From the NCBI GenBank assembly GCA_905182525.1, contig CAJJBV010000003.1, positions 248,001 through 312,000 on the forward strand: DNA of 64,000 bases. The letters are read 5' to 3'. Shown here piece after piece: positions 1 to 64,000 of the stretch. This DNA comes from Cryomorphaceae bacterium. GTDB lineage: Bacteria; Bacteroidota; Bacteroidia; Flavobacteriales_D; Parvicellaceae. Both the position numbers and the translations under genes were made by a program. Positions within the stretch are counted from its first letter, which is position 1; every line of letters begins with the position of its first letter. Under the pieces are notes generated by a model, which saw only the letters and a list, made by a program, of their open reading frames with translations, did no database searches and was not told where the DNA came from.

Positions 1-86
1 TTCATTACCCAAGATTTTTTAACTAGCATATAAGCTAGTCCTAATAAAGCCATAGCGATTGGCATCCAAATCATCATTGATCCCAT
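1..86 (-). CDS. hppA: Probable membrane-bound proton/sodium-translocating pyrophosphatase, N-terminal fragment
   Basis: Only the first 28 codons are in the window; the gene runs off the left edge. The peptide starts MGSMMIWMPIAMALLGLAYM and ends KKSWVM: a first transmembrane helix followed by a basic K-K-S-W stretch. From memory this resembles the N-terminus of Bacteroidota H+/Na+-pyrophosphatases, which pump ions across the inner membrane using pyrophosphate hydrolysis. No catalytic motif is visible in this short piece, so the name is an inference. It is transcribed away from the metallopeptidase gene, with about 200 bp of AT-rich DNA between them. Confidence 0.45.
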   Translation of the reverse strand, partial: MGSMMIWMPIAMALLGLAYMLVKKSWVM

Positions 87-289
87 ATATTGTTTTTTTA
101 GTATTAATTTTAGGACTGCGAAATTATATTTTTAAACATTATTCTGCAAATATGAAGAACTAAATATATTATTTACAGAGGAAATTAGAATAACACATAT
201 TAGTTTTTTAAGGTTATTTACACAAAAATGTCTTGTTTTTAGTAATATTTAACCAGACAATTCTGAAATCAAGTATATTTAATTCATTA

Positions 290-1621
290 ATGAAAACCAT
301 ATTATATATAATTTTTAGCTATCCGCTGTTTATAATTGGCCAAAACAAGAATTTAAATAAATATATTCCTTATGAAACAACCAGTCATATAACTCATCCT
401 GTAATTGAAATTAAAGTTTGGGCACATATTATCCAAAAAAATGAAAAAAACATTCAAAATTTTAGCAAAGACTCAACTGCTATTATTAAACAACATTTCA
501 AATGGATTAACGAGACATATGCCTCTCTTAAGCCACCAACACTATCAAATTCAAAAGGAATTAAACCCTTCATTAAAGATAGTAGAATTAAATTTAATCT
601 TGACACTATAACTTTTCATGTCAATGAATATGATTGGGACAGATTAAAAATAGTTCCAGAAGAAAATAAAAGTAAATGGCTTGAGATTTTAAAAATCGAT
701 CCTGATTCAAGCACATTACTTGTTAAACCTAACAGTAATCTCTACAGTCCAATTTCAGACAGCATCATGATAAAAGAAACAAGATTTAGTAATGGTTTAT
801 ACCACGTAAAAAAAATATTAGAAGATGGTGTTAATTCCTTGATATTTCTAGAAGAAGATATATTCATTTCCGAAGAAATGACTGGCTATGTAAGTTCTTT
901 TAAAAAAGTTGATAAAAATTGTAGTGATGATAATTGGATTAAATATACTAATAAAAATAAAAATTATTTACACATTTTCTATACTGGATCATCTGCAGAT
1001 GTCCCTGGGTTTGGATGTGGACCGTCTCCGTTTTTTTTAAATATTTCGAAAGCGAATTACGGTGGGAAATATGCAAATGCACAACTAATAAGTCATGAGA
1101 TAGGTCACTGTTTAGGGCTAAGCCACACCGATAATCCTCAATTTAATGATCTGCCACGCTCAGATAAATTTGGATGGATTAAATGTAATGATTACAACAC
1201 TAGTAATAATATAATGGGTTACAATACGTGTAGACGATATTTATCTCCACTTCAAATTGCCTATATTCATTATAAATATTCAACTTTTGAAAACCTTAAT
1301 TATACTTTAAAAAATATATTACCAAATAATAGTACAACGCAAATAAAATACAATACTACATGGGAGAAAAATATTATTGCAACTGGTATTATTGTAGTAA
1401 AAAAAAATCAAACACTTACGGTTAAGAAAAATCTAATTATTCCAGAAAACGGAATTATATTTTTAGAGAAAAATAGTAGCATTGTTGTAGATGGAGGGAA
1501 AATATATTCGCCATCAAAAAATTGGGAAGGGATCGTAGAGAAAAATATTAAAAAAAGAAAAAAAGAAACTCAGCAGTCCCAATTAATAGAATTGTTAAAT
1601 AATGGGACAATACTTTACTGA
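290..1621 (+). CDS. Secreted metzincin-type zinc metallopeptidase
   Basis: This is a 443-residue exported protein. The start is the ATG at 290, because it directly precedes a signal peptide (MKTILYIIFSYPLFIIGQ); an upstream in-frame start at 233 would bury it. The zinc site is HEIGHCLGLSH near residue 269, matching HExxHxxGxxH, and a Met-turn NIMGYN follows about 40 residues later. Both are hallmarks of metzincins. The last ~90 residues contain valine/isoleucine-rich strands that look like a beta-helix cap (my inference). There is no clear T9SS sorting domain. The 3' end overlaps the convergent AsmA-like gene by 7 bp. The exact peptidase family (M12 or M43-like) and the substrate cannot be told from sequence. 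Confidence 0.75.
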   Translation: MKTILYIIFSYPLFIIGQNKNLNKYIPYETTSHITHPVIEIKVWAHIIQKNEKNIQNFSKDSTAIIKQHFKWINETYASLKPPTLSNSKGIKPFIKDSRIKFNLDTITFHVNEYDWDRLKIVPEENKSKWLEILKIDPDSSTLLVKPNSNLYSPISDSIMIKETRFSNGLYHVKKILEDGVNSLIFLEEDIFISEEMTGYVSSFKKVDKNCSDDNWIKYTNKNKNYLHIFYTGSSADVPGFGCGPSPFFLNISKANYGGKYANAQLISHEIGHCLGLSHTDNPQFNDLPRSDKFGWIKCNDYNTSNNIMGYNTCRRYLSPLQIAYIHYKYSTFENLNYTLKNILPNNSTTQIKYNTTWEKNIIATGIIVVKKNQTLTVKKNLIIPENGIIFLEKNSSIVVDGGKIYSPSKNWEGIVEKNIKKRKKETQQSQLIELLNNGTILY

Positions 1622-4230
1622 TCAATCTCGAATTCTGGTTTTGGCTTAACCTTTTCCTCCACCCCCAACTTTTTTAAAAATTTATTAAACTTTGTTGAGT
1701 CATTTTTCTTTTTAGAAAGATTGATGTCTTTTAAAATAGGTTTATTAAATTCTACCTCTTCTTGTTCTATTTCATCATTTTCTAACTCAAATTCTTCGGG
1801 CTTTATTTGAGGCTGCTTAATTTCGCCTTTGATTATTTTCTTTATAGTTTCTTTTTCGTTTTTAATTTTAACTTTTCTTTCATTTTTAATTTCCGACTTA
1901 TCAAACCCATAAGTCAAATCATCCAAAGGCCCCCAAATTTTCAAATACAACTGTTTTCCTTCAATTTTATTTTCTTCAACAATATTAGATTTTGATTTAT
2001 TTTTTTTGACTATATCTGCCCAGTTAAAATTAAGATGATAATCCACCAAATCATTCATTTTATAATTTCCATAAAATGTAAAATCTAAAACATTGTTATT
2101 GAAGTTTGTTTTTGAAATTTTCAAGGTGCCATTAGAAAAAATGATGTTTGAATTAAAGTTTTTAAAATTTACTTTACTAATTCTTTTGTCATAATAATCA
2201 ATGTCAATAATATTTCTAGTTATTACACTTTTTTTAAAAAATAAAATAATGTCATTTAAAAAATTATTTTCTGAAATAACAAAATTTTCAAATAAATTTT
2301 CAGATTTAAATTTTGATTTTTGTTTATTAAAATTAGATTCAGAATCAAAAACTAATGTGGAGCTAAAGTCACTAGAAAATTCTCCGTTAATTTGCTCGTT
2401 TATGAGAAATTCCTGATTAAAATTATCAAAGGATTTCATAAGTTTTTTAGAGTTTATACGAAATAAATCTCCATTAATAAACCATGTTTGATTTTTAGCA
2501 TTTAGATCTGAATTATAAATATTTAGACTTGCAGCTCCATCAAAAGACTCCAAAATTAGATTTTTAATACTCAAGCTATTATTGAAAATTATTTTTTCAG
2601 CAGAAACATTTGAAGCGATAAATGAATCATAGTAAATTTCATCTGCAATTAGTGCTCCCTCGAACTCGAACTGGTATTTTTTGCCTGAGGAGTCTTTAAC
2701 TGAAAAAAGTTTAATAAAATCATCTAAATGAAATTTAGTCATGTTTAAATCATAAATAATTTTTAACTTTTTTGAATCTGAGAACATCATTTTATCCCAG
2801 TTTTTAATACTCATTTTTAAATCGAAATCATCTTTATTAAATGATGATTTTTTAGTAACTATAGCTATTTCTTTTTTTGAAAAATTTAAGTCCAAATTAT
2901 TTAGTTTTATGTGGATACTTTTTAGATTGTCTTCTAAAACTATTTTTTTACTATTCAGTTTTCCATTTATCTTTTCAAATAATAAATTTCCTTTTTTAGT
3001 GATTATTTTTGATTCTAGTGTGAATCCTGTTTCACCTTCTAAACTTATATCCTTTAAGTAATTGGAAAATACATTGTTGTTTAAATCTATTTTACCGTTA
3101 AGACTAAAGGAATATATTGGATCCTTGAAGTTTGAAATTGAACCAAATCCATTCAATGTTTTTTCATTAATTAATGAAGAAAAGTTGATTATTTTAAGCT
3201 CTTGTTTTTGATTATTAAATACTCCCTGAAAATTAACCTTGTCTAACTCAATATCATTTAATTTATCTTTTAGATATGCATCTAAAGCGTTAAAATTTAC
3301 AGAAAAATTAAGTCTTTTATTATTATTAAGCTCTCCGTTTAAATGACCTTCAAAATTTAAAATTCCTTTTGAAATATATTGCTTTGATAGTTTAACATAC
3401 TTTTTTGGTAGAACGCTAAAAATATCTAATATTTCAATTTGATTTCCTTTTATTTTCAGATCTACTATGTCCTTTTCAGCACTTAAGTAATTGCCTTGAA
3501 CAAGGAAATTCATCTTCCCAATTTCAAATCCTCCTTTTTTAATGTTTATAGAAAATGGATTGTTGATTACATGCAATTCAACCTCCGTTTTGGTTGTTTT
3601 AGAATTTATGTAATTAATGTCATCTAAAATAAAAGTGTTTACTTTCATATTTGAAACAATATTTAAGTCATATTCCTTGTTTGAAAATTGCCCAATTAGG
3701 TTAGAATTATTGACCTTGAAATCGAATTCTTGATTCAATAATGAATTCTTGTAACTTATTTTAAAATCTATAAGGGTAAACTGATTTAATAAAAACTTGA
3801 AACTTTTATTCTCTGAATTGTCATTTTTTTTAAAAACTAAATAGTTTTTTTCGCTTTTCTCATTAGTTAAAACATTAAACGTTCCCTTAGTTAAAACAAG
3901 CTTTCTAACTATATATCTTTTATTGATTAAATCATATATGTCAAAATTTAAATACGCTTTGTTTGCATGTAGTAACGTATCATCAATAATAATTGGATCA
4001 TTAATTAATACGTTTTTAAATTCTAATGAAATTGAAGGGAAATGAGTAAAAGCGCTTAACTCAATATTTTCAACAATAATTGGGGATGTTAATTGTTGAT
4101 TTATTTTTTCTAAAGCCAGCTCTTTTATTTCTTCACCATATATTTTGGTAATTATGAATAAACTTCCAGAAATTATTAAAATAAGAAATATTAGAATTAA
4201 TATAATATATTTTGTAAGACGATAAATCAT
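1615..4230 (-). CDS. AsmA-like envelope protein
   Basis: The 871-residue product has one N-terminal transmembrane helix (residues ~8-28) followed by a long region of alternating beta-strands. After the anchor comes the pattern IVVENIELSAFTHFPSISL-like, typical of the AsmA N-domain. The C-terminal ~110 residues are rich in Lys/Glu and look disordered. AsmA-like proteins sit in the inner membrane, span the periplasm and are implicated in lipid transport or outer-membrane assembly; that role is family knowledge. The start ATG at 4230 lies 3 bp from the stop of the upstream M23 peptidase gene (4234), so the two are probably co-transcribed. Confidence 0.7.
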   Translation of the reverse strand: MIYRLTKYIILILIFLILIISGSLFIITKIYGEEIKELALEKINQQLTSPIIVENIELSAFTHFPSISLEFKNVLINDPIIIDDTLLHANKAYLNFDIYDLINKRYIVRKLVLTKGTFNVLTNEKSEKNYLVFKKNDNSENKSFKFLLNQFTLIDFKISYKNSLLNQEFDFKVNNSNLIGQFSNKEYDLNIVSNMKVNTFILDDINYINSKTTKTEVELHVINNPFSINIKKGGFEIGKMNFLVQGNYLSAEKDIVDLKIKGNQIEILDIFSVLPKKYVKLSKQYISKGILNFEGHLNGELNNNKRLNFSVNFNALDAYLKDKLNDIELDKVNFQGVFNNQKQELKIINFSSLINEKTLNGFGSISNFKDPIYSFSLNGKIDLNNNVFSNYLKDISLEGETGFTLESKIITKKGNLLFEKINGKLNSKKIVLEDNLKSIHIKLNNLDLNFSKKEIAIVTKKSSFNKDDFDLKMSIKNWDKMMFSDSKKLKIIYDLNMTKFHLDDFIKLFSVKDSSGKKYQFEFEGALIADEIYYDSFIASNVSAEKIIFNNSLSIKNLILESFDGAASLNIYNSDLNAKNQTWFINGDLFRINSKKLMKSFDNFNQEFLINEQINGEFSSDFSSTLVFDSESNFNKQKSKFKSENLFENFVISENNFLNDIILFFKKSVITRNIIDIDYYDKRISKVNFKNFNSNIIFSNGTLKISKTNFNNNVLDFTFYGNYKMNDLVDYHLNFNWADIVKKNKSKSNIVEENKIEGKQLYLKIWGPLDDLTYGFDKSEIKNERKVKIKNEKETIKKIIKGEIKQPQIKPEEFELENDEIEQEEVEFNKPILKDINLSKKKNDSTKFNKFLKKLGVEEKVKPKPEFEIDQ

Positions 4231-4233
4231 AAT

Positions 4234-5487
4234 TTATTGGACTATAATACTATCCAATGACGATTTTATTTCTGCAATATCTAAAGAATATTGTGCCTTT
4301 AAATCTTCTTGTATAGGATCTTTGCTAGGAACATTTAGTTTTAGAGGATTCTGGGGCTTGCCATTAATGTAAACTCTGTAATCTAAATGAGGCCCTGTAC
4401 TAAGTCCAGTGCTTCCAACTTCACCAATTTTCTCGCCTTGCTCAACATATGAACCAACTTTTATCCCCTTTTCAAATTTTAAAAGATGTAAATATTTTGT
4501 AACAACATTACCAAATGCATGTTTTATTTTAATCATATTTCCAGCACCTCTGGATCTAGCTGCAAAAATAACTTTACCATCCCCAGTTGAAACAACATCA
4601 GTTCCGCTAGGAGCTGCATAGTCAACCCCATAATGAGGTCTGTATATTTTCTTAATAGGATGCAATCTTCTGTGAGAAAACTTAGATGAAATTCTTTTAT
4701 ATTCTAATGGTGCTGATAATAGTGCTCTTTGCATACTTTCACCAGTCTCATTGAAATAATTTTCTACTTTTTTAGAAACTGGCAGATATTTAAAAGCATA
4801 AAAATCTTTTCCTTTATGATTAAATAAAATGGCTTTTATATCTCCAGTAGCTAAAAATTTATTATCGACGTATCTAGATTCATAAATTAATTTGTAGCTG
4901 TCATTTGGTTGAATATCAAAAAAATCAATGGTCCATGAATATAAGCTGGCAATTTTTGAAACCAAAGCTGGTGATAGTTTTTTATCTATAAGGCTTTGCC
5001 AAAGACTAGTAGATATTTTTCCTCCTACTTTTAGTATTCTTCGTTCAACTGTCTTCTTGATTTTTTTTATTCTTAAAGAATCTAAAAAACTTATTACAAT
5101 AATCTCAGTTAGAGAATGCTGATAAACTAAGTTTGATAATACATTACTGTCTCGATGAAATACTGTATAATATTTGTCTCCAGGAAAAATATTTCTTATA
5201 TCATAGATGCTTCTAAAGTCAGTTCCTAGCTTGTGGATTTTTTCATAAGAAACCTTATGCTCTTGTAAAATCTGACTAAAACTTTGGCCATTTTTTACAG
5301 TATTGCTATCAATAATGAACTCTTTAACGCTAAATCCATGAATTTTTTTAAACTGGGGATAATCAATGACTTTTTTTGAAAGCTCTTTGAAATCTAAAGT
5401 TTGATCATTGTTTTTGCAATTAGACAATGAAAATATAGAACATATAGTGAAAAAAAATAAAATGGAACTCTTGATTTTTATTATCAT
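4234..5487 (-). CDS. M23 family metallopeptidase lipoprotein (murein hydrolase-like)
   Basis: The product has 417 residues. An N-terminal hydrophobic segment ends in the lipobox LSNC (Cys ~24), so it is predicted to be a lipoprotein. The middle region resembles the OapA/LysM-like N-domain found in many M23 peptidases. The C-terminal LytM/M23 domain (~residues 265-385) shows the zinc ligands in HYGVD, the catalytic LHL pair and TGPHLDYRV. Such enzymes cleave peptide cross-links of peptidoglycan or activate amidases. It lies immediately upstream of the AsmA-like gene in a probable two-gene envelope operon. Confidence 0.85.
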   Translation of the reverse strand: MIIKIKSSILFFFTICSIFSLSNCKNNDQTLDFKELSKKVIDYPQFKKIHGFSVKEFIIDSNTVKNGQSFSQILQEHKVSYEKIHKLGTDFRSIYDIRNIFPGDKYYTVFHRDSNVLSNLVYQHSLTEIIVISFLDSLRIKKIKKTVERRILKVGGKISTSLWQSLIDKKLSPALVSKIASLYSWTIDFFDIQPNDSYKLIYESRYVDNKFLATGDIKAILFNHKGKDFYAFKYLPVSKKVENYFNETGESMQRALLSAPLEYKRISSKFSHRRLHPIKKIYRPHYGVDYAAPSGTDVVSTGDGKVIFAARSRGAGNMIKIKHAFGNVVTKYLHLLKFEKGIKVGSYVEQGEKIGEVGSTGLSTGPHLDYRVYINGKPQNPLKLNVPSKDPIQEDLKAQYSLDIAEIKSSLDSIIVQ

Positions 5488-5570
5488 AATAATTACAATA
5501 ATAATTCAACGCACTTCATGTGCTGTACAAATTGCTACAAATTATAAACAATAAAATGTGTTTTAAACAA

Positions 5571-6359
5571 TCAATAAAAATTACTTAAATGAACTAAGTT
5601 TATATGCTCTTTTTGTCTATTTTTTTTAAAAAAAACTATTCCAAGTGAAAATAGGTCTAAACTTAACATAACTTCTGAGCATTTACATATTTCAATCCAG
5701 GCTTCTCTCATTTCATGAGACCAATTAATGTCATCAAAAATAAAAATTGACTCTTCTTTCACATACTCCAAAGCCCAGTAAAAGTACTTTAGAGTTGCTT
5801 CTTTTGAGTGGTTGCCATCAAAAAATATTAAGTCAAAGTTTTTTTTTAAAATATCAGGCAATATTTCATCAAAAGAATTATTAATTAAATGGATGTTATT
5901 TAATTTTAATTTGTTAAAATTTTTTTGTGCCCACTTGCAAATTATAGGATCTGCTTCAATAGTAGTTACCTTTGCTCTTTTATCGGTATTAGCAAAGTAT
6001 GACGTTGTTAACCCTAGAGAGGTTCCAATTTCAAGTATATTTTTTTTTTGAAAAAAAACTGATAGTCTAAATAATAATTGAGCTTTTTTGGACTTAGATT
6101 GTACTTTTTTGGTTAGCTCCCCAATACTAATATTGGAGGATTTTATTGTTTTCGATCCTGCTCCAAAATCTTTTGTATTTATTTGTTCTTTTTGCTTTTT
6201 AAGCTCTTCTCTAACATGTTCAATTCCTAAGAAAGCATAGTATTTAATAGAGCTGTCAAGTACATTTTCTATAAAATTATGTACTAGTGGAGAATGAATA
6301 TTATATTTATTAGTTCCTTGGGTTACAAATTTTAAATAGAAGATGATTTTTTTTATCAT
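5571..6359 (-). CDS. Class I SAM-dependent methyltransferase
   Basis: The product has about 262 residues. I use the ATG at 6359; a TTG two codons upstream is less likely. The glycine-rich SAM motif LEIGTSLGLTTSYFA lies mid-protein, followed by an acidic VTTIEAD strand and by DLIFFDGNHSKEAT, the layout of O-methyltransferase-like Rossmann enzymes. The N-terminal ~80 residues are an extra helical region. The substrate is unknown. It is divergent from tatC. Confidence 0.75.
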   Translation of the reverse strand: MIKKIIFYLKFVTQGTNKYNIHSPLVHNFIENVLDSSIKYYAFLGIEHVREELKKQKEQINTKDFGAGSKTIKSSNISIGELTKKVQSKSKKAQLLFRLSVFFQKKNILEIGTSLGLTTSYFANTDKRAKVTTIEADPIICKWAQKNFNKLKLNNIHLINNSFDEILPDILKKNFDLIFFDGNHSKEATLKYFYWALEYVKEESIFIFDDINWSHEMREAWIEICKCSEVMLSLDLFSLGIVFFKKNRQKEHINLVHLSNFY

Positions 6360-6429
6360 TCTCAAATTTAAACGTTTAGTTGTTCTATTTAAAATTTTAT
6401 TAAAGACATTATCTATTAGATTTGTAGTT

Positions 6430-7260
6430 ATGGAAAGTCAAAATGACAAAAAAGAGCTATCTTTTTTAGGACATTTAGAAGAGTTACGCTGGAGGTTAGT
6501 CAGGTCTAGTATTGTAATAATTACTGCTGCAGTTGTTTTATTTTATTTTACGGATCCTATTGTACAGGAATTTTATATAAACATGTCTTCTACTTCTTTT
6601 CCTACCTATCAGTTTTTTTGTTTTCTTTCTGAAAAATTAAATATAAGTGATGCGCTTTGCGCAAATGATATTCCAATTCAAATCCAATCCATTGAAATGA
6701 CTAAACAGTTTTCTACAAATATGTATTTTGCACTTATAGGAGGATTAATTATTTCCTTTCCTTTTACATTTTATCAAGTCTGGTCTTTTGTTAAGCCTGG
6801 CCTTAACATAAAAGAATTAAAAGCAACAAAATGGATTGTATTTAGTGCTAGCTTATTATTTTTTACTGGAATTTTATTTGGGTATTTTTTAATTAGTCCG
6901 CTATGTGTTCAGTTTTTTGGAGGTTATAAATTAACTGCTCAAATTCAGAATAATTTTACAATAAGTTCTTACATGTCCATGATAACAACATCAACTTTTT
7001 TATCGGGATTGTTTTTTGAACTCCCCATTGTAATGTATATTTTAGCAAAACTTGGAATTTTAAGTGCTGATGTATTAAAAAAATACCGTAAGCATTCTTT
7101 GGTTGGTATTTTAATTTTGTCAGCTTTAATAACTCCTCCAGATGTGGTGAGTCAGTTATTGGTTTCTTTTCCAATTTATGCTTTATATGAATTTGGAATT
7201 ATTATTGTAAAAAGAGTTGAAAATAAAAACTTAAAAGAAATTTATTCAGAAGAAAAATAA
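6430..7260 (+). CDS. tatC: Sec-independent (Tat) protein translocase subunit TatC
   Basis: The product has 276 residues. The start is the ATG at 6430, giving MESQNDKKELSFLGHLEELR, the conserved cytoplasmic N-terminus of TatC (FLGHLEELR). Six hydrophobic segments follow, and the conserved periplasmic/TM block SFPFTFYQVWSFVKPGL is present. TatC is the twin-arginine signal receptor and translocase core in the inner membrane. A longer ORF starting at 6343 adds a basic leader that does not belong to the family. It is followed after 9 bp by lptB. Confidence 0.95.
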   Translation: MESQNDKKELSFLGHLEELRWRLVRSSIVIITAAVVLFYFTDPIVQEFYINMSSTSFPTYQFFCFLSEKLNISDALCANDIPIQIQSIEMTKQFSTNMYFALIGGLIISFPFTFYQVWSFVKPGLNIKELKATKWIVFSASLLFFTGILFGYFLISPLCVQFFGGYKLTAQIQNNFTISSYMSMITTSTFLSGLFFELPIVMYILAKLGILSADVLKKYRKHSLVGILILSALITPPDVVSQLLVSFPIYALYEFGIIIVKRVENKNLKEIYSEEK

Positions 7261-7269
7261 CCTAAAATA

Positions 7270-8010
7270 ATGGAACTAAAGACAATAAATATTAGTAAAT
7301 CTTATAAAGGGATTAAAGTTGTAAAAGGCGTTTCTGTGAATCTTAAAAAAGGTGAAATCGTTGGTTTATTAGGTCCCAACGGAGCTGGAAAAACAACAAC
7401 TTTTGACATGATAGTAGGTTTAATTAGTCCGGATTCTGGTAATATTTTTCTAAATGAATTAAAAATTACAAATATCCCAATGTACAAAAGATCTAAAATG
7501 GGTATCGGCTATTTACCTCAGGAAGTTTCTGTATTTAGAAAACTTTCTGTAGAAGATAATATTAAAGCAATCTTAGAAATGTCTGATCTTTCAAAAAAGG
7601 AACAAAGCGAAAAATTGGAAGAACTAATTAACGAATTTGGATTAAATTATGTAAGAAAGAACCTAGGAAGAAATCTTTCAGGTGGAGAAAAAAGAAGAAC
7701 AGAAATTGCTAGATGCTTAGCCAACGAACCAGATTTTATTTTGCTTGATGAACCTTTTGCAGGTGTAGATCCAATTGCGGTAGAAGATATCCAAAGAATA
7801 GTAATGAAATTAAAAAAGAAAAATATAGGGATTTTAATTACTGACCATAATGTTCAAGAAACATTGTCAATTGTTGATCGAGCCTATTTACTTTTCGAGG
7901 GTGATATACTTAAAGATGGTACTGCTGAAATACTTGCCCAAGATGAACAAGTTAGAAAAGTATACTTAGGACAAAAATTTGAATTAAACAAGAAACCTAT
8001 TGATTTTTAG
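7270..8010 (+). CDS. lptB: LPS export ABC transporter ATPase LptB
   Basis: The 246-residue ATPase has Walker A (GPNGAGKTT, ~residue 35), signature motif [13 protein letters not shown], Walker B ([13 protein letters not shown]) and the H-loop histidine in [10 protein letters not shown]. The length and the [11 protein letters not shown] segment fit LptB, which powers LPS extraction by LptFGC. The TAG stop at 8008-8010 is followed one base later by the tsaB ATG, so translation is probably coupled. Confidence 0.93.
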
Positions 8011-8011
8011 G

Positions 8012-8683
8012 ATGGCATTAATTCTAAATATTGAAACCTCAACTAAAACCTGTTCTGTCAACTTATCAAAAGACGGAATTTTATTAGACTACAGAGAAAT
8101 CACTAGTGAGAAATATGTACATAGTGAAAAGCTACATTCACTTATTCAAGAGACTTTTAAATCTCTTAGTGTTGAATTTCAAGAGCTTAATGCAGTTGCA
8201 GTTTGCTCCGGACCAGGTTCGTTCACAGGGTTAAGAATTGGAGTTGCATCAGCAAAGGGAATAGCTTTTGCCCTGGGTATACCACTTATTAGTATGAACT
8301 CCATAAAAATAATGATTGAATGTTTCAAACCAGAATCTGTAAATAAAAATGCAATTCTATTTCCTATGATAGATGCCAGGAGACAAGAAGTTTACACTGC
8401 TGGATTTAATTCAGAAAAGAAACAATTAACAGACATATCATGTCCAGAGATTAACGAAAATTTCATAACAAAATATGGCAAATATGAAGAGCTTTTATTT
8501 TTAGGAGAAGGTGCTTTGAAATTCAAAAACATGTTTAAAAAAAGTCCTGTATTAATTATTGATGAACCTTTAAATTCTTCAAGAGGAATGTCGCTTTTTA
8601 CCTTTAAAAAATTTTCTAAGAAGGAGTTTGAAAACCTGTCTTATTTCAACCCTTTTTATTTAAAAGATTTCATTCCTGGATAA
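8012..8683 (+). CDS. tsaB: tRNA threonylcarbamoyladenosine (t6A) biosynthesis protein TsaB
   Basis: The product has 223 residues. I chose the ATG at 8012 because the protein then begins MALILNIETSTKTCSVNL, as is usual for TsaB. The conserved GPGSFTGLRIG motif (~residue 68) and MIDARRQEVYTA are present. TsaB is the non-catalytic partner of TsaD in making t6A37 on ANN-reading tRNAs. The gene abuts lptB, one base after its stop. Confidence 0.93.
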   Translation: MALILNIETSTKTCSVNLSKDGILLDYREITSEKYVHSEKLHSLIQETFKSLSVEFQELNAVAVCSGPGSFTGLRIGVASAKGIAFALGIPLISMNSIKIMIECFKPESVNKNAILFPMIDARRQEVYTAGFNSEKKQLTDISCPEINENFITKYGKYEELLFLGEGALKFKNMFKKSPVLIIDEPLNSSRGMSLFTFKKFSKKEFENLSYFNPFYLKDFIPG

Positions 8684-8755
8684 AAAAAATACAAATTGTT
8701 ATCATAGGTTTAAAATTATACAGATATTAGCCGCGAAATTTAAAACTGAAATAGT

Positions 8756-9139
8756 TTGTACTATAAAGAAGCTTCCGAAGAAACTCCATTAGTTTCTTTA
8801 AATCCCGACAAAGGCGTACTAATAATAGATGGAAATTGCAACTCAGAAGCACCAGATGAATTTTTTAAAGAAATTTCAGGATGGATAGCTTCTTATTCAA
8901 AGAATCCCAAGGACATTACGACTTTAACAATTAATTTAGGCGGAATTAATATCTCCTCTTCAAAATATCTTTTGAATATTATTTACCAATTAGAAGCTCT
9001 CCAAAAAAATGGTTGCAAAGTAAATATTAGATGGGTTTACAATAATGGTGAAGATGGTAATTATGAGCTTGGAAAAGATTATTCTGAAATGGCTTCAGTA
9101 CCTTTTGAATTTATTGAGAACTTTGTTTCCAATATTTAA
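8756..9139 (+). CDS. SiaC-family (DUF1987) regulatory phosphoprotein
   Basis: The 127-residue cytosolic protein begins at a TTG codon (8756): an in-frame TGA lies 9 bp upstream and no suitable ATG exists. It contains ETPLVSLNPDKGVLIIDG, PDEFFKEISGWI and NISSSKYLLNIIYQLE, the usual DUF1987/SiaC layout. In Pseudomonas, SiaC is phosphorylated by SiaB and dephosphorylated by the PP2C phosphatase SiaA to control a diguanylate cyclase; that is family knowledge. No siaB or siaD lies beside it. A SpoIIE/PP2C membrane phosphatase is encoded at 37.0-38.8 kb. The phosphosite region, if conserved, should be around NISSSK (inference). Confidence 0.75.
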   Translation: MYYKEASEETPLVSLNPDKGVLIIDGNCNSEAPDEFFKEISGWIASYSKNPKDITTLTINLGGINISSSKYLLNIIYQLEALQKNGCKVNIRWVYNNGEDGNYELGKDYSEMASVPFEFIENFVSNI

Positions 9140-9166
9140 TTTTTCTAAATTTAAAAATACTATTTT

Positions 9167-9769
9167 ATGAAAAAATCTACAACCCAAATCTTAATTGTAA
9201 TTCTAATTTCTATTATTACTGTATCATGTAAAGAGAAAAAAGAAGTAAGTCAAGTTGAAGAAACTGCTGTAGAAAAGAAAATTGTTAGAAATATTGAGCC
9301 AGGAAATGGAATGAGTATTGCTTTTGTTAATAGTGATACAGTATCAAAATATTATGAGTTTGCAAAAAAAATTCAAAAGACATTAACTTCAAAACGATTA
9401 GAAGCTGAAAACCAAATCAAAAATAAATATTTTGCATACGAACGTCTAGTTAAGGAATTTGAAAAAGCTTCTCCAATAATGGGCGATAGAGAAAAAATGG
9501 AAAAAGCTCAAAAAATTAGATTGTTGGAACAAGAAATTATGCAAGTTGAGCAACAGCTATCTGAGCAAGTTTCTAAAGAAGAATTACAATTAACTCAAAG
9601 TTATATTTTAAAAACAAATGAATTTATGCAAGAAATTGGAGCTTCTCTAGGTTACGACTATGTAATGAGCTTTAGAATTGGAGGCGCAATGCTGTATGCT
9701 AACGATAAAAACAATATAACCAGTGATATCATTAAATTGCTAAATCAGCGCTACGAAACCTCAAAATAA
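9167..9769 (+). CDS. OmpH/Skp family outer-membrane chaperone, predicted lipoprotein
   Basis: The product has 200 residues. The signal peptide ends in lipobox TVSC (Cys ~21). After a short acidic linker, SIAFVNSDTVSKYYE starts the OmpH/Skp fold, followed by a long charged coiled coil (~residues 70-145) and the C-terminal YDYVMSFRIGGAMLYAN strand block seen in Bacteroidota OmpH proteins. Skp-like proteins hold unfolded outer-membrane proteins in the periplasm. A lipid anchor is unusual compared with soluble Skp of Proteobacteria. Confidence 0.85.
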   Translation: MKKSTTQILIVILISIITVSCKEKKEVSQVEETAVEKKIVRNIEPGNGMSIAFVNSDTVSKYYEFAKKIQKTLTSKRLEAENQIKNKYFAYERLVKEFEKASPIMGDREKMEKAQKIRLLEQEIMQVEQQLSEQVSKEELQLTQSYILKTNEFMQEIGASLGYDYVMSFRIGGAMLYANDKNNITSDIIKLLNQRYETSK

Positions 9770-9815
9770 AAAAGGTTTTATCAATTTTTCTCGTATATTA
9801 TTCTAAATATATGCT

Positions 9816-10527
9816 ATGAACTTTTTGGTTCTTATTGAAAAATATCAAAATGCAATCATCGGTGCATTAATTGTTCATGTCTTGATTTTTGTTTGGTTAA
9901 ATGTTCAAAATGTTTCATTTTATGTTATTCAGCCTAAAGAAAAAATTGTAGCAACTCTTGATTTTACAGAAAAACTTATTGTGCCTACTGCTGAGAACAG
10001 AATTAATAATTCTTTAATTGAAGATGTTGAATTAACAAATTCAGCTTCTAATTATGATCAAAAAAAAGAAATTTCAGCTTCTCAAAAAGAATATCTTTCT
10101 CAAGAAGTAATTGATGAAGTCAAAAATTATGAAAAAAAACAATTTGACGATTTCGGCAAAGACAATCCTACTATTAAAGAAAAAGCAAAAGTTCAAGAAA
10201 TAGTTGCTGAAAATGAAATCGTTAATAAATCACTAGGGAAGACATCTAATGCAACTGCAAAATATTTTTGTAAAGATAGAAATATGAGAGTTCAGCAAAT
10301 ACCATCGTACATGTGCAATGAAACCGGAACTGTAAGACTTAACATTAAAGTAAGTCCAAAAGGGGAAGTGACGGATTGTAAAATAGATGATGCTCTAACT
10401 AATACTTCTAAATAGTTGCTTATTAAAAAATGCTTTGAATTATGCTAAGAATTGGAAATTCAATCAAGACTTTTCTAAAACACAAAAACAAATAGGTTGG
10501 ATTGAGTTTATTTATATTTCACAGTAA
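9816..10527 (+). pseudogene. TonB-like energy transducer, frameshifted near its C-terminus
   Basis: The first frame (9816-10415) encodes a short cytoplasmic N-terminus, one transmembrane helix (~residues 14-30), a charged periplasmic linker and the start of a TonB C-domain (GTVRLNIKVSPKGEV). It then hits TAG at 10413. If one A is removed from the AAA at 10410-10412, reading continues as NSCLLKNALNYAKNWKFNQD and on to WIEFIYISQ and TAA at 10527, a normal TonB C-terminal ending. The total length (712 bp = 3x237+1) agrees with a single inserted base. TonB proteins transmit proton-motive force to outer-membrane receptors; such a receptor follows two genes downstream. Confidence 0.75.
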
Positions 10528-10540
10528 TTAAAAATTAAAA

Positions 10541-12331
10541 ATGCGATATCTTTTATATTATTTAATAATACTTGCAATCCCTTTCAACTATACATTTGCT
10601 CAGAAAGACGGATTATTGAAAAATGAGAAAATCACTACTTACTGGGATAATGATGAAAAACAAGTAAGAAGTATTGGTTTTTATCAAACAAGTGGATATT
10701 CTAATATTGGAGCTAAGACAGGGAAGTGGATTCACTTTTATAAAAACGGTAAGACTCAAGAAATTAGTAACTATTATAAGGGGGAATTAAACGGCATTTA
10801 TAAATCTTATTATCTAAATGGAAATCTTAATATTAAAACTTTCTATGTTCTTGGAAAAATAGATTCCATTTTTGAAGCCTACTACGAAAATGGTCTACTA
10901 GCAGAAAAAGGATCGTATTTAATAAATCCTAAAATTTCATTTAATGATACATCAGGTCTTGATTATTGGATTAAAAAAAGTGAAAAAATAAGATCGTCAA
11001 AATATAATCGTTGGGAATATTTTTATGAAAAAGGTGAGTTAATGGAAAAATCACATTTTAATAAAAATGATTCTACAGAACTAATTGACTTTTTTTATGA
11101 TCAATCAGGAGAAGTCCTAATAAATAATGGGAAAGGGATTCGAAAAACTTATTATCCTTCAAATAAAATAAAGTCAATTGTTGAATATAGCAATGGCCAA
11201 AAAAATGGATTATATCAACTTTTCAAACCAAACGGAGAAATACGAAAAACCGGGAAATACAAAGATGGAAAAATTACTGGCAAATGGATAGAGCTATTTA
11301 TTACTTCTGATAGTATTTACCAAAAAACAGAATATAAAAACGGAATGAAGAATGGTAAGTTCCAAGAGTTTTATTCAAATGGAAATATTAATATAGATGG
11401 GGAATACTTAAGTGGTTTAAAAAACGGGATTTGGAGTTATTATTTTGTAAATGGATCTTTGGATATGAACGGAGGGTTTTTAAATGATCAACAAGATGGG
11501 TTTTGGACTTTTTATTATCCAAAGGGATTAGAATATTACAAAGGAGAATTTTCTAATGGTCAAAAAACTGGGAATTGGGAATTTTTCTATAATGATGGTG
11601 CTCTTTGGAAAAAAGGAGAGTTTAAATATGATCAAAAAAATGGCTTTTGGCGAACAAAATTTGAAAATGGCATGATCGCAATGGAAGGAAATTATTCAAT
11701 GAATAAAGAGGATGGACTATGGAAATCATGGTATGGAAATGGGCAATTAAAGGATGAAGGATCTTTTAATTTAGGAAAAATGAATAATAGTTGGGTAGGT
11801 TACTACACTAATGGTCAGAAAAAATATTCTGGAGAATATGAAGATGATTATAAAATAAATCAATGGACTTACTGGTCAGAAAAAGGTGATATAATTGAGA
11901 CTAGGAATTATATAGTAGAAAGTAGTAAAAGCAACCTTTTTATAAATGACACGAGAGTTGTAAAAAAGTCGGTTGCGGATGGCAAATGGATAAAATATAG
12001 TGAATATGATCAAAGCATAAAAAGTGAAGAAAATTATGCAGAAGGTAAGCTACACGGAAGGTGTACTTATTTCTATCCTGGAGGAATAATAGCTAATCGA
12101 ATAGTAAACTATAAAAATGGCTTGATGGAGGGCAACTATCAAAACTTTAACAGGAAGGGTAGTCTTATTTCAGAGACCAATTATAAAAAAAATAGAAAGA
12201 ATGGGGATGTTAAAATATATAGTAAACGAGGAAAGCTAATTTCTCATTTCATTTATAAAGATGGATTAAGAATAAAAGACGAAATTAAAAAGATAAACTT
12301 CCAATATAATTCTCCGACTCAAAAAAAATAA
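10541..12331 (+). CDS. Exported MORN-variant repeat protein
   Basis: The 596-residue protein has a signal peptide (MRYLLYYLIILAIPFNYTFAQ). The rest is about 20 imperfect repeats of ~23 residues around the core G-x-W-x-x-[FY]-Y-x-N-G-x-x-x-x-x-G-x-[FY], for example GKWIHFYKNGKTQEISNYYK and GIWSYYFVNGSLDMNGGF. This is the MORN_2 (YwqK-like) repeat, common in Bacteroidota exported proteins. The molecular function is unknown. It sits between the TonB-like gene and a TonB-dependent receptor on the same strand with short gaps (13 and 29 bp), so co-transcription is likely. Confidence 0.75.
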   Translation: MRYLLYYLIILAIPFNYTFAQKDGLLKNEKITTYWDNDEKQVRSIGFYQTSGYSNIGAKTGKWIHFYKNGKTQEISNYYKGELNGIYKSYYLNGNLNIKTFYVLGKIDSIFEAYYENGLLAEKGSYLINPKISFNDTSGLDYWIKKSEKIRSSKYNRWEYFYEKGELMEKSHFNKNDSTELIDFFYDQSGEVLINNGKGIRKTYYPSNKIKSIVEYSNGQKNGLYQLFKPNGEIRKTGKYKDGKITGKWIELFITSDSIYQKTEYKNGMKNGKFQEFYSNGNINIDGEYLSGLKNGIWSYYFVNGSLDMNGGFLNDQQDGFWTFYYPKGLEYYKGEFSNGQKTGNWEFFYNDGALWKKGEFKYDQKNGFWRTKFENGMIAMEGNYSMNKEDGLWKSWYGNGQLKDEGSFNLGKMNNSWVGYYTNGQKKYSGEYEDDYKINQWTYWSEKGDIIETRNYIVESSKSNLFINDTRVVKKSVADGKWIKYSEYDQSIKSEENYAEGKLHGRCTYFYPGGIIANRIVNYKNGLMEGNYQNFNRKGSLISETNYKKNRKNGDVKIYSKRGKLISHFIYKDGLRIKDEIKKINFQYNSPTQKK

Positions 12332-12360
12332 TTAATTTGTATAGCAAATAATTATTATTA

Positions 12361-14875
12361 ATGCTCCATTTTTCATCAAAAAGATTCTTATTCTGGGTTA
12401 TTCTTAGTTTAATTCATTCACAAAACATCCTAAGCCAAGATGCTGTTGTAAAGGGGCGAATTATTGACGCCAAAGACTCTGAGCCACTAATTGGGGTGAA
12501 TATTCAAACCCAAGATCATCTTGGAACTGTAACAAATATTAATGGAGAATATCAACTAAATTTAAAACCTGGCAACTATAATGTCATATTCAAATATATT
12601 GGGTACAACAAAATCACAAAAAAAATATCGGTTCAAGAAAATCAAATAACTAATATTAATCTTAAGCTTTTTGAAGATGTCAATCAGTTAGAGGAAATGG
12701 TTATTTCTGCTAGTAAATATGAACAAAAACTTGGCGAAGTTTCAGTTTCAATGTCTATTATAAAACCTGAACTAATTGAAAACAAAGCAACTAGAGATGC
12801 AGAATCAATAATTCAACAAGTTCCGGGAGTTCAAATCAATGAAAATCAAGCTAGTATTAGAGGCGGTAGTGGATGGAGCTATGGAGCGGGAAGTAGGGTG
12901 CTTGTCATGGTAGATGGAATGCCAATGCTGGCTGGTGATGCCAACGATATAAAATGGTCTGCAATTCCTTTGGAAAACATCTCTCAAATTGAGGTTTTAA
13001 AAGGCGCCTCTTCTGTTCTTTACGGATCTTCTGCTCTAAATGGTGTGATTAACATAAGGACTAAATATCCAAAGGATGAGCCAATTACTAAAATTAACAT
13101 CTCCAATGGGTTTTACATGCCTGGTTATGGGAAAAGGAAAGGCACTTCTTTAAGTCGGCGGGGATTCAATATTAGATAAAAGAGGAAGTCAAACTTGGTG
13201 GAATTCTCCTAGAGGATACGCACAAGGGAATTTCACGCATTTAAGAAAAATAAATGTAAATAATGAATTGGTTTTAGGTGGCTCTTTTATGAAAGATCAA
13301 GGTTACAGACTTGGGTCAAATGATCAAAGAATTAGAGTCAATGGAGGCTGGAAACACTTTTCAAAAAAATACAATGGTCTATCTTATGGAATTAATTTAA
13401 ATACCAATTTCAATAAGAGTACTACATTCTTTCTTTGGGAAAGTGCTGATAGCGTGCTTCATGCTCTTGGTGGTACTAGTGATTCTACTACTACAATGAG
13501 CACTTCTTCCACATCAAGAATAATGATAGATCCATACATCTCTTACATTAGTAAAAATGGTAACGAGCATCAATTAAAAACTAGGTTTTTTAGAACAGAT
13601 AATAAAAACAATACTAATCAAGGGGCTTCTTCAGACTATTACTTTTCAGAATACCAATTCCAAAAAAGATTTGATAATAAACTTACCCTCACAAGTGGGG
13701 CAATGAGCTCCTATACTTTGGTTAAATCACAACTTTATGGTGATCATAACTCTACCAATATTGCAGGTTATATTCAAGGAGATAAAAAATGGAACAAATT
13801 CAATATTACAGCAGGAATGCGAATGGAGTATTTTAAAATAGATAGTGTTCAATCAAAGGGGAAATTATTTAATACCGATTTAAATATTCCTTTTCAACCT
13901 GTCTTTAGATTTGGAGCTACCTACCAGCCAATGGAATATACCTTTTTAAGAGCCTCATATGGTCAGGGTTATAGATTTCCATCAATTGCAGAAAAATATA
14001 TCTCTTCAGCCGTTGGGCCCTTAAATGTTTTTCCAAATCCAAATTTAGAACCAGAATATGGGTGGAGTGCAGAATTGGGACTTAAACAGGGTTTTAAAAT
14101 TAAAAACTTTAAAGGCTACTTTGATGTTTCTGGGTTTGTTACTAGATATACTAATATGATGGAATTCATATTTGGAATTTACAATTCAAATGGCGATGAT
14201 TTATCTTACGATTATAACCAATTTATTAGTTTAATAACTCAGGGTGGCAACAGTCAATTATTAAATAATATCAATAACTTATTTGGTGCCAGAAGTACCA
14301 ATATTCAGAATGCAAATATTCCAGGGTTTGAAATAAGTTTAGTCGGTCAAGGTGATCTATCAGAAAATATCAGTTTTTCTATTCTAGCTGGATATACTTA
14401 TATAAACCCCACTGCCTTAAATCCTGACTCAACATATTTATCTACTTTTAGTAATCCAGACACAATAATCCCAAAGAATTCGATACTAAAATATAGAAAT
14501 AAACACTTAGCTAAGCTTGATTTTCAAATAGACTATAAAAAGTTTTCTTTGGGGATGAGTGCTAGATACACAAGTTTAATGAGAAATATTGACGCTATTT
14601 TAGAAACTCAAAATATAAAAATTACAATAGTTGACACAAATAATATTATTCAGCAATTACCAACTAATCAAGCTGTATTAAAAGACAATGATAAATACAG
14701 AGCTTCTAGAATGACCGGCGACATAATTTTTGATGCTAGAATAGCCTATCAAATAAATAAAAAATCAAAAGTTTCTATTTTAATGAACAATCTTCTAAAT
14801 AGAGAATATACTAATAGACCAGGAAATGTAATGCCTCCAAGAACAATTATTTGGCAATATTCATTAAGATTTTAG
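12361..14875 (+). pseudogene. TonB-dependent outer-membrane receptor, frameshifted
   Basis: Frame 1 (12361-13179) encodes a signal peptide, a carboxypeptidase-regulatory-like domain (VVKGRIIDAKDSEPLIGVNI, residues ~28-110) and a plug domain (QQVPGVQINENQASIRGGSG, VLKGASSVLYGSSALNGVI). Frame 2 is recognisable from ~13155 (DKRGSQTWWNSPRGYAQ) and runs to the stop at 14875, ending in a typical receptor barrel with terminal aromatic residue (IWQYSLRF). The span is 3x838+1 bp, so the net defect is one extra base between ~13130 and 13160. The substrate is unknown: there is no SusD partner, and the single-chain layout suggests siderophore, cofactor or metal uptake. The 3' end overlaps recX by 4 bp. 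Confidence 0.8.
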
Positions 14876-15336
14876 CGCATTACTAATTCAACAATTTCAA
14901 AAGCTATTTCTGTTTCATAGCCTTTTAAATTTATGAATTTTAATAGTTTTTGCTTTGAATTATAATCCCTTGGAGAACCCATTGACTGAAACTTCTTTGT
15001 AGTTTCCTCTAATCCTGCTTTTTTATACTCTTCGCTATCAATATTATCAAGGGCTAGTTCAATATAATTTTCCTCAATACCTTTTTGGGCAAGGTGATGC
15101 CTGATTTTTAACTTCCCCCACTTGTAAAAACTAAATCTATCATGGACAAAAGCATTGGCATATCTTTGATGATCGATGAACTTATTTTTTTTTAGTTCGT
15201 TAATTAAATTATGTTTTTGAGTAATTTTTAAAGTGTATTTTGAACAAAACACTAGGGCTTCTTTTGAGGTCAACTCTTTTTTTGAACATTTATTAGACAA
15301 AAAAAGATAGGCTTTTTTATAATCTTCGCTTGACAT
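14872..15336 (-). CDS. recX: Regulatory protein RecX
   Basis: The 154-residue helical protein has the three-helix repeats typical of RecX (FIDHQRYANAFVHDRFSFYKWGKLKIRHHLAQKGI). RecX binds RecA filaments and limits recombinase activity. No recA is in the window. The start ATG at 15336 overlaps the last base of the upstream HU/SPOR gene. Confidence 0.88.
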   Translation of the reverse strand: MSSEDYKKAYLFLSNKCSKKELTSKEALVFCSKYTLKITQKHNLINELKKNKFIDHQRYANAFVHDRFSFYKWGKLKIRHHLAQKGIEENYIELALDNIDSEEYKKAGLEETTKKFQSMGSPRDYNSKQKLLKFINLKGYETEIAFEIVELVMR

Positions 15337-16310
15337 TATTTAATCAAAATCCAAGAAGATATTTTATGGCTTTTATTAATTGCTTTTTGTAGCCTATTTG
15401 CATTTTTCTTATTTGAAAATTTCCCAGCTGAAACTCTAAATAATTCGTTTTCAACATCTAACTTTCTAGCATTGATTCCTTTAAGGTTTAATTTACTAAT
15501 TAAACTGTTGGCATTTAATTCATTCCCAAAAGAACCAATAACTACTTCATAAGACTTAGAATTTTTAACGGTTGAAATATTTTCTGGAGACTTAATTATT
15601 ATAGAGTTAACGGTAGTATTTACTTTGTTCTTTGGTTGAGTAATGATTTTTTTTGGCGATATAACACTTATTGGGCTTAAATCTTGTATATCCGATTTTT
15701 GTTTTTGAAATGTAAACGGATTTAAATCAGAATAATTAAAATCCCCATTTTTCTTAAATAGTTGAGTTTTAAAAGGGATCCACGCAGAATAAAAAACAAG
15801 GATAATAACACTTGCTGCTATAGCCCAATTTTTAATCTGTGAATTGCTAATTCTTGACGGATCTAAATTAACTACTTTATTTATTTTATTTTCAGACTTA
15901 AATTCCTCAATATTAATTGGTCTAAGACCATAAGATAATGTTAATAAATTATTAGATTTTTGTTTAAAATTTAAAACCCCTTGAACCCTAAATAAAACAC
16001 CAATTCCATCAAATTCAAACTGATTTTGATTATCCAAATTTTGATTGATTTCTATAAGTAATGAGCCTAAAAATTCCAAAGATTCTTGATAAGTAATATT
16101 TTTATTTTGTGCAACAGCGTTAACTAATAAACCATCATTATTTACAAGATTTTTATTGAATAAAATTTGTTTAGATGGAGGGGAAATAACTGTTTTATGA
16201 AGCTCTAATTTTGCTGGAGAATATTGCGCAACAAAACCACCTAGGTTAGGGAAAATTACACAATCATGCAATTGGAGTAACTCTTTTAATATTTCATTTA
16301 TGTTAAACAT
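15336..16310 (-). CDS. HU-CCDC81 / SPOR domain membrane protein
   Basis: The 324-residue protein starts with two HU-like modules of the bacterial CCDC81 type (LQLHDCVIFPNLGGFVAQY, residues ~12-70, then ~75-140). One transmembrane helix follows (~residues 168-184), then a disordered linker and a C-terminal SPOR domain (SYEVVIGSFGNELNANSLISKL, residues ~248-324). SPOR domains bind denuded septal peptidoglycan and HU-like domains bind DNA or protein. The architecture is seen in Bacteroidota and suggests a division-site protein with the HU part in the cytoplasm. It overlaps recX by one base. Confidence 0.85.
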   Translation of the reverse strand: MFNINEILKELLQLHDCVIFPNLGGFVAQYSPAKLELHKTVISPPSKQILFNKNLVNNDGLLVNAVAQNKNITYQESLEFLGSLLIEINQNLDNQNQFEFDGIGVLFRVQGVLNFKQKSNNLLTLSYGLRPINIEEFKSENKINKVVNLDPSRISNSQIKNWAIAASVIILVFYSAWIPFKTQLFKKNGDFNYSDLNPFTFQKQKSDIQDLSPISVISPKKIITQPKNKVNTTVNSIIIKSPENISTVKNSKSYEVVIGSFGNELNANSLISKLNLKGINARKLDVENELFRVSAGKFSNKKNANRLQKAINKSHKISSWILIK

Positions 16311-16376
16311 TTTATGTTGGTAAAAATAACAATTATTGTATTAAGATTCCAAATAGATCTTGCTAAATCAACATAA

Positions 16377-18179
16377 CTATTTTTTAAGCGCCTTAAAAAC
16401 CTTAACTGCTTTGTCGTTGCCAATTAGTGATTCCAATTCTTTGAGAGGAATTGTTTTGATCATCTTTACGGATTTATATTTTGTCAGTAGAATAGTAATT
16501 GTTTTATCTCCTATTCCCTCAATACTAGTTAATTCCGTTTTAACTAATCCTTTCATACGTCTATTTCTATGATGAGTTATTCCAAATCTATGGGCTTCAT
16601 TTCTCATGTTTTGAATTACCTTGAGGGTGGGGGTTTTTTTATCTAGATATAATGGATATTGATCTCCAGGGAAATAAATTTCTTCAAGCCTTTTTGCAAT
16701 ACCTATTATTGCAACTTTTTTATTGAGTTTAAGCTTTTCTAAACTTTTTATTGCACTTGATAGCTGCCCTTTTCCTCCATCAACTATTATTAACTGTGGT
16801 AAGGATTGTTTTTCGTCCTTTAGTCTTTTATATCTTCTGTAAACAACCTCTTCCATAGAAGCAAAATCGTCTGGGCCCTCAACAGTTTTAATATTAAAAT
16901 GTCTGTAATCTCTTTTGCTGGGTTTGCCATTTTTAAAAACTACACACGCTGCAACAGGATAATTTCCTTGAATATTAGAATTATCAAAACATTCCATATG
17001 TACTGGCAATTCATTAAGTCGTAAATCTTTTTTGAAAATTTCTAGCAGCTTTAAAGTTGGGGTTTCTGGGTTTTTAATGGCTTCTGTTTTTAAAAACTCT
17101 ATTTTTTTTGCCAACGCGTTTTTCTTAGAAAGTAACAATAAAGCTTTTTTATCTCCCCTTTGTGGAATATGAAAATTAATTGGGTGGTCTAAAGAAATAA
17201 TAAATGGGGATATAATTTCTTTAACATTGTCAAAAAAATCATTTAGACTATCGGCAATTACGAATGAAATAATTTCTTGCTCACTTTCATCTAATTTTTT
17301 CTTTACTACTGTTGTTTTTGATTTAGTTATTGCACCATTCATTACTTTTAAAGTATTCACAAAAGCAAATTTCTCATGGCTCACAATATTAATAGCCCCA
17401 AGTGAAGAAATATTTGAATCAACAACCACAGATTTAGCTTGAAACTTTTCAATATTTTTAATTTTAACTTTTATTTTTTCTGCTTCTTCGTATTGGTATA
17501 CACTAGCATACTCCTTCATTTTGTCCCTCATTGATTTCAAAGCCTTGTAAGTATTTCCAAATAAAACTTGCTTCATGTTAATTAATCGTTCTTCATAATC
17601 ACTAATTTCAACTTCTCCTTGGCAACATCCTTTGCAGTTGCCAATATAAAAATCAACTGCATTTTTAAAAACCCCATCTTCAATTTTCTCTATACTTAAT
17701 TGGTGATCACAAGTTCTAATCTCAAAGTTATTCTTTACTAACTCTAGTACTGTTTTAACTACTTTAACAGAGGGATATGGGCCGAAGTATAACGATCCAT
17801 CTTTGATTTTTTTTCTAGTATAAAAAACTCTAGGGAAAATTTCTTTTTTAATACATATCCATGGATATGTTTTGTCATCTTTTAATTGAATATTATATCT
17901 TGGTTGGTACTTCTTAATTAGAGAGTTTTCAAGAAGAAGAGCATCGATTTCTGAGTTAAGTTGAATAGTCTTTACAGTAAAGACTTTTTGAACCATTACT
18001 TTGGTTTTCTTATTTTCAAATTTTATCTTATTGAAATAAGAACTAACTCGGTTTTTAAGTTTTTTTGCTTTTCCTACATAAAGAAGATTCCCAGACTCTT
18101 CATAAAATTGATATACTCCAGGAACATTTTCCAAAAGTGAGATTTGCGCTTTTAAATTTACTGATTTCTCAACCGACAT
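16377..18179 (-). CDS. uvrC: Excinuclease ABC subunit C
   Basis: The 600-residue protein has an N-terminal GIY-YIG nuclease (VPGVYQFY, NLLYVGKAKKLKNRV), a UVR motif, the RNase H-like C-terminal nuclease (ECFDNSNIQGNYPVAACVVF and IVDGGKGQLSSA) and a C-terminal helix-hairpin-helix (LTSIEGIGDKTI). It makes both incisions in nucleotide excision repair. I start it at ATG 18179; the TTG three codons upstream is a weaker choice. A CxxxxCC-type cluster near residue 200 (GNCKGCCQGEV) fits the Fe-S-ligand region described in UvrC. Confidence 0.95.
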   Translation of the reverse strand: MSVEKSVNLKAQISLLENVPGVYQFYEESGNLLYVGKAKKLKNRVSSYFNKIKFENKKTKVMVQKVFTVKTIQLNSEIDALLLENSLIKKYQPRYNIQLKDDKTYPWICIKKEIFPRVFYTRKKIKDGSLYFGPYPSVKVVKTVLELVKNNFEIRTCDHQLSIEKIEDGVFKNAVDFYIGNCKGCCQGEVEISDYEERLINMKQVLFGNTYKALKSMRDKMKEYASVYQYEEAEKIKVKIKNIEKFQAKSVVVDSNISSLGAINIVSHEKFAFVNTLKVMNGAITKSKTTVVKKKLDESEQEIISFVIADSLNDFFDNVKEIISPFIISLDHPINFHIPQRGDKKALLLLSKKNALAKKIEFLKTEAIKNPETPTLKLLEIFKKDLRLNELPVHMECFDNSNIQGNYPVAACVVFKNGKPSKRDYRHFNIKTVEGPDDFASMEEVVYRRYKRLKDEKQSLPQLIIVDGGKGQLSSAIKSLEKLKLNKKVAIIGIAKRLEEIYFPGDQYPLYLDKKTPTLKVIQNMRNEAHRFGITHHRNRRMKGLVKTELTSIEGIGDKTITILLTKYKSVKMIKTIPLKELESLIGNDKAVKVFKALKK

Positions 18180-18200
18180 ATCTTTCAAGAATGAACAAAA

Positions 18201-19172
18201 CTATTTTTTCCTATTAATAGAATAATGTATTAACCCAATAAAAGCTTCTTTAGCAGATGATGGAGGGAGCTTCTCTAATTCTTTAATAGCAAGATCTTTG
18301 TACTCGTTCATTTTGCGTTCAGCATAGTCAATTCCTCCGTTTTCAATTACCATTGAAATGATTTTTTTAACTTTTGCAGGGTCTTGTTTGTCTTTTTTTA
18401 TTGTATTAACTATCAAACGTCTTTTTTCTTTACTCACTTTTTGTAAAACATGAATTAAAGGCAACGTGAGTTTTCTTTCTTTAATATCTATTCCTGTTGG
18501 CTTGCCAATGTCGTTTGAAAATCCATAATCAAAAATATCATCTTTAATTTGGAAAGCCATACCTACAAAGATTCCTACTTGTTCCATAGTGGCAATGATT
18601 TTTTTATCATTAGTAACAGAACATGCTCCTGTACCGCAACAGGCCGCAACTAAAGATGCTGTTTTTTGTTCAATTATCCGATAATACACATCTTCGGTAA
18701 TATCCATTTTTCTGGACTTTTCCATTTGCAGTAATTCTCCTTCAGACATAGCTTTAACTGCTTTACTTACTAAGTGCAATAAATCTATTCTATTTTCAGA
18801 GGTTGTGAGTAGAAGGCCCTGAGATAATAAAAAATCTCCTACAAGAACAGCAATTTTATTTTTCCAAAGTGCATTGATTGATAAAAAGCCTCTTCTTTCA
18901 AATGCATCATCGACTACATCATCATGAACTAAGGTGGCCGTATGAAGAAGTTCTATTAAAGAAGCTGCAGTATAGGTGCCATCTGTAACTTCTCCAAACA
19001 TTTTTGCAGAAAGAAAAACAAAAAGGGGTCTAAGTTGCTTTCCTTTTCTTTTGATAATGTAATGAGTAATTTTATCTAAGAGCGCAACATCACTTTTCAT
19101 AGCCAGCTTGAATTTTTTTTCAAACATGGCCATTTCCTCTTTAACAGGCTTCTTAATATCTTCTACCGTCAT
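18201..19172 (-). CDS. Polyprenyl (octaprenyl-type) diphosphate synthase
   Basis: The product has 323 residues, starting at ATG 19172. The first aspartate-rich motif is LVHDDVVDD and the second QIKDDIFDY, with the conserved RKGKQLRP block near residue 50. It extends farnesyl diphosphate with IPP to make the long prenyl tail of menaquinone. The exact chain length cannot be read from sequence. It lies 21 bp upstream of uvrC on the same strand. Confidence 0.9.
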   Translation of the reverse strand: MTVEDIKKPVKEEMAMFEKKFKLAMKSDVALLDKITHYIIKRKGKQLRPLFVFLSAKMFGEVTDGTYTAASLIELLHTATLVHDDVVDDAFERRGFLSINALWKNKIAVLVGDFLLSQGLLLTTSENRIDLLHLVSKAVKAMSEGELLQMEKSRKMDITEDVYYRIIEQKTASLVAACCGTGACSVTNDKKIIATMEQVGIFVGMAFQIKDDIFDYGFSNDIGKPTGIDIKERKLTLPLIHVLQKVSKEKRRLIVNTIKKDKQDPAKVKKIISMVIENGGIDYAERKMNEYKDLAIKELEKLPPSSAKEAFIGLIHYSINRKK

Positions 19173-19245
19173 TATCAATTATTGGTAAATATCCAAAAAT
19201 TAACTATGCAATTAGTTTTTGAATAAACTTATTTATTGGAGGGGG

Positions 19246-21036
19246 TCAAAACCTAGATTTTAAGGTAATTGTCTCTTTAAAATTAAGTATGTCTCCGTTG
19301 TTAGAAAAGCATTCAAAATAAACTAAATAAATTCCTATTGCAGCCTTTTGACCATACTGGTTAATTCCGTCCCAAGTAAATTCACCATTTGTACTTAAAA
19401 GTTCATTATTTAATATTTTTTTTATTAATCTTCCTTGATTATCAAAAACTGAAGCATTGCCAACTTTTCCTGGCAATTTAAATTTATAAGTAAAAATAGC
19501 TAGGTCTTCAAAACCATCACTATCAGGTGAAAAAACGTCATTTAAAACACTAAATATCGAATTTGAAATTGTAGATAAATAATATTGTGAATTAGTTTCT
19601 CCAGGTGTCCCCCACCCTACGCTTTCCGCAGCACTATGCCAAATTAGATTAGAGTTTGTGGAATAATTATTTAATAAAACTCTTTCTAATGAAACTCCCT
19701 CAGGATCTTTAATTAATTCAAAATGCATATCGCTAGTGTAACTGAACTTATCTAACAAAATAGAATCTGGATTTAAAATATAAATAGTTGCAGAATCGTT
19801 TGGGTAAGTAGGTAAATCCATTTGAATAAAAGTAGCAGGGTCATTGGTAAAGTAATCATTGATTATTTGACTAGAATCTTCAGTTAAAAGAGCAAATTCT
19901 CCAGGACTTAGTATATAGTGTTGATCTATTTTTTTATAGTTAGATATTCCGTTGTCATAATCAGCTATTAGATAATTATATATATCAAAAGAGCTATTAC
20001 TATTATTAACAATTTCAAGATAATCAGATCCTCCCAAAATTGGGTCAAATAATACTTCATTAATTAAAACTTCCCCAAAAACTGCTGTGTCTGGAACTAG
20101 CAATTCTAAGGTGTCAGAAATTTGATTTTCAAATAAGTCTTCAATATTTAATATTGCTAATTCTAAAATTTGATTTCCATAAAAGGAGTCCTGAAAAGTC
20201 AACTCATATCCTGATAAAGTATTTATTACTGAAATTGGATTTGGAGAATTGCTATTTAATAACATATAATTACTTGTTAGTGTCGCACTATTATTAAGAG
20301 GTTCTGAATATTGAATTTCAAGGGAGTTCTCAGATTTTACAATAGCATTTTGAACTATTGGCGGAATAGTATCAATTATTATATTACCAGAAATATTTAT
20401 ATCGTCAAAATAAAAGTTGTCATTATTAGTTGAGGTGTGTTTACACCAAAGCCCTGAAAATGAAGAAAAAGTGTGCGTATTGTCAGTTGCACCAAGCTCA
20501 TAAATAAAATTAGTTCCTCCTAAAGTATCACTCAATATCTCCCAGTTACCGTTAATGTCTCTATTAACTTTTACTCTAAATTCCGGATTTATTCCAAATG
20601 ATTCATGTAAACTTGATGCTAATAATGTAGTATTAAATCCATCTTGTCTGTAAAGTTTTAATTTATCTAAGGATCCGTTTTCACCTACTCTAATAAAATA
20701 ACCATCTAAATAGCCCTTTAAATTATTGTTGTTAGAAGTTAAGTAATATCTGAAATTATTGTTGTTAGATGGTGCAAAATCAAGCTTGACATAGAATTCC
20801 CAGAATATATTAGAGTTAAAATTTAAAGTGCCAGTTTGAACACTTAAGTAGGATGTATCTGTAGTTGATGGTGCGTTTAATTGAAGCTTAAAATCTGAAT
20901 TAACAATGAATTCTAAGGTGTCTCCTTGCCAAGAAGGATTATTAGTAAAATCTCCGTCCGAAAAATCCTCGTTTAATTGACTAAAACATGGCTTTATTAA
21001 AAGAGAAAAAATAATTACAACGGCAATCGATCTCAT
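19246..21036 (-). CDS. Secreted lamin-tail-domain protein with C-terminal T9SS/FlgD-like module
   Basis: The 597-residue protein starts at ATG 21036 with signal peptide MRSIAVVIIFSLLIKPCFSQ. A longer ORF to 21471 is antisense to asd and not credible. The N-terminal ~200 residues look like a LamG-type beta-sandwich (LNEDFSDGDFTNNPSWQGDT, FSSFSGLWCKHTSTNNDNFY). An intermediate domain of Ig type follows, then a lamin-tail domain (VLINEVLFDPILGGSDYLEI, ~residues 330-450). The C-terminal ~95 residues (VFSPDSDGFEDLAIFTYKF ... KAAIGIYLVYFE) match the FlgD-like/gliding-motility-associated sorting region. It is expected to be exported by T9SS and kept on the surface. The function is unknown. Confidence 0.8.
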   Translation of the reverse strand: MRSIAVVIIFSLLIKPCFSQLNEDFSDGDFTNNPSWQGDTLEFIVNSDFKLQLNAPSTTDTSYLSVQTGTLNFNSNIFWEFYVKLDFAPSNNNNFRYYLTSNNNNLKGYLDGYFIRVGENGSLDKLKLYRQDGFNTTLLASSLHESFGINPEFRVKVNRDINGNWEILSDTLGGTNFIYELGATDNTHTFSSFSGLWCKHTSTNNDNFYFDDINISGNIIIDTIPPIVQNAIVKSENSLEIQYSEPLNNSATLTSNYMLLNSNSPNPISVINTLSGYELTFQDSFYGNQILELAILNIEDLFENQISDTLELLVPDTAVFGEVLINEVLFDPILGGSDYLEIVNNSNSSFDIYNYLIADYDNGISNYKKIDQHYILSPGEFALLTEDSSQIINDYFTNDPATFIQMDLPTYPNDSATIYILNPDSILLDKFSYTSDMHFELIKDPEGVSLERVLLNNYSTNSNLIWHSAAESVGWGTPGETNSQYYLSTISNSIFSVLNDVFSPDSDGFEDLAIFTYKFKLPGKVGNASVFDNQGRLIKKILNNELLSTNGEFTWDGINQYGQKAAIGIYLVYFECFSNNGDILNFKETITLKSRF

Positions 21037-21040
21037 GATG

Positions 21041-21071
21041 TTATTTTCTAGAAATAAATATACTACTTTTG
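21041..21071 (+). promoter_or_regulatory. Putative Bacteroidota-type promoter of asd
   Basis: TACTTTTG at 21064-21071 matches the -7 consensus TAnnTTTG exactly. TTAT at 21041-21044, 19 bp upstream, is a weak -33 element. A start site would fall ~10 bp before the asd ATG, inside the 49-bp gap to the divergent lamin-tail gene. The call is by motif only. Confidence 0.35.
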
Positions 21072-21085
21072 AGCAAAGACAGAAT

Positions 21086-22075
21086 ATGAAATTAGCAATT
21101 ATAGGATGCACAGGTCTTGTAGGCAATGTTATTTTGGATGTTTTAAATGAGTTTTCTTTACCAATAACTGAAATTATTCTAATTGCTTCTAAAAAAAGTA
21201 TTGGCAAAAAAATAGTGTTTAGAAATGAAGAACTAACTATAATTTCTATTGAAGAATCTATAATTAGAAAACCAGACATTGCTATATTTTCTGCAGGCAG
21301 TTCTATTTCTGAAAAATGGGCTCTTAAATTTGCAGACAACGGAACTACTGTAATAGATAATTCTTCTTTTTTTAGAATGGATAAAACTATTCCACTTATA
21401 GTGCCGGAAATCAATGCAAATGAGATTAAAAAATCACATAAAATAATTGCTAATCCTAACTGTTCTACCATCCAAATGGTAGTAGCATTAAATAATATTC
21501 ATAAAAAATTTGGACTTAAAAGATTGGTTATCTCCACTTATCAATCAGTTTCAGGAACTGGTGTAGCAGCAGTAAAACAAATGAATGATGAAAGAGCGGG
21601 GGTTAATGGCGAAAAAATATATCCTCACCAAATCGATCAAAATTGTTTTCCTCAGGGGGGTGATTTTTTAGAAAACGGATATACTTCAGAAGAAATTAAA
21701 TTAATTAAAGAAACTCAAAAAATTTTCAATGATTATAAAATTAAAATTACTGCAACTGTAGTTAGAATTCCTGTTATCGGGGGGCATTGTGAATCTGTAA
21801 ATATTGAAACTCATAAATCATTTCAGATGAATGAAATTATTGAAAGTTTAAAAAATTCTTCGGGAGTTAAGATTCAAGATAATCCAGCTAAATTTGATTA
21901 CCCAATGCCAATTACAGCTCATCATAAAAATGATGTTTTTGTAGGAAGAATTCGAAGAGATGAAACTGTAAAAAATGGAATTAATTTATGGATTGTAGCA
22001 GATAATTTAAGAAAAGGTGCGGCAACAAATGCGGTACAAATAGCCGACTATATCATTAAAAATAATCTCTTGTAA
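21086..22075 (+). CDS. asd: Aspartate-semialdehyde dehydrogenase
   Basis: The product has 329 residues starting at ATG 21086 (MKLAIIGCTGLVGNVILDVL, Rossmann NADP-binding motif). The catalytic cysteine lies in NPNCSTIQMVVAL and the catalytic histidine in GGHCESVNIETH, with RIPVIGG before it. It reduces aspartyl phosphate to the semialdehyde in the Lys/Thr/Met/diaminopimelate pathway, so it also feeds peptidoglycan synthesis. It is followed after 6 bp by a MATE exporter. Confidence 0.95.
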   Translation: MKLAIIGCTGLVGNVILDVLNEFSLPITEIILIASKKSIGKKIVFRNEELTIISIEESIIRKPDIAIFSAGSSISEKWALKFADNGTTVIDNSSFFRMDKTIPLIVPEINANEIKKSHKIIANPNCSTIQMVVALNNIHKKFGLKRLVISTYQSVSGTGVAAVKQMNDERAGVNGEKIYPHQIDQNCFPQGGDFLENGYTSEEIKLIKETQKIFNDYKIKITATVVRIPVIGGHCESVNIETHKSFQMNEIIESLKNSSGVKIQDNPAKFDYPMPITAHHKNDVFVGRIRRDETVKNGINLWIVADNLRKGAATNAVQIADYIIKNNLL

Positions 22076-22081
22076 TTTTAA

Positions 22082-23455
22082 ATGTCAAAAAAAATTAGTG
22101 AAGAAAAATCTAGCTATCTAGGTAGAGAGCCAATTCCAAAATTATTACTAAAACAAGCCCTTCCCGCTGCTGTAGGGTTCTTGGTAATGTCGATTAATAT
22201 GGTAATTGACACTTTTTTTGTTGGTCAATATATTGGAGAATTAGCAATCGGAGCTATTTCAGTGATTTTCCCAATTTCATTTTTGTTTTCTTCCATTGGA
22301 ATGTCAATTGGTATTGGGGGCGGAAGTATTGTTTCAAGAGCGCTTGGAGAAGGAAAAACTGAAAAAGCATTATTATCTTTTAACAATCAAATCACTTTAA
22401 CAATTATACTAGCTATTATAGCACTTTTTGTTGGGTTATTTTTCAAAGTTCCAATACTTAATGCTTTTGGTGCAAAGGGGGGAATTATGCCTCTTGCACT
22501 ATCTTATTTTTCTATTGTATTAATTGGAATTCCATTTTTAGCGCTGTCTATGATGGCTAATAATAATTTAAGAGCTGAAGGAAAAGCAAAAATTGCAATG
22601 GTAGCTCTTTTAATACCTTCTGTCTTAAATATTTTTTTAGACTATATTTTCATAGATATTATGAATTGGGGAATGGAGGGTGCTGGATGGGCTACTACTA
22701 TTTCATATATTGGTTGTGCTTCATATATAGCATATTTCTATATTTCTGGAAGGGGAGAATTAAAAATCAGACCTGCACTTTTTATAATTAAAAAAGAAGT
22801 TGTTTACGAAATTTTCAGCATTGGATCTGTGAACTTAGTGCGTCAAGGAACTATTAGTCTTTTGGCAATTGTGCTTAATAATACACTTTATTATTATGGT
22901 AATCTTGTTGGAGGAATGGGTGGAGAAATAGCAATTTCTGTTTATGGCCTTGCTACAAGAATGACCATGTTTGCATTATTCCCATTAATTGGAATTGCTC
23001 AAGGGTTTATGCCTATAGCAGGATACAATTATGGCGCTAAAAACTTTTTAAGAGTGAAAAAAGTAATTAATACAGCTTTAATTAGTGGTGTTCTTATCGC
23101 TTCTTTAATTGGAGGATTATTGATTTTTGGAGCTGAATTAATTCCTCATATTTTTACAAAAGATAAAAAACTTATTGAATTTGCGCCAAATGCTATTTTC
23201 TGGATTTTTTCTGCTACTCCTATTATTGTTTTTCATTTAATCCCTCCATCATTTTACCAAGCTATTGGAAGGGCAAAGCCTGCTCTTTTACTAACCTTAA
23301 TTAGGCAAGGTTTCTTCTTAATTCCATTAGTCTTAATTCTTCCTAAATATTACGGGATAGACGGGATTTGGTATTCTTTTCCAATATCAGATATTCTTTC
23401 TGCTGGAATTTGTTATTATTTTTTGCGAAGAAGTACTAAAAAACTAGCGAGCTAA
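22082..23455 (+). CDS. MATE family efflux transporter
   Basis: The 457-residue integral membrane protein has about 12 hydrophobic helices in two similar halves. MSINMVIDTFFVGQYIGELA and the matching second-half segment GIAQGFMPIAGYNYGAKNF are typical of the NorM/DinF-like MATE superfamily, which exports cationic drugs or metabolites using H+ or Na+. The substrate is unknown. The gene ends inside the 3' end of convergent rlmN (12-bp overlap). Confidence 0.9.
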   Translation: MSKKISEEKSSYLGREPIPKLLLKQALPAAVGFLVMSINMVIDTFFVGQYIGELAIGAISVIFPISFLFSSIGMSIGIGGGSIVSRALGEGKTEKALLSFNNQITLTIILAIIALFVGLFFKVPILNAFGAKGGIMPLALSYFSIVLIGIPFLALSMMANNNLRAEGKAKIAMVALLIPSVLNIFLDYIFIDIMNWGMEGAGWATTISYIGCASYIAYFYISGRGELKIRPALFIIKKEVVYEIFSIGSVNLVRQGTISLLAIVLNNTLYYYGNLVGGMGGEIAISVYGLATRMTMFALFPLIGIAQGFMPIAGYNYGAKNFLRVKKVINTALISGVLIASLIGGLLIFGAELIPHIFTKDKKLIEFAPNAIFWIFSATPIIVFHLIPPSFYQAIGRAKPALLLTLIRQGFFLIPLVLILPKYYGIDGIWYSFPISDILSAGICYYFLRRSTKKLAS

Positions 23456-24493
23456 CTCATTTTTGTTAGCTAATTGACCACAGGCTGCATCAATATCTTT
23501 TCCTCTACTTCTTCTAATATTAACAATCAAATTTTTAGACTCTAAATAACTTGCAAATGCATCTACTTTTTTTACTGTGGCTTGTTGGTACTTACCCTCG
23601 TCTATTGAGTTATATTCAATAATATTTATTTTACTTGGAAATGATTTTGCAAATTGTACTAACTCTTCAGCATCTGAAATTTCATCATTAAAATCTTTGA
23701 AAATAATATATTCTAATGTAGGTCTAGTTCCTGTCATTTCAGAAAAATATATCATGGCCTCTTTTAAAGAATTTAAAGAGTTTGATTCGTTAATCGGCAT
23801 TATTTTATTTCTCTTCTCATCATTTGCTGCATGAAGAGATAAAGCAAGGTTAAACTTTACCTTATCGTCGGCAAGACTTATAATTTTTTTATAAATTCCC
23901 GCAGTACTAATTGTAATTCTTTTAGCAGACATACCCAGCCCATCTTCTGAAGTAATTCTATCTACTGATAACAATACATTTTTATAATTTAATAATGGCT
24001 CTCCCATTCCCATATACACAATATTTGATATTGGAATGCTATATTCTTTTTGGGACTGATCATTAATCATCACCACTTGGTCATAAATCTCATCAGCATT
24101 TAAATTTCTTACTCTTTTAAGCTTTCCAGTTGCACAAAAAGCACAATCTAAACTACAACCAACCTGAACCGAAACACAAGCAGTCATTCGTTTTTTTGTT
24201 GGTATTAAAACTCCTTCAATAACGGAGTTGTCAGCTAAAAGAAATGCATTTTTAATAGTCTTATCTGAACTTATTTGTGCTTCACTTAAAACAAGAGCAT
24301 TGATTATAAAATTATTTTCAATTAATTTTCTAAAGGACTTTGATAAATTAGTCATTTGATCAAAATCAATAGCTCTTTTCTTCCAAAGCCATTGGTGAAC
24401 TTGTTTAGCTCTGTAAGGTTTTTCACCTAATTTTACAATCTCATCAGTTAATTGCTCTAGTGAAAGTTGTCTTATGTCAATTTTTTTTTTCAT
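23444..24493 (-). CDS. rlmN: Dual-specificity 23S rRNA/tRNA adenine C2-methyltransferase RlmN
   Basis: The 349-residue radical-SAM enzyme has the CSLDCAFCATGK motif (CxxxCxxC, ~residue 114), GMGEPLLNY and the C-terminal catalytic cysteine in DAACGQLA. It methylates A2503 of 23S rRNA and A37 of some tRNAs. I use ATG 24493; the TTG one codon earlier is not needed. The start codon lies immediately after the T-tract of the terminator-like hairpin following queA, leaving essentially no space for a conventional leader. Confidence 0.95.
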   Translation of the reverse strand: MKKKIDIRQLSLEQLTDEIVKLGEKPYRAKQVHQWLWKKRAIDFDQMTNLSKSFRKLIENNFIINALVLSEAQISSDKTIKNAFLLADNSVIEGVLIPTKKRMTACVSVQVGCSLDCAFCATGKLKRVRNLNADEIYDQVVMINDQSQKEYSIPISNIVYMGMGEPLLNYKNVLLSVDRITSEDGLGMSAKRITISTAGIYKKIISLADDKVKFNLALSLHAANDEKRNKIMPINESNSLNSLKEAMIYFSEMTGTRPTLEYIIFKDFNDEISDAEELVQFAKSFPSKINIIEYNSIDEGKYQQATVKKVDAFASYLESKNLIVNIRRSRGKDIDAACGQLANKNELAR

Positions 24494-24494
24494 C

Positions 24495-24521
24495 AAAAAA
24501 AAACCTCGATAACGAGGTTTT
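24495..24521 (-). terminator. Rho-independent terminator after queA, abutting the rlmN start
   Basis: An 8-bp perfect stem AAACCTCG/CGAGGTTT (24501-24508 with 24513-24520) and a 4-base loop are followed on the minus strand by nine T residues. It sits 5 bp after the queA stop and ends 1-2 bp before the rlmN ATG. It would separate queA from rlmN or act as an attenuator. Confidence 0.7.
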
Positions 24522-24526
24522 AATAA

Positions 24527-25576
24527 TTAGAGTATTAACATCGCATCTCCATAGGAGTAAAATTTATACTTTTCTTTTATGGCTTCCTTATATGCTTTCA
24601 TTACTAAATCATGACCACAATATGCAGAAATCATCATTAGAAGAGTAGATTTAGGCGTATGGAAATTTGTAATCATAGCATCCGGTATTTTACATATGTA
24701 AGGAGGAAAAACAAATTTATTAGTCCAACCTGAAAATGGTTTTAGCTCTTTATTAACTGTTACTGAAGACTCAAGAGCTCTGGTTACGGTTGTTCCAATT
24801 GCACAAACTTTCTTTTTATTTATTTTAGCTTGGTTAACTAATCTTACAGTTTCTTCACCAATATATAATTCTTCAGAATCCATTTTATGTTTAGTTAAAT
24901 CTTCAACTTCAACTGGTCTAAATGTCCCAAGACCAACATGAAGTGTAATAGGGGTAAAGTCAATGCCTTTAATCTCTAACCTTTTCATTAATTGCTTGCT
25001 AAAGTGTAGTCCAGCAGTGGGTGCAGCAACAGCTCCTTCATTACGAGCAAAAATTGTTTGATACCTTTCTTTATCTTCAGGAACTGGCTCTCTATTAATA
25101 TATTTTGGCAAAGGAGTTTGTCCAAGTTTTGTTATTGTTGCTTTAAATTCTTCGTAGGAACCGTCAAATAAAAATCTTAAAGTTCTTCCTCTAGATGTGG
25201 TATTGTCAATAACCTCAGCGACTAAGTCATCTTCTTCTCCAAAATATAATTTATTTCCTATTCTTATTTTTCTAGCTGGATCTACTAAAACATCCCACAA
25301 TAAACTTTCTTTATTAAGTTCCCTTAATAAGAAAACTTCAATCTTGGCTCCAGTTTTTTCTTTATTACCATACATTCTAGCAGGGAAAACTTTCGTGTCA
25401 TTCATTACCATTATATCACCATCATCAAAGTAATTAATAACATCTTTAAATGTTTTGTGTTCTATTTTTCCAGTATCTCTGTGAACCACCATTAACCTAG
25501 ACTCGTCTCTTTGATCAGCTGGGAACTCAGCAATTAACTTTTCTGGTAACTCAAATTCAAATTGTGATAACTTCAT
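24527..25576 (-). CDS. queA: S-adenosylmethionine:tRNA ribosyltransferase-isomerase
   Basis: The product has 349 residues. [20 protein letters not shown], the N-terminus, and [23 protein letters not shown] and [14 protein letters not shown] are all diagnostic QueA blocks. It transfers and isomerises the ribose of SAM onto preQ1 at the tRNA wobble position to make epoxyqueuosine. It is the last gene of the ftsX-DUF3098-uppP-truB-queA run and is followed by a strong hairpin terminator. Confidence 0.95.
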
Positions 25577-25613
25577 GGTTTGGTTTATAAATGAGGCACG
25601 AAATTAATAAAAA

Positions 25614-26306
25614 TTATGACGTCTTTATGATATCTATCCATTCGTCTATAGATTTAGCCATTTCTATAGTGAAATTTCCTGATTTAATTCGTTTTAAAGA
25701 TATTAAATGTCCTCCTGATTTCAAAAAAAGCCCAATATCTCTTGCTAAAGAACGTATATATGTTCCTTTAGAGCAGTGACAATTAAAACTAATAGTGTTT
25801 TTATTTATTATTTTTAATCTTATGCTATATATAGTGACTTTACTAGGCTTTAACTCTATAGTTTCGTTATTTCTAGCATATTGATAAGCTCTTTTACCAT
25901 TAATTTTTTTAGCAGAATATAAAGGTGGTATTTGGTTAAGCTCACCTAAGAAATTTTCAGAAATCTGTTTTAATACCGATTCATCAAGTTTTGGTATTGG
26001 AAATTCATTGTCGATCTTAGTTTCTAAATCAAATGAGGGCGTAGTTGATCCTAAACGGATTTCCCCGATGTATTGCTTAGATTCATTAATTAGCTGGTCA
26101 ATAGTTTTAGTTTTTTTTCCTGTACATATTACAACTATTCCAGTGGCAAGAGGATCTAAAGTACCTGCATGACCAACTTTAATTTTTTTTAAGCTGTAAT
26201 GCTTACAAATTTCGTATCTAATTTTTTTAACAACATCAAATGATGTCCAATTTAGCGGTTTATCGACCACTAAGACAGCTCCAGAATCAAATGGTAATTG
26301 ACTCAT
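25614..26306 (-). CDS. truB: tRNA pseudouridine(55) synthase TruB
   Basis: The 230-residue protein contains the catalytic-Asp motif HAGTLDPLATG (~residue 46), SAKKINGKRAYQYAR and CSKGTYIRSLARDIG. It is shorter than E. coli TruB because it lacks the C-terminal PUA domain, as is common in Bacteroidota. It isomerises U55 in the T-loop of tRNAs. The start overlaps the uppP stop by 4 bp, indicating translational coupling. Confidence 0.95.
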   Translation of the reverse strand: MSQLPFDSGAVLVVDKPLNWTSFDVVKKIRYEICKHYSLKKIKVGHAGTLDPLATGIVVICTGKKTKTIDQLINESKQYIGEIRLGSTTPSFDLETKIDNEFPIPKLDESVLKQISENFLGELNQIPPLYSAKKINGKRAYQYARNNETIELKPSKVTIYSIRLKIINKNTISFNCHCSKGTYIRSLARDIGLFLKSGGHLISLKRIKSGNFTIEMAKSIDEWIDIIKTS

Positions 26307-27094
26307 AATAGTTCAATAGTAATAGTGATTACAGCGATAATAAAACAGTAATAAGAAAAGTATTTTAATTTACTTTCTTTAACAATTCCAATCATCCATT
26401 TACAGGCAATTAGTCCTGTAAAAAAAGCTGCAAAAAACCCAATAACTAATGGGCCTAAATTAATAGCTTCTGAAAATATATTTCCGTCTAATAAGTCTTT
26501 AGCTACTTTTCCAAATATCAAAGGAACAACCATCAAAAATGAAAATTTTGCAGACGAGGTCTTGTCAAGTCCTAAAATAACAGATGTTGCAATTGTTGCA
26601 CCGGATCTTGAAATACCAGGCAATATTGCAATAGCTTGTGCAATTCCTATTAAGAAACTTTTTGGAGTACTAATTGTACTATTAGTTGGCTTAGCCTTAT
26701 CTGCAAAAAAGAGTAAGAGCCCAGTAATTATGAGCATAAAACCTACTAAAATTATTTGTCCATCAAAAAGTGTTTCTATTATATCGTTAAAAAAAACACC
26801 AACTAAAGCTGCTGGAATCATAGAAACAATAATTTTAATAGCAAAACTTCTTTCATTGGATGAGGTTTTAGAAAAAAGCCCATTAAATATTTTAAAAATG
26901 TCTTTTCGAAATATAAAAATTGTACTTAGTGCAGTTGCAAAGTGTAATACAACAGTCATTACAAGGCTTTCTTTTGCTTCATAGTCAGTAGCAAATAACC
27001 CTTTAATTATTTCTAAATGACCACTACTACTAACTGGGAGAAACTCAGTTAAACCCTGGACAATTCCTAAAATTAGGGCAATTAAATAATCCAA
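26303..27094 (-). CDS. uppP: Undecaprenyl-diphosphate phosphatase UppP/BacA
   Basis: The 263-residue multi-pass membrane protein has the two BacA signatures LTEFLPVSSSGHLEI (~residue 16) and LPGISRSGATI. It dephosphorylates undecaprenyl-PP to recycle the lipid carrier for peptidoglycan and other envelope glycans and can confer bacitracin resistance. The reading frame begins with TTG at 27094 (TTG-Asp-Tyr-Leu); the expected family N-terminus starts at that codon. It overlaps truB by 4 bp. Confidence 0.95.
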   Translation of the reverse strand: MDYLIALILGIVQGLTEFLPVSSSGHLEIIKGLFATDYEAKESLVMTVVLHFATALSTIFIFRKDIFKIFNGLFSKTSSNERSFAIKIIVSMIPAALVGVFFNDIIETLFDGQIILVGFMLIITGLLLFFADKAKPTNSTISTPKSFLIGIAQAIAILPGISRSGATIATSVILGLDKTSSAKFSFLMVVPLIFGKVAKDLLDGNIFSEAINLGPLVIGFFAAFFTGLIACKWMIGIVKESKLKYFSYYCFIIAVITITIELL

Positions 27095-27103
27095 AAGAAA
27101 CTA

Positions 27104-27331
27104 TTATTGCTTTTTCATGATTCCAAATAGTACTAATCCATAGCCTGAAATCACAAGAAATGGAGCCAGAGTAATTCTTCTAAAAGAAAAAAGCTCTTCC
27201 TCATTAAATACGTTTGGATCTTCGGATCCACCACCAGACATCAAAATAAAACCTAGCAGAACCACAAGGCAACCTAGGATAATAAAATTATAGTTTTTTC
27301 TGCCTAAAACCATTTTTGACTTTTCTTCCAT
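27104..27331 (-). CDS. DUF3098 small membrane protein
   Basis: The product has 75 residues. I start it at ATG 27331 (MEEKSKMVLGRKNYNFIILG), one base after the ftsX stop; a longer ORF back to 27379 would overlap ftsX. It has two transmembrane helices (~residues 14-33 and 52-70) and GSEDPNVFNEEELFSFRRIT between them, the DUF3098 pattern. In Bacteroidota this gene regularly sits between ftsX and uppP. The function is unknown; position suggests a role in division or envelope synthesis. Confidence 0.8.
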   Translation of the reverse strand: MEEKSKMVLGRKNYNFIILGCLVVLLGFILMSGGGSEDPNVFNEEELFSFRRITLAPFLVISGYGLVLFGIMKKQ

Positions 27332-27332
27332 A

Positions 27333-28235
27333 CTAATATAATTTTTCAGATTTAACCCAAATAAATTTATTGAGCGCAAAATACGTTGAAATGATACTTA
27401 TTAAGATTCCTGTTAATAATATTCCTGATGCTAACAAACTAAAATCAAATATTTCTTGATTCAAAACCGTATTGTCAGAACTTAATTCTGTAATAATATT
27501 AGGATTTATATATGTAAACGAATACCATAAAGATAGAAGAAATATAACAGCTAAAAGAGATGATATTAAGCCTTGATAAAAGGCTCTAATAATAAAAGGC
27601 TTTCTAATAAAATAGGATTTTGCTCCCACTAATTGCATGGTTCGAATCATAAATCTTTTTGAAAAAACAGCCAATCTTATGGTGTTGTAGATTAATAAAA
27701 TAGCTATTATTAACAATACAGCTGCTATAAATAGCATTATAAATTCAAAATTTTTGAAAACTGTTCCAATTTCTAAAAATTGAGATTCATTATAAGAAAC
27801 TTCTGAAATAATATGCTCATTACCTTTTAAAACTTTTAAAGCAAAACTAGATGCACTATCAGGGTTAACATAATCAGCACTAAGGTTCACATGTATGGAT
27901 GATGGCAATGGGTTAACCCCGTCTAATATTTCGAAAGCATCTTTACCAACATGTTTTAGCATTATTTGTTGAGCATCATCTTTTGAAACAAATAAAGCTT
28001 TCTTGACAATACCTTCCATCGATATTAATTTTTTCTCCATCATTCTAACGATAGATTCGTCAACACTTTCATGAAAAAGTATATCTAAACTTAGCTGCTC
28101 TTTAATTTCCGATGACTTTTTATTTGCAGTCCACATAAAATAAACAAAAACACCAAATAATGTCAAAAGCAGCGTCATTCCAAAAATCGTTGAAATTTCA
28201 GCCAAAGAGTTAGATTTATGTGATTTGGTATTCAT
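27333..28235 (-). CDS. ftsX: Cell division protein FtsX
   Basis: The 300-residue protein has four transmembrane segments: one near the N-terminus (~residues 14-34) and three at the C-terminal end, with a ~120-residue periplasmic loop between the first and second. MRTMQLVGAKSYFIRKPFI is the conserved cytoplasmic segment. FtsX with the ATPase FtsE activates septal amidase systems. No ftsE is in the window, as is usual in this phylum. It heads a five-gene minus-strand run. Confidence 0.9.
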   Translation of the reverse strand: MNTKSHKSNSLAEISTIFGMTLLLTLFGVFVYFMWTANKKSSEIKEQLSLDILFHESVDESIVRMMEKKLISMEGIVKKALFVSKDDAQQIMLKHVGKDAFEILDGVNPLPSSIHVNLSADYVNPDSASSFALKVLKGNEHIISEVSYNESQFLEIGTVFKNFEFIMLFIAAVLLIIAILLIYNTIRLAVFSKRFMIRTMQLVGAKSYFIRKPFIIRAFYQGLISSLLAVIFLLSLWYSFTYINPNIITELSSDNTVLNQEIFDFSLLASGILLTGILISIISTYFALNKFIWVKSEKLY

Positions 28236-28489
28236 GACTGCTAATTTAGAAGAAATATGAAACTATCTTTTCCAAAATAGAAAAATTGTTGTGTGATTTT
28301 AATACCCTAGTTAATAAAAATCAATTTTAATTAGTGAAAAAGACGTCTATTTTAAATAATGTTCGTGATTATTTATAAGCCAAAAGTTGAAAATTTTAGC
28401 TGAATAATTTAACTGAACAAAAAAAAAATTAAAATGTATTTTCCATTCTATAGATAAGCATTACTTTCGTTCTAAAATTACTCTGTAAT

Positions 28490-30034
28490 ATGTCGGAAAG
28501 AAAAGTTCGCGTTAGATTTGCTCCTAGTCCCACTGGTCCGCTCCATATGGGCGGAATAAGAACTGCATTATATAATTATTTATTCGCCAAGAAAAACAAT
28601 GGCGACTTCATTTTAAGAATTGAAGATACTGATCAAAACAGATATGTAGAAGGTGCAGAAGAATATATAATTAAAGCTTTAAATTGGTGTAAATTAAGTA
28701 TTGATGAAGGCCCCGGATTAACGACTTCAAAAGGGCCTTACAGGCAATCAGAAAGAAAACACTTATATAAAAAATATGTTGATCAGCTCATTGAGTCTGG
28801 CCATGCATACTATGCTTTTGATTCAAGCGAAGAATTGACAGAGATGAGAGAATTGGCAAAAAAAGCTAAAATGCCTAATTGGCAATATAATTCTATCACC
28901 AGAAATTCCATGCAAAACTCTTTATCTCTTTCAAAAGAGGAAGTTGATAAAAGATTTTCCGATAATGTACCATGTGCAGTTCGAATTAAAATGCCTAGAA
29001 ATGAAGACGTAAGATTCTTTGATGAAATTAGAGGTTGGGTTGTTGTTAACACTAACAATATGGACGATAAGGTAATTTACAAAGCAGACGGAATGCCTAC
29101 TTACCACTTAGCAAATGTGGTAGACGATTACTTAATGGAAATCTCTCATGTAATTCGTGGTGAAGAATGGCTGCCTTCTGCCCCGCTTCACGTTTTACTT
29201 TACAAGTATTTAGATTTAGAAAAAGCAATGCCAAAGTTTGCTCATTTACCATTGATATTAAAGCCTGATGGTAACGGGAAATTGAGTAAAAGAGATGGTG
29301 ACAGACTTGGATTTCCTGTTTTTCCACTTCAATGGACAGACCCAGTTACTAAGGAAGTTTCTTCCGGTTATCGAGAAAAAGGATACTTTCCAGAATCTTT
29401 TGTAAATATGCTTGCATTTTTAGGATGGAACCCTGGCAATTCAAAAGAATTATATACTATTGAGGAGCTAATTAAGGACTTTTCTCTTGAAAGAGTTGGT
29501 AAAAGTGGCGCTAAATTTGACCCTGAAAAATCAAAATGGTTTAATCAACAGCATTTAAGAAATAAATCTAATTCAGAACTTGCACATTTAATGCTGTTAG
29601 ATTGTAAGTACAATGTGAGTAATGCTTTTCTAGAAAAAGTTGCCAATTTAATGAAAGAGAGGGCTACTTTTCATCATGAGTTACTTTCTGAAGAATACTT
29701 TTTCAAAATTTTTGAAGAATACGATGAAAAAACATTTAGAAAAAAATGGAAGTCCAATACTCTATTACTAGTCAACGAATTTTTTGCCGATTTAGACTTA
29801 GTTGAGAGTTTTCTGTCAAATCAAATTGAAAATACGTTCCAAAAATTTATTGAAAAAAAAGAAATTGGTATGGGGGCGCTTTTACCATGTCTAAGACTAA
29901 TTTTAACAGGGAAAGGAATGGGACCTTCATTATTTTCAATAATGGAATTATTAGGTAAACAAGAAGTGATGCATAGGTATAATATTAAATCTACACTCTT
30001 TGAAAATCTATTTCTAGAAAAATCCAATTCATAA
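28490..30034 (+). CDS. gltX: Glutamyl-tRNA synthetase
   Basis: The 514-residue class Ib synthetase has an HIGH-like motif (APSPTGPLHMGG, ~residue 12), a KMSKS-like motif (KLSKRDGDR, ~residue 265) and the helical anticodon-binding C-terminal domain. It charges tRNA-Glu. A 254-bp AT-rich gap separates it from the divergent ftsX gene and must hold promoters for both, but I see no convincing consensus. The stop overlaps the folB ATG (TAATG). Confidence 0.96.
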   Translation: MSERKVRVRFAPSPTGPLHMGGIRTALYNYLFAKKNNGDFILRIEDTDQNRYVEGAEEYIIKALNWCKLSIDEGPGLTTSKGPYRQSERKHLYKKYVDQLIESGHAYYAFDSSEELTEMRELAKKAKMPNWQYNSITRNSMQNSLSLSKEEVDKRFSDNVPCAVRIKMPRNEDVRFFDEIRGWVVVNTNNMDDKVIYKADGMPTYHLANVVDDYLMEISHVIRGEEWLPSAPLHVLLYKYLDLEKAMPKFAHLPLILKPDGNGKLSKRDGDRLGFPVFPLQWTDPVTKEVSSGYREKGYFPESFVNMLAFLGWNPGNSKELYTIEELIKDFSLERVGKSGAKFDPEKSKWFNQQHLRNKSNSELAHLMLLDCKYNVSNAFLEKVANLMKERATFHHELLSEEYFFKIFEEYDEKTFRKKWKSNTLLLVNEFFADLDLVESFLSNQIENTFQKFIEKKEIGMGALLPCLRLILTGKGMGPSLFSIMELLGKQEVMHRYNIKSTLFENLFLEKSNS

Positions 30035-30384
30035 TGAACAGCATAAAATTACATGGCATAAGAACATATTCTTATCACGGCTGCTTAAAGGAAGAATCCA
30101 TTGTTGGTGGAAATTATCTTGTAAACGTAAGTGTAGATTGTGATTTTAAAGTTGCTGCTATTGAAGATGATTTAGCAAAAACTGTTGACTATGTGGAATT
30201 AAAGAATATTGTCATTTTACAAATGAGTATTACCAACAAGTTAATTGAAACCGTAGCCTACAATATTATAAATGATATAAAAGAAAAATTTTCAATTGTA
30301 GTTAAATGTAAAGTGGAGATTAAAAAAATTAACCCTCCTTTAGATGGAGATGTTGATTATGTATCAGTTGTGGTAGAAGAATAA
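30034..30384 (+). CDS. folB: Dihydroneopterin aldolase
   Basis: The 116-residue protein has the family residues in YSYHGCLKEES (catalytic Glu after HG), KTVDYVELK, LIETVAYNI and the lysine/proline pair in VEIKKINPP. It cleaves 7,8-dihydroneopterin in folate synthesis. It is translationally coupled to gltX by a one-base stop/start overlap. Confidence 0.9.
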   Translation: MNSIKLHGIRTYSYHGCLKEESIVGGNYLVNVSVDCDFKVAAIEDDLAKTVDYVELKNIVILQMSITNKLIETVAYNIINDIKEKFSIVVKCKVEIKKINPPLDGDVDYVSVVVEE

Positions 30385-30415
30385 ATTGTTTATTTCATTG
30401 GAAGTTGTACTTTTG
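30385..30415 (+). promoter_or_regulatory. Putative promoter of tRNA-Cys
   Basis: ATTG (30385-30388), a 19-bp spacer and TACTTTTG (30408-30415) match the Bacteroidota promoter (-33 TTTG, -7 TAnnTTTG) with one mismatch. The tRNA begins 13 bp after the -7 element. The -33 overlaps the folB stop region. Confidence 0.45.
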
Positions 30416-30427
30416 TTTTCTTTAAAA

Positions 30428-30498
30428 GGTCTCGTGGCCGAGTGGCTAGGCAGTGGTCTGCAAAACCATCTACATCAGTTCGAATCTGATCGAGACCT
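30428..30498 (+). tRNA. tRNA-Cys (GCA)
   Basis: The 71-nt cloverleaf has acceptor arms GGTCTCG/CGAGACC, an anticodon loop CTGCAAA with GCA, and a T-loop TTCGAAT. The discriminator is T, as usual for tRNA-Cys. The CCA end is not encoded. Confidence 0.95.
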
Positions 30499-30611
30499 CT
30501 TCTTTTAAAAACTCTCATTTTAACATTTATTTTTACTCCCACTGATTAATTTCATATTTTATGATTATTAATTGTAATATTTACTGTTTATAATTTTTTA
30601 TTAAAAACTAT

Positions 30612-31484
30612 ATGTATAGATATATAATTTTAGTTGGTCTTTTATCTACTTTCTCAAATTGTATCTTTTCAAATAATATTATTGAGTTAGATACTATAAA
30701 AATTGTTTCTTGGAATATTCAAATGACTCCAAAAAAATTAGCTCCTTTTTCAAAAGTTTGCCGAAAAAATCAAAAGGCAAGAGCCCCAGAAATTATTCAA
30801 TATTTAAATGCTACAAATTTCGATGTAGTTGTTCTTCAAGAGCTTTTTGATAAATCAATTACTAAAAAGTTTCAAAATGATTTAAAAATTAAATTTCCCT
30901 ACCAACTATCACCTATTAAAGAGGGTTTTAATTTAAAGTTATCTTCTGGTATAATGATTCTATCTAAATATCCTTTAGAAATGATCAATCACGTTACTTT
31001 TAACGTATCTAAAAAAATTGATAGAGCAGTAAAAAAAGGATGTAGTTTAGTGAAAATTAATGTTGGTGAAACCCCAATATTAGTTGGCGGAACTCATTTA
31101 GATTCTCATAGTAAAGAATCTCGAAATAAACAATATAAAATTCTAAAAAACAACATTATTAAACCCTATTTAAATGATACTGTTCCATTATTTCTTATAG
31201 GAGATTTTAATACCGCTAAAAATTCTGAAAGTTATAAAGTGTTAGATAGCTTAATTACACTTAAAAACTTCAAACTAAATGACAATAGGCCCTATAGTTT
31301 TGATGAATTTAATAGTTGGAATGAGAGAGGTTATAATGCTTGGATAGATTTTATCTTTTATCAAAATTCTAAAAAAATTGAAGCTTTAGATCAATATATT
31401 TTACGTCCTGTTATGAATTATAAAAAGGCCAATATGGATCTATCTGATCATTACCAAATAGTTCTAAAGGCTGTTATTCATTAA
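30612..31484 (+). CDS. Exported endonuclease/exonuclease/phosphatase-family protein (sphingomyelinase-like)
   Basis: The 290-residue protein has a signal peptide (MYRYIILVGLLSTFSNCIFS; a lipobox-like FSNC is present but not in an ideal position). EEP-fold motifs are IVSWNIQ (metal-binding Asn), VVVLQELFD (Glu), GGTHLDSH, LIGDFNTAKNS and the terminal DHYQIV with the catalytic His. The arrangement resembles bacterial neutral sphingomyelinases and related phosphodiesterases. The substrate is not established; Bacteroidota do make sphingolipids. Confidence 0.78.
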   Translation: MYRYIILVGLLSTFSNCIFSNNIIELDTIKIVSWNIQMTPKKLAPFSKVCRKNQKARAPEIIQYLNATNFDVVVLQELFDKSITKKFQNDLKIKFPYQLSPIKEGFNLKLSSGIMILSKYPLEMINHVTFNVSKKIDRAVKKGCSLVKINVGETPILVGGTHLDSHSKESRNKQYKILKNNIIKPYLNDTVPLFLIGDFNTAKNSESYKVLDSLITLKNFKLNDNRPYSFDEFNSWNERGYNAWIDFIFYQNSKKIEALDQYILRPVMNYKKANMDLSDHYQIVLKAVIH

Positions 31485-32706
31485 GAGCTTCAAGCCTTTT
31501 TAAAAGTGGTGGATGGGAATAGTGAACAAATGTAAAAATTGGATGGGGATATAAGTTTGAGAGACTGTCTACAGAAAGTTTTTTTAATGCTAGTTCTAAA
31601 GACTCTCCGCTGTAGGTAGTTTTGGCATAATGGTCTGCTTCAAACTCGTTTTTCCTACTATTTATATTCATTAAAATACTAAGTATAGTTCCCAAAGGGC
31701 TGTAAAGAATTCCAAAAGCAACCAATCCTAAATGAAATACCATACCAGCTCCACCTAAGGATTGTGATATTTCCGGTTGTTTTAGACAAAGCTCTAACAA
31801 AAAACACATTAATCCCAGTTGAAATATTGTGAGAAAAAGCGAAGTAAATACATGCTTTTTTTTGTAATGGCCAACTTCGTGTGCCAAAACAGCGACTAGC
31901 TCTTCTTCTGTGTGTTTTTCTACTAAAGTATCGTATAGTGCAATGGTTTTCCTTGGTCCTAGTCCGCTAAAAAAAGCATTGGCTTTTGAAGATCGTTTTG
32001 AACCGTCTATTATATATATGTTTTTAAGAGAGTAGCCCACTTTTTTTGAATAGGATTCGATTTTTTCTCTAAGACTACCTTTTTCTAAAGGCGTTAATTT
32101 ATTAAAAATAGGAACTATTAAATCTGCATAAAACATATTTATTAAAAGCATTAAAATAGATAGAGATAGCCATAACCAAATCCAAAATCCATTTTCCAAT
32201 AAAGAAACAATATAAATAGCTCCTGCCAATAAAGCTCCACCAACAATAATGGTAAGCAAATACCCTTTTATTTTATCTAGAACAAAGGTTTTAACTGTCA
32301 TTTTATTAAATCCGTATTTCTCTTCAATAACGAAAGTGTTATAGCAGCTAAAGGGAATACTTATTATATCACTTAATATGAAGAGTGACAAAAAGAAAAG
32401 TGCCGATTGCAAAAAGGGAATATTATAATAATTAGCAATAATATTTGAAAGCCAACCATATCCTTCAAAATATAATAATGAAACCGTTATTAATAGACTA
32501 ATAGTACTAGAAATAAAACCAATAGCACCTTTTTCTTTAGAGTATGCTTTTGCTTTTAAATACTTCTCTTTTTCGTAAAAATCCTTCATAGAGTCAGGAA
32601 TTTCAGATTTCCAGTTTTTATCATTGACAAAATTTAAAACTGTATTAAAGAGGTAATTAAATATAACTAACCCAATTATTAAATAAAGCCAACTTTCAGC
32701 AATCAT
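31474..32706 (-). CDS. M48 family (Ste24/CAAX-type) zinc metalloprotease
   Basis: The 410-residue multi-pass membrane protein has the zinc site LAHEVGHYKKKH (~residue 275) and the third ligand in NEFEADHYA (~residue 352). The overall layout, with six or seven hydrophobic segments and a C-terminal catalytic part, fits Ste24-type peptidases, which act at the membrane. In bacteria these are thought to function in membrane-protein quality control. Its 3' end overlaps the convergent phosphodiesterase gene by 11 bp. Confidence 0.88.
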   Translation of the reverse strand: MIAESWLYLIIGLVIFNYLFNTVLNFVNDKNWKSEIPDSMKDFYEKEKYLKAKAYSKEKGAIGFISSTISLLITVSLLYFEGYGWLSNIIANYYNIPFLQSALFFLSLFILSDIISIPFSCYNTFVIEEKYGFNKMTVKTFVLDKIKGYLLTIIVGGALLAGAIYIVSLLENGFWIWLWLSLSILMLLINMFYADLIVPIFNKLTPLEKGSLREKIESYSKKVGYSLKNIYIIDGSKRSSKANAFFSGLGPRKTIALYDTLVEKHTEEELVAVLAHEVGHYKKKHVFTSLFLTIFQLGLMCFLLELCLKQPEISQSLGGAGMVFHLGLVAFGILYSPLGTILSILMNINSRKNEFEADHYAKTTYSGESLELALKKLSVDSLSNLYPHPIFTFVHYSHPPLLKRLEALNE

Positions 32707-32717
32707 TTTAATTTTTT

Positions 32718-33629
32718 TTAATTGAAACTTACTAATTTTTTAAACTCGTTAATTCTTTCTTCGATTTGATTTTCATCAAGGGCTACTAGCCTTTCTATTC
32801 CAAATTTCTCTACAGTAAAAGAGGCCATTGCAGAACCTACAATAATTGCTTTTTTCATCGCTTCCCAGTTAATGCTGTCACAAGTAGAAAGGTGCCCAAC
32901 AAAGCCTCCTGCAAAAGTATCGCCTGCACCAGTAGGATCGAAAACTTCTTCCAATGGAAGAGCTGGAGCATAAAAAATATTATTATCACCAAAGAGTAAA
33001 GCTCCATGTTCTCCTTTTTTAATGATTAAATACTTGGGGCCCATTTGAAGAATGATTTTAGCTGCTTTTCTTAAAGAATGTTCTCCAGAAAGTAATCTAG
33101 CTTCTTCATCATTAATGGTTAATACATCAATTTGCTTAATCACTTCTTTTAAGTCATCCATGGCAATTTCCATCCAAAAATTCATGGTATCCAAAACAAT
33201 TAATTTTGGTCGAGTTTCCATTTGTTGTATTACTTTCATTTGAACAGATGGAGTAAGATTCCCTAGCATAAGAATATCACAATCTTGATAGCTATTTGGA
33301 ACAATTGGATCGAATGATTCAAGAACATTAAGCTGGGTGTCTATGGTGTCTCTAGTGTTCATGTCTTGGTGGTACTTTCCAGACCAAAAAAAAGTTTTTT
33401 CGCCCTCTTTTATTTGAAGTCCTTCGGTATTTATTCCTCTTTTCTTAAAAAGATCAATTGTTTCTTTAGGAAAATCTTCCCCAACTACTGAAATTAAATT
33501 TGGTGAATCATTAAAATATGCTGCAGATAGGCTTATGTAGGTACAAGCCCCTCCTACTATTTTATCTGTTTTTCCAAAAGGTGTTTCAATGGCATCAAAG
33601 GCAACTGTACCCACGCTTACAATTTTCAT
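32718..33629 (-). CDS. PfkB/ribokinase-family sugar or nucleoside kinase
   Basis: The product has 303 residues, starting at ATG 33629 (MKIVSVGTVAFDAIETPFGK). The C-terminal PfkB signature DPTGAGDTFAGGFVGHL (~residue 235) carries the catalytic aspartate, and GGACTYISLSAAYF is the N-terminal substrate loop. The phosphoryl acceptor is unknown. It lies 11 bp upstream of the M48 protease gene on the same strand. Confidence 0.85.
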   Translation of the reverse strand: MKIVSVGTVAFDAIETPFGKTDKIVGGACTYISLSAAYFNDSPNLISVVGEDFPKETIDLFKKRGINTEGLQIKEGEKTFFWSGKYHQDMNTRDTIDTQLNVLESFDPIVPNSYQDCDILMLGNLTPSVQMKVIQQMETRPKLIVLDTMNFWMEIAMDDLKEVIKQIDVLTINDEEARLLSGEHSLRKAAKIILQMGPKYLIIKKGEHGALLFGDNNIFYAPALPLEEVFDPTGAGDTFAGGFVGHLSTCDSINWEAMKKAIIVGSAMASFTVEKFGIERLVALDENQIEERINEFKKLVSFN

Positions 33630-33714
33630 AATTAAATTTTGGGGCAAATATAGCATTTGAAATAGCTCTTAAAAATATATTTCTTGAAATTGATTAAATA
33701 AAAAAATAAGAGGT

Positions 33715-33746
33715 ATTGCATAAATTCAAACTTTGATGTAATATTG
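33715..33746 (+). promoter_or_regulatory. Putative promoter of tRNA-Asn
   Basis: ATTG (33715-33718), 20 bp, then TAATATTG (33739-33746): each half differs by one base from TTTG and TAnnTTTG. The tRNA gene begins 12 bp later. The spacing is similar to the tRNA-Cys promoter, which supports both. Confidence 0.35.
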
Positions 33747-33758
33747 CAAACCAAAATT

Positions 33759-33832
33759 GCTTCTTTAGCTCAGTTGGTTAGAGCATCTGACTGTTAATCA
33801 GAGGGTCCAAGGTTCGAGTCCTTGAAGAAGCG
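33759..33832 (+). tRNA. tRNA-Asn (GTT)
   Basis: The 74-nt cloverleaf has acceptor GCTTCTT/AAGAAGC, anticodon stem TCTGA/TCAGA around loop CTGTTAA (anticodon GTT) and T-stem CAAGG/CCTTG. The discriminator is G and CCA is not encoded. Confidence 0.96.
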
Positions 33833-33843
33833 CACTGAATATG

Positions 33844-33883
33844 AGAGAGTTACGACCATTATAGTTGTAGCTCTCTTTTTTTT
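33844..33883 (+). terminator. Rho-independent terminator after tRNA-Asn
   Basis: A 13-bp stem with two G-U pairs (33844-33856 with 33864-33876) around a 7-base loop is followed by an eight-T tract. It begins 12 bp after the tRNA. Confidence 0.75.
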
Positions 33884-33943
33884 AATCAACTCTAATCAAC
33901 ATTTCTGTAAACTTCAGGCTGTTTTTGAACTTAAAGGTCCACC

Positions 33944-33961
33944 CCCTTTGCTTTCTTAACT
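33944..33961. repeat. 18-bp direct repeat, left copy
   Basis: CCCTTTGCTTTCTTAACT occurs here, between the tRNA-Asn terminator and the nuclease gene, and again at 35340-35357 just after the nuclease coding remnant. The two copies bracket the gene exactly. It could be a duplicated target or attachment-like site, or a shared regulatory element. Confidence 0.6.
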
Positions 33962-33993
33962 TTTTATTACTTTAACGGTTTAAAACTTATGAA

Positions 33994-35332
33994 ATGAGAA
34001 TAGTAATTTTTCTTTTGCTGATATTTCCAGTATTTATAAGTGGGCAAATTGAAACTCCAGAAATTATTTCTATTCAACAAAAAATTGATGCCTTAGAGCG
34101 AACAAAAGAAATACTCAAAACTGAATTAGAGGCTGCGAAGCTTAATTGGATTCAGGCTCAAATTAAAAAAATCGGTGTCCCAATTTCAGGCAATAGTGAG
34201 GAGGTTATAGACCATCTGGCTTTCAGTTTGAGCTACAATGAGCATCATGAACAAGCAAATTGGGTGATGCATGTAATTCTACCTGCCATTTCTGATGGAA
34301 ATGTTACGCGGTCCAATGATTTTAGAGAAGATACCCTCGTGACTACAGGAACTTCTTTAGAACAAGATTACTTTTTAAAAGAGAAGAAATCTGACGGAAA
34401 ATACAAATATGATGGATTTGGATATGATAGAGGACACCTCGCTCCTTCTGCAGATTTCAGATGGAGTGAGGAGGCGCTTTCTGAAAGTTATTTTTATTCC
34501 AACATGTCCCCACAAATTGGGGATTTCAATCGATTTAAATGGGCGGAACTTGAAAACTGGATGCGTGAGTATGTGACCAAGAATAATACAAGCTTAGTCA
34601 TTGTTACCGCCCCTATCCTTTCAGATAATCTTTCGAAAATAGAGCGTGGAACAAATAAGGTTTCAATCCCTAAATATTTTGTAAAGGTTGCACTAGATAT
34701 TGAAAATAATCGTGGTATTGGTTTCATTCTACCGCATGAAAAAATTGAACGTCCATTAGAATACTTTGCAGTAAGTATTGACAGCGTGGAAAGCACTATG
34801 GGTTATGATTTATTCTCAAATCTAAATGACTCTCTTGAAAATAAGATAGAATCTGAAACGCCATACATCGAATGGCTTCCGAAATCACAAAAAGATGACA
34901 TCATGCCACTTTCTATAATGAATTTACCAAAAGGAGCTGTAAATACCCAGCTTGTTAATGGAATCATGAATGATGGCAGAAAACACATCGTATGTGGCAA
35001 TGTTGTAAGCACAAAGAAACATAAGAAGGGACATGTTTTTATCAACCTTGATAAAAAATTTCCAAACCAAGTCTTTAGCATCTCGATTTTTGAATCTAAC
35101 ATTAAGAACTTTGACTATGAGCCAGAAATTTACCTCATCAATAAACAAGTTTGTTTTAAGGGGAGAAATTGGAGAATACAGCAATACCCCTAACATGGTC
35201 CTAGAACATAGTAAGCAAGTTAAACTTTTGGAGAAGTACTAATCGACAGATTATTTACAAAAAACATCAAAAGAGTTTAATATTGAAAACATAGAAATGC
35301 ATTCTTTTGAACCACTTCCACCACCACAATAA
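33994..35332 (+). pseudogene. Exported DNA/RNA non-specific endonuclease (NUC1 family), frameshifted C-terminus
   Basis: The first frame (33994-35193) encodes a signal peptide (MRIVIFLLLIFPVFISGQ), a short coiled coil and a NUC1 nuclease. The DRGH catalytic motif is in GYDRGHLAPSADFRWSEEA, and the metal ligand is in SNMSPQIGDFNRFKWAELE. A C-terminal OB-like extension begins at ~residue 345. Deleting one G from the GGGG at 35160-35163 continues the frame as GEIGEYSNTPNMVLEHSKQV to a TAA at 35240. Beyond it, the same frame stays open (STDYLQKTSKEF ... EPLPPPQ) to TAA at 35332. So there is one insertion and one in-frame stop. The catalytic domain is intact and may still be active. Codon use is less AT-rich than in the neighbours, and 18-bp direct repeats flank the gene, which fits acquisition. 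Confidence 0.75.
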
Positions 35333-35339
35333 CTAACCT

Positions 35340-35357
35340 CCCTTTGCTTTCTTAACT
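35340..35357. repeat. 18-bp direct repeat, right copy
   Basis: This is identical to 33944-33961. It lies 7 bp after the final TAA of the nuclease coding remnant. Similarity fades outside the 18 bp, apart from a few pyrimidines to the left. Confidence 0.6.
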
Positions 35358-35463
35358 AAGAGACGTTTATTGTTGTTTTTCAATTTAAGTGTCAATTTTT
35401 ATATTAATATTTTTGATTTTTAATTTTGATTATTACTTTTATAATGAAACTCAAATATTAAAT

Positions 35464-35886
35464 ATGTATCTAATTGAACATTTATTACACATTAACGCGC
35501 CACTAAACAAAGTATACGAAGCTATTAAAGAAGTAGAAAATATTAAGCAGTGGTATACCAATGATGTTGTGGAAAACTCGGACAAAACCAAAACCTTTAA
35601 ATGGGGTGAAATGTTTCTTAATGCAAAATGTAATGAAATTGAAAATGAGAAAATTACTTGGGAATTTATAGAATCTTCTATGCCTATAGAATCGCTTTAT
35701 ATGACTTACGAGCTTAGCGAAAATGAAGGCAAAACTCGTGTAAGATTTTCATACGGTGCTTTTACTGAAAAGTCCGATTTTTATGCCAACCAAAATTTTA
35801 GTTCTGCAAAATATTTAGAAAGTTTAAGACAATTTTGTCAAACTGGAAATGGAGAAGCATTTGGGTCTGATTCTTACAGATCTTAA
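35464..35886 (+). CDS. SRPBCC (START/Bet v1-like, AHSA1-related) domain protein
   Basis: The 140-residue cytosolic protein starts at ATG 35464 (MYLIEHLLHINAPLNKVYEA); an ORF start at 35389 would add an unlikely hydrophobic leader. The hydrophobic-ligand-binding fold is suggested by INAPLNKVYEAIKEVENIKQWY, ITWEFIESSMP, TRVRFSYGAFTE and a long C-terminal helix (SSAKYLESLRQFCQTGNGEA). Ligand and role are unknown. A possible terminator hairpin follows. Confidence 0.7.
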   Translation: MYLIEHLLHINAPLNKVYEAIKEVENIKQWYTNDVVENSDKTKTFKWGEMFLNAKCNEIENEKITWEFIESSMPIESLYMTYELSENEGKTRVRFSYGAFTEKSDFYANQNFSSAKYLESLRQFCQTGNGEAFGSDSYRS

Positions 35887-35894
35887 CTAAGTAA

Positions 35895-35933
35895 CCTAAT
35901 AACTCCTATGATTTTTTATTAGGATTTGCTTTT
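35895..35933 (+). terminator. Possible terminator after the SRPBCC gene
   Basis: The inverted repeat CCTAATAA/TTATTAGG (35895-35902 with 35916-35923), 13-base loop, is followed by a T-rich stretch. It is a weak AT-rich stem. Confidence 0.4.
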
Positions 35934-35963
35934 TTCTTAAATTAATGGTTCAAAGCTTTCAAA

Positions 35964-36596
35964 ATGAAGAAGTTTGTAATAATTATATTCTCAGTAGTGT
36001 TCTTCGGAAATTGTCAGCATGAAAAAAGTAGTGGGATAATTAAACCATTGAATCGGAAAAATGATAGTAAAGAACTTGAAAGTATTAATGAAAAAATAAA
36101 TAAGAAGAAGAATGTATACTCTAATAATAAAGTTTTAGAGAGTGAATTAATTGCTATTTCTGGACTACTTTGTTATAATAAGAAAGCTTTTAGTGGAATA
36201 GTTTATGAGTTGTATGATAATGGAAATTTGAAATTTGAGTACAATGTTAGTAATGGATTATCAGATGGTAAGTCAGAAGTGTTTTACAATAATGGAAACT
36301 TAAAGTATATTGGTTATTTTAAAAAGGGTAAAGAGGATGGAATATTTAAAGGGTGGTATGATAATGAAAAATTAGCGTTTGAGAAACCATTTAAAAATGG
36401 ATATTTAGATGGGGAATATAAGGCTTGGCTATATAATGGAAGATTTGATTTTTATACGAACTTTAATAAAGGCAGTGGAGTAACAAGAAAATTTCATACT
36501 AATGGTAATATATCAATAGAAATTACATACAAAAAAAATAATATAATTAAAAAAAAATGCTGGGATATTAAAGGAAACAAAATAGAATGCAAATAA
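35964..36596 (+). CDS. MORN-variant repeat lipoprotein
   Basis: The 210-residue product has an N-terminal hydrophobic segment ending in lipobox FGNC (Cys ~18), then a Lys/Glu/Asn-rich linker. From ~residue 80 there are about five MORN_2-type repeats (YELYDNGNLKFEYNVSNGLS, GIFKGWYDNEKLAFEKPFKN). It is the same repeat class as the large exported protein at 10.5 kb and the gene at 56.9 kb. The function is unknown. The base composition is extremely AT-rich. Confidence 0.7.
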   Translation: MKKFVIIIFSVVFFGNCQHEKSSGIIKPLNRKNDSKELESINEKINKKKNVYSNNKVLESELIAISGLLCYNKKAFSGIVYELYDNGNLKFEYNVSNGLSDGKSEVFYNNGNLKYIGYFKKGKEDGIFKGWYDNEKLAFEKPFKNGYLDGEYKAWLYNGRFDFYTNFNKGSGVTRKFHTNGNISIEITYKKNNIIKKKCWDIKGNKIECK

Positions 36597-36628
36597 ATTA
36601 AAATTAAAATAGAAATGATTTAAAAAAA

Positions 36629-36784
36629 ATGGCAAATAAAAATTACATTAAAAAATTTGAAAAACTAAGTATTTCAAAAAAGGTCATTGTCGTTTTTATT
36701 GCACTTCTTACTCTAGTTATTATAACGAAGTTAGCTCTACACACTAAAATTAATCTTAATACAATTGAGTTAATCAATAAGTAA
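36629..36784 (+). CDS. Small single-pass membrane protein (51 aa)
   Basis: The short frame from ATG 36629 encodes a basic N-terminus (MANKNYIKKFEKLSISKK) followed by a transmembrane helix (VIVVFIALLTLVIITKLAL, ~residues 19-37). It is not recognisable as a known family. It lies 32 bp after the MORN lipoprotein and 28 bp before a small zinc-ribbon gene, all on one strand. Confidence 0.4.
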   Translation: MANKNYIKKFEKLSISKKVIVVFIALLTLVIITKLALHTKINLNTIELINK

Positions 36785-36812
36785 TCAATCCATATTCCTG
36801 AAAGCATATTTC

Positions 36813-36974
36813 ATGAAAACTAAAACTTGTCATCTTTGTAAAAATGAATTTAACATAATGTTTAGAGTAAAAATTGATTCTACTAAAAATTGGTGCTTTC
36901 TTTGTCTAGATTGTACAAAAGACAATAAATTAAAAAATGATTATTATCGCTATGGTGGTACATGGAAGGGTTAA
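36813..36974 (+). CDS. Small zinc-ribbon-like protein (53 aa)
   Basis: The frame MKTKTCHLCKNEFNIMFR ... NWCFLCLDCTKDNKLK ... GGTWKG has CxxC at residues 6-9 and a second CxxC (CLDC), plus an extra cysteine just before it. This spacing suits a treble-clef or zinc-ribbon knuckle. The conserved-looking YYRYGGTWKG tail suggests a real gene rather than a chance ORF. The function is unknown. Confidence 0.55.
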   Translation: MKTKTCHLCKNEFNIMFRVKIDSTKNWCFLCLDCTKDNKLKNDYYRYGGTWKG

Positions 36975-37019
36975 AATATCTTCCTTGATTATTGTTTAGC
37001 TAAAATGAAATAATGGAAA

Positions 37020-38780
37020 TTAGTCAATCTCGACTCCAAATATTACGATATCGTCAACCTGCTCATAATTCCCCATCCATTCTGCTAGTCTTTCTTCTAG
37101 TTTTCTTTTTTGATTTTCCATGGATTCATTTACAGTTTCAACTAATAATTCTTTGAACTTTTTATACATAAACTTCTTTCCTCTTTCACCTCCAAATTGA
37201 TCCGGATATCCATCGGAAAATGCATATACTTTATCCCCTTTAATCAAGTCTATTTCAAAATTTTCGTAATTATGTTCTTCTTGGTTAAAAGAACCAATAG
37301 CAAATTTATTTGTTTTATATATTTCTAACTCTCCATCTCTTATAAGGTAAACTGGATTATTTGCTCCGGCAAATCTAAGTTTCATTTCCTTACTATTTAT
37401 TGAGCAGAGTGTGATATCCATCCCGTCCCTAATAGAATCATCAGCACTTTTGTTTAAAGCCTCATTTGCATATCTGTTAAGATCATCTAAAATTAGGCCT
37501 GGCTTTGACAATTTATGCTCCTTAAAAGCACTATTTAAGCCGTTAGCCCCCACTAAGCTCATAAAAGCACCTGGCACCCCATGTCCTGTACAATCAACTG
37601 CTGCAAACATAAATTCATTTTTTTGTTTCCCGATCCAGTAAAAGTCTCCTGAAACAATATCTTTTGGTTTAAATAACACAAATGAAGAAGGAAAATATTT
37701 TTTTATTTGTTTTTCTGGCGGAAGTATAGAATCTTGTAATCTTTTAGCATATCTAATACTGGCAGTAACATCTGTATAAAGCTCTTCAATTTCAGCTTTT
37801 TGTTTCACAACCTCTTCTGTTCTTTCTTTAACTTTTTGCTCTAAAATTCTCTCCGTTTCAGCTAATTCATCCTTCATTTTTAGAAGTGCGTGGCCTAATA
37901 CGTCTTCATCACTAAGAGGTTGATATTTATAATCAAAATTACTTTGTCCGATTTCATGAGCAAATTGGGTTGTTTCTGTCAACCCCGTAACCAAGCTATT
38001 CATAGCCTCAGACATTTCTCCAATTTCATCATTACTAGGTTCAATTTGACTTTTTGGGAAAATTCCTTTGCCTAATCCCAAGAGAATTACTTTAAGACTC
38101 TGTACTGGTTTTGTAATACTAAGGGTTGTAAAAATTGCAATAAGAACTGTCCCAAGAACAATAATTATAGAAAAAAATATGATGCTGTTTATTAAATTTG
38201 CAAATCTATTATTAGTCTCTATTTGTTGTTTATCCGCAATTTGTGTTCTAATCTGAGATAAATCGCTGATAGACTTAAGAATAAATTCATAGTTTGCGCT
38301 TATTTCTTCAAACATAAATTGAGCATTAAATGCTAATGCTTCATCTTGGTAACTATCTATATTAATAAATACCTCTCTTACTTCAAAGTTATATGATTCA
38401 ATTAAAGCAAAAACATCTGTATAAATATCATTAAATTCTTCGAGCCCTCCTTCAGAAGAAATCCATAAAGAAGATAATTCTTTAATAGTTTCTAAATCAT
38501 ATAAGATTGTTGAGTCAAGTAAAACTTCTGCTTCTAATTTAAACTGGTCATCAGGCCTAGTTTCTTCAATAACCCATTTTTGCATATAGGTTTGAGTTTT
38601 TGCTAAGTCATCTTTGAGTTGATTAATTACGAAAAGAGAGGGTTGATCAATTTTTAAAAACTTGTCATTAGATTTAATGGCAACATTAACAACGGAAAAT
38701 GTATATAAAAAAACAAATAATAATAATATTACAACTACACTAAACCCTCCACCTATTTTTTTTCCAACTGTAAATCTCAA
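37020..38780 (-). CDS. Membrane sensor protein phosphatase: TM-4HB-TM-HAMP-coiled coil-SpoIIE/PP2C
   Basis: The product has 586 residues. A TTG start at 38780 is assumed; no ATG lies between the previous stop and the first helix. There are two transmembrane helices (~residues 12-33 and ~200-222) flanking a ~165-residue helical periplasmic sensor. A HAMP domain (LSITKPVQSLKVIL ... EIGEMSEAMNSLV), a coiled coil (~310-345) and a C-terminal SpoIIE phosphatase follow. The phosphatase carries the acidic metal ligands in SGDFYWIGK, VDCTGHGVPGAFMS, FSDGYPDQFGG and VDDIVIFGV. It is predicted to dephosphorylate Ser/Thr on a cytosolic partner. It is the third gene of an operon with a YfiR-like protein and a TPR protein. 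Confidence 0.88.
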   Translation of the reverse strand: MRFTVGKKIGGGFSVVVILLLFVFLYTFSVVNVAIKSNDKFLKIDQPSLFVINQLKDDLAKTQTYMQKWVIEETRPDDQFKLEAEVLLDSTILYDLETIKELSSLWISSEGGLEEFNDIYTDVFALIESYNFEVREVFINIDSYQDEALAFNAQFMFEEISANYEFILKSISDLSQIRTQIADKQQIETNNRFANLINSIIFFSIIIVLGTVLIAIFTTLSITKPVQSLKVILLGLGKGIFPKSQIEPSNDEIGEMSEAMNSLVTGLTETTQFAHEIGQSNFDYKYQPLSDEDVLGHALLKMKDELAETERILEQKVKERTEEVVKQKAEIEELYTDVTASIRYAKRLQDSILPPEKQIKKYFPSSFVLFKPKDIVSGDFYWIGKQKNEFMFAAVDCTGHGVPGAFMSLVGANGLNSAFKEHKLSKPGLILDDLNRYANEALNKSADDSIRDGMDITLCSINSKEMKLRFAGANNPVYLIRDGELEIYKTNKFAIGSFNQEEHNYENFEIDLIKGDKVYAFSDGYPDQFGGERGKKFMYKKFKELLVETVNESMENQKRKLEERLAEWMGNYEQVDDIVIFGVEID

Positions 38781-38786
38781 AATTTT

Positions 38787-39719
38787 CTAGTTATTTTCAT
38801 TCACTGGATTAGCAGACTCCAGATCTTTAAGGATATTCATATACTCTACATGTTTTTCCATGTCATTTAAACTGTAATATACAGCTGCAATTCCTTGAAC
38901 TATCGAAACTTCCTTCGGCTTCATTTCATAAACTTTCTTTAAATAAGGAAGAGATTTAGAAAAATAATTAACTGCTTGCTCTTGCATTAAAATAACCATT
39001 TCTAAATCTGCATCAATATCTAGTTCTTCCATGATAATGTCTACTCCTAAATTGTGGAACATAATCCCTAAATTATAATTAGCAGAATATTGATTAGGTT
39101 CAATCACAAGAGATTTATTAAAATAACTGATACAAGAATCTAATAAATCTTTATTAGTATGCTTATCTTTTTCATAACTCATTTTAAATAACATTCCTAT
39201 TCCGTAATAAAAGTCAACATCTTTTTCTGCAAAATCATAATCGGGGTGAGCAATTCTTTTTAATCTTTTATAATTATTGTAATACGAGACCGCATCTTCT
39301 TGATTATTTACAGCAAACTTCTGAAGAATGGTAACTGCGTCATTATAATAATTGGTTGAAATATAGTCTAATGCTTTGATATTTCTTTCAGAATATTTTC
39401 CCTCTACGTCTAAATTCATAGATTTTATAAAACAATCGGCAGCTTTTAATTTTGTCTTAGATCCATATGACTTATTTTCTAAATATTTGAAAATATCAAG
39501 GTTAATAAAGCCACAGACATGCCAAAAATAAGAATCATCATTTTGATCTGGGCATTGAGATAATACAGTATCAATATAACCTATTGCATTTGTATAATTT
39601 TTAGACTGATATTTTTGAAGCAAAAGCATTTTCTCAGGACAGTATTTAGCTTGTGAAAATGATGTCAAAAATATACTTAGCATCAAGAATAAGGACAATA
39701 TTTTATTTAATCCATTCAT
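38787..39719 (-). CDS. Exported TPR-repeat protein
   Basis: The 310-residue protein has a signal peptide (MNGLNKILSLFLMLSIFLTSFSQA) and helical repeats of TPR type, clearest near residues 205-240 (YSANYNLGIMFHNLG) and 250-300 (YFSKSLPYLKKVYEMKPKE). It is probably a periplasmic scaffold. The start overlaps the YfiR-like gene stop by 4 bp (ATGA), and the SpoIIE phosphatase starts 6 bp after its stop, so the three are almost certainly one operon. Confidence 0.78.
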   Translation of the reverse strand: MNGLNKILSLFLMLSIFLTSFSQAKYCPEKMLLLQKYQSKNYTNAIGYIDTVLSQCPDQNDDSYFWHVCGFINLDIFKYLENKSYGSKTKLKAADCFIKSMNLDVEGKYSERNIKALDYISTNYYNDAVTILQKFAVNNQEDAVSYYNNYKRLKRIAHPDYDFAEKDVDFYYGIGMLFKMSYEKDKHTNKDLLDSCISYFNKSLVIEPNQYSANYNLGIMFHNLGVDIIMEELDIDADLEMVILMQEQAVNYFSKSLPYLKKVYEMKPKEVSIVQGIAAVYYSLNDMEKHVEYMNILKDLESANPVNENN

Positions 39720-40252
39720 ATTATTGAATAAGCTAATTTAGTTAAAGTTTGGCCAATCTTAAAATCATTTTTTTCTAATACAGACTTATTAAGTTGAAAT
39801 TTAAGTCTACTTTGAACGTAAACAAAATTAATCATGTTTCCGCTTGAATTAGAAATATCCTTTAACTCTGTAACGAGAAGAGTTTTTTCATTCAAAACTT
39901 TCTTGACATTTGAAATTGCGTTTGATTTTTCTTCGCTGACAAATAATAAGTGACAGTCGGTAATATCTGATGTAGATTCATAAAAATCAAATACAATATT
40001 TTGACTGCCAGTCATTTTACCTTTAAAATTCGTGTTAAGTTGGTTATATAAGTCTTTACTGCCATATATTCCAATGGTAAAATCACCCGTAGTATGTGCG
40101 GTTGGCCAATAAACTTTTTTAGCAAATGAATAAAGATAAATACCCTGTAATTTCATTCGAGCTGCTTTTCCAGCGTCTTGAGAATAAAACATAATGCTCG
40201 GAACTAGCATTAAAATACTTACAATAAATGATATATGTTTTTTATTCCCCAA
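39716..40252 (-). CDS. YfiR/HmsC-like (DUF4154) periplasmic protein
   Basis: The 178-residue protein has a signal-peptide-like N-terminus and the DUF4154 fold: GIYLYSFAKKVYWP near residue 38, FTIGIYGSKDLYNQL, CHLLFVSEEKS and the closing VQSRLKFQLNKSVLEKNDF. In Pseudomonas, YfiR is a periplasmic repressor of the diguanylate cyclase YfiN; here the partner gene is a phosphatase instead. The frame begins with TTG at 40252, preceded directly by TAG, so either TTG is used or an ATG was lost by frameshift. Confidence 0.82.
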   Translation of the reverse strand: MGNKKHISFIVSILMLVPSIMFYSQDAGKAARMKLQGIYLYSFAKKVYWPTAHTTGDFTIGIYGSKDLYNQLNTNFKGKMTGSQNIVFDFYESTSDITDCHLLFVSEEKSNAISNVKKVLNEKTLLVTELKDISNSSGNMINFVYVQSRLKFQLNKSVLEKNDFKIGQTLTKLAYSII

Positions 40253-40303
40253 CTATTAATAAATATACTGCAAAATTAGCAAAGAATATTAGACTCTACA
40301 AAT

Positions 40304-40712
40304 TTAATAATGTTTGATTTTGTTTTTCATGTATTTATCTCTGCTTTTGAAAGCTTTATTTCTAAGATTAACTTTATCATATCTGTTTCGAGCTGCCATC
40401 TTTCTATGCTCCATTGTAAAGCTATCTTTATCTACACCACTTTGCTTATAGTTTACTTTCCCAAGCCTCTTAAAAGGGTCATCATATAATCCAATTAACC
40501 CATTATTTTTTTTGATGTTAGAGAAGGAATCTTTTTGTTTTTTTGACAAATATGATTTAGCTGAATATAAAAGTCCTCTTTTATTATTTTTTTTTATTTT
40601 ATTACTAGCTTTTTTTTACAGTAAAAGGGTCTCTGTATTGAGAAATGATATTTTGTTTTCCAGAAAAAAAAAACAAAAAGAAGATGAATATGTAAAATAT
40701 TCTTGAACTCAT
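40304..40712 (-). pseudogene. Small exported basic protein, frameshifted in an A8 tract
   Basis: ATG 40712 opens a signal peptide (MSSRIFYIFIFFLFFFSGKQ) and reads QYRDPFTVKKS before a stop. Removing one A from the eight-A tract (T8 on the plus strand, 40610-40617) continues as KIKKNNKRGLLYSAKSY into the frame ending at 40304 (KRLGKVNYKQSGVDKDSFTM ... NKIKHY). The span of 409 bp equals 3x136+1. The mature part is small, very basic and unlike any family I recognise. It lies 9 bp downstream of ferritin on the same strand. Confidence 0.55.
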
Positions 40713-40721
40713 ATTAAGTAA

Positions 40722-41228
40722 TTATAGTTGCTCTTCTTGTGGCATTTCTTTTATCAAATCTCTGTCAAAAAGATACAGCCCCGCCTTGTCTTTACCAATC
40801 ATGTTAAGTCTATCAATAATAGTTCTAGCTAAAGCTTCTTCCTCAAGCTGTTCGGCAACATACCACTGCATAAAATTATGTGTTGTAAAGTCTCTTTCAT
40901 CTAAGCAAAGCCCTACAATATTATTAATGCTTTCCGTAACATTTAATTCATGCTCTAATAAAGATTCAAATACGTGAGTCAACGACTTAAAAGTTTCCGG
41001 GGGTTGTATTAAAGCAGGAATTAATGCATTCCCACCTCTTTCATTTATGAATTTTATTAGTTTTAACATGTGTTGCCTTTCTTCATCGCTATGCTGATAT
41101 AGGAAAGATGAGGAGCCACTTAGCCCTTTAGTTTCAGTCCAAGAAGCCATAGATAAATAAAATTGTGAAGATGAAGCTTCTAGTTCTATTTGCTTATTTA
41201 AAGCTTTTTCAATTACAGGTTTTAACAT
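40722..41228 (-). CDS. Bacterial ferritin (non-heme)
   Basis: The 168-residue four-helix protein has ferroxidase ligands in KQIELEASSSQFYL (Glu ~17), HSDEERQHMLKLIKF (EExxH, ~residues 49-53) and WYVAEQLEEEALA (QxxEE). Length and order match FtnA. It stores iron as a ferric mineral in the cytosol. The start is the ATG at 41228. Confidence 0.93.
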   Translation of the reverse strand: MLKPVIEKALNKQIELEASSSQFYLSMASWTETKGLSGSSSFLYQHSDEERQHMLKLIKFINERGGNALIPALIQPPETFKSLTHVFESLLEHELNVTESINNIVGLCLDERDFTTHNFMQWYVAEQLEEEALARTIIDRLNMIGKDKAGLYLFDRDLIKEMPQEEQL

Positions 41229-41365
41229 ATTAATATTTTACACAAATATAAGTCTTTTAAGCTACTTAAAAAAGAGTTTCAAAGAAAGCTCTTCTAACTA
41301 AGAGTACTGTACATAAATTTTGTATTCTAACTTGGATTAAAATTTATTTATACTTTTAACGAATT

Positions 41366-44241
41366 ATGGTGCTATTTACAAAAAGTATTAGAAATTTATT
41401 TTTTCTTATTTTAATTACTCGTGCTTTGGTACTCGAAACATTTTCCCAAACTGTTATTAATGGTAAAATTCTTGATCAAGAAACTAATGAGGAATTAATT
41501 GGGGCATCTGTTAAAATTATAAATTCAAACTATGGTTGTATTACTGACTTTAATGGCGGGTTCATCATTAAAACAAATACTCCTTTGCCTTTCGATATTG
41601 AAGTTTCTTACATTGGTTATGAGTCTAAAACTATCAATTTAAATAGTGCTAAATTTCTAAAAATCAACTTAGAAAGTAAAGATTTACAGCTAAAAGCTGT
41701 TGAAGTTATAAGCGGTATTAGTAAAAAACTTAAAGAATCTCCTTTAAGTATCGAAACTATGGATATTAACGACATCAAGCAAACCTCAGCAACCAACTTT
41801 TATGAGGGACTTAGCCATATGAAAGGGGTAGATATGACCTCTGCTAGTTTAGGTTTTAGAGTTATTAATACCAGGGGATTTAACAGTACTTCTCCAGTAA
41901 GATCTTTACAAATAATAGATGGTGTTGACAACGCTTCACCGGGATTAAATTTTGCTTTAGGAAATTTTTTAGGTGCTTCTGAACTAGATTTAATGAAAGT
42001 AGAAATAATTTCAGGTGCTAGCTCTGCTTTTTACGGTCCCAATGCTTTTAATGGGGTAATAAGTATGGAAACCAAAAACCCTTTTTTATTTCCTGGGTTT
42101 TCAGCATCGGTAAAATTGGGGGAGCGAAACTTAAACGAGTACGCGTATGAGGTATGCTAAAGTTTTAAAGGATAAAAAAGGAAAAGATAGGTTCGCTTAT
42201 AAGTTTAACTATTTACTACATGAATGCCGACGATTGGGTTGCCGATAATTCAAACAGTGTTGCTGAATCTTGAGACTGATGAAAATAATCCTGGAGGGTA
42301 TGATGCTAGTAAATAGGTATGGAGATGAAAATCTAAACTCCACTTCAAACAAATGACTACTGGTTTCACGCAAGGTGAAATTGATTTAGACAGTAGATTT
42401 AAATATCCTGGGCTTAGGAAATGGCATAGAAAAGGATATTGGGAAAAAGATATAGTAGACTACAAAACTGAAAACTTAAAAACAAGCGCTAGGTTTTCAT
42501 TACTTATTTAAAATTCGATGGATTTAGTTTTCATGTCTAGTAATTTCTGCAACAGGAACAACTGTTTATCAAGGTGACAACCGTTTTAGCTTAAAAGACA
42601 TACTTTTTTTTCAAAATAAGATAGAACTTAAAAAAGAAAATGACTTTTTTATAGAGACTATATCAACTCATGAAGATGCAGGAAATAGTTATGATGCTGT
42701 TTTAACTGCTTTCATAATTCAAGATGCCGCTGCTTCAGATGGAAGATGTTCATGAACTTTATCAAAATAGCTGGCAAGATAATATTACGACAAAGTAAGA
42801 GCTTAGATCCTACTGTTGTCAATGGCAAGCCTGCATTTGATCCGTAACCCAGACTCCTATCCAGTAATGGAATATGTTTAATGCACTTGCATTTCCAATG
42901 ACTTCATTAGCAAATTGGCATCGAACAAGTGCAGCTTTTGCAAATAGTCTGCAACCACTCCAACAACTCTTGATTTTTTTGAGCTTGGCACAGCAAGATT
43001 TGATTCTCTTAAAAACGAATTATTTCAAGCCTCTGTTATTGATGGCGGTTCAAAAATTGTTGATAAATCTTCTCTATATCATTTTCATGCTGAAAAAATT
43101 TTTAATTCCGATTTTGGAAAATAACTATAGGCGGGAACAGCAGAGTTTACACTCCAAAATCTAATGGTTCCTTATTTAGTGATACTAACAATATAAAAAT
43201 TGTCAAATGTTGAAGGGGGTATTTATGGTGGGTTTGAAAAAAAATTATTGTCTGATCAATTAATTTTTAAAAGTTCTGTAAGAGTTGATAAAAATCAAAA
43301 TTTTGATTTATCCTACCCAAGCAATTTCTGGTATTTATTAAATCTAAATGAAAATCACTACTGTTAGGTCAACATTTACTTCTGCAATTAGAAATCCAAC
43401 ATTACTAAATCAATACATGTATTACAATGTAGGAAGAGCCAAGTTAGTTGGGAATATTACTGGTTATGAAATCTTGTACACTTTAGAATCAGTTATATGC
43501 TGCTCTAATTCTGGAAAAGTACAAGATTCATTGGTGAGTTTTAGACTTGATCCTATAAAGCCCGAAGAAGTTAAAGTGTTTGGAATTTGGGTACAGAGGG
43601 GCGTTAATATTAATAGATTTTATATTGATGCTAACTATTATTTTAATCTGGTATACCAACTTTATTGGTTTTGTTGTAGGTGCAGATTTATCTGTTGATC
43701 CTTATGAGTATTTTAATAAATGATGTTTACAGAGTTGCAACCAATTCCAATAAATCTATAACTACCCAAGGGTTTCTGCAATTGGTTAAATTATTATTTA
43801 AATAATAATTTACATTAACGGAAATTACTCTTGGAATAAATTAAATAAACAAATTGATGACCCAATAATTCCTTCTTATAATACCCCTGAACATAAATTT
43901 AATATTGGGGTTTCAGGAAAAGATATTAATTTTAATAACCTTAAAAACATAGGGTTTAATATAAATTATAAATGGATAGAGGGATTTATTTTTGAAGGCT
44001 CTCCCACAATTTACTGGTCAAGTTCCTACTTATGGGCTTTTGGACTTGCAGAGTAACAAAGTCTCTTGCAAGCCTTTCTGTTAAGTTAGGGGGCTCTAAT
44101 ATTTTAAACAATAAAGTTCTTCAGGTCTACGGTGGCCCATACATTGGCAGGATGGCTCTATTTATCTCTTTTACTAGATATTTAAAGCCTAAATCCTTTT
44201 CTAGGAATAATAGTGTTATTTTTTTTGTAAATTGTACTTAA
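41366..44241 (+). pseudogene. TonB-dependent receptor, disrupted by many frameshifts
   Basis: The first 265 codons (41366-42160) are intact: signal peptide, carboxypeptidase-regulatory-like domain (VINGKILDQETNEELIGASV) and plug (GLSHMKGVDMTSASLGFRV, NTRGFNSTSPVRSLQIIDG). Beyond 42145 the barrel is recognisable only in alternating frames: MRYAKVLKDKKGKDRFAYKF, NADDWVADNSN, ETDENNPGGYDA, NRYGDENLN, RSTFTSAIRNPTLLNQYMYY, NVGRAKLVGNITGYE, QVPTYGLL and LGGSNILNNKVLQVYGGPYI. At least four single-base insertions fall within 42140-42320 alone. No complete frame survives. The gene precedes a T9SS esterase-like gene by ~20 bp. It is either a genuine dead gene or a very poorly sequenced stretch. Confidence 0.8.
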
Positions 44242-44262
44242 ATTATTTACAAAATTAATATT

Positions 44263-45879
44263 ATGAAAAAAATTACTTTTAGCTTTTTATTTATTTTAAC
44301 TGTTATTTGCTCCTCAATTTCCTTTGGGCAAACAAGATATTTAGATCCTGTGTTTTCGGCAAGTGACGAAACTAAAAATATAGTTTATGCTGTTAATCAG
44401 TCAGTAGCTTTAGGTGCTAACTTGCCAGTAGCAACTGGTACATCAACTCCAATTGGTTTGAGATACTACTTAACAACCCCTCCAACGCCTATTTTATTTA
44501 ATATGCCAGCTTTGGAGATGGATATATTTGAACCATCTGGTGATACTGTCTCTGAAAGACCATTAATTATTTACTTACATACTGGAACATTTGCTCCAGA
44601 TTTTCCGAAATGGAAATGCTACTGGTTCTAGAACATTTGACTATGCTACTCAAGTATTTTGTAAATCGTATGCTGCAAGAGGATATGTTGTAGCAAATAC
44701 TGATTACAGATTTGGATGGAATCCAGCATTACCTACTGAACCACAAAGAGCTGCAAGTTTAATGAAAGCTGCTTACAGAGGTATTCAAGACGTGAAAGCT
44801 GCTATTAGATTCTTAAGAATGGATTATGAGAACGGAAACACATATGGTATTGACACTTCAAGAATTATTATTTGTGGTCAAGGTACAGGTGGTTGGATTG
44901 CTACTTGTCTTAATTCAGTTGATAAATTATCAGAACTACAATTACCGAAATTTCTTGATGCAAACTGCTATCCCTTTAATTGACACTTCTGTTTTAGGCG
45001 ATTGGTTTGGATATGGAGGGTGATACAAATTTAATATCTGAAAACCATAAAGGATATTCTAGTGATCATGATATGGTTCTAAATATGGGTGGTGCAATTG
45101 GTGATTTATCTTGGTTAGAAGCTGGTGACAAACCTATTGCCGCTGTTCATGGAAACTTAGATGCTATCGCTAGGTTTACAACCGGAAACCTTTCAGTCTC
45201 TGGAGTTAATGTAGTTTCTGATATTAGTGGTTCTCATGATGTAGTGGCAAAAGCTAACATGTTGGGAAATAATAATTCTATTCCAAATCTCTACGACCCT
45301 TACACAGTTGCTGCAAAAAGAGCTTCTAAGAATTTAATAGGAACACTAGATTTTAGTGGTGATACTATTACAGCAAGTGTTAATAATTTATTTCCTTTTA
45401 ATACTGGGAATCCTGGTGAAGGTGCTCCTTGGGATTTTTGGGATTCTACAAATGTTGTGTTTCTTGCTACTGCACAAGGTCTGCCTGCTAGTCAAGGTAC
45501 TGCCGCGCATTTAAGCAGTTTACAGACCAATCCTAATATGAGTGAAACAAAAGCTTTGGCTTACATAGATTCTACACTTGGTTTTTTCTGTCCAAGAATT
45601 GTAAATACATTAATGCTTCCTGGAAATTCTGTTGGAATTATTGATGTTAAAATGGATGTTAATATATACCCTAACCCATCTAATGATTTTATTACAATTA
45701 ATTCATCTACTAATATTAGTTTAATATCTATTTTCAATAATAATGGAATATTAATGGGTCAATTTAAACCTAACAGGTTTACATATAGTTTAGATTTAAG
45801 GTCATACGCTAAAGGTTTTTATTATGCTGAGATCTCTAATGCTAGTACTACCAAAACTGAAAAATTCGTTTTAAAATAA
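44263..45879 (+). pseudogene. T9SS-exported alpha/beta-hydrolase-like protein with three frameshifts
   Basis: Signal peptide MKKITFSFLFILTVICSSIS. The fold is visible as RPLIIYLHTGTFAPDF, then NATGSRTFDYATQVFCKSYA, YVVANTDYRFGW, AAYRGIQDVKAAIRFLRMDY and RIIICGQGTGGW, then an alpha/beta tail. The C-terminal ~75 residues (VNIYPNPSNDFITINSS ... AKGFYYAEISNA) are a T9SS type A sorting domain. Extra bases at ~44605, ~44965 and in GGG 45018-45020 break the frame; the total (1617 bp) is a multiple of three, as three insertions require. The nucleophile elbow reads G-Q-G-T-G, lacking the usual serine. A strong terminator follows. Confidence 0.75.
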
Positions 45880-45900
45880 TTTCAGAACTTTTAAATTTTT

Positions 45901-45927
45901 AAAAGCCCCTTTTGGGGCTTTTTTTTT
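45901..45927 (+). terminator. Rho-independent terminator after the esterase-like gene
   Basis: A perfect 9-bp stem AAAAGCCCC/GGGGCTTTT with a TTTT loop is followed by more T residues (to 45927). It is the strongest terminator in the window and closes the receptor/esterase unit. Confidence 0.9.
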
Positions 45928-46004
45928 GCATTATATTATAGATTCTTAACACTTATAATACATATAATTAATATATATTTGTCGATTAAAATTAATTATT
46001 GTTA

Positions 46005-47322
46005 ATGGATATAGTAATACAAATCACTCAATTTATAATGAGTCTCTCATTATTAATTATTCTTCATGAACTTGGACACTTTATACCAGCTAAAATTTTC
46101 AAAACTAAAGTTGAAAAATTCTACTTATTTTTTGATTGGCCATTTTCGCTTATAAAAAAGAAATTTGGCGAAACAGAGTATGGAATTGGGTTACTTCCAC
46201 TAGGAGGATACGTAAAAATTGCCGGAATGATTGATGAAAGCATGGATAAAGAGCAGTTAAAAAAAGAGCCTGAAGATTGGGAATTTAGATCTAAGCCAAC
46301 ATGGCAACGTTTAATTATAATGGTAGGTGGGGTTACTGTAAATTTATTCTTGGGTTTTTTGATCTATATCATGATTCTTTTTGTATGGGGAAGTGGGTAT
46401 ATTTCAAACGATAAAATAGAATATGGAGCCCACTTAAGTAATCCTATTTATGAATCATTTGGATTTCAAGATGGAGATCTTATAGTTCAAGTTGGAGATG
46501 ATAAAATTGTTGAGTTTGGAGAAGCTGAAAAAAAGATTCTTATAGATGGAGAAAGAGAATTAAAGGTTAAAAGAGATAATCAAATTGTAACTATTAATTT
46601 GTCAGATAATATTATTGAAGAGCTACTTAAGAATAAAGGAAAAGGGATTTTCTCTGAAATGAGAACCTACAATACTATAGACTCTGTTATAACGGGTTCA
46701 AATGCTGAAAAAGCTGGCTTTCTAAAAGGTGATAGTATAATTGGCTTAAATGGATTAAAAACTCCTTTTTATAAAGATTTTTATGAAGAAATTCAAAATT
46801 ATAAATCTCAGGAAGTAGAAATATCTTTTTTTAGAGACGATATTTTAAAAACTACATTGGTCTCTACAAATGAAAACGCTACAATAGGATACATTAAATC
46901 AAATAAAAATATATTTGAGTTTAAAGAATATTCATTTATTGAAGCAATACCAGCAGGTATTAAAAAAGGTGGTCAAACATTGAGTAGCTATGTAAAGTCT
47001 TTAAGTTTAATTTTCAACAAAGAAGGTGCGAAACAAATGGGAGGGATTTGGGTCAATTGGCGGCCTTTTTTCAAAAGATTGGAACTGGTATGTTTTTTGG
47101 TCTATGACTGCATTACTTTCTATTATTTTAGCTTTTATGAATATTCTACCTATCCCGGCTTTAGACGGTGGCCATGTTATGTTTTTAATTTATGAAATGA
47201 TAGCTGGCAAAGCACCAAGCGATCAGTTTTTAACAAGAGCTCAAGTTGTTGGAATGGTTCTGTTATTCTCACTTTTAATATACGCCAACGGAATGGATGT
47301 ATATAGATTTATGTCTAGTTAA
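46005..47322 (+). pseudogene. rseP: RIP site-2 metalloprotease RseP, single frameshift
   Basis: The start is ATG 46005 (MDIVIQITQFIMSLSLLIIL). The zinc motif HELGH is at ~residue 26, FxxxPLGGYVKIAGM follows, then two PDZ-like regions. Near 47037-47045 (GGGAGGG context) one extra G moves the frame: KQMGG continues as GSIGGLFSKDWNWYVFWSMT and on to the second metal motif PALDGGHVMF and the stop at 47322. RseP cleaves anti-sigma factors and signal-peptide remnants in the inner membrane and is generally important for viability. All motifs survive on either side of the shift, so a sequence error is likelier than gene death. Confidence 0.88.
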
Positions 47323-47417
47323 TACCTACTTTTAAACATCTATTTGCGCATAATCTTTTATTATCCTTCAACGTAAACGACTCTACTTCCCCTCTATTTT
47401 TGTTTAAATTGAAAATT

Positions 47418-48333
47418 ATGCGAAAGAATATTCTTTTTGCTTCATTCTTTATTGTTTTTAAATTAACTTCTTTTGGACAAGAGGTTGCTCAATACAACGA
47501 CTTTGAAATCTATACTCAAGACAAAAACAATAAAATCCTAATTATTCCATTTGAAAATAAAATGTATGCTTCATCTGCTGACAGCGAAATAGCAGCACTT
47601 TAATAAGGTCCCTTATAAAGAGGTAAAAGAAGAGATGAAAGTTGGAATTTCAGCACAAATTCTACTTACTATAAGTAATAAAATTCCTGCCATTTCAATG
47701 GCTCATCATAAAGATTCTATCGCTGAAGTATTAAATTATATCTATAATAGCATAGGATTAAAATATGATCAGGTAAAATCAAAAGACACACTCATAGCAA
47801 AGCCAAGAAAAACTGACTTAATTAAGGATAAATTAAACAGCTTTATTAAGCATACAAAACAAGATCTTGAAAAAAATAATTCCAAAAAAGAAAATATTCA
47901 AAATGGGGAAATACATACAACTAGTTTAACTGGTGAAAGATTTATGAATGTTATCATTCAAAATCCTAATTTATTAAGCGAATTAAATAAGAAGTATAGG
48001 ACGAATTATTATCTTTTTATTAATGAGTTTCATATTGGCAGATCATTATCAGTTCCAGAAAATATTTATATAAAAAAAAGAGAGATAAGTACCCATTATA
48101 CCGTATTTAATCAAATGGGAATTGAAGTTGATGCCGGGGTAGTAAAAGTTCTTATGCCAAGTGATGTGGTAGAAATTAAAAAAATTGAAAATGAGTACCT
48201 TTCTATTATTGCATCTGAATTATGTTCATTTATTCCAAAACCAAAAATTGAAAAACCTTCGATGATGAAAGAAGCTGAGGACAATAAAAATTCAAAAAAA
48301 CAAAGAAAAGTTATTCATGGAGTATTAGAATAA
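47418..48333 (+). pseudogene. Exported protein of unknown function, frameshifted
   Basis: ATG 47418 starts a signal peptide (MRKNILFASFFIVFKLTSFG). The first frame stops at 47601 after DSEIAAL. Dropping one base near C47598 joins it to FNKVPYKEVKEEMKVGISAQ and the second frame ending at 48333. The span from 47418 is 3x305+1 bp. No known domain is recognised. The tail is Lys/Glu-rich (KPSMMKEAEDNKN). It converges on the subtilase gene, 4 bp away. Confidence 0.55.
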
Positions 48334-48337
48334 TATT

Positions 48338-50853
48338 CTATTTTCCAGTTACAATAAATTTCTTAACTACTGTATTTCCATCAATCTCAATCCATAAATT
48401 ATATACTCCTTTTGATAAATCAGTAGCATCTACAAAAACTTTTTCAACTATTGCTGAAAATTTTGCTTCTTGTAAAGTTTGCCCAAGCATATTTATAATT
48501 TTTAATTTACCAGATTTGTTTTTTGGAATTCTCAAGGTAAAAGATCCTTGGTTAGGATTAGGGAAAAGTATTAAATCATCCAAATTATTAATGTTTTTAC
48601 AATCATCTGTAATAATTTTTACTTCAGACCTTCTACTCTCACACTGAGGTTCACATACTTCCCAATTAAAAAAGTAATAGTACTGCTGGGTTGTGGGGTT
48701 ATTAAGTGCAATCAATGAGTTGTTAATACTTAAAATACCAGGAATCGTGTGAGGGAAATTAGCTCCAGAGTTAGCACGAAAAAGATTTACTAGCTTTTAT
48801 ACTGGCAATTCCAATTTTATAGTTGTTTCCAGGAAATAATTCTACACTTAAATCAAGAGTGTTAATGCCAGAAATTATATTTGTTATTGTCTTTTCAAAA
48901 ATAATATTGTTGATACTATCTAAAATAACAATGATTCTGTCTTGACTTCCGCCCGCTCTTACATCAACAGATTTTAAAGTCATTTTTTTGTAAACATCAA
49001 AAGCTAGGTATGAATAACTTGAGGAAATATTACCGTTTGTTGGGAAACTAGTGAGTCCTGTGGCATAGCAAAAAGTATCTGATAATGTAGATATGTAAAA
49101 AGAAGTGTCATCAAATAGCTTATTGGTAGTTAGTTGTGAGCCAGAATAAAAAATTTCTAAATCGTTTTCATTATTGTACCAATTATAGATAGGGTTCTCA
49201 TTTTTTCCTAATATAACTGAGTCACCAATACAGACATAGGATGTTTCTATAGAGGGAGACTCGGTTAAAGAAATATTAATAGCATTTTGAATTGTTTTAG
49301 TGTCAGTTCCAAAATCATTACTAACTGTGAGAGACGTATTATAAGATCCAGACTGATTGAAGTATTTTATCCCTGTACTTGTAGTATCATCGATAATTCC
49401 ATCACCATTAATATCCCAACGCCAAGAAGTTGGACTTCCAAAAGTAGCATCGGTAAATTGAACTTCGCCAGAACAACTATCTTGATAATTTAACATAAAG
49501 TTTGCGCTAGGAGGAGATAAACACAATAAAGCTTGGTATGCATTTATTCTTCCTGCACCCAACAACCCTATATAGCTAGTATTTACTGGGTCAATGTCGT
49601 TACAAGAACTTTTCATGCAGTTTACCAATTGTTCATTAGTGGCATTTGGAGAATATGACTTCATTAAACCTAAAAGGCCTGCTACCATTGGTGCAGACAT
49701 TGAAGTTCCTGTTTTATAATCGTAGCCGTTGTATGGAATAGTACTTATAATAGAACTTCCTGGAGCAGAAATATCTATCCTTGTTCCATAGTTTGAGGAA
49801 CTAGCTTTAGTATCAGATTGAGTAGTATTAGCAACACATATTACACCATTATAACAAGCAGGATACTTTGGGTTACTTGACAGATTAGCCCCATTATTTC
49901 CAGCAGCAGCAACAATTATAGAACCACTATTTATTCCAAATTCTATTATATTGTAATTTGTTTGAGAATAAGAACCACTTGACCAAGAACAACTAATTAT
50001 ATCCGCTCCAGCAAGAATTGAATAATAAACTCCATCCCATGTTTGATTTACCAACCCATTATTATCTGCTGTTTTAACTGCCATAATAGAAATACCACAA
50101 CCAACAGATGAGATTCCTATACCATTATCGGTATTTGCTCCAGCAATTCCAGCGCAATGTGTTCCGTGAGCCCAGGCATTTGTATTGCTAAATGGGCTAG
50201 GATCATTATCATTAGTATAAGTATCCCATCCATTAATATCATCAATATATCCGTTGTTATCGTCGTCAATTCCATTATTAGGAATTTCATTTGGATTTAC
50301 CCAAATGACATCTTTTAAATCCGGATGATTAATAGTTATTGCATCGTCAACTATAGAGACAACGACATCACTATTGCCTTTACCAAGATCCCAAGAAAGA
50401 TCAGCTTGAATTTTTGGCAAATGCCAACAACTTGAATAACTAGGGTCGTTAGGAATAAAATCTTTATGATCTCTATAGACTAGTTCTGCATAATCTATAT
50501 TAGATAATGTTTGGAGCTTTTTAATTATTTTAACTAAATCTTGGTTGTAATTTTTAAACTCGACTAAAAATGTAAGATATAATTTAACAGCTTTTTTTTC
50601 CTTTCCGAAAGGTTGCTCAATATTACTTATTCCTAATGAATCTAAATAATTCTTAAAGGTGAAAACACTTAAAGGAACATTAGATGGGTTGTCATCAATT
50701 ATTTTCCAAGACTGTTTTGAAAGGTCTTCTAAACAATTTAACTTGAAATAAATTTGATTGGCAAAAATTGAATCTTGTGATTGTGAAAACAAAAATGTAA
50801 GTTGCAAAAGCAAAAAAGATAAAAGAAAATATAAATCTAAAGTTGACTATCAT
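48338..50853 (-). pseudogene. T9SS-exported subtilisin-like (S8) protease, two frameshifts
   Basis: ATG 50853 gives MIVNFRFIFSFIF. One extra base in a six-T tract (A6 on the plus strand, 50812-50817) must be removed to continue as LLLQLTFLFSQSQDS. The S8 triad is intact: Asp in SIVDDAITINHPDL, His in AWAHGTHCAGIAG, Ser in TGTSMSAPMVAGL. A PKD-like domain (SPTSWRWDINGDGI) and a further beta domain follow. A second insertion at 48786-48788 separates GIASIKAS from NLFRANSGANFPH. The protein ends in a T9SS type A domain (LFPNPNQGSFTLRIP ... KGVYNLWIEI). Length is 3x838+2, as two insertions require. A calcium-site-like stretch DDDNNGYIDD lies before the His. Confidence 0.82.
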
Positions 50854-50862
50854 TCTTAGTTT

Positions 50863-52419
50863 TTACATTTTAAATACCTCGCTAATAGGATTCCCAGTAC
50901 ATGCATTTGGAAAAGCAGTTTTTAAAATAATTGAATACGTAGGTGCTATATCTGTTATTTTAATATTCCTAAATATTTGTTTGGACTTAATATTCTTACC
51001 ATAGAAAAATAAAGGTACATGGGCATCATAATTATAATGACTCCCGTGTGTTGTTCCAGATTTATTATACCAGCTTATATAACCCGGATTAAGAGTTATA
51101 AAAATATCACCAGATCTTTTTGGATAAATTCCATTAATTAACCTTTGTGTTTTTATAGAATTTAACGAACTACTTAAAGTATTTATAGAATAAACATTGT
51201 CTATAGGATCCTGTTTAAGTAACCATGTTTTTGATTGAAGAAATACTTCGTTGAAGGAGATTCCTAAAGAATCTATTTTTTGAAAATCCACATAAAATTG
51301 CATGTTGGAGTACCTTGCTATGACATCAGGAATCCCAAAGGTAACTTCTAGATATTCATTAAGTTCTGAAAACATATTCTGTGAAATAAAAACCCCACCT
51401 TTTAATCTATTTTTTTCCAGTTCCTGGCCAGATGTAGCAGCTCCATGATCTGAAGTTAGGGACAGCACATATTTATCCTGACCTATTTTATCATTTAAAA
51501 AACTAATTAAATCTGAAATGTTTTTGTCTAAATTTTGATATGTGCTTTTTACTTCTTCAGAGTCAGGACCATACTTATGCCCTACATAATCAGTTGCTGA
51601 AAAACATATTACTAATAAATCTGTATGATCATCAACTCCTAGATTCTCATTAATAATAAGCTCTTTTGAAAAGTCATAAGTATAGTCATTCCCCTTGGGT
51701 ATCGACCTAATATAAGTTGCCCCTTTTTCAAGGTGCTTTTTATTTAAATCATAATTAAAAGTTTTTCCTTTCCAAAACCCAGATAAGTAAGACGAAACTG
51801 TATGATTTTTATGAAAATCAATCATCCATTCTGGGATTTTTTCTCTGTAAAAAGAACTCGTTATCCACTTAGATTCATCATTAAGCCAATAAGCTCCATC
51901 TGCTAGAGGACCAGTCGATAAAATTGCTCCCCTGTCTTTAATAGAAACTCCAAAGACTTTAGAAATTGAATCTTTTAACTTTAGCTGGTCTCCAATTGTG
52001 TTACACAATAATAATTCTGGTGACATTTGACCATTTCCTGGATTTGTTTTTTCGTGAGGCTTTTTACAAAGACAAACGGTCTGCGATTTCCAGTCACCTG
52101 AACAATATATAGGACTAAAATCCTTTCTGCTATACCAATTGTTACCAATTATTCCGTGAACAGAAGGGGTTGTTCCCGTAAAAATACTTGCATGACCTGG
52201 TCCAGTATAAGTTGGAATATAATTGTAATGTACATTTCTACAAAAAATACCATCATTAGCTAATTTCTTAAAGCCTGTTTCGCTAAAATGTTCCCAAAAT
52301 CGATCTACATACTCGTATTTCATTTGATCTACCACAATTGAGACCAAAATCCTCGGGTTTTCTTGAGAAATTGCAAATAAAGAGCAAAAGCTTAAAATAA
52401 AGGTTGTTAAATTTTTCAT
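50863..52419 (-). CDS. PafA-like alkaline phosphatase family protein
   Basis: The 518-residue exported protein has signal peptide MKNLTTFILSFCSLFAISQ. The metal site begins ILVSIVVDQMKYEYVDRFW, and the catalytic threonine lies in YIPTYTGPGHASIFTG. Later ligands are in VCFSATDYVGHKYGPDS, LTSDHGAA and GTTHGSHYNYDAHVPLFFYG. This is the type I phosphodiesterase/PafA layout: periplasmic phosphate-monoester hydrolysis with a Thr nucleophile. It lies 9 bp upstream of the subtilase gene on the same strand. Confidence 0.88.
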   Translation of the reverse strand: MKNLTTFILSFCSLFAISQENPRILVSIVVDQMKYEYVDRFWEHFSETGFKKLANDGIFCRNVHYNYIPTYTGPGHASIFTGTTPSVHGIIGNNWYSRKDFSPIYCSGDWKSQTVCLCKKPHEKTNPGNGQMSPELLLCNTIGDQLKLKDSISKVFGVSIKDRGAILSTGPLADGAYWLNDESKWITSSFYREKIPEWMIDFHKNHTVSSYLSGFWKGKTFNYDLNKKHLEKGATYIRSIPKGNDYTYDFSKELIINENLGVDDHTDLLVICFSATDYVGHKYGPDSEEVKSTYQNLDKNISDLISFLNDKIGQDKYVLSLTSDHGAATSGQELEKNRLKGGVFISQNMFSELNEYLEVTFGIPDVIARYSNMQFYVDFQKIDSLGISFNEVFLQSKTWLLKQDPIDNVYSINTLSSSLNSIKTQRLINGIYPKRSGDIFITLNPGYISWYNKSGTTHGSHYNYDAHVPLFFYGKNIKSKQIFRNIKITDIAPTYSIILKTAFPNACTGNPISEVFKM

Positions 52420-52487
52420 TTATAATTAACTTAATTTAAAAGTAGTTAATTAGCACATAACTAAATATTAACACAAGAATTAAAATT

Positions 52488-53102
52488 ATGAAAATCACCA
52501 TTATTTCTGGGAGTCACCGTCAAAATTCACAAAGCACTAAAATTGCCAAAGTTGTTGAAAGAGCTTTAGAGGTATTCCCAAAATGTGATGAGTATTATTT
52601 ATTTGACCTGGCTAATAACCCGTTACCTCTTTGGGATGATGGGATATGGAACGGAGATGTTAAATGGAAAACCTTATTGGATCCCATTTCTGAGCAGCTA
52701 GCAAGTAGTGATGCTTTTGTTGTAATCTCTCCAGAATGGCATGGGATGGTTCCTGCAGGATTGAAAAACTTTTTCTTAATGTGGGGTAAAGGCGAACTTG
52801 CCCACAAACCAGCATTAATAGTCACCGTTTCAAATGGGGATGGTGGTTCTTATCCAGTAGCTGAATTGCGTATGAGCAGTTATAAAAATAATCGTATTTG
52901 TTTTTTACCAGAGCATTTGATTATTCGAAACGTAGAATCAGTATTTAACGACAATGAGCAGGAAAATAGTCTAAGCGCAGAGCAATATTTTAAAGATCGA
53001 TTGAATTATTGTCTGAAACAGTTACTTACATACGGTGAAGCCTTTAAGCAAATAAGAAATAGTGACACTATAAGTATTGGGAAGTATAAAAGCGGAATGT
53101 AG
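52488..53102 (+). CDS. NADPH-dependent FMN reductase-family flavoprotein
   Basis: The 204-residue flavodoxin-like protein has the phosphate-binding loop SGSHRQNSQSTKIAK at residues ~6-20 and the conserved SPEWHGMVPAGLKNFF (~residue 84), typical of NAD(P)H:FMN/quinone reductases of this family. The physiological acceptor is unknown. Its codon use is somewhat less AT-biased than its neighbours, like the convergent CDP-alcohol phosphotransferase gene. Confidence 0.82.
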   Translation: MKITIISGSHRQNSQSTKIAKVVERALEVFPKCDEYYLFDLANNPLPLWDDGIWNGDVKWKTLLDPISEQLASSDAFVVISPEWHGMVPAGLKNFFLMWGKGELAHKPALIVTVSNGDGGSYPVAELRMSSYKNNRICFLPEHLIIRNVESVFNDNEQENSLSAEQYFKDRLNYCLKQLLTYGEAFKQIRNSDTISIGKYKSGM

Positions 53103-53134
53103 TAAATATAATATTTCGATATCTTTTGTGAATC

Positions 53135-53926
53135 TTAGTCCACATAGTTCCCCATTCGTCCAGAATTAATCCCCTTACGAAGAAGAATAAAAACAAATAT
53201 TAGCATCGAATAAATGATAAAAAATGGTATAATATATTTTACCCATCCTGCGCATAGCATGATGCTAATTATCAATAATTGAAATCCTAAACCAAAAGTA
53301 GAAACAGCAGTCATAAACCATTTTGGAAAGTGATCACTATCTTCAGCTTTCTTATCCATTTGATAAATCGCTTTGTCAAACAAACTATAGCAAAGGTTGT
53401 ACATCCAAAACCATTGATTAACGTTTCGTTGTTTTTCACCTGGCATAGCTGTCGGGGCTTGGTGTTCAAAAACACGACTGGTTTTATCACCATTAAATTT
53501 ATTACGAAAAATCACATAATAATAGTTGTATAAGGTTCCTTGAAGTTGCATTGCACAAAACGCACAAAACATTAGTAGCCAAGAACCCTCATTGATGTAA
53601 CAAATTGTAGTAAAAATGAAAAAGTTAAGAATGATGTCGGAAACAGAATCAAAATAGCGACCAATGTAAGAAGGAGTTTGTTTAACTCGGGCAAGTTCTC
53701 CATCTGCTGCATCAAGAATTGACTTAATAATGAGAAAAATTGCCGCTGACCAAAAATGTTCATTTAGGATGAAAGCAATAGCAATAATTCCAGCAAGAAT
53801 AAATACCATAGTAATATGTACAGGGGTGATAGCAGTTTTTTTTAAAGCGTTAGCTATCCAACGTGCGGGTGGACGACCATAATCGGACAGATCCAAAAAT
53901 TTATATTCCTTAGGTAGCTTAGACAT
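53135..53926 (-). CDS. CDP-alcohol phosphatidyltransferase family protein
   Basis: The 263-residue multi-pass membrane protein carries the full family motif D-G-x2-A-R-x8-G-x3-D-x3-D in DGELARVKQTPSYIGRYF (~residue 76) followed by DSVSD. It transfers a phosphoalcohol from a CDP-alcohol to an acceptor, making a phospholipid or related compound. The acceptor cannot be assigned. It ends 32 bp from the convergent flavoprotein gene. Confidence 0.85.
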   Translation of the reverse strand: MSKLPKEYKFLDLSDYGRPPARWIANALKKTAITPVHITMVFILAGIIAIAFILNEHFWSAAIFLIIKSILDAADGELARVKQTPSYIGRYFDSVSDIILNFFIFTTICYINEGSWLLMFCAFCAMQLQGTLYNYYYVIFRNKFNGDKTSRVFEHQAPTAMPGEKQRNVNQWFWMYNLCYSLFDKAIYQMDKKAEDSDHFPKWFMTAVSTFGLGFQLLIISIMLCAGWVKYIIPFFIIYSMLIFVFILLRKGINSGRMGNYVD

Positions 53927-54009
53927 ATAGTTAAATGGGTTTCCTAAAGTAATTTTGCAATATAGCTATATAACCTAAAAAAGCTTGTAGAAATTATAAA
54001 TTTAAAAAA

Positions 54010-55803
54010 TTACTTGGAAGCTCTTTTTCGTTCGTTTTCTTTAAGTAAAACTTTTCTTAGTCTTATTTTAGTTGGGGTAACTTCGACGTACTCATCAGCC
54101 TGAATATATTCTAGTGCCTCTTCTAGTGAGAATCTAATTGCAGGTGCTATTTTTACTTTATCATCTGCTCCTGAGGATCTCATATTAGACATTTTTTTTG
54201 TCTTGGTAATATTAACTACTAAATCGTTTGCACGAGAATTTTCACCAATCACTTGACCTTCATAAATATCTTCATTTGGATCGACAAAAAACTTTCCTCT
54301 TTCCTGTAAATTGTTTAAACTAAATGGGATTGACTTCCCTTTTTCCATAGATATTAATGAGCCATTTTGTCTTTGAGGAATATCTCCTTTGTAGGGCTGG
54401 AATTCAATAAATCTGTGAGACATAATAGCTTCGCCTGCAGTTACAGTAAGCAAATAATTTCTAAGCCCTATTATTCCCCTAGAAGGAATATTAAATTCAA
54501 GTAACATTCTATCCCCTTTAGGAACCATACTTAGCATTTCTCCTTTTTTAATCGCGACTACTTCTATTGCTTTTCCAGAATGTGTTTCTGGAATATCTAT
54601 AGTAAGCTCTTCAATAGGTTCGCACTTAACCCCGTCTATATCTTTAATAATAACTTGTGGTTGTCCAACTTGAAGTTCGTAACCTTCTCGTCGCATTGTT
54701 TCAATTAAGACCGATAAATGAAGAACTCCTCTACCAAAAACATTGAATGAATCTGATGAATCTGTAGATTCTAATTTTAAAGCCAAATTTCTTTCCAATT
54801 CTTTCTCTAATCTGTCTTTTAAATGTCTTGAAGTCACAAACTTTCCTTCCTGACCAAAAAATGGAGAATCATTAATTGTAAATAGCATTGACATTGTTGG
54901 CTCATCAATCTTTATAGTTGGCAAAGCCTCCGGAGATTCAATATCCGCAACAGTATCTCCAATTTCAAAATCTTCTAGTCCAACAATTGCGCATAAATCA
55001 CCAGCTTGAACCTGATCAACTTTAACTTTGCCTAACCCTTCAAATAAATAAAGTTCTTTTATCCTACACTTTTTAATATCTCCGTCTCTTTTGACTAGTG
55101 ATATTTGTTGATTTTGTTTTAAAGTTCCTCTTTGTAACCTCCCAATTGCTATTCTACCAATAAAAGTTGAAAAATCAAGAGATGTGATTAATAATTGAGT
55201 ATTCCCTTCTTGAACTTTTGGGGATGGAATATAATTTATAACAGCATCCAATAAAGGAAAAATATCATTAGTTGGAGTTTTGTAATCCGTATCCATCCAT
55301 CCCAGCTTTGCAGATCCGTAAATAGTTGGAAAATCTAGTTGATCTTCTGTAGCATCTAAATTGAACATTAAGTCAAATACCTTTTCTTGAACTTCATCGG
55401 GTTTACAGTTTTCTTTGTCTACTTTATTAATTACAACCAAAGGTTTTAAACCCAACTCAATTGCTTTTTGAAGTACAAATCTTGTTTGGGGCATTGGGCC
55501 TTCAAAAGCATCTACCAACAATAAAACGCCATCGGCCATATTTAAAACTCTTTCTACTTCCCCTCCAAAATCTGCATGGCCAGGTGTATCAATAATATTA
55601 ATTTTATGTTCTTTGTATTGAACAGAAACATTTTTAGATAAAATTGTTATTCCTCTTTCTTTTTCTAAATCGTTATTGTCAAGAATTAATTCTTTTTGTT
55701 CTTTTCTTTCATCAATTGCGTTACAAGCGTAGATCATTTTATCTACCAATGTTGTTTTTCCGTGATCAACATGTGCAATGATGGCTATGTTTCTAATATT
55801 CAT
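54010..55803 (-). CDS. typA: Ribosome-associated translational GTPase TypA/BipA
   Basis: The 597-residue protein has G1 [13 protein letters not shown], switch [16 protein letters not shown] and G4 NKVDKE. It has the EF-G-like domain II and domains III/V, and the C-terminal TypA-specific domain (YDLLT-equivalent [30 protein letters not shown]). It aids 50S assembly and growth under stress. Length is normal for the family. Confidence 0.95.
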
Positions 55804-55982
55804 TGTTTTAAATAAGTTGCAAATGTATAATTCTTATTCAGTAATTAACCTTTTTTTTAAATCGCATTATAATCTCTTCGATTATTAAATCAATTACGTA
55901 GAATTAATTCTCTATATAGGATTCAAAAGAATATAGAAAAACAAAAAATAGAAGAGGAGAAAAATGTAAAAAGCAAAAAAAA

Positions 55983-56465
55983 TTATTCTGGGAATTCTTG
56001 GATAACACCGTTCTTTTTCACCATAGCAAAGCCTATTTTTCCATTAAACTTAGCGGCTTCACATTTATAAGTTGAGAAATTAACTTCTCCGTTTCTTGTG
56101 GACTCGTGCATCATGTTTTCTAGCTGTTTGCAGCTCTTTTTAATATCTGCAACAATTAAATCATAATAACAAGAACTCTCTTTACCATGCTTTCTTACAA
56201 ATGCAACGTCACTTTGCTCAAAATAAAATTCTCCTTTGTTTAAAGTATACTCCGCCCAATCAGTAGCCTGAGTTTTGTCTTTGGATAATCCTTTTCCAAA
56301 ATAAATCTTTTCTGTTGTGGAGTTGCCTTCTAAGTATTTTTTTTCTTTTACTATATTCAAAAAAGAGTCTTTATCGTTTATAGTTAATATATCACTAAGA
56401 GTAAGTTGATTTTGTGCAGAAAGAACAATAGGAATTAAAAATAATATGGTAAATAACTTTTTCAT
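55983..56465 (-). CDS. Exported protein of unknown function
   Basis: The product has 160 residues from ATG 56465, with signal peptide MKKLFTILFLIPIVLSAQ. The mature part contains a conserved-looking cysteine pair (SCYYDLIVADIKKSC) and FNGKIGFAMVKKNGVIQ at the end. I do not recognise the family. A 179-bp AT-rich gap with nothing evident separates it from typA. Confidence 0.55.
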   Translation of the reverse strand: MKKLFTILFLIPIVLSAQNQLTLSDILTINDKDSFLNIVKEKKYLEGNSTTEKIYFGKGLSKDKTQATDWAEYTLNKGEFYFEQSDVAFVRKHGKESSCYYDLIVADIKKSCKQLENMMHESTRNGEVNFSTYKCEAAKFNGKIGFAMVKKNGVIQEFPE

Positions 56466-56513
56466 TTTATACTTTTTTATAAATCTACAAAAACTAATAA
56501 ACAATTAATAAAA

Positions 56514-56660
56514 TTAAATTAATAAAAAGTTGGCTAAGTAAAATATAATTAGACCCAGAAAAAAAGGATACCCTAAGAAGAGCCAAGCAAAGTCAATTAC
56601 TGTCATTTTCCGTGGCCATGACTTTTTTTTAAGCTCCATTAATAAATCATACCATGTCAT
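56514..56660 (-). CDS. Small membrane protein (48 aa, possibly longer upstream)
   Basis: The short frame MTWYDLLMELKKKSWPRKMT is followed by DFAWLFLGYPFFLGLIIFYL, a transmembrane helix. The frame is open upstream for another ~25 codons (FFAFFAIIINAIVQLLKI), which would add a second helix, but no ATG is available there. The conserved-looking W-P-R-K and G-Y-P motifs suggest a real gene. The family is not recognised. About 200 bp beyond, up to the next gene, hold nothing evident. Confidence 0.4.
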   Translation of the reverse strand: MTWYDLLMELKKKSWPRKMTVIDFAWLFLGYPFFLGLIIFYLANFLLI

Positions 56661-56858
56661 AATTTTTAAAAGCTGAACTATTGCATTGATTATAATGGCA
56701 AAAAAAGCAAAGAAAAACCTGAAATAATAATCTTAATTATAATCATTATTTAAACATTAAAACGAATCATAAAAGTGGTCGTTAGGCTTTGATTTTTAAA
56801 GGTATCTAAAGTGAAACATTTGATTAATACAGAGTAGATCATTTTAAGATTGTTCCAA

Positions 56859-57404
56859 TCAATGCTTTATTAAGCTACCGTGGGTAATTTCAGATCCATC
56901 ATTATAAAAATGCTTTCCAGATACTACATATCCATTTTCCATTTGCTGTTCAGACCATTTATGCCCACTTTTATACCATTCTGTTCTGAGGCCATGCATT
57001 TCTCCTTCTTTATATCTTACTTCTAGTTTAATATTCCCATTATGGTACCATTCCTTAAGAAGACCTTCTAATTTGTTGCTTTTGTAGTAGCCTTCTTTCA
57101 ATAATTGACCTTTATCATCCCAGTACTTAAAAAGCCCTTCTTTTTGGCCTTTTAGATAGGTAATTTCATCTTTAATATTGCCACTTCTAAACCATTCTTT
57201 ATGTATCCCCTCTCTAAAGCCGTCAAGGAAATTTCCAATTTCGCCGTACTCATTATATACAATGCCATTAATTTTATGCATTTCTTTTTTAAGAAACATA
57301 GTATCATGATCCATAGTTACTTGATTTTCTGCATATCTATCTTGAGCATTTGTGCTAATAAGCAAAACAAAAAATGAAAGGAAAATAGAAATAAATAATC
57401 TCAT
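56859..57404 (-). CDS. Exported MORN-variant repeat protein
   Basis: The 181-residue product has signal peptide MRLFISIFLSFFVLLISTNAQ, then about five MORN_2/YwqK-type repeats (GLFKYWDDKGQLLKEGYYKS, GLLKEWYHNGNIKLEVRYKE). It is the third protein of this repeat class in the window. The function is unknown. Confidence 0.7.
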   Translation of the reverse strand: MRLFISIFLSFFVLLISTNAQDRYAENQVTMDHDTMFLKKEMHKINGIVYNEYGEIGNFLDGFREGIHKEWFRSGNIKDEITYLKGQKEGLFKYWDDKGQLLKEGYYKSNKLEGLLKEWYHNGNIKLEVRYKEGEMHGLRTEWYKSGHKWSEQQMENGYVVSGKHFYNDGSEITHGSLIKH

Positions 57405-57488
57405 AGTATATAAATTAAATAGAGCTTCAAATTAACAAATACTATTTAATTAATGAGCAATATTGAAAATAAATTACGTGTATTTAAT

Positions 57489-58199
57489 TTAAATACTCTG
57501 ATTAGCGATGTTATGTCCATAAGACTTAATGGCTCTGTAAAAAAGAAACATTGCTATAATTAGTGACAAATGACTAAAATCATTTTTATCAAACCAAGGG
57601 TGAAAATTTATTTTTAAACCTAAAAATATTGCTGAGGGAAGTAGAATAAAGACACTATATACCATATATATAAAGCTTTTATCAATCTCCTTCTTAAACT
57701 TGTTTCCTAAGACTCCAAGAGAAAATATAAAGCCTATAGCTGAATTTGTTGCTGGAATTCTAACCCCAATAGAGTGGTCTAAAGTCATATCCATATAGTA
57801 AAAAATAATAGTTTCTAAAATTAGAGCTGCGACTAACTTTATAACACTAATTCTTAATAATAGGATTCTTAATTTAGAACTAATTAAGCTAATCATCGCT
57901 TTTTCTAAAAAGAAGATGCTTACAATGCCCAAATACCAGGGAAAATACTTGCCATAGAAGCCCCAATAGTTAAACATTAAATGACCTACCCCGCCCAAAA
58001 ACATACATATCCCGAAAAACAAATAGAAATAGTTCCAGTTCTTAAAAAAATCTATATTAATATCTTGTTTTCTTGTTCTGGAAGCTAAAAATAAAGCTAC
58101 TATTAGAATTAAACTGTCACCAATAAAGGCATTTGGTTCAAGAAGGTCAACACCAAATACCGAAAACTCTATTCTTTCAAAATCTTTTCCTATTAACAA
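57489..58199 (-). CDS. Seven-helix-like integral membrane protein of unknown function
   Basis: The 236-residue protein has about seven hydrophobic segments. It includes LLEPNAFIGDSLILIVALFL at the N-terminus and conserved-looking polar residues GGVGHLMFNYWG and LKINFHPWFDKNDFSHL (His/Asp). I recall a Bacteroidota DUF family with this EPNAFxxD start (DUF6962-like), but cannot confirm it. The frame begins with TTG at 58199 and no ATG precedes the first helix. Confidence 0.55.
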   Translation of the reverse strand: MLIGKDFERIEFSVFGVDLLEPNAFIGDSLILIVALFLASRTRKQDINIDFFKNWNYFYLFFGICMFLGGVGHLMFNYWGFYGKYFPWYLGIVSIFFLEKAMISLISSKLRILLLRISVIKLVAALILETIIFYYMDMTLDHSIGVRIPATNSAIGFIFSLGVLGNKFKKEIDKSFIYMVYSVFILLPSAIFLGLKINFHPWFDKNDFSHLSLIIAMFLFYRAIKSYGHNIANQSI

Positions 58200-58257
58200 T
58201 TTTTAAATTTTTTTTAAACTTAATAATTTTTAATTATTAATTAAAGGAAGTAGATAT

Positions 58258-58294
58258 AAAAAAAAGGCAGAAGTTAAATAATTCAACTTCTGCC
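58258..58294 (-). terminator. Rho-independent terminator of the adhesin gene
   Basis: A perfect 10-bp stem GGCAGAAGTT/AACTTCTGCC (58266-58275 with 58285-58294) with a 9-base loop is followed by eight T on the minus strand. It lies 24 bp after the adhesin stop. Confidence 0.88.
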
Positions 58295-58879
58295 ATATAT
58301 AATTAAGTTATTTGAAAGCTATTCCTTTATGATTCTAACTGTATAAGAGTTTTTTCCAGTGGTTATTTCTAAAACATAAACACCATCTGCAAATGATTTA
58401 AGGCTTATTTCTTTTTCATTGGTGGTGATTATCTTTCTTCCAAATAAGTCGTAAACATTGGTGGTGATTAGTCCACTATAGTTTCCAGTACTAATAGTTA
58501 GTATATCACTAGTTGGATTTGGATAAATAGAAACACTATTACTCCAATTCTCAATGCTAGTTGTATTTACAAATTCCACTAGGAAAATAGCGGTATCTGA
58601 CAAGCAGGAATCAGCATCACTTACCACAACCGAATATAGTCCGTTAGCACTTGGCGTAATAATCGCAGTAGTTTCACCAGTGTTCCATTGGTAAAAATAA
58701 GGGGCTCGAACCATTAATAGAAGAAGCTTCTATGTCATTTCCATTTTGAACAATCGTAGTTACTATAGGATTAATTGTAAGATTTAATGTGACAATACTA
58801 TCACAGCCTGAAGCGCTAGAAAGTATAAAGGTTGCAGTATCATTACTTAAGCTATATATTATTCCATCTATCCAAACAA

Positions 58880-60300
58880 AATCACAAGCTGCTTGCTGAA
58901 TATCAATTCCAGTTATTGCAGAATCAACAGTTATAGTAGTGGTAACAATACTATCACAGCCACTATTAGTAGAATAAACATCGTTATAACTTCCAGCTAC
59001 TGTTTGATAAGCCCCACCTAAGATGATACTGTCTCCTTGACATATACTAGCTGTTACACTGTTAGTTATTAATGAGTCTACTGTGAAGTTTGTAATAGTA
59101 ATACTATCACAGCCAGCTACACTTACTGTAGTGTCATAGAAAGTACCACTTGCTAATTCATAATTACCATTGATTAATGCACTATCGCCATAACATATAT
59201 TTACATTAAGATTTGCAACAATCTGCGAAGAGACGGTTAAATCTGTTTCAATAATTAAATTACATCCATTAGCATCTACCAAAGTGTCATAATATAGTCC
59301 AGTTGTAGTTTGGTATAAGCCACCAGCTAAAACACTATCTCCATTACATATGGCAAAGAGGTTAGAAACAAAGTTTTCGCTAAGAACTGTAAAAGTTGTT
59401 TCTATTATACTGTCACATCCATTAACATTGGTTAAGCTATCAATATAAACTCCCGCTATTAGTTCTGTAAGCACCTGCAATAAAGCTGCTGTCTCCATAA
59501 CAAACAGTAATAGTATCGGCTAAATAATTTACCTCATTTACTGTTAATGTCGTAGTAAGAATACTATCACAACCTAGGGTTGTTGAAAGCGTATCTACAT
59601 AACTTCCAGCTGTTGTTTGATAAGCACCATCTAACATCATGCTGTCTCCTTGACATATACTAGCTGTTACACTATTGGTAACTACAGGATTTACAGTTAA
59701 AGTCGTAGTAACAATACTATCACAACCTAGGGTTGTTGAAAGCGTATCTACATAATCTCCAGCCGTTGTTTGATAAGCCCCACCTAACATCATACTGTCT
59801 CCTTGACATATACTAGCTGTTAAATTATTAGTAAATACAGGACTAACGTTTAAAGTCGTAGTAAGAATACTATCACAACCATTAGCTGACAAAAGCGTAT
59901 CTACATAACTTCCAGCTACTGTTTGATAAGAACCGTCTAGCATCATACTGTCTCCTTGACATATACTAGCTGTTATACTATTTGTTATTAATGAGTCTAC
60001 TGTAAAGTTGGTAATGGTAATACTATCACAACCAAGTATACTTGTTGCAGTGTCATAAAAAGTTCCATTAGCTAGTTCATAATTACCATTAATTAATGCG
60101 CTATCGCCATAACACACGCTTAATGGTAGATTAACCGTAATCTGTGAAGAAACAGTTAAAACAGTTTCAGTTACACTATCACAACCAGTCATAGAAGAAA
60201 GCGAATCATAAAAAGTTCCACTTGCTAATTGGTAAGCACCACCAGCTAAAACACTGTCTCCAGTACATAAGCTAATATTTATAATGTTGTAGTAATTAGA
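58880..60300 (-). repeat. Tandem 153-bp repeats in the adhesin gene
   Basis: The marker at the CQGDS codons recurs at 59041, 59194, 59347, 59501, 59654, 59807 and 59960. Spacing is exactly 153 bp, except 154 between 59347 and 59501, which holds the frameshift at 59452-59454. Each unit encodes 51 residues with one C-Q/Y-G-D-S and one G-C-D-S-I motif. Confidence 0.9.
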
Positions 60301-60329
60301 GTTTACAGTTACATTAACAGAGCCCAAAG

Positions 60330-63030
60330 CGATACAACCATTAGCATCTGTTCCAGTAACTGTGTAAGTAGTTGTTGTAGTTGGTGTGAAAGCAGTTCCA
60401 TCAGTAATTGCATTGTCCCAAGCATAAGTAGATGCTCCAGTTCCTGAAAGCGTTACAGCACCACCATCACAAACAGCCTGGTCAGCACCAGCTGATACTG
60501 TTGGTAAAGTATTTACAGTAACATCTACTTGATCTGTTCCAATACAACCATTTCCATCTGTTCCAGTAACTGTGTAAGTTCCAGTTGCAGTTGGTGTGAA
60601 AAAGCGGTTCCGTCAGTAACACTATTATCCCAAGCATAAGTAGATGCTCCAGATCCTGAAAGCGTTACAGCACCACCATCACAAACAGCTAACATCAGCT
60701 CCAGCTGATACTGTTGGTAAAGTATTTACAGTAACATCAACATTGTCTGTTCCTATACAACCATTTCCATCTGTTCCAGTAACTGTGTAAGTAGTAGTTG
60801 CAGTTGGTGTGAAAGCAGTTCCGTCAGTAACACCATTATCCCAAGAATAAGTAGATGCTCCAGATCCTGAAAGTGTTACAGCACCACCATCACAAACAGC
60901 TTGATCTGCTCCAGCTGAAACCGTTGGCAATGCATTTACCGTTAAGACACCTGAAGCAGATGAACTTTGACAATTATTATTATCAGTTACTACTACTGAA
61001 TAGTTACCAGCAGTTGCTCCAGTTGTAGTTGCATTAGTTCCTGTTCCTTGACCGCTCCATAACCAACTAGTTGCAGTAGAGCTTGTAGCTGTAAAAGTAG
61101 CAGCAGCATCTCCAGTACATATCGTAGCATCATTTACCGTTACCGTTGGTAAATTATTTACAGTAACATCAACTTGATCAGTTCCTGTACAACCATTTCC
61201 ATCTGTTCCAGTAACTGTGTAAGTAGCAGTTGCAGTTGGGGTGAAAGTAGTTCCGTCAGTAATACCATTGTCCCAAGCATAAGTAGATGCTCCAGAACCT
61301 GAAAGTGTTACAGTACCACCATCACAAACAGCTTGATCAGCACCAGCTGATACTGTTGGTAAAGCATTAACAGTAACAACAAGTTGATCTGTTGCAGTAC
61401 AATTATTAGCATCTGTTCCAGTAACGGTATAGGTCGTTGTTGTATTTGCAGCAAAAGCAGAACCGTCAGTTACACCATTGTCCCAAGCGTAAGTAGATGC
61501 TCCAGCTCCTGAAAGCGTTACAGCACCACCATCACAAACAGCTTGATCAGCTCCAGCTGATACTGTTGGTAATGAGTTAACAGTAACGACAACTTGATCT
61601 GTATTAGAACAACCATTTCCATCTGTTCCAGTAACTGTGTAAGTAGCAGTTGCAGTTGGGGTGAAAGAAGTTCCGTTTGTAACACTATTATCCCAAACAT
61701 AAGTTGTTGCTCCTGATCCTGAAAGTGTTACAGCAGCATCCTGCACATACAGTTTGATCAGCTCCAGCTGACACTGTTGGTAAAGTATTTATAGTAACAT
61801 CAACATTGATCTGTTCCTATACAGCCATTTCCATCTGTTCCAGTAACTGTGTAAGTTGCAGTAGCAGTTGGGGTGAAAGTAGTTCCGTTAGTTACACTAT
61901 TATTCCAAGCGTAAGAAGTTGCTCCAGATCCTGAAAGCGTTACAGCACCACCATCACAAACAGTAACATCAGCTCCAGCTGATACTGTTGGTAAAGTATT
62001 TACAGTAACATCAACTTGATCTGTTGCAGTACAACCGTTTGCATCTGTTCCAGTCACGGTGTAAGTTGCAGTTGCAGTTGGGGTGAAAGCAGTTCCATCA
62101 GTAATACCATTATCCCAAGCATAAGTTATTGCTCCAGAACCTGAAAGTGTTACAGTCCCTCCATCACAAACAGCTTGATCAGCTCCAGCTGATACTGTTG
62201 GTAATGAGTTAACAGTAACGACAATTTGATCTGTTGCAGTACAATTATTAGCATCTGTTCCGGTAACGGTGTAAGTTCCACTTGCCGTTGGAGTAAAAGC
62301 AGAACCGTCAGTTACACCATTGTCCCAAGCATAAGTTATTGCTCCAGAACCTGAAAGTGTTACAGTCCCTCCATCACAAACAGTAACATCAGCTCCAGCT
62401 GATACTGTTGGTAAAGTATTTACAGTAACATCAACTTGATCAGTTCCAATACAACCATTTCCATCTGTTCCAGTAACTGTGTAAGTTGCTGTTGCAGTTG
62501 GGGTGAAAGCAGTTCCGTCAGTAACTGCATTATCCCAAGCATAAGTAGATGCTCCAGAACCTGAAAGTGTTACAGCACCACCATCACAAACAGTAACATC
62601 AGCTCCAGCTGATACTGTTGGTAAAGTATTTATAGTAATATCAACATTGTCTGTTCCTATACAACCATTTGCATCTGTTCCAGTAACTGTGTAAGTAGTA
62701 GTTGCAGTTGGGGTGAAAGCAGAACCGTCAGTAACACCATTGTCCCAAGCATAAGTTGTTGCTCCAGAACCTGAAAGCGTTACAGCACCACCATCACAAA
62801 CAGCTTGATCAGCTCCAGCTGATACTGTTGGTAATGAGTTAACAGTAACGACAATTTGATCTGTATTAGAACAACCATTTCCATCTGTTCCAGTAACTGT
62901 GTAAGTAGCAGTTGCAGTTGGGGTGAAAGAAGTTCCGTTTGTAACACTATTATCCCAAACATAAGTTGTTGCTCCTGATCCTGAAAGTGTTACAGAAGAT
63001 CCTGCACATACAGTTTGATCAGATCCAGCA
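60330..63030 (-). repeat. Tandem 210-bp repeats in the adhesin gene
   Basis: The CATCACAAACAG marker (plus strand) occurs at 60465, 60677, 60888, 61320, 61530, 61952, 62162, 62372, 62582 and 62792, with variant units at ~61741 and ~63003. Spacing is exactly 210 bp apart from +2, +1 and +2 deviations where frames break, and one interposed 222-bp unit at ~60930-61150. Each unit encodes 70 residues. Confidence 0.92.
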
Positions 63031-64000
63031 TCAACTGCAGCAGAACCTATAATAGTCACATCAAAAGTTCCTGTTGAACTACAAGAAGAAATAGACGTTA
63101 AGTAAGAAACTGTGTACGTTCCAGGCGTTGACCCAGACAAATCAATAACACCAGTACTAGCATTAATTACTAAACCAGACGTTGAACTAAACGTTCCTCC
63201 ACTTGTTCCACTAATCGTTGGCGTAGGATCGCTATCTGCACTACAAAAGCTAGAAGCACGAGTAACTAAATGTTCCATCTTCAGGTGAGTAACAGTAATA
63301 TTTTGATGGTAATGAGCAAATTTGATGGCGTCTTTCAAACACCCTTACATGTCCTGCGTTACTACCTGGACCACCATCATTATGGGTAGCGCCAACAGCA
63401 ACTCTATCTCCAGATCCATTGATCGCAACTGAGGCCCCAAAATAATCAGAAGCAGCCTCTCCATCTAAATCCCAGCCCAACTGCGACCAGTCAGACGAAT
63501 ATCCATAAACTCTTACATGACCAGCATCAACACCTGTTGCATCGTCTCTGTCTGCTCCAATCACTACCTTATCTCCTACTGTATTCATTGATACGCTTAT
63601 ACCAAAACGGTCTTGACCGCCTTCACCAGTTAACGTAGATCCCATCTGTGACCATGCAGTACCACTATAACTGTACATCATAACTCTACCTGTCTCACTA
63701 GCGTGGTGATAATTTCCTACTACTACCTTATCTCCAGCTCCATTCATATCTACTTTATGACCAAAATAGTTGCCATCAGGCGCATCTATATCTGCTCCCA
63801 TCTGTACCCAAGCACTATTAACATACTCAAACACTCTTGCATGTCCTCTATCATTTTCGTTATTTGGACCATTGGCAAAACGAGAACCTATAATTACTCG
63901 GTTTCCTAAATCATTCATCGCAACAGCTTCACAATAATCACTAGCTCGTTCCCCAAAAATATCACTACCCAACTGTACCCAATCATTGGTCTGATACTCA

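Follow-up and report, generated by a model that had tools for sequence, protein, structure and literature searches.

The locus analyzed here raises the question of what a YfiR-like protein controls when the signaling enzyme encoded beside it is a protein phosphatase. YfiR has been studied as a repressor of diguanylate cyclases in proteobacterial biofilm pathways, where it blocks c-di-GMP production. The window, a stretch of 64,000 nucleotides from a marine flavobacterium, contains three tightly packed minus-strand genes, which encode a YfiR/HmsC-like (DUF4154) periplasmic protein of 178 aa with a hydrophobic signal segment at the N-terminus (39716..40252), an exported TPR protein of 310 aa (38787..39719), and a membrane PP2C/SpoIIE phosphatase of 586 aa with a SiaA-type catalytic domain (37020..38780). 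The yfiR-like and TPR open reading frames overlap by 4 bp (39716-39719), and the TPR and phosphatase genes are separated by a 6-bp gap (38781-38786), reproducing the coordinates and spacing given in the first-pass annotation of this DNA. The TTG starts of the yfiR-like and phosphatase genes result from a mechanical choice of start and are putative. Most of the relatives compared below, and probably the window genome as well, are metagenome assemblies.

The YfiR-like protein matches the Pfam family PF13689 (YfiR/HmsC-like) with an E value of 5.5e-26 and 91.8 bits vs a cutoff of 24.9, in agreement with the DUF4154 assignment made earlier. It scores 78 bits against the NCBIfam model YfiR_like_TOL0243, under the cutoff of 125, and 16.8 bits against sequest_YfiR (NCBIfam NF053586), an equivalog with redox cysteine pairs, for which the cutoff is 85. 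The protein contains a single cysteine and therefore no disulfide pairs. Because a YfiR profile search of PDB chain sequences did not recover the solved YfiR structures, the YfiR assignment rests on Pfam. The TPR protein was below threshold in Pfam (best E value of 0.0025), and its AlphaFold2 model (pLDDT of 90.9) is helical throughout, with TPR solenoids as the top Foldseek matches in the PDB; its annotation as a TPR protein is thus borne out by the model.

The phosphatase has the two-transmembrane HAMP-SpoIIE architecture that was originally proposed. Hydrophobic segments were detected by 19-residue scans starting at residues 3-19 and 191-208, and the approximately 165 residues between them correspond to the periplasmic sensor, the size of which had been estimated correctly. 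This all-helical domain (residues ~30-193; 38202..38693, like the other domains of this protein on the minus strand) lies between the two transmembrane helices, and the structural model of the phosphatase places helices at residues 5-71, 79-103, 113-135, and 147-237 (pLDDT of ~82-96). No Pfam sensor family was matched by this region in 26 homologs, and no profile similarity was detected between it and the CHASE8 sensors of YfiR-linked kinases (hhalign probability of 1.2%); on these two grounds, a CHASE8-like sensor was rejected. The sensor is followed by a HAMP domain (residues 222-268; 37977..38117), which is below threshold in the window protein (PF00672, 15 bits) and was matched in 22 of the 26 homologs, and by a highly conserved helical linker that joins HAMP to the PP2C domain.

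The PP2C domain (Pfam residues 389-584; 37029..37616) matches PF07228 (SpoIIE) with an E value of 2.9e-18. The metal-ligand aspartates D379, D396, D455, D523, and D577 are invariant in 27 homologs; D379 is located just N-terminal to the Pfam match. Among solved structures, the top match both by structure (Foldseek E value of 2.8e-18, target TM of 0.89) and by sequence (phmmer E value of 1.6e-37) is the PP2C domain of Pseudomonas aeruginosa SiaA (6k4e). The SiaA model NF038263 is matched with 219 bits (E value of 9e-65) by the C-terminal half only; this score is below the full-length equivalog cutoff of 700, and the N-terminal half differs. Judging from these sequence and structural model comparisons, the catalytic domain is of the SiaA type, which refines the earlier description of the output as a PP2C-type phosphatase. 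Alignment to the SiaA PP2C domain shows valine at the position of R652, a modeled phosphate contact of SiaA (PMC7647112).

The first-pass annotation had suggested a survey of the triplet across Bacteroidota, and this check, once run, showed that the three genes are conserved together in relatives. Gene order and strand are kept at all 95 assessable loci from the same family, other families of the order, and other Bacteroidota. Among 100 loci that encode the TPR protein and the sensor protein, the yfiR-like gene is immediately upstream in 95, and the remaining five are cut by contig ends; chance adjacency was rejected given that the triplet is consecutive and co-directional at every one of the 95 loci with intact ends. 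Median gaps across the triplet loci are -4 bp between the yfiR-like and TPR genes and 11 bp between the TPR and phosphatase genes. DUF4154 proteins are encoded in 29 of the 39 genomes of the same GTDB family, with the triplet order kept wherever contigs permit, and at 55 sensor loci examined outside this family, the three genes are consecutive, with a single exception at which a contig end truncates the locus. A search with the sensor alignment detected the sensor in 153 of 399 genomes of the order, representing 49 of 70 genera. Named records among the relatives include Crocinitomicaceae and Salibacteraceae metagenome-assembled genomes. The YfiR-like protein and the phosphatase are a deeply conserved unit.

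In Bacteroidota outside the triplet group, YfiR is mostly found either beside a HAMP histidine kinase or as part of a kinase fusion, so that a diguanylate cyclase cannot be taken as its usual output in the phylum, and uniqueness of the rewiring is not supported. Of the eight YfiR-adjacent kinases scanned, seven matched CHASE8 (one of these under the cutoff). These systems resemble the triplet in that a YfiR-like protein is encoded immediately upstream of a two-transmembrane HAMP sensor protein, but differ from it in the CHASE8 sensor, in the kinase output, and in the separate branch that their YfiR proteins form. In a tree of 84 YfiR domains, a branch with support of 99/98 sets the CHASE8-kinase-linked or kinase-fused YfiRs apart from those linked to the helical sensor; the kinase side includes two unassigned YfiRs, and the helical-sensor side a few with no assigned partner. 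In relatives from Cytophagales and Bacteroidales (Marivirga, Pseudochryseolinea, Fulvivirga, and others), YfiR is directly followed by a protein with a sensor-HAMP-GAF(-PAS) architecture, with neither the TPR protein nor the phosphatase. The TPR protein is encoded in all loci of the phosphatase type and in none of those of the GAF-PAS type. As the same sensor is found with GAF-PAS and without TPR, the occurrence of YfiR goes with the sensor and that of TPR with the phosphatase output. Several GAF-type sensor loci lack an adjacent YfiR (e.g., L184-L186, L204, and L205), and the genomes of L204 and L205 encode YfiR elsewhere. Among the 392 genomes of the phylum sample, 5 contain the full sensor, and each of these encodes YfiR, vs 41 of 392 overall (P ~1e-5, relatedness ignored). 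Within the family, the presence of sensor and YfiR agrees in 37 of 39 genomes, and in both exceptions, the sensor gene is at a contig end. Residue covariation between YfiR and the sensor (z of 0.5 in an underpowered test with 85 sequences) was not above the within-cluster permutation null, and control pairs in the same test gave similar or higher values.

The window genome, in which the triplet encodes the sole SiaA-type phosphatase, also encodes homologs of SiaB and SiaC. The SiaB homolog scores 158 bits against the SiaB family (cutoff of 85), and the SiaC homolog matches PF09345 with an E value of 1e-38 and contains the phosphosite motif LEYFNTSSSK, to be compared with LLYLNTSSIK in P. aeruginosa SiaC (PMC7647112); both are under the P. 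aeruginosa equivalog cutoffs. The two genes are adjacent on contig C6, the triplet being on contig C3. The genome also encodes a second SiaB homolog, and the window itself contains a gene for a second SiaC-like protein (DUF1987; 8756..9139, plus strand; PF09345 E value of 2e-27; NF038265, 65 bits with a cutoff of 150), with the phosphosite NISSSK, in which isoleucine replaces the threonine of the other SiaC and of P. aeruginosa SiaC; this protein may be part of the same partner switch. The only other SpoIIE-type protein in the genome scores 25 bits against the SiaA model. SiaB and SiaC are encoded in all 39 genomes of the family, including the four of genus g2, none of which has the triplet; therefore, SiaB and SiaC do not need the triplet.

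The biochemistry of SiaA, SiaB, and SiaC has been described in P. aeruginosa (PMC7647112, PMC8457831), where SiaD is activated by the binding of unphosphorylated SiaC, an effect blocked by phosphorylation of T68 (PMC8457831). The system described here resembles SiaABC(D) (PMC7647112, PMC8457831) in the two-transmembrane membrane phosphatase, in the PP2C domain with all metal-ligand aspartates, and in the presence of the SiaB kinase and of SiaC with an NTSS phosphosite in the window genome. It differs in the sensor, in the yfiR-like and TPR genes of the operon, in that SiaB and SiaC are encoded elsewhere, being near the triplet only in genus g9, and in the absence of SiaD or any GGDEF protein. 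No GGDEF domain was detected in the window genome at 96% completeness, and the 39 family genomes together yielded one real match. Thus, neither YfiBNR nor SiaABCD has its P. aeruginosa endpoint here, in keeping with the earlier statement that the output is not a diguanylate cyclase.

We consider it probable that the triplet is an envelope-to-cytoplasm cassette running from YfiR and TPR through the sensor and the SiaA-type phosphatase to SiaC; this and all other regulatory statements are based on gene order, domain identity, and phylogeny. The helical sensor would be the periplasmic target of the YfiR-like and TPR proteins, with YfiR probably binding it and the TPR protein possibly serving as an adaptor or co-sensor. 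HAMP and the conserved helical linker would then carry the sensor state to the PP2C domain, and the phosphatase would set the phosphorylation of SiaC, its likely substrate, in opposition to SiaB, a kinase whose gene is at a different genomic site; SiaC would then switch partners. That this sensor occurs with YfiR whether the output is a phosphatase or GAF-PAS counts in favor of this pathway. The location of the SiaB and SiaC genes outside the triplet operon of the window genome counts against it, as do the covariation result, the lack of homology to YfiN-type sensors, the valine in place of R652, the score under the full-length SiaA cutoff, and the g2 genomes. Repression, by analogy with YfiN, may be the sign of YfiR control; however, the direct transfer of YfiN-type repression to the phosphatase, as originally proposed, is not supported, since the sensor is unrelated to CHASE8. 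As to the proposal that YfiR controls Ser/Thr dephosphorylation, the phosphatase output stands, but general targeting is not supported, the evidence favoring a single partner-switch target, SiaC.

The lack of linkage between the triplet and the SiaB-SiaC pair in the window genome would also fit a scheme in which the phosphatase, still under the control of YfiR and TPR, dephosphorylates something other than SiaC, either a different STAS/anti-sigma antagonist or a housekeeping phosphoprotein. We regard this as unlikely. The g2 genomes, with SiaB and SiaC and no triplet, and the valine in place of R652 speak for it, but SiaA is the closest solved structure, and the genome with SiaB and SiaC has no other SiaA-type catalytic domain. 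Furthermore, the phosphatase that belongs to the SiaB-SiaC group of genus g9 likewise lacks the arginine at this position (GREQIDD), and the missing arginine is therefore not telling. More improbable is that YfiR and TPR share an operon with the phosphatase without regulating it and serve an envelope- or iron-related function. A ferritin gene (40722..41228, minus strand; PF00210 E value of 2.5e-37) is a conserved neighbor upstream of the triplet, found within the fetched stretch at 73 of the 100 triplet loci, and, together with the low covariation score, it favors such a role; against it, YfiR tracks the type of sensor rather than the neighborhood, adjoining the sensor again where the output is GAF-PAS and TPR is missing, and membrane histidine kinases are the neighbors or fusion partners of most other surveyed YfiRs of Bacteroidota. 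Finally, membership in the DUF4154 family could point to the classical YfiBNR arrangement, in which YfiR represses a diguanylate cyclase encoded elsewhere and the phosphatase is incidental, but this is extremely improbable: with no GGDEF domain in the window genome at 96% completeness, there is no diguanylate cyclase route for YfiR here, and we rejected this wiring for the genome, barring a GGDEF gene in the few percent that are missing. The likeness to P. aeruginosa YfiBNR (PMC3838380, PMC4655355) consists in a periplasmic DUF4154 protein beside a two-transmembrane HAMP signaling protein. YfiN is a CHASE8-HAMP-GGDEF diguanylate cyclase, whereas the sensor protein of the triplet has neither CHASE8 nor GGDEF and its output is a phosphatase; the triplet further differs in the TPR protein among its neighbors and in the single cysteine of the YfiR-like protein. 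A domain scan of seven proteins encoded by the triplet and nearby genes detected no YfiB-type OmpA-like domain.

Another possible output is suggested by 30 loci (in the same family and in families f2, f59, and f65) where the gene directly after the phosphatase encodes a class III nucleotide cyclase (PF00211) with a C-terminal HD domain, which Pfam detects in the long form of the protein. Two genomes of genus g9 have the cyclase and a SiaB-SpoIIE-SiaC group clustered with the triplet in a region of ~12 kb. The cyclase-HD protein is accordingly a candidate downstream target in many relatives. Across the group, the cassette might feed this cyclase through dephosphorylated SiaC or through the phosphatase itself, replacing SiaD, the window species having lost the cyclase and retaining a reduced system; we hold this idea, an extension of the SiaC pathway and not exclusive of it, only tentatively. 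Against it, the window genome encodes no class III cyclase, and no cyclase remnant was detected downstream of its triplet (best tblastn E value of 0.34); the cyclase is unlinked to the triplet in genus g8, is present without the triplet in g2, and is not adjacent to it at the f3 loci. A complete Flavobacteriales path from periplasm to second messenger, from YfiR and TPR through the SiaA-type phosphatase and SiaB/SiaC to the cyclase-HD protein, with loss of the cyclase in the window species, is rather doubtful. If it exists, this path dispenses with both histidine kinases and c-di-GMP.

A literature search among papers available without subscription found none describing the triplet or tying YfiR to a phosphatase. 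Apparently, the wiring of a known envelope-sensing protein has changed here, such that it governs the dephosphorylation of proteins. In a group essentially without c-di-GMP enzymes, YfiR keeps a stable association with a protein phosphatase, via an unrelated sensor. This suggests that YfiR serves as an interchangeable module by which envelope input reaches kinases, phosphatases, and GAF-PAS proteins. The triplet is also a candidate input for the SiaB and SiaC proteins of Bacteroidota, which are widespread but little studied, and makes testable both an envelope signal route to partner switching in Flavobacteriales and whether such switches drive cAMP/cGMP synthesis.

The interval between the ferritin gene and the triplet contains a small conserved gene (40304..40549, minus strand), which encodes a protein of ~121-141 aa in relatives. 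Its frame is broken in the window, where the proteins of relatives match two separate frames at 40.3-40.7 kb (tblastn). Several genes near the triplet in the window appear frame-broken, possibly through assembly error; all three triplet genes are intact.

Of 100 loci with the YfiR-like/TPR/phosphatase triplet, 73 also have a ferritin gene nearby (window 40722-41228, minus strand; relatives, L230-L285), which is mostly located directly upstream and on the same strand. An iron-related or oxidative link of the triplet is possible. Between ferritin and the triplet lies a gene for a small conserved exported basic protein (40304-40660, minus strand), which comprises 131-133 aa in same-genus relatives but is broken across two frames in the window. 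The TonB-type receptor gene (41366-43700, plus strand) is represented by short open reading frames only (264, 96, and 116 aa, compared with about 945-968 aa in relatives), reflecting either a broken gene or assembly indels.

In relatives, the triplet is followed by a gene encoding a class III adenylate/guanylate cyclase with an HD domain (loci L072:3830-5374, L063:920-4777, and L073:6752-10666), the long version of which contains a Reg_prop/Y_Y_Y propeller; this gene is missing from the window genome. At L073:3055-4992 and L074:14578-16560, SpoIIE phosphatases whose N-terminal part resembles TPR proteins are flanked by the SiaB kinase and the phosphoprotein SiaC. TPR is apparently fused to the phosphatase here, as opposed to a separate TPR gene.

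The window also encodes a SiaC-like protein (8756-9139, plus strand). Comparison of the phosphosite motifs (NISSSK versus NTSSSK in the SiaC paired with SiaB on another contig) places Ile at the position of the phospho-accepting Thr, possibly yielding a form that would not be switched off by SiaB.

YfiR also occurs with other partners. At L113, L175, L180, L190, and L196, the gene after YfiR encodes a membrane protein of sensor-HAMP-GAF(-PAS) architecture without a recognizable enzymatic output domain. At L078 and L137-L141, DUF4154 and a membrane histidine kinase form a single polypeptide, usually with a gene of about 660-900 aa, which looks like an outer-membrane receptor, located directly upstream.
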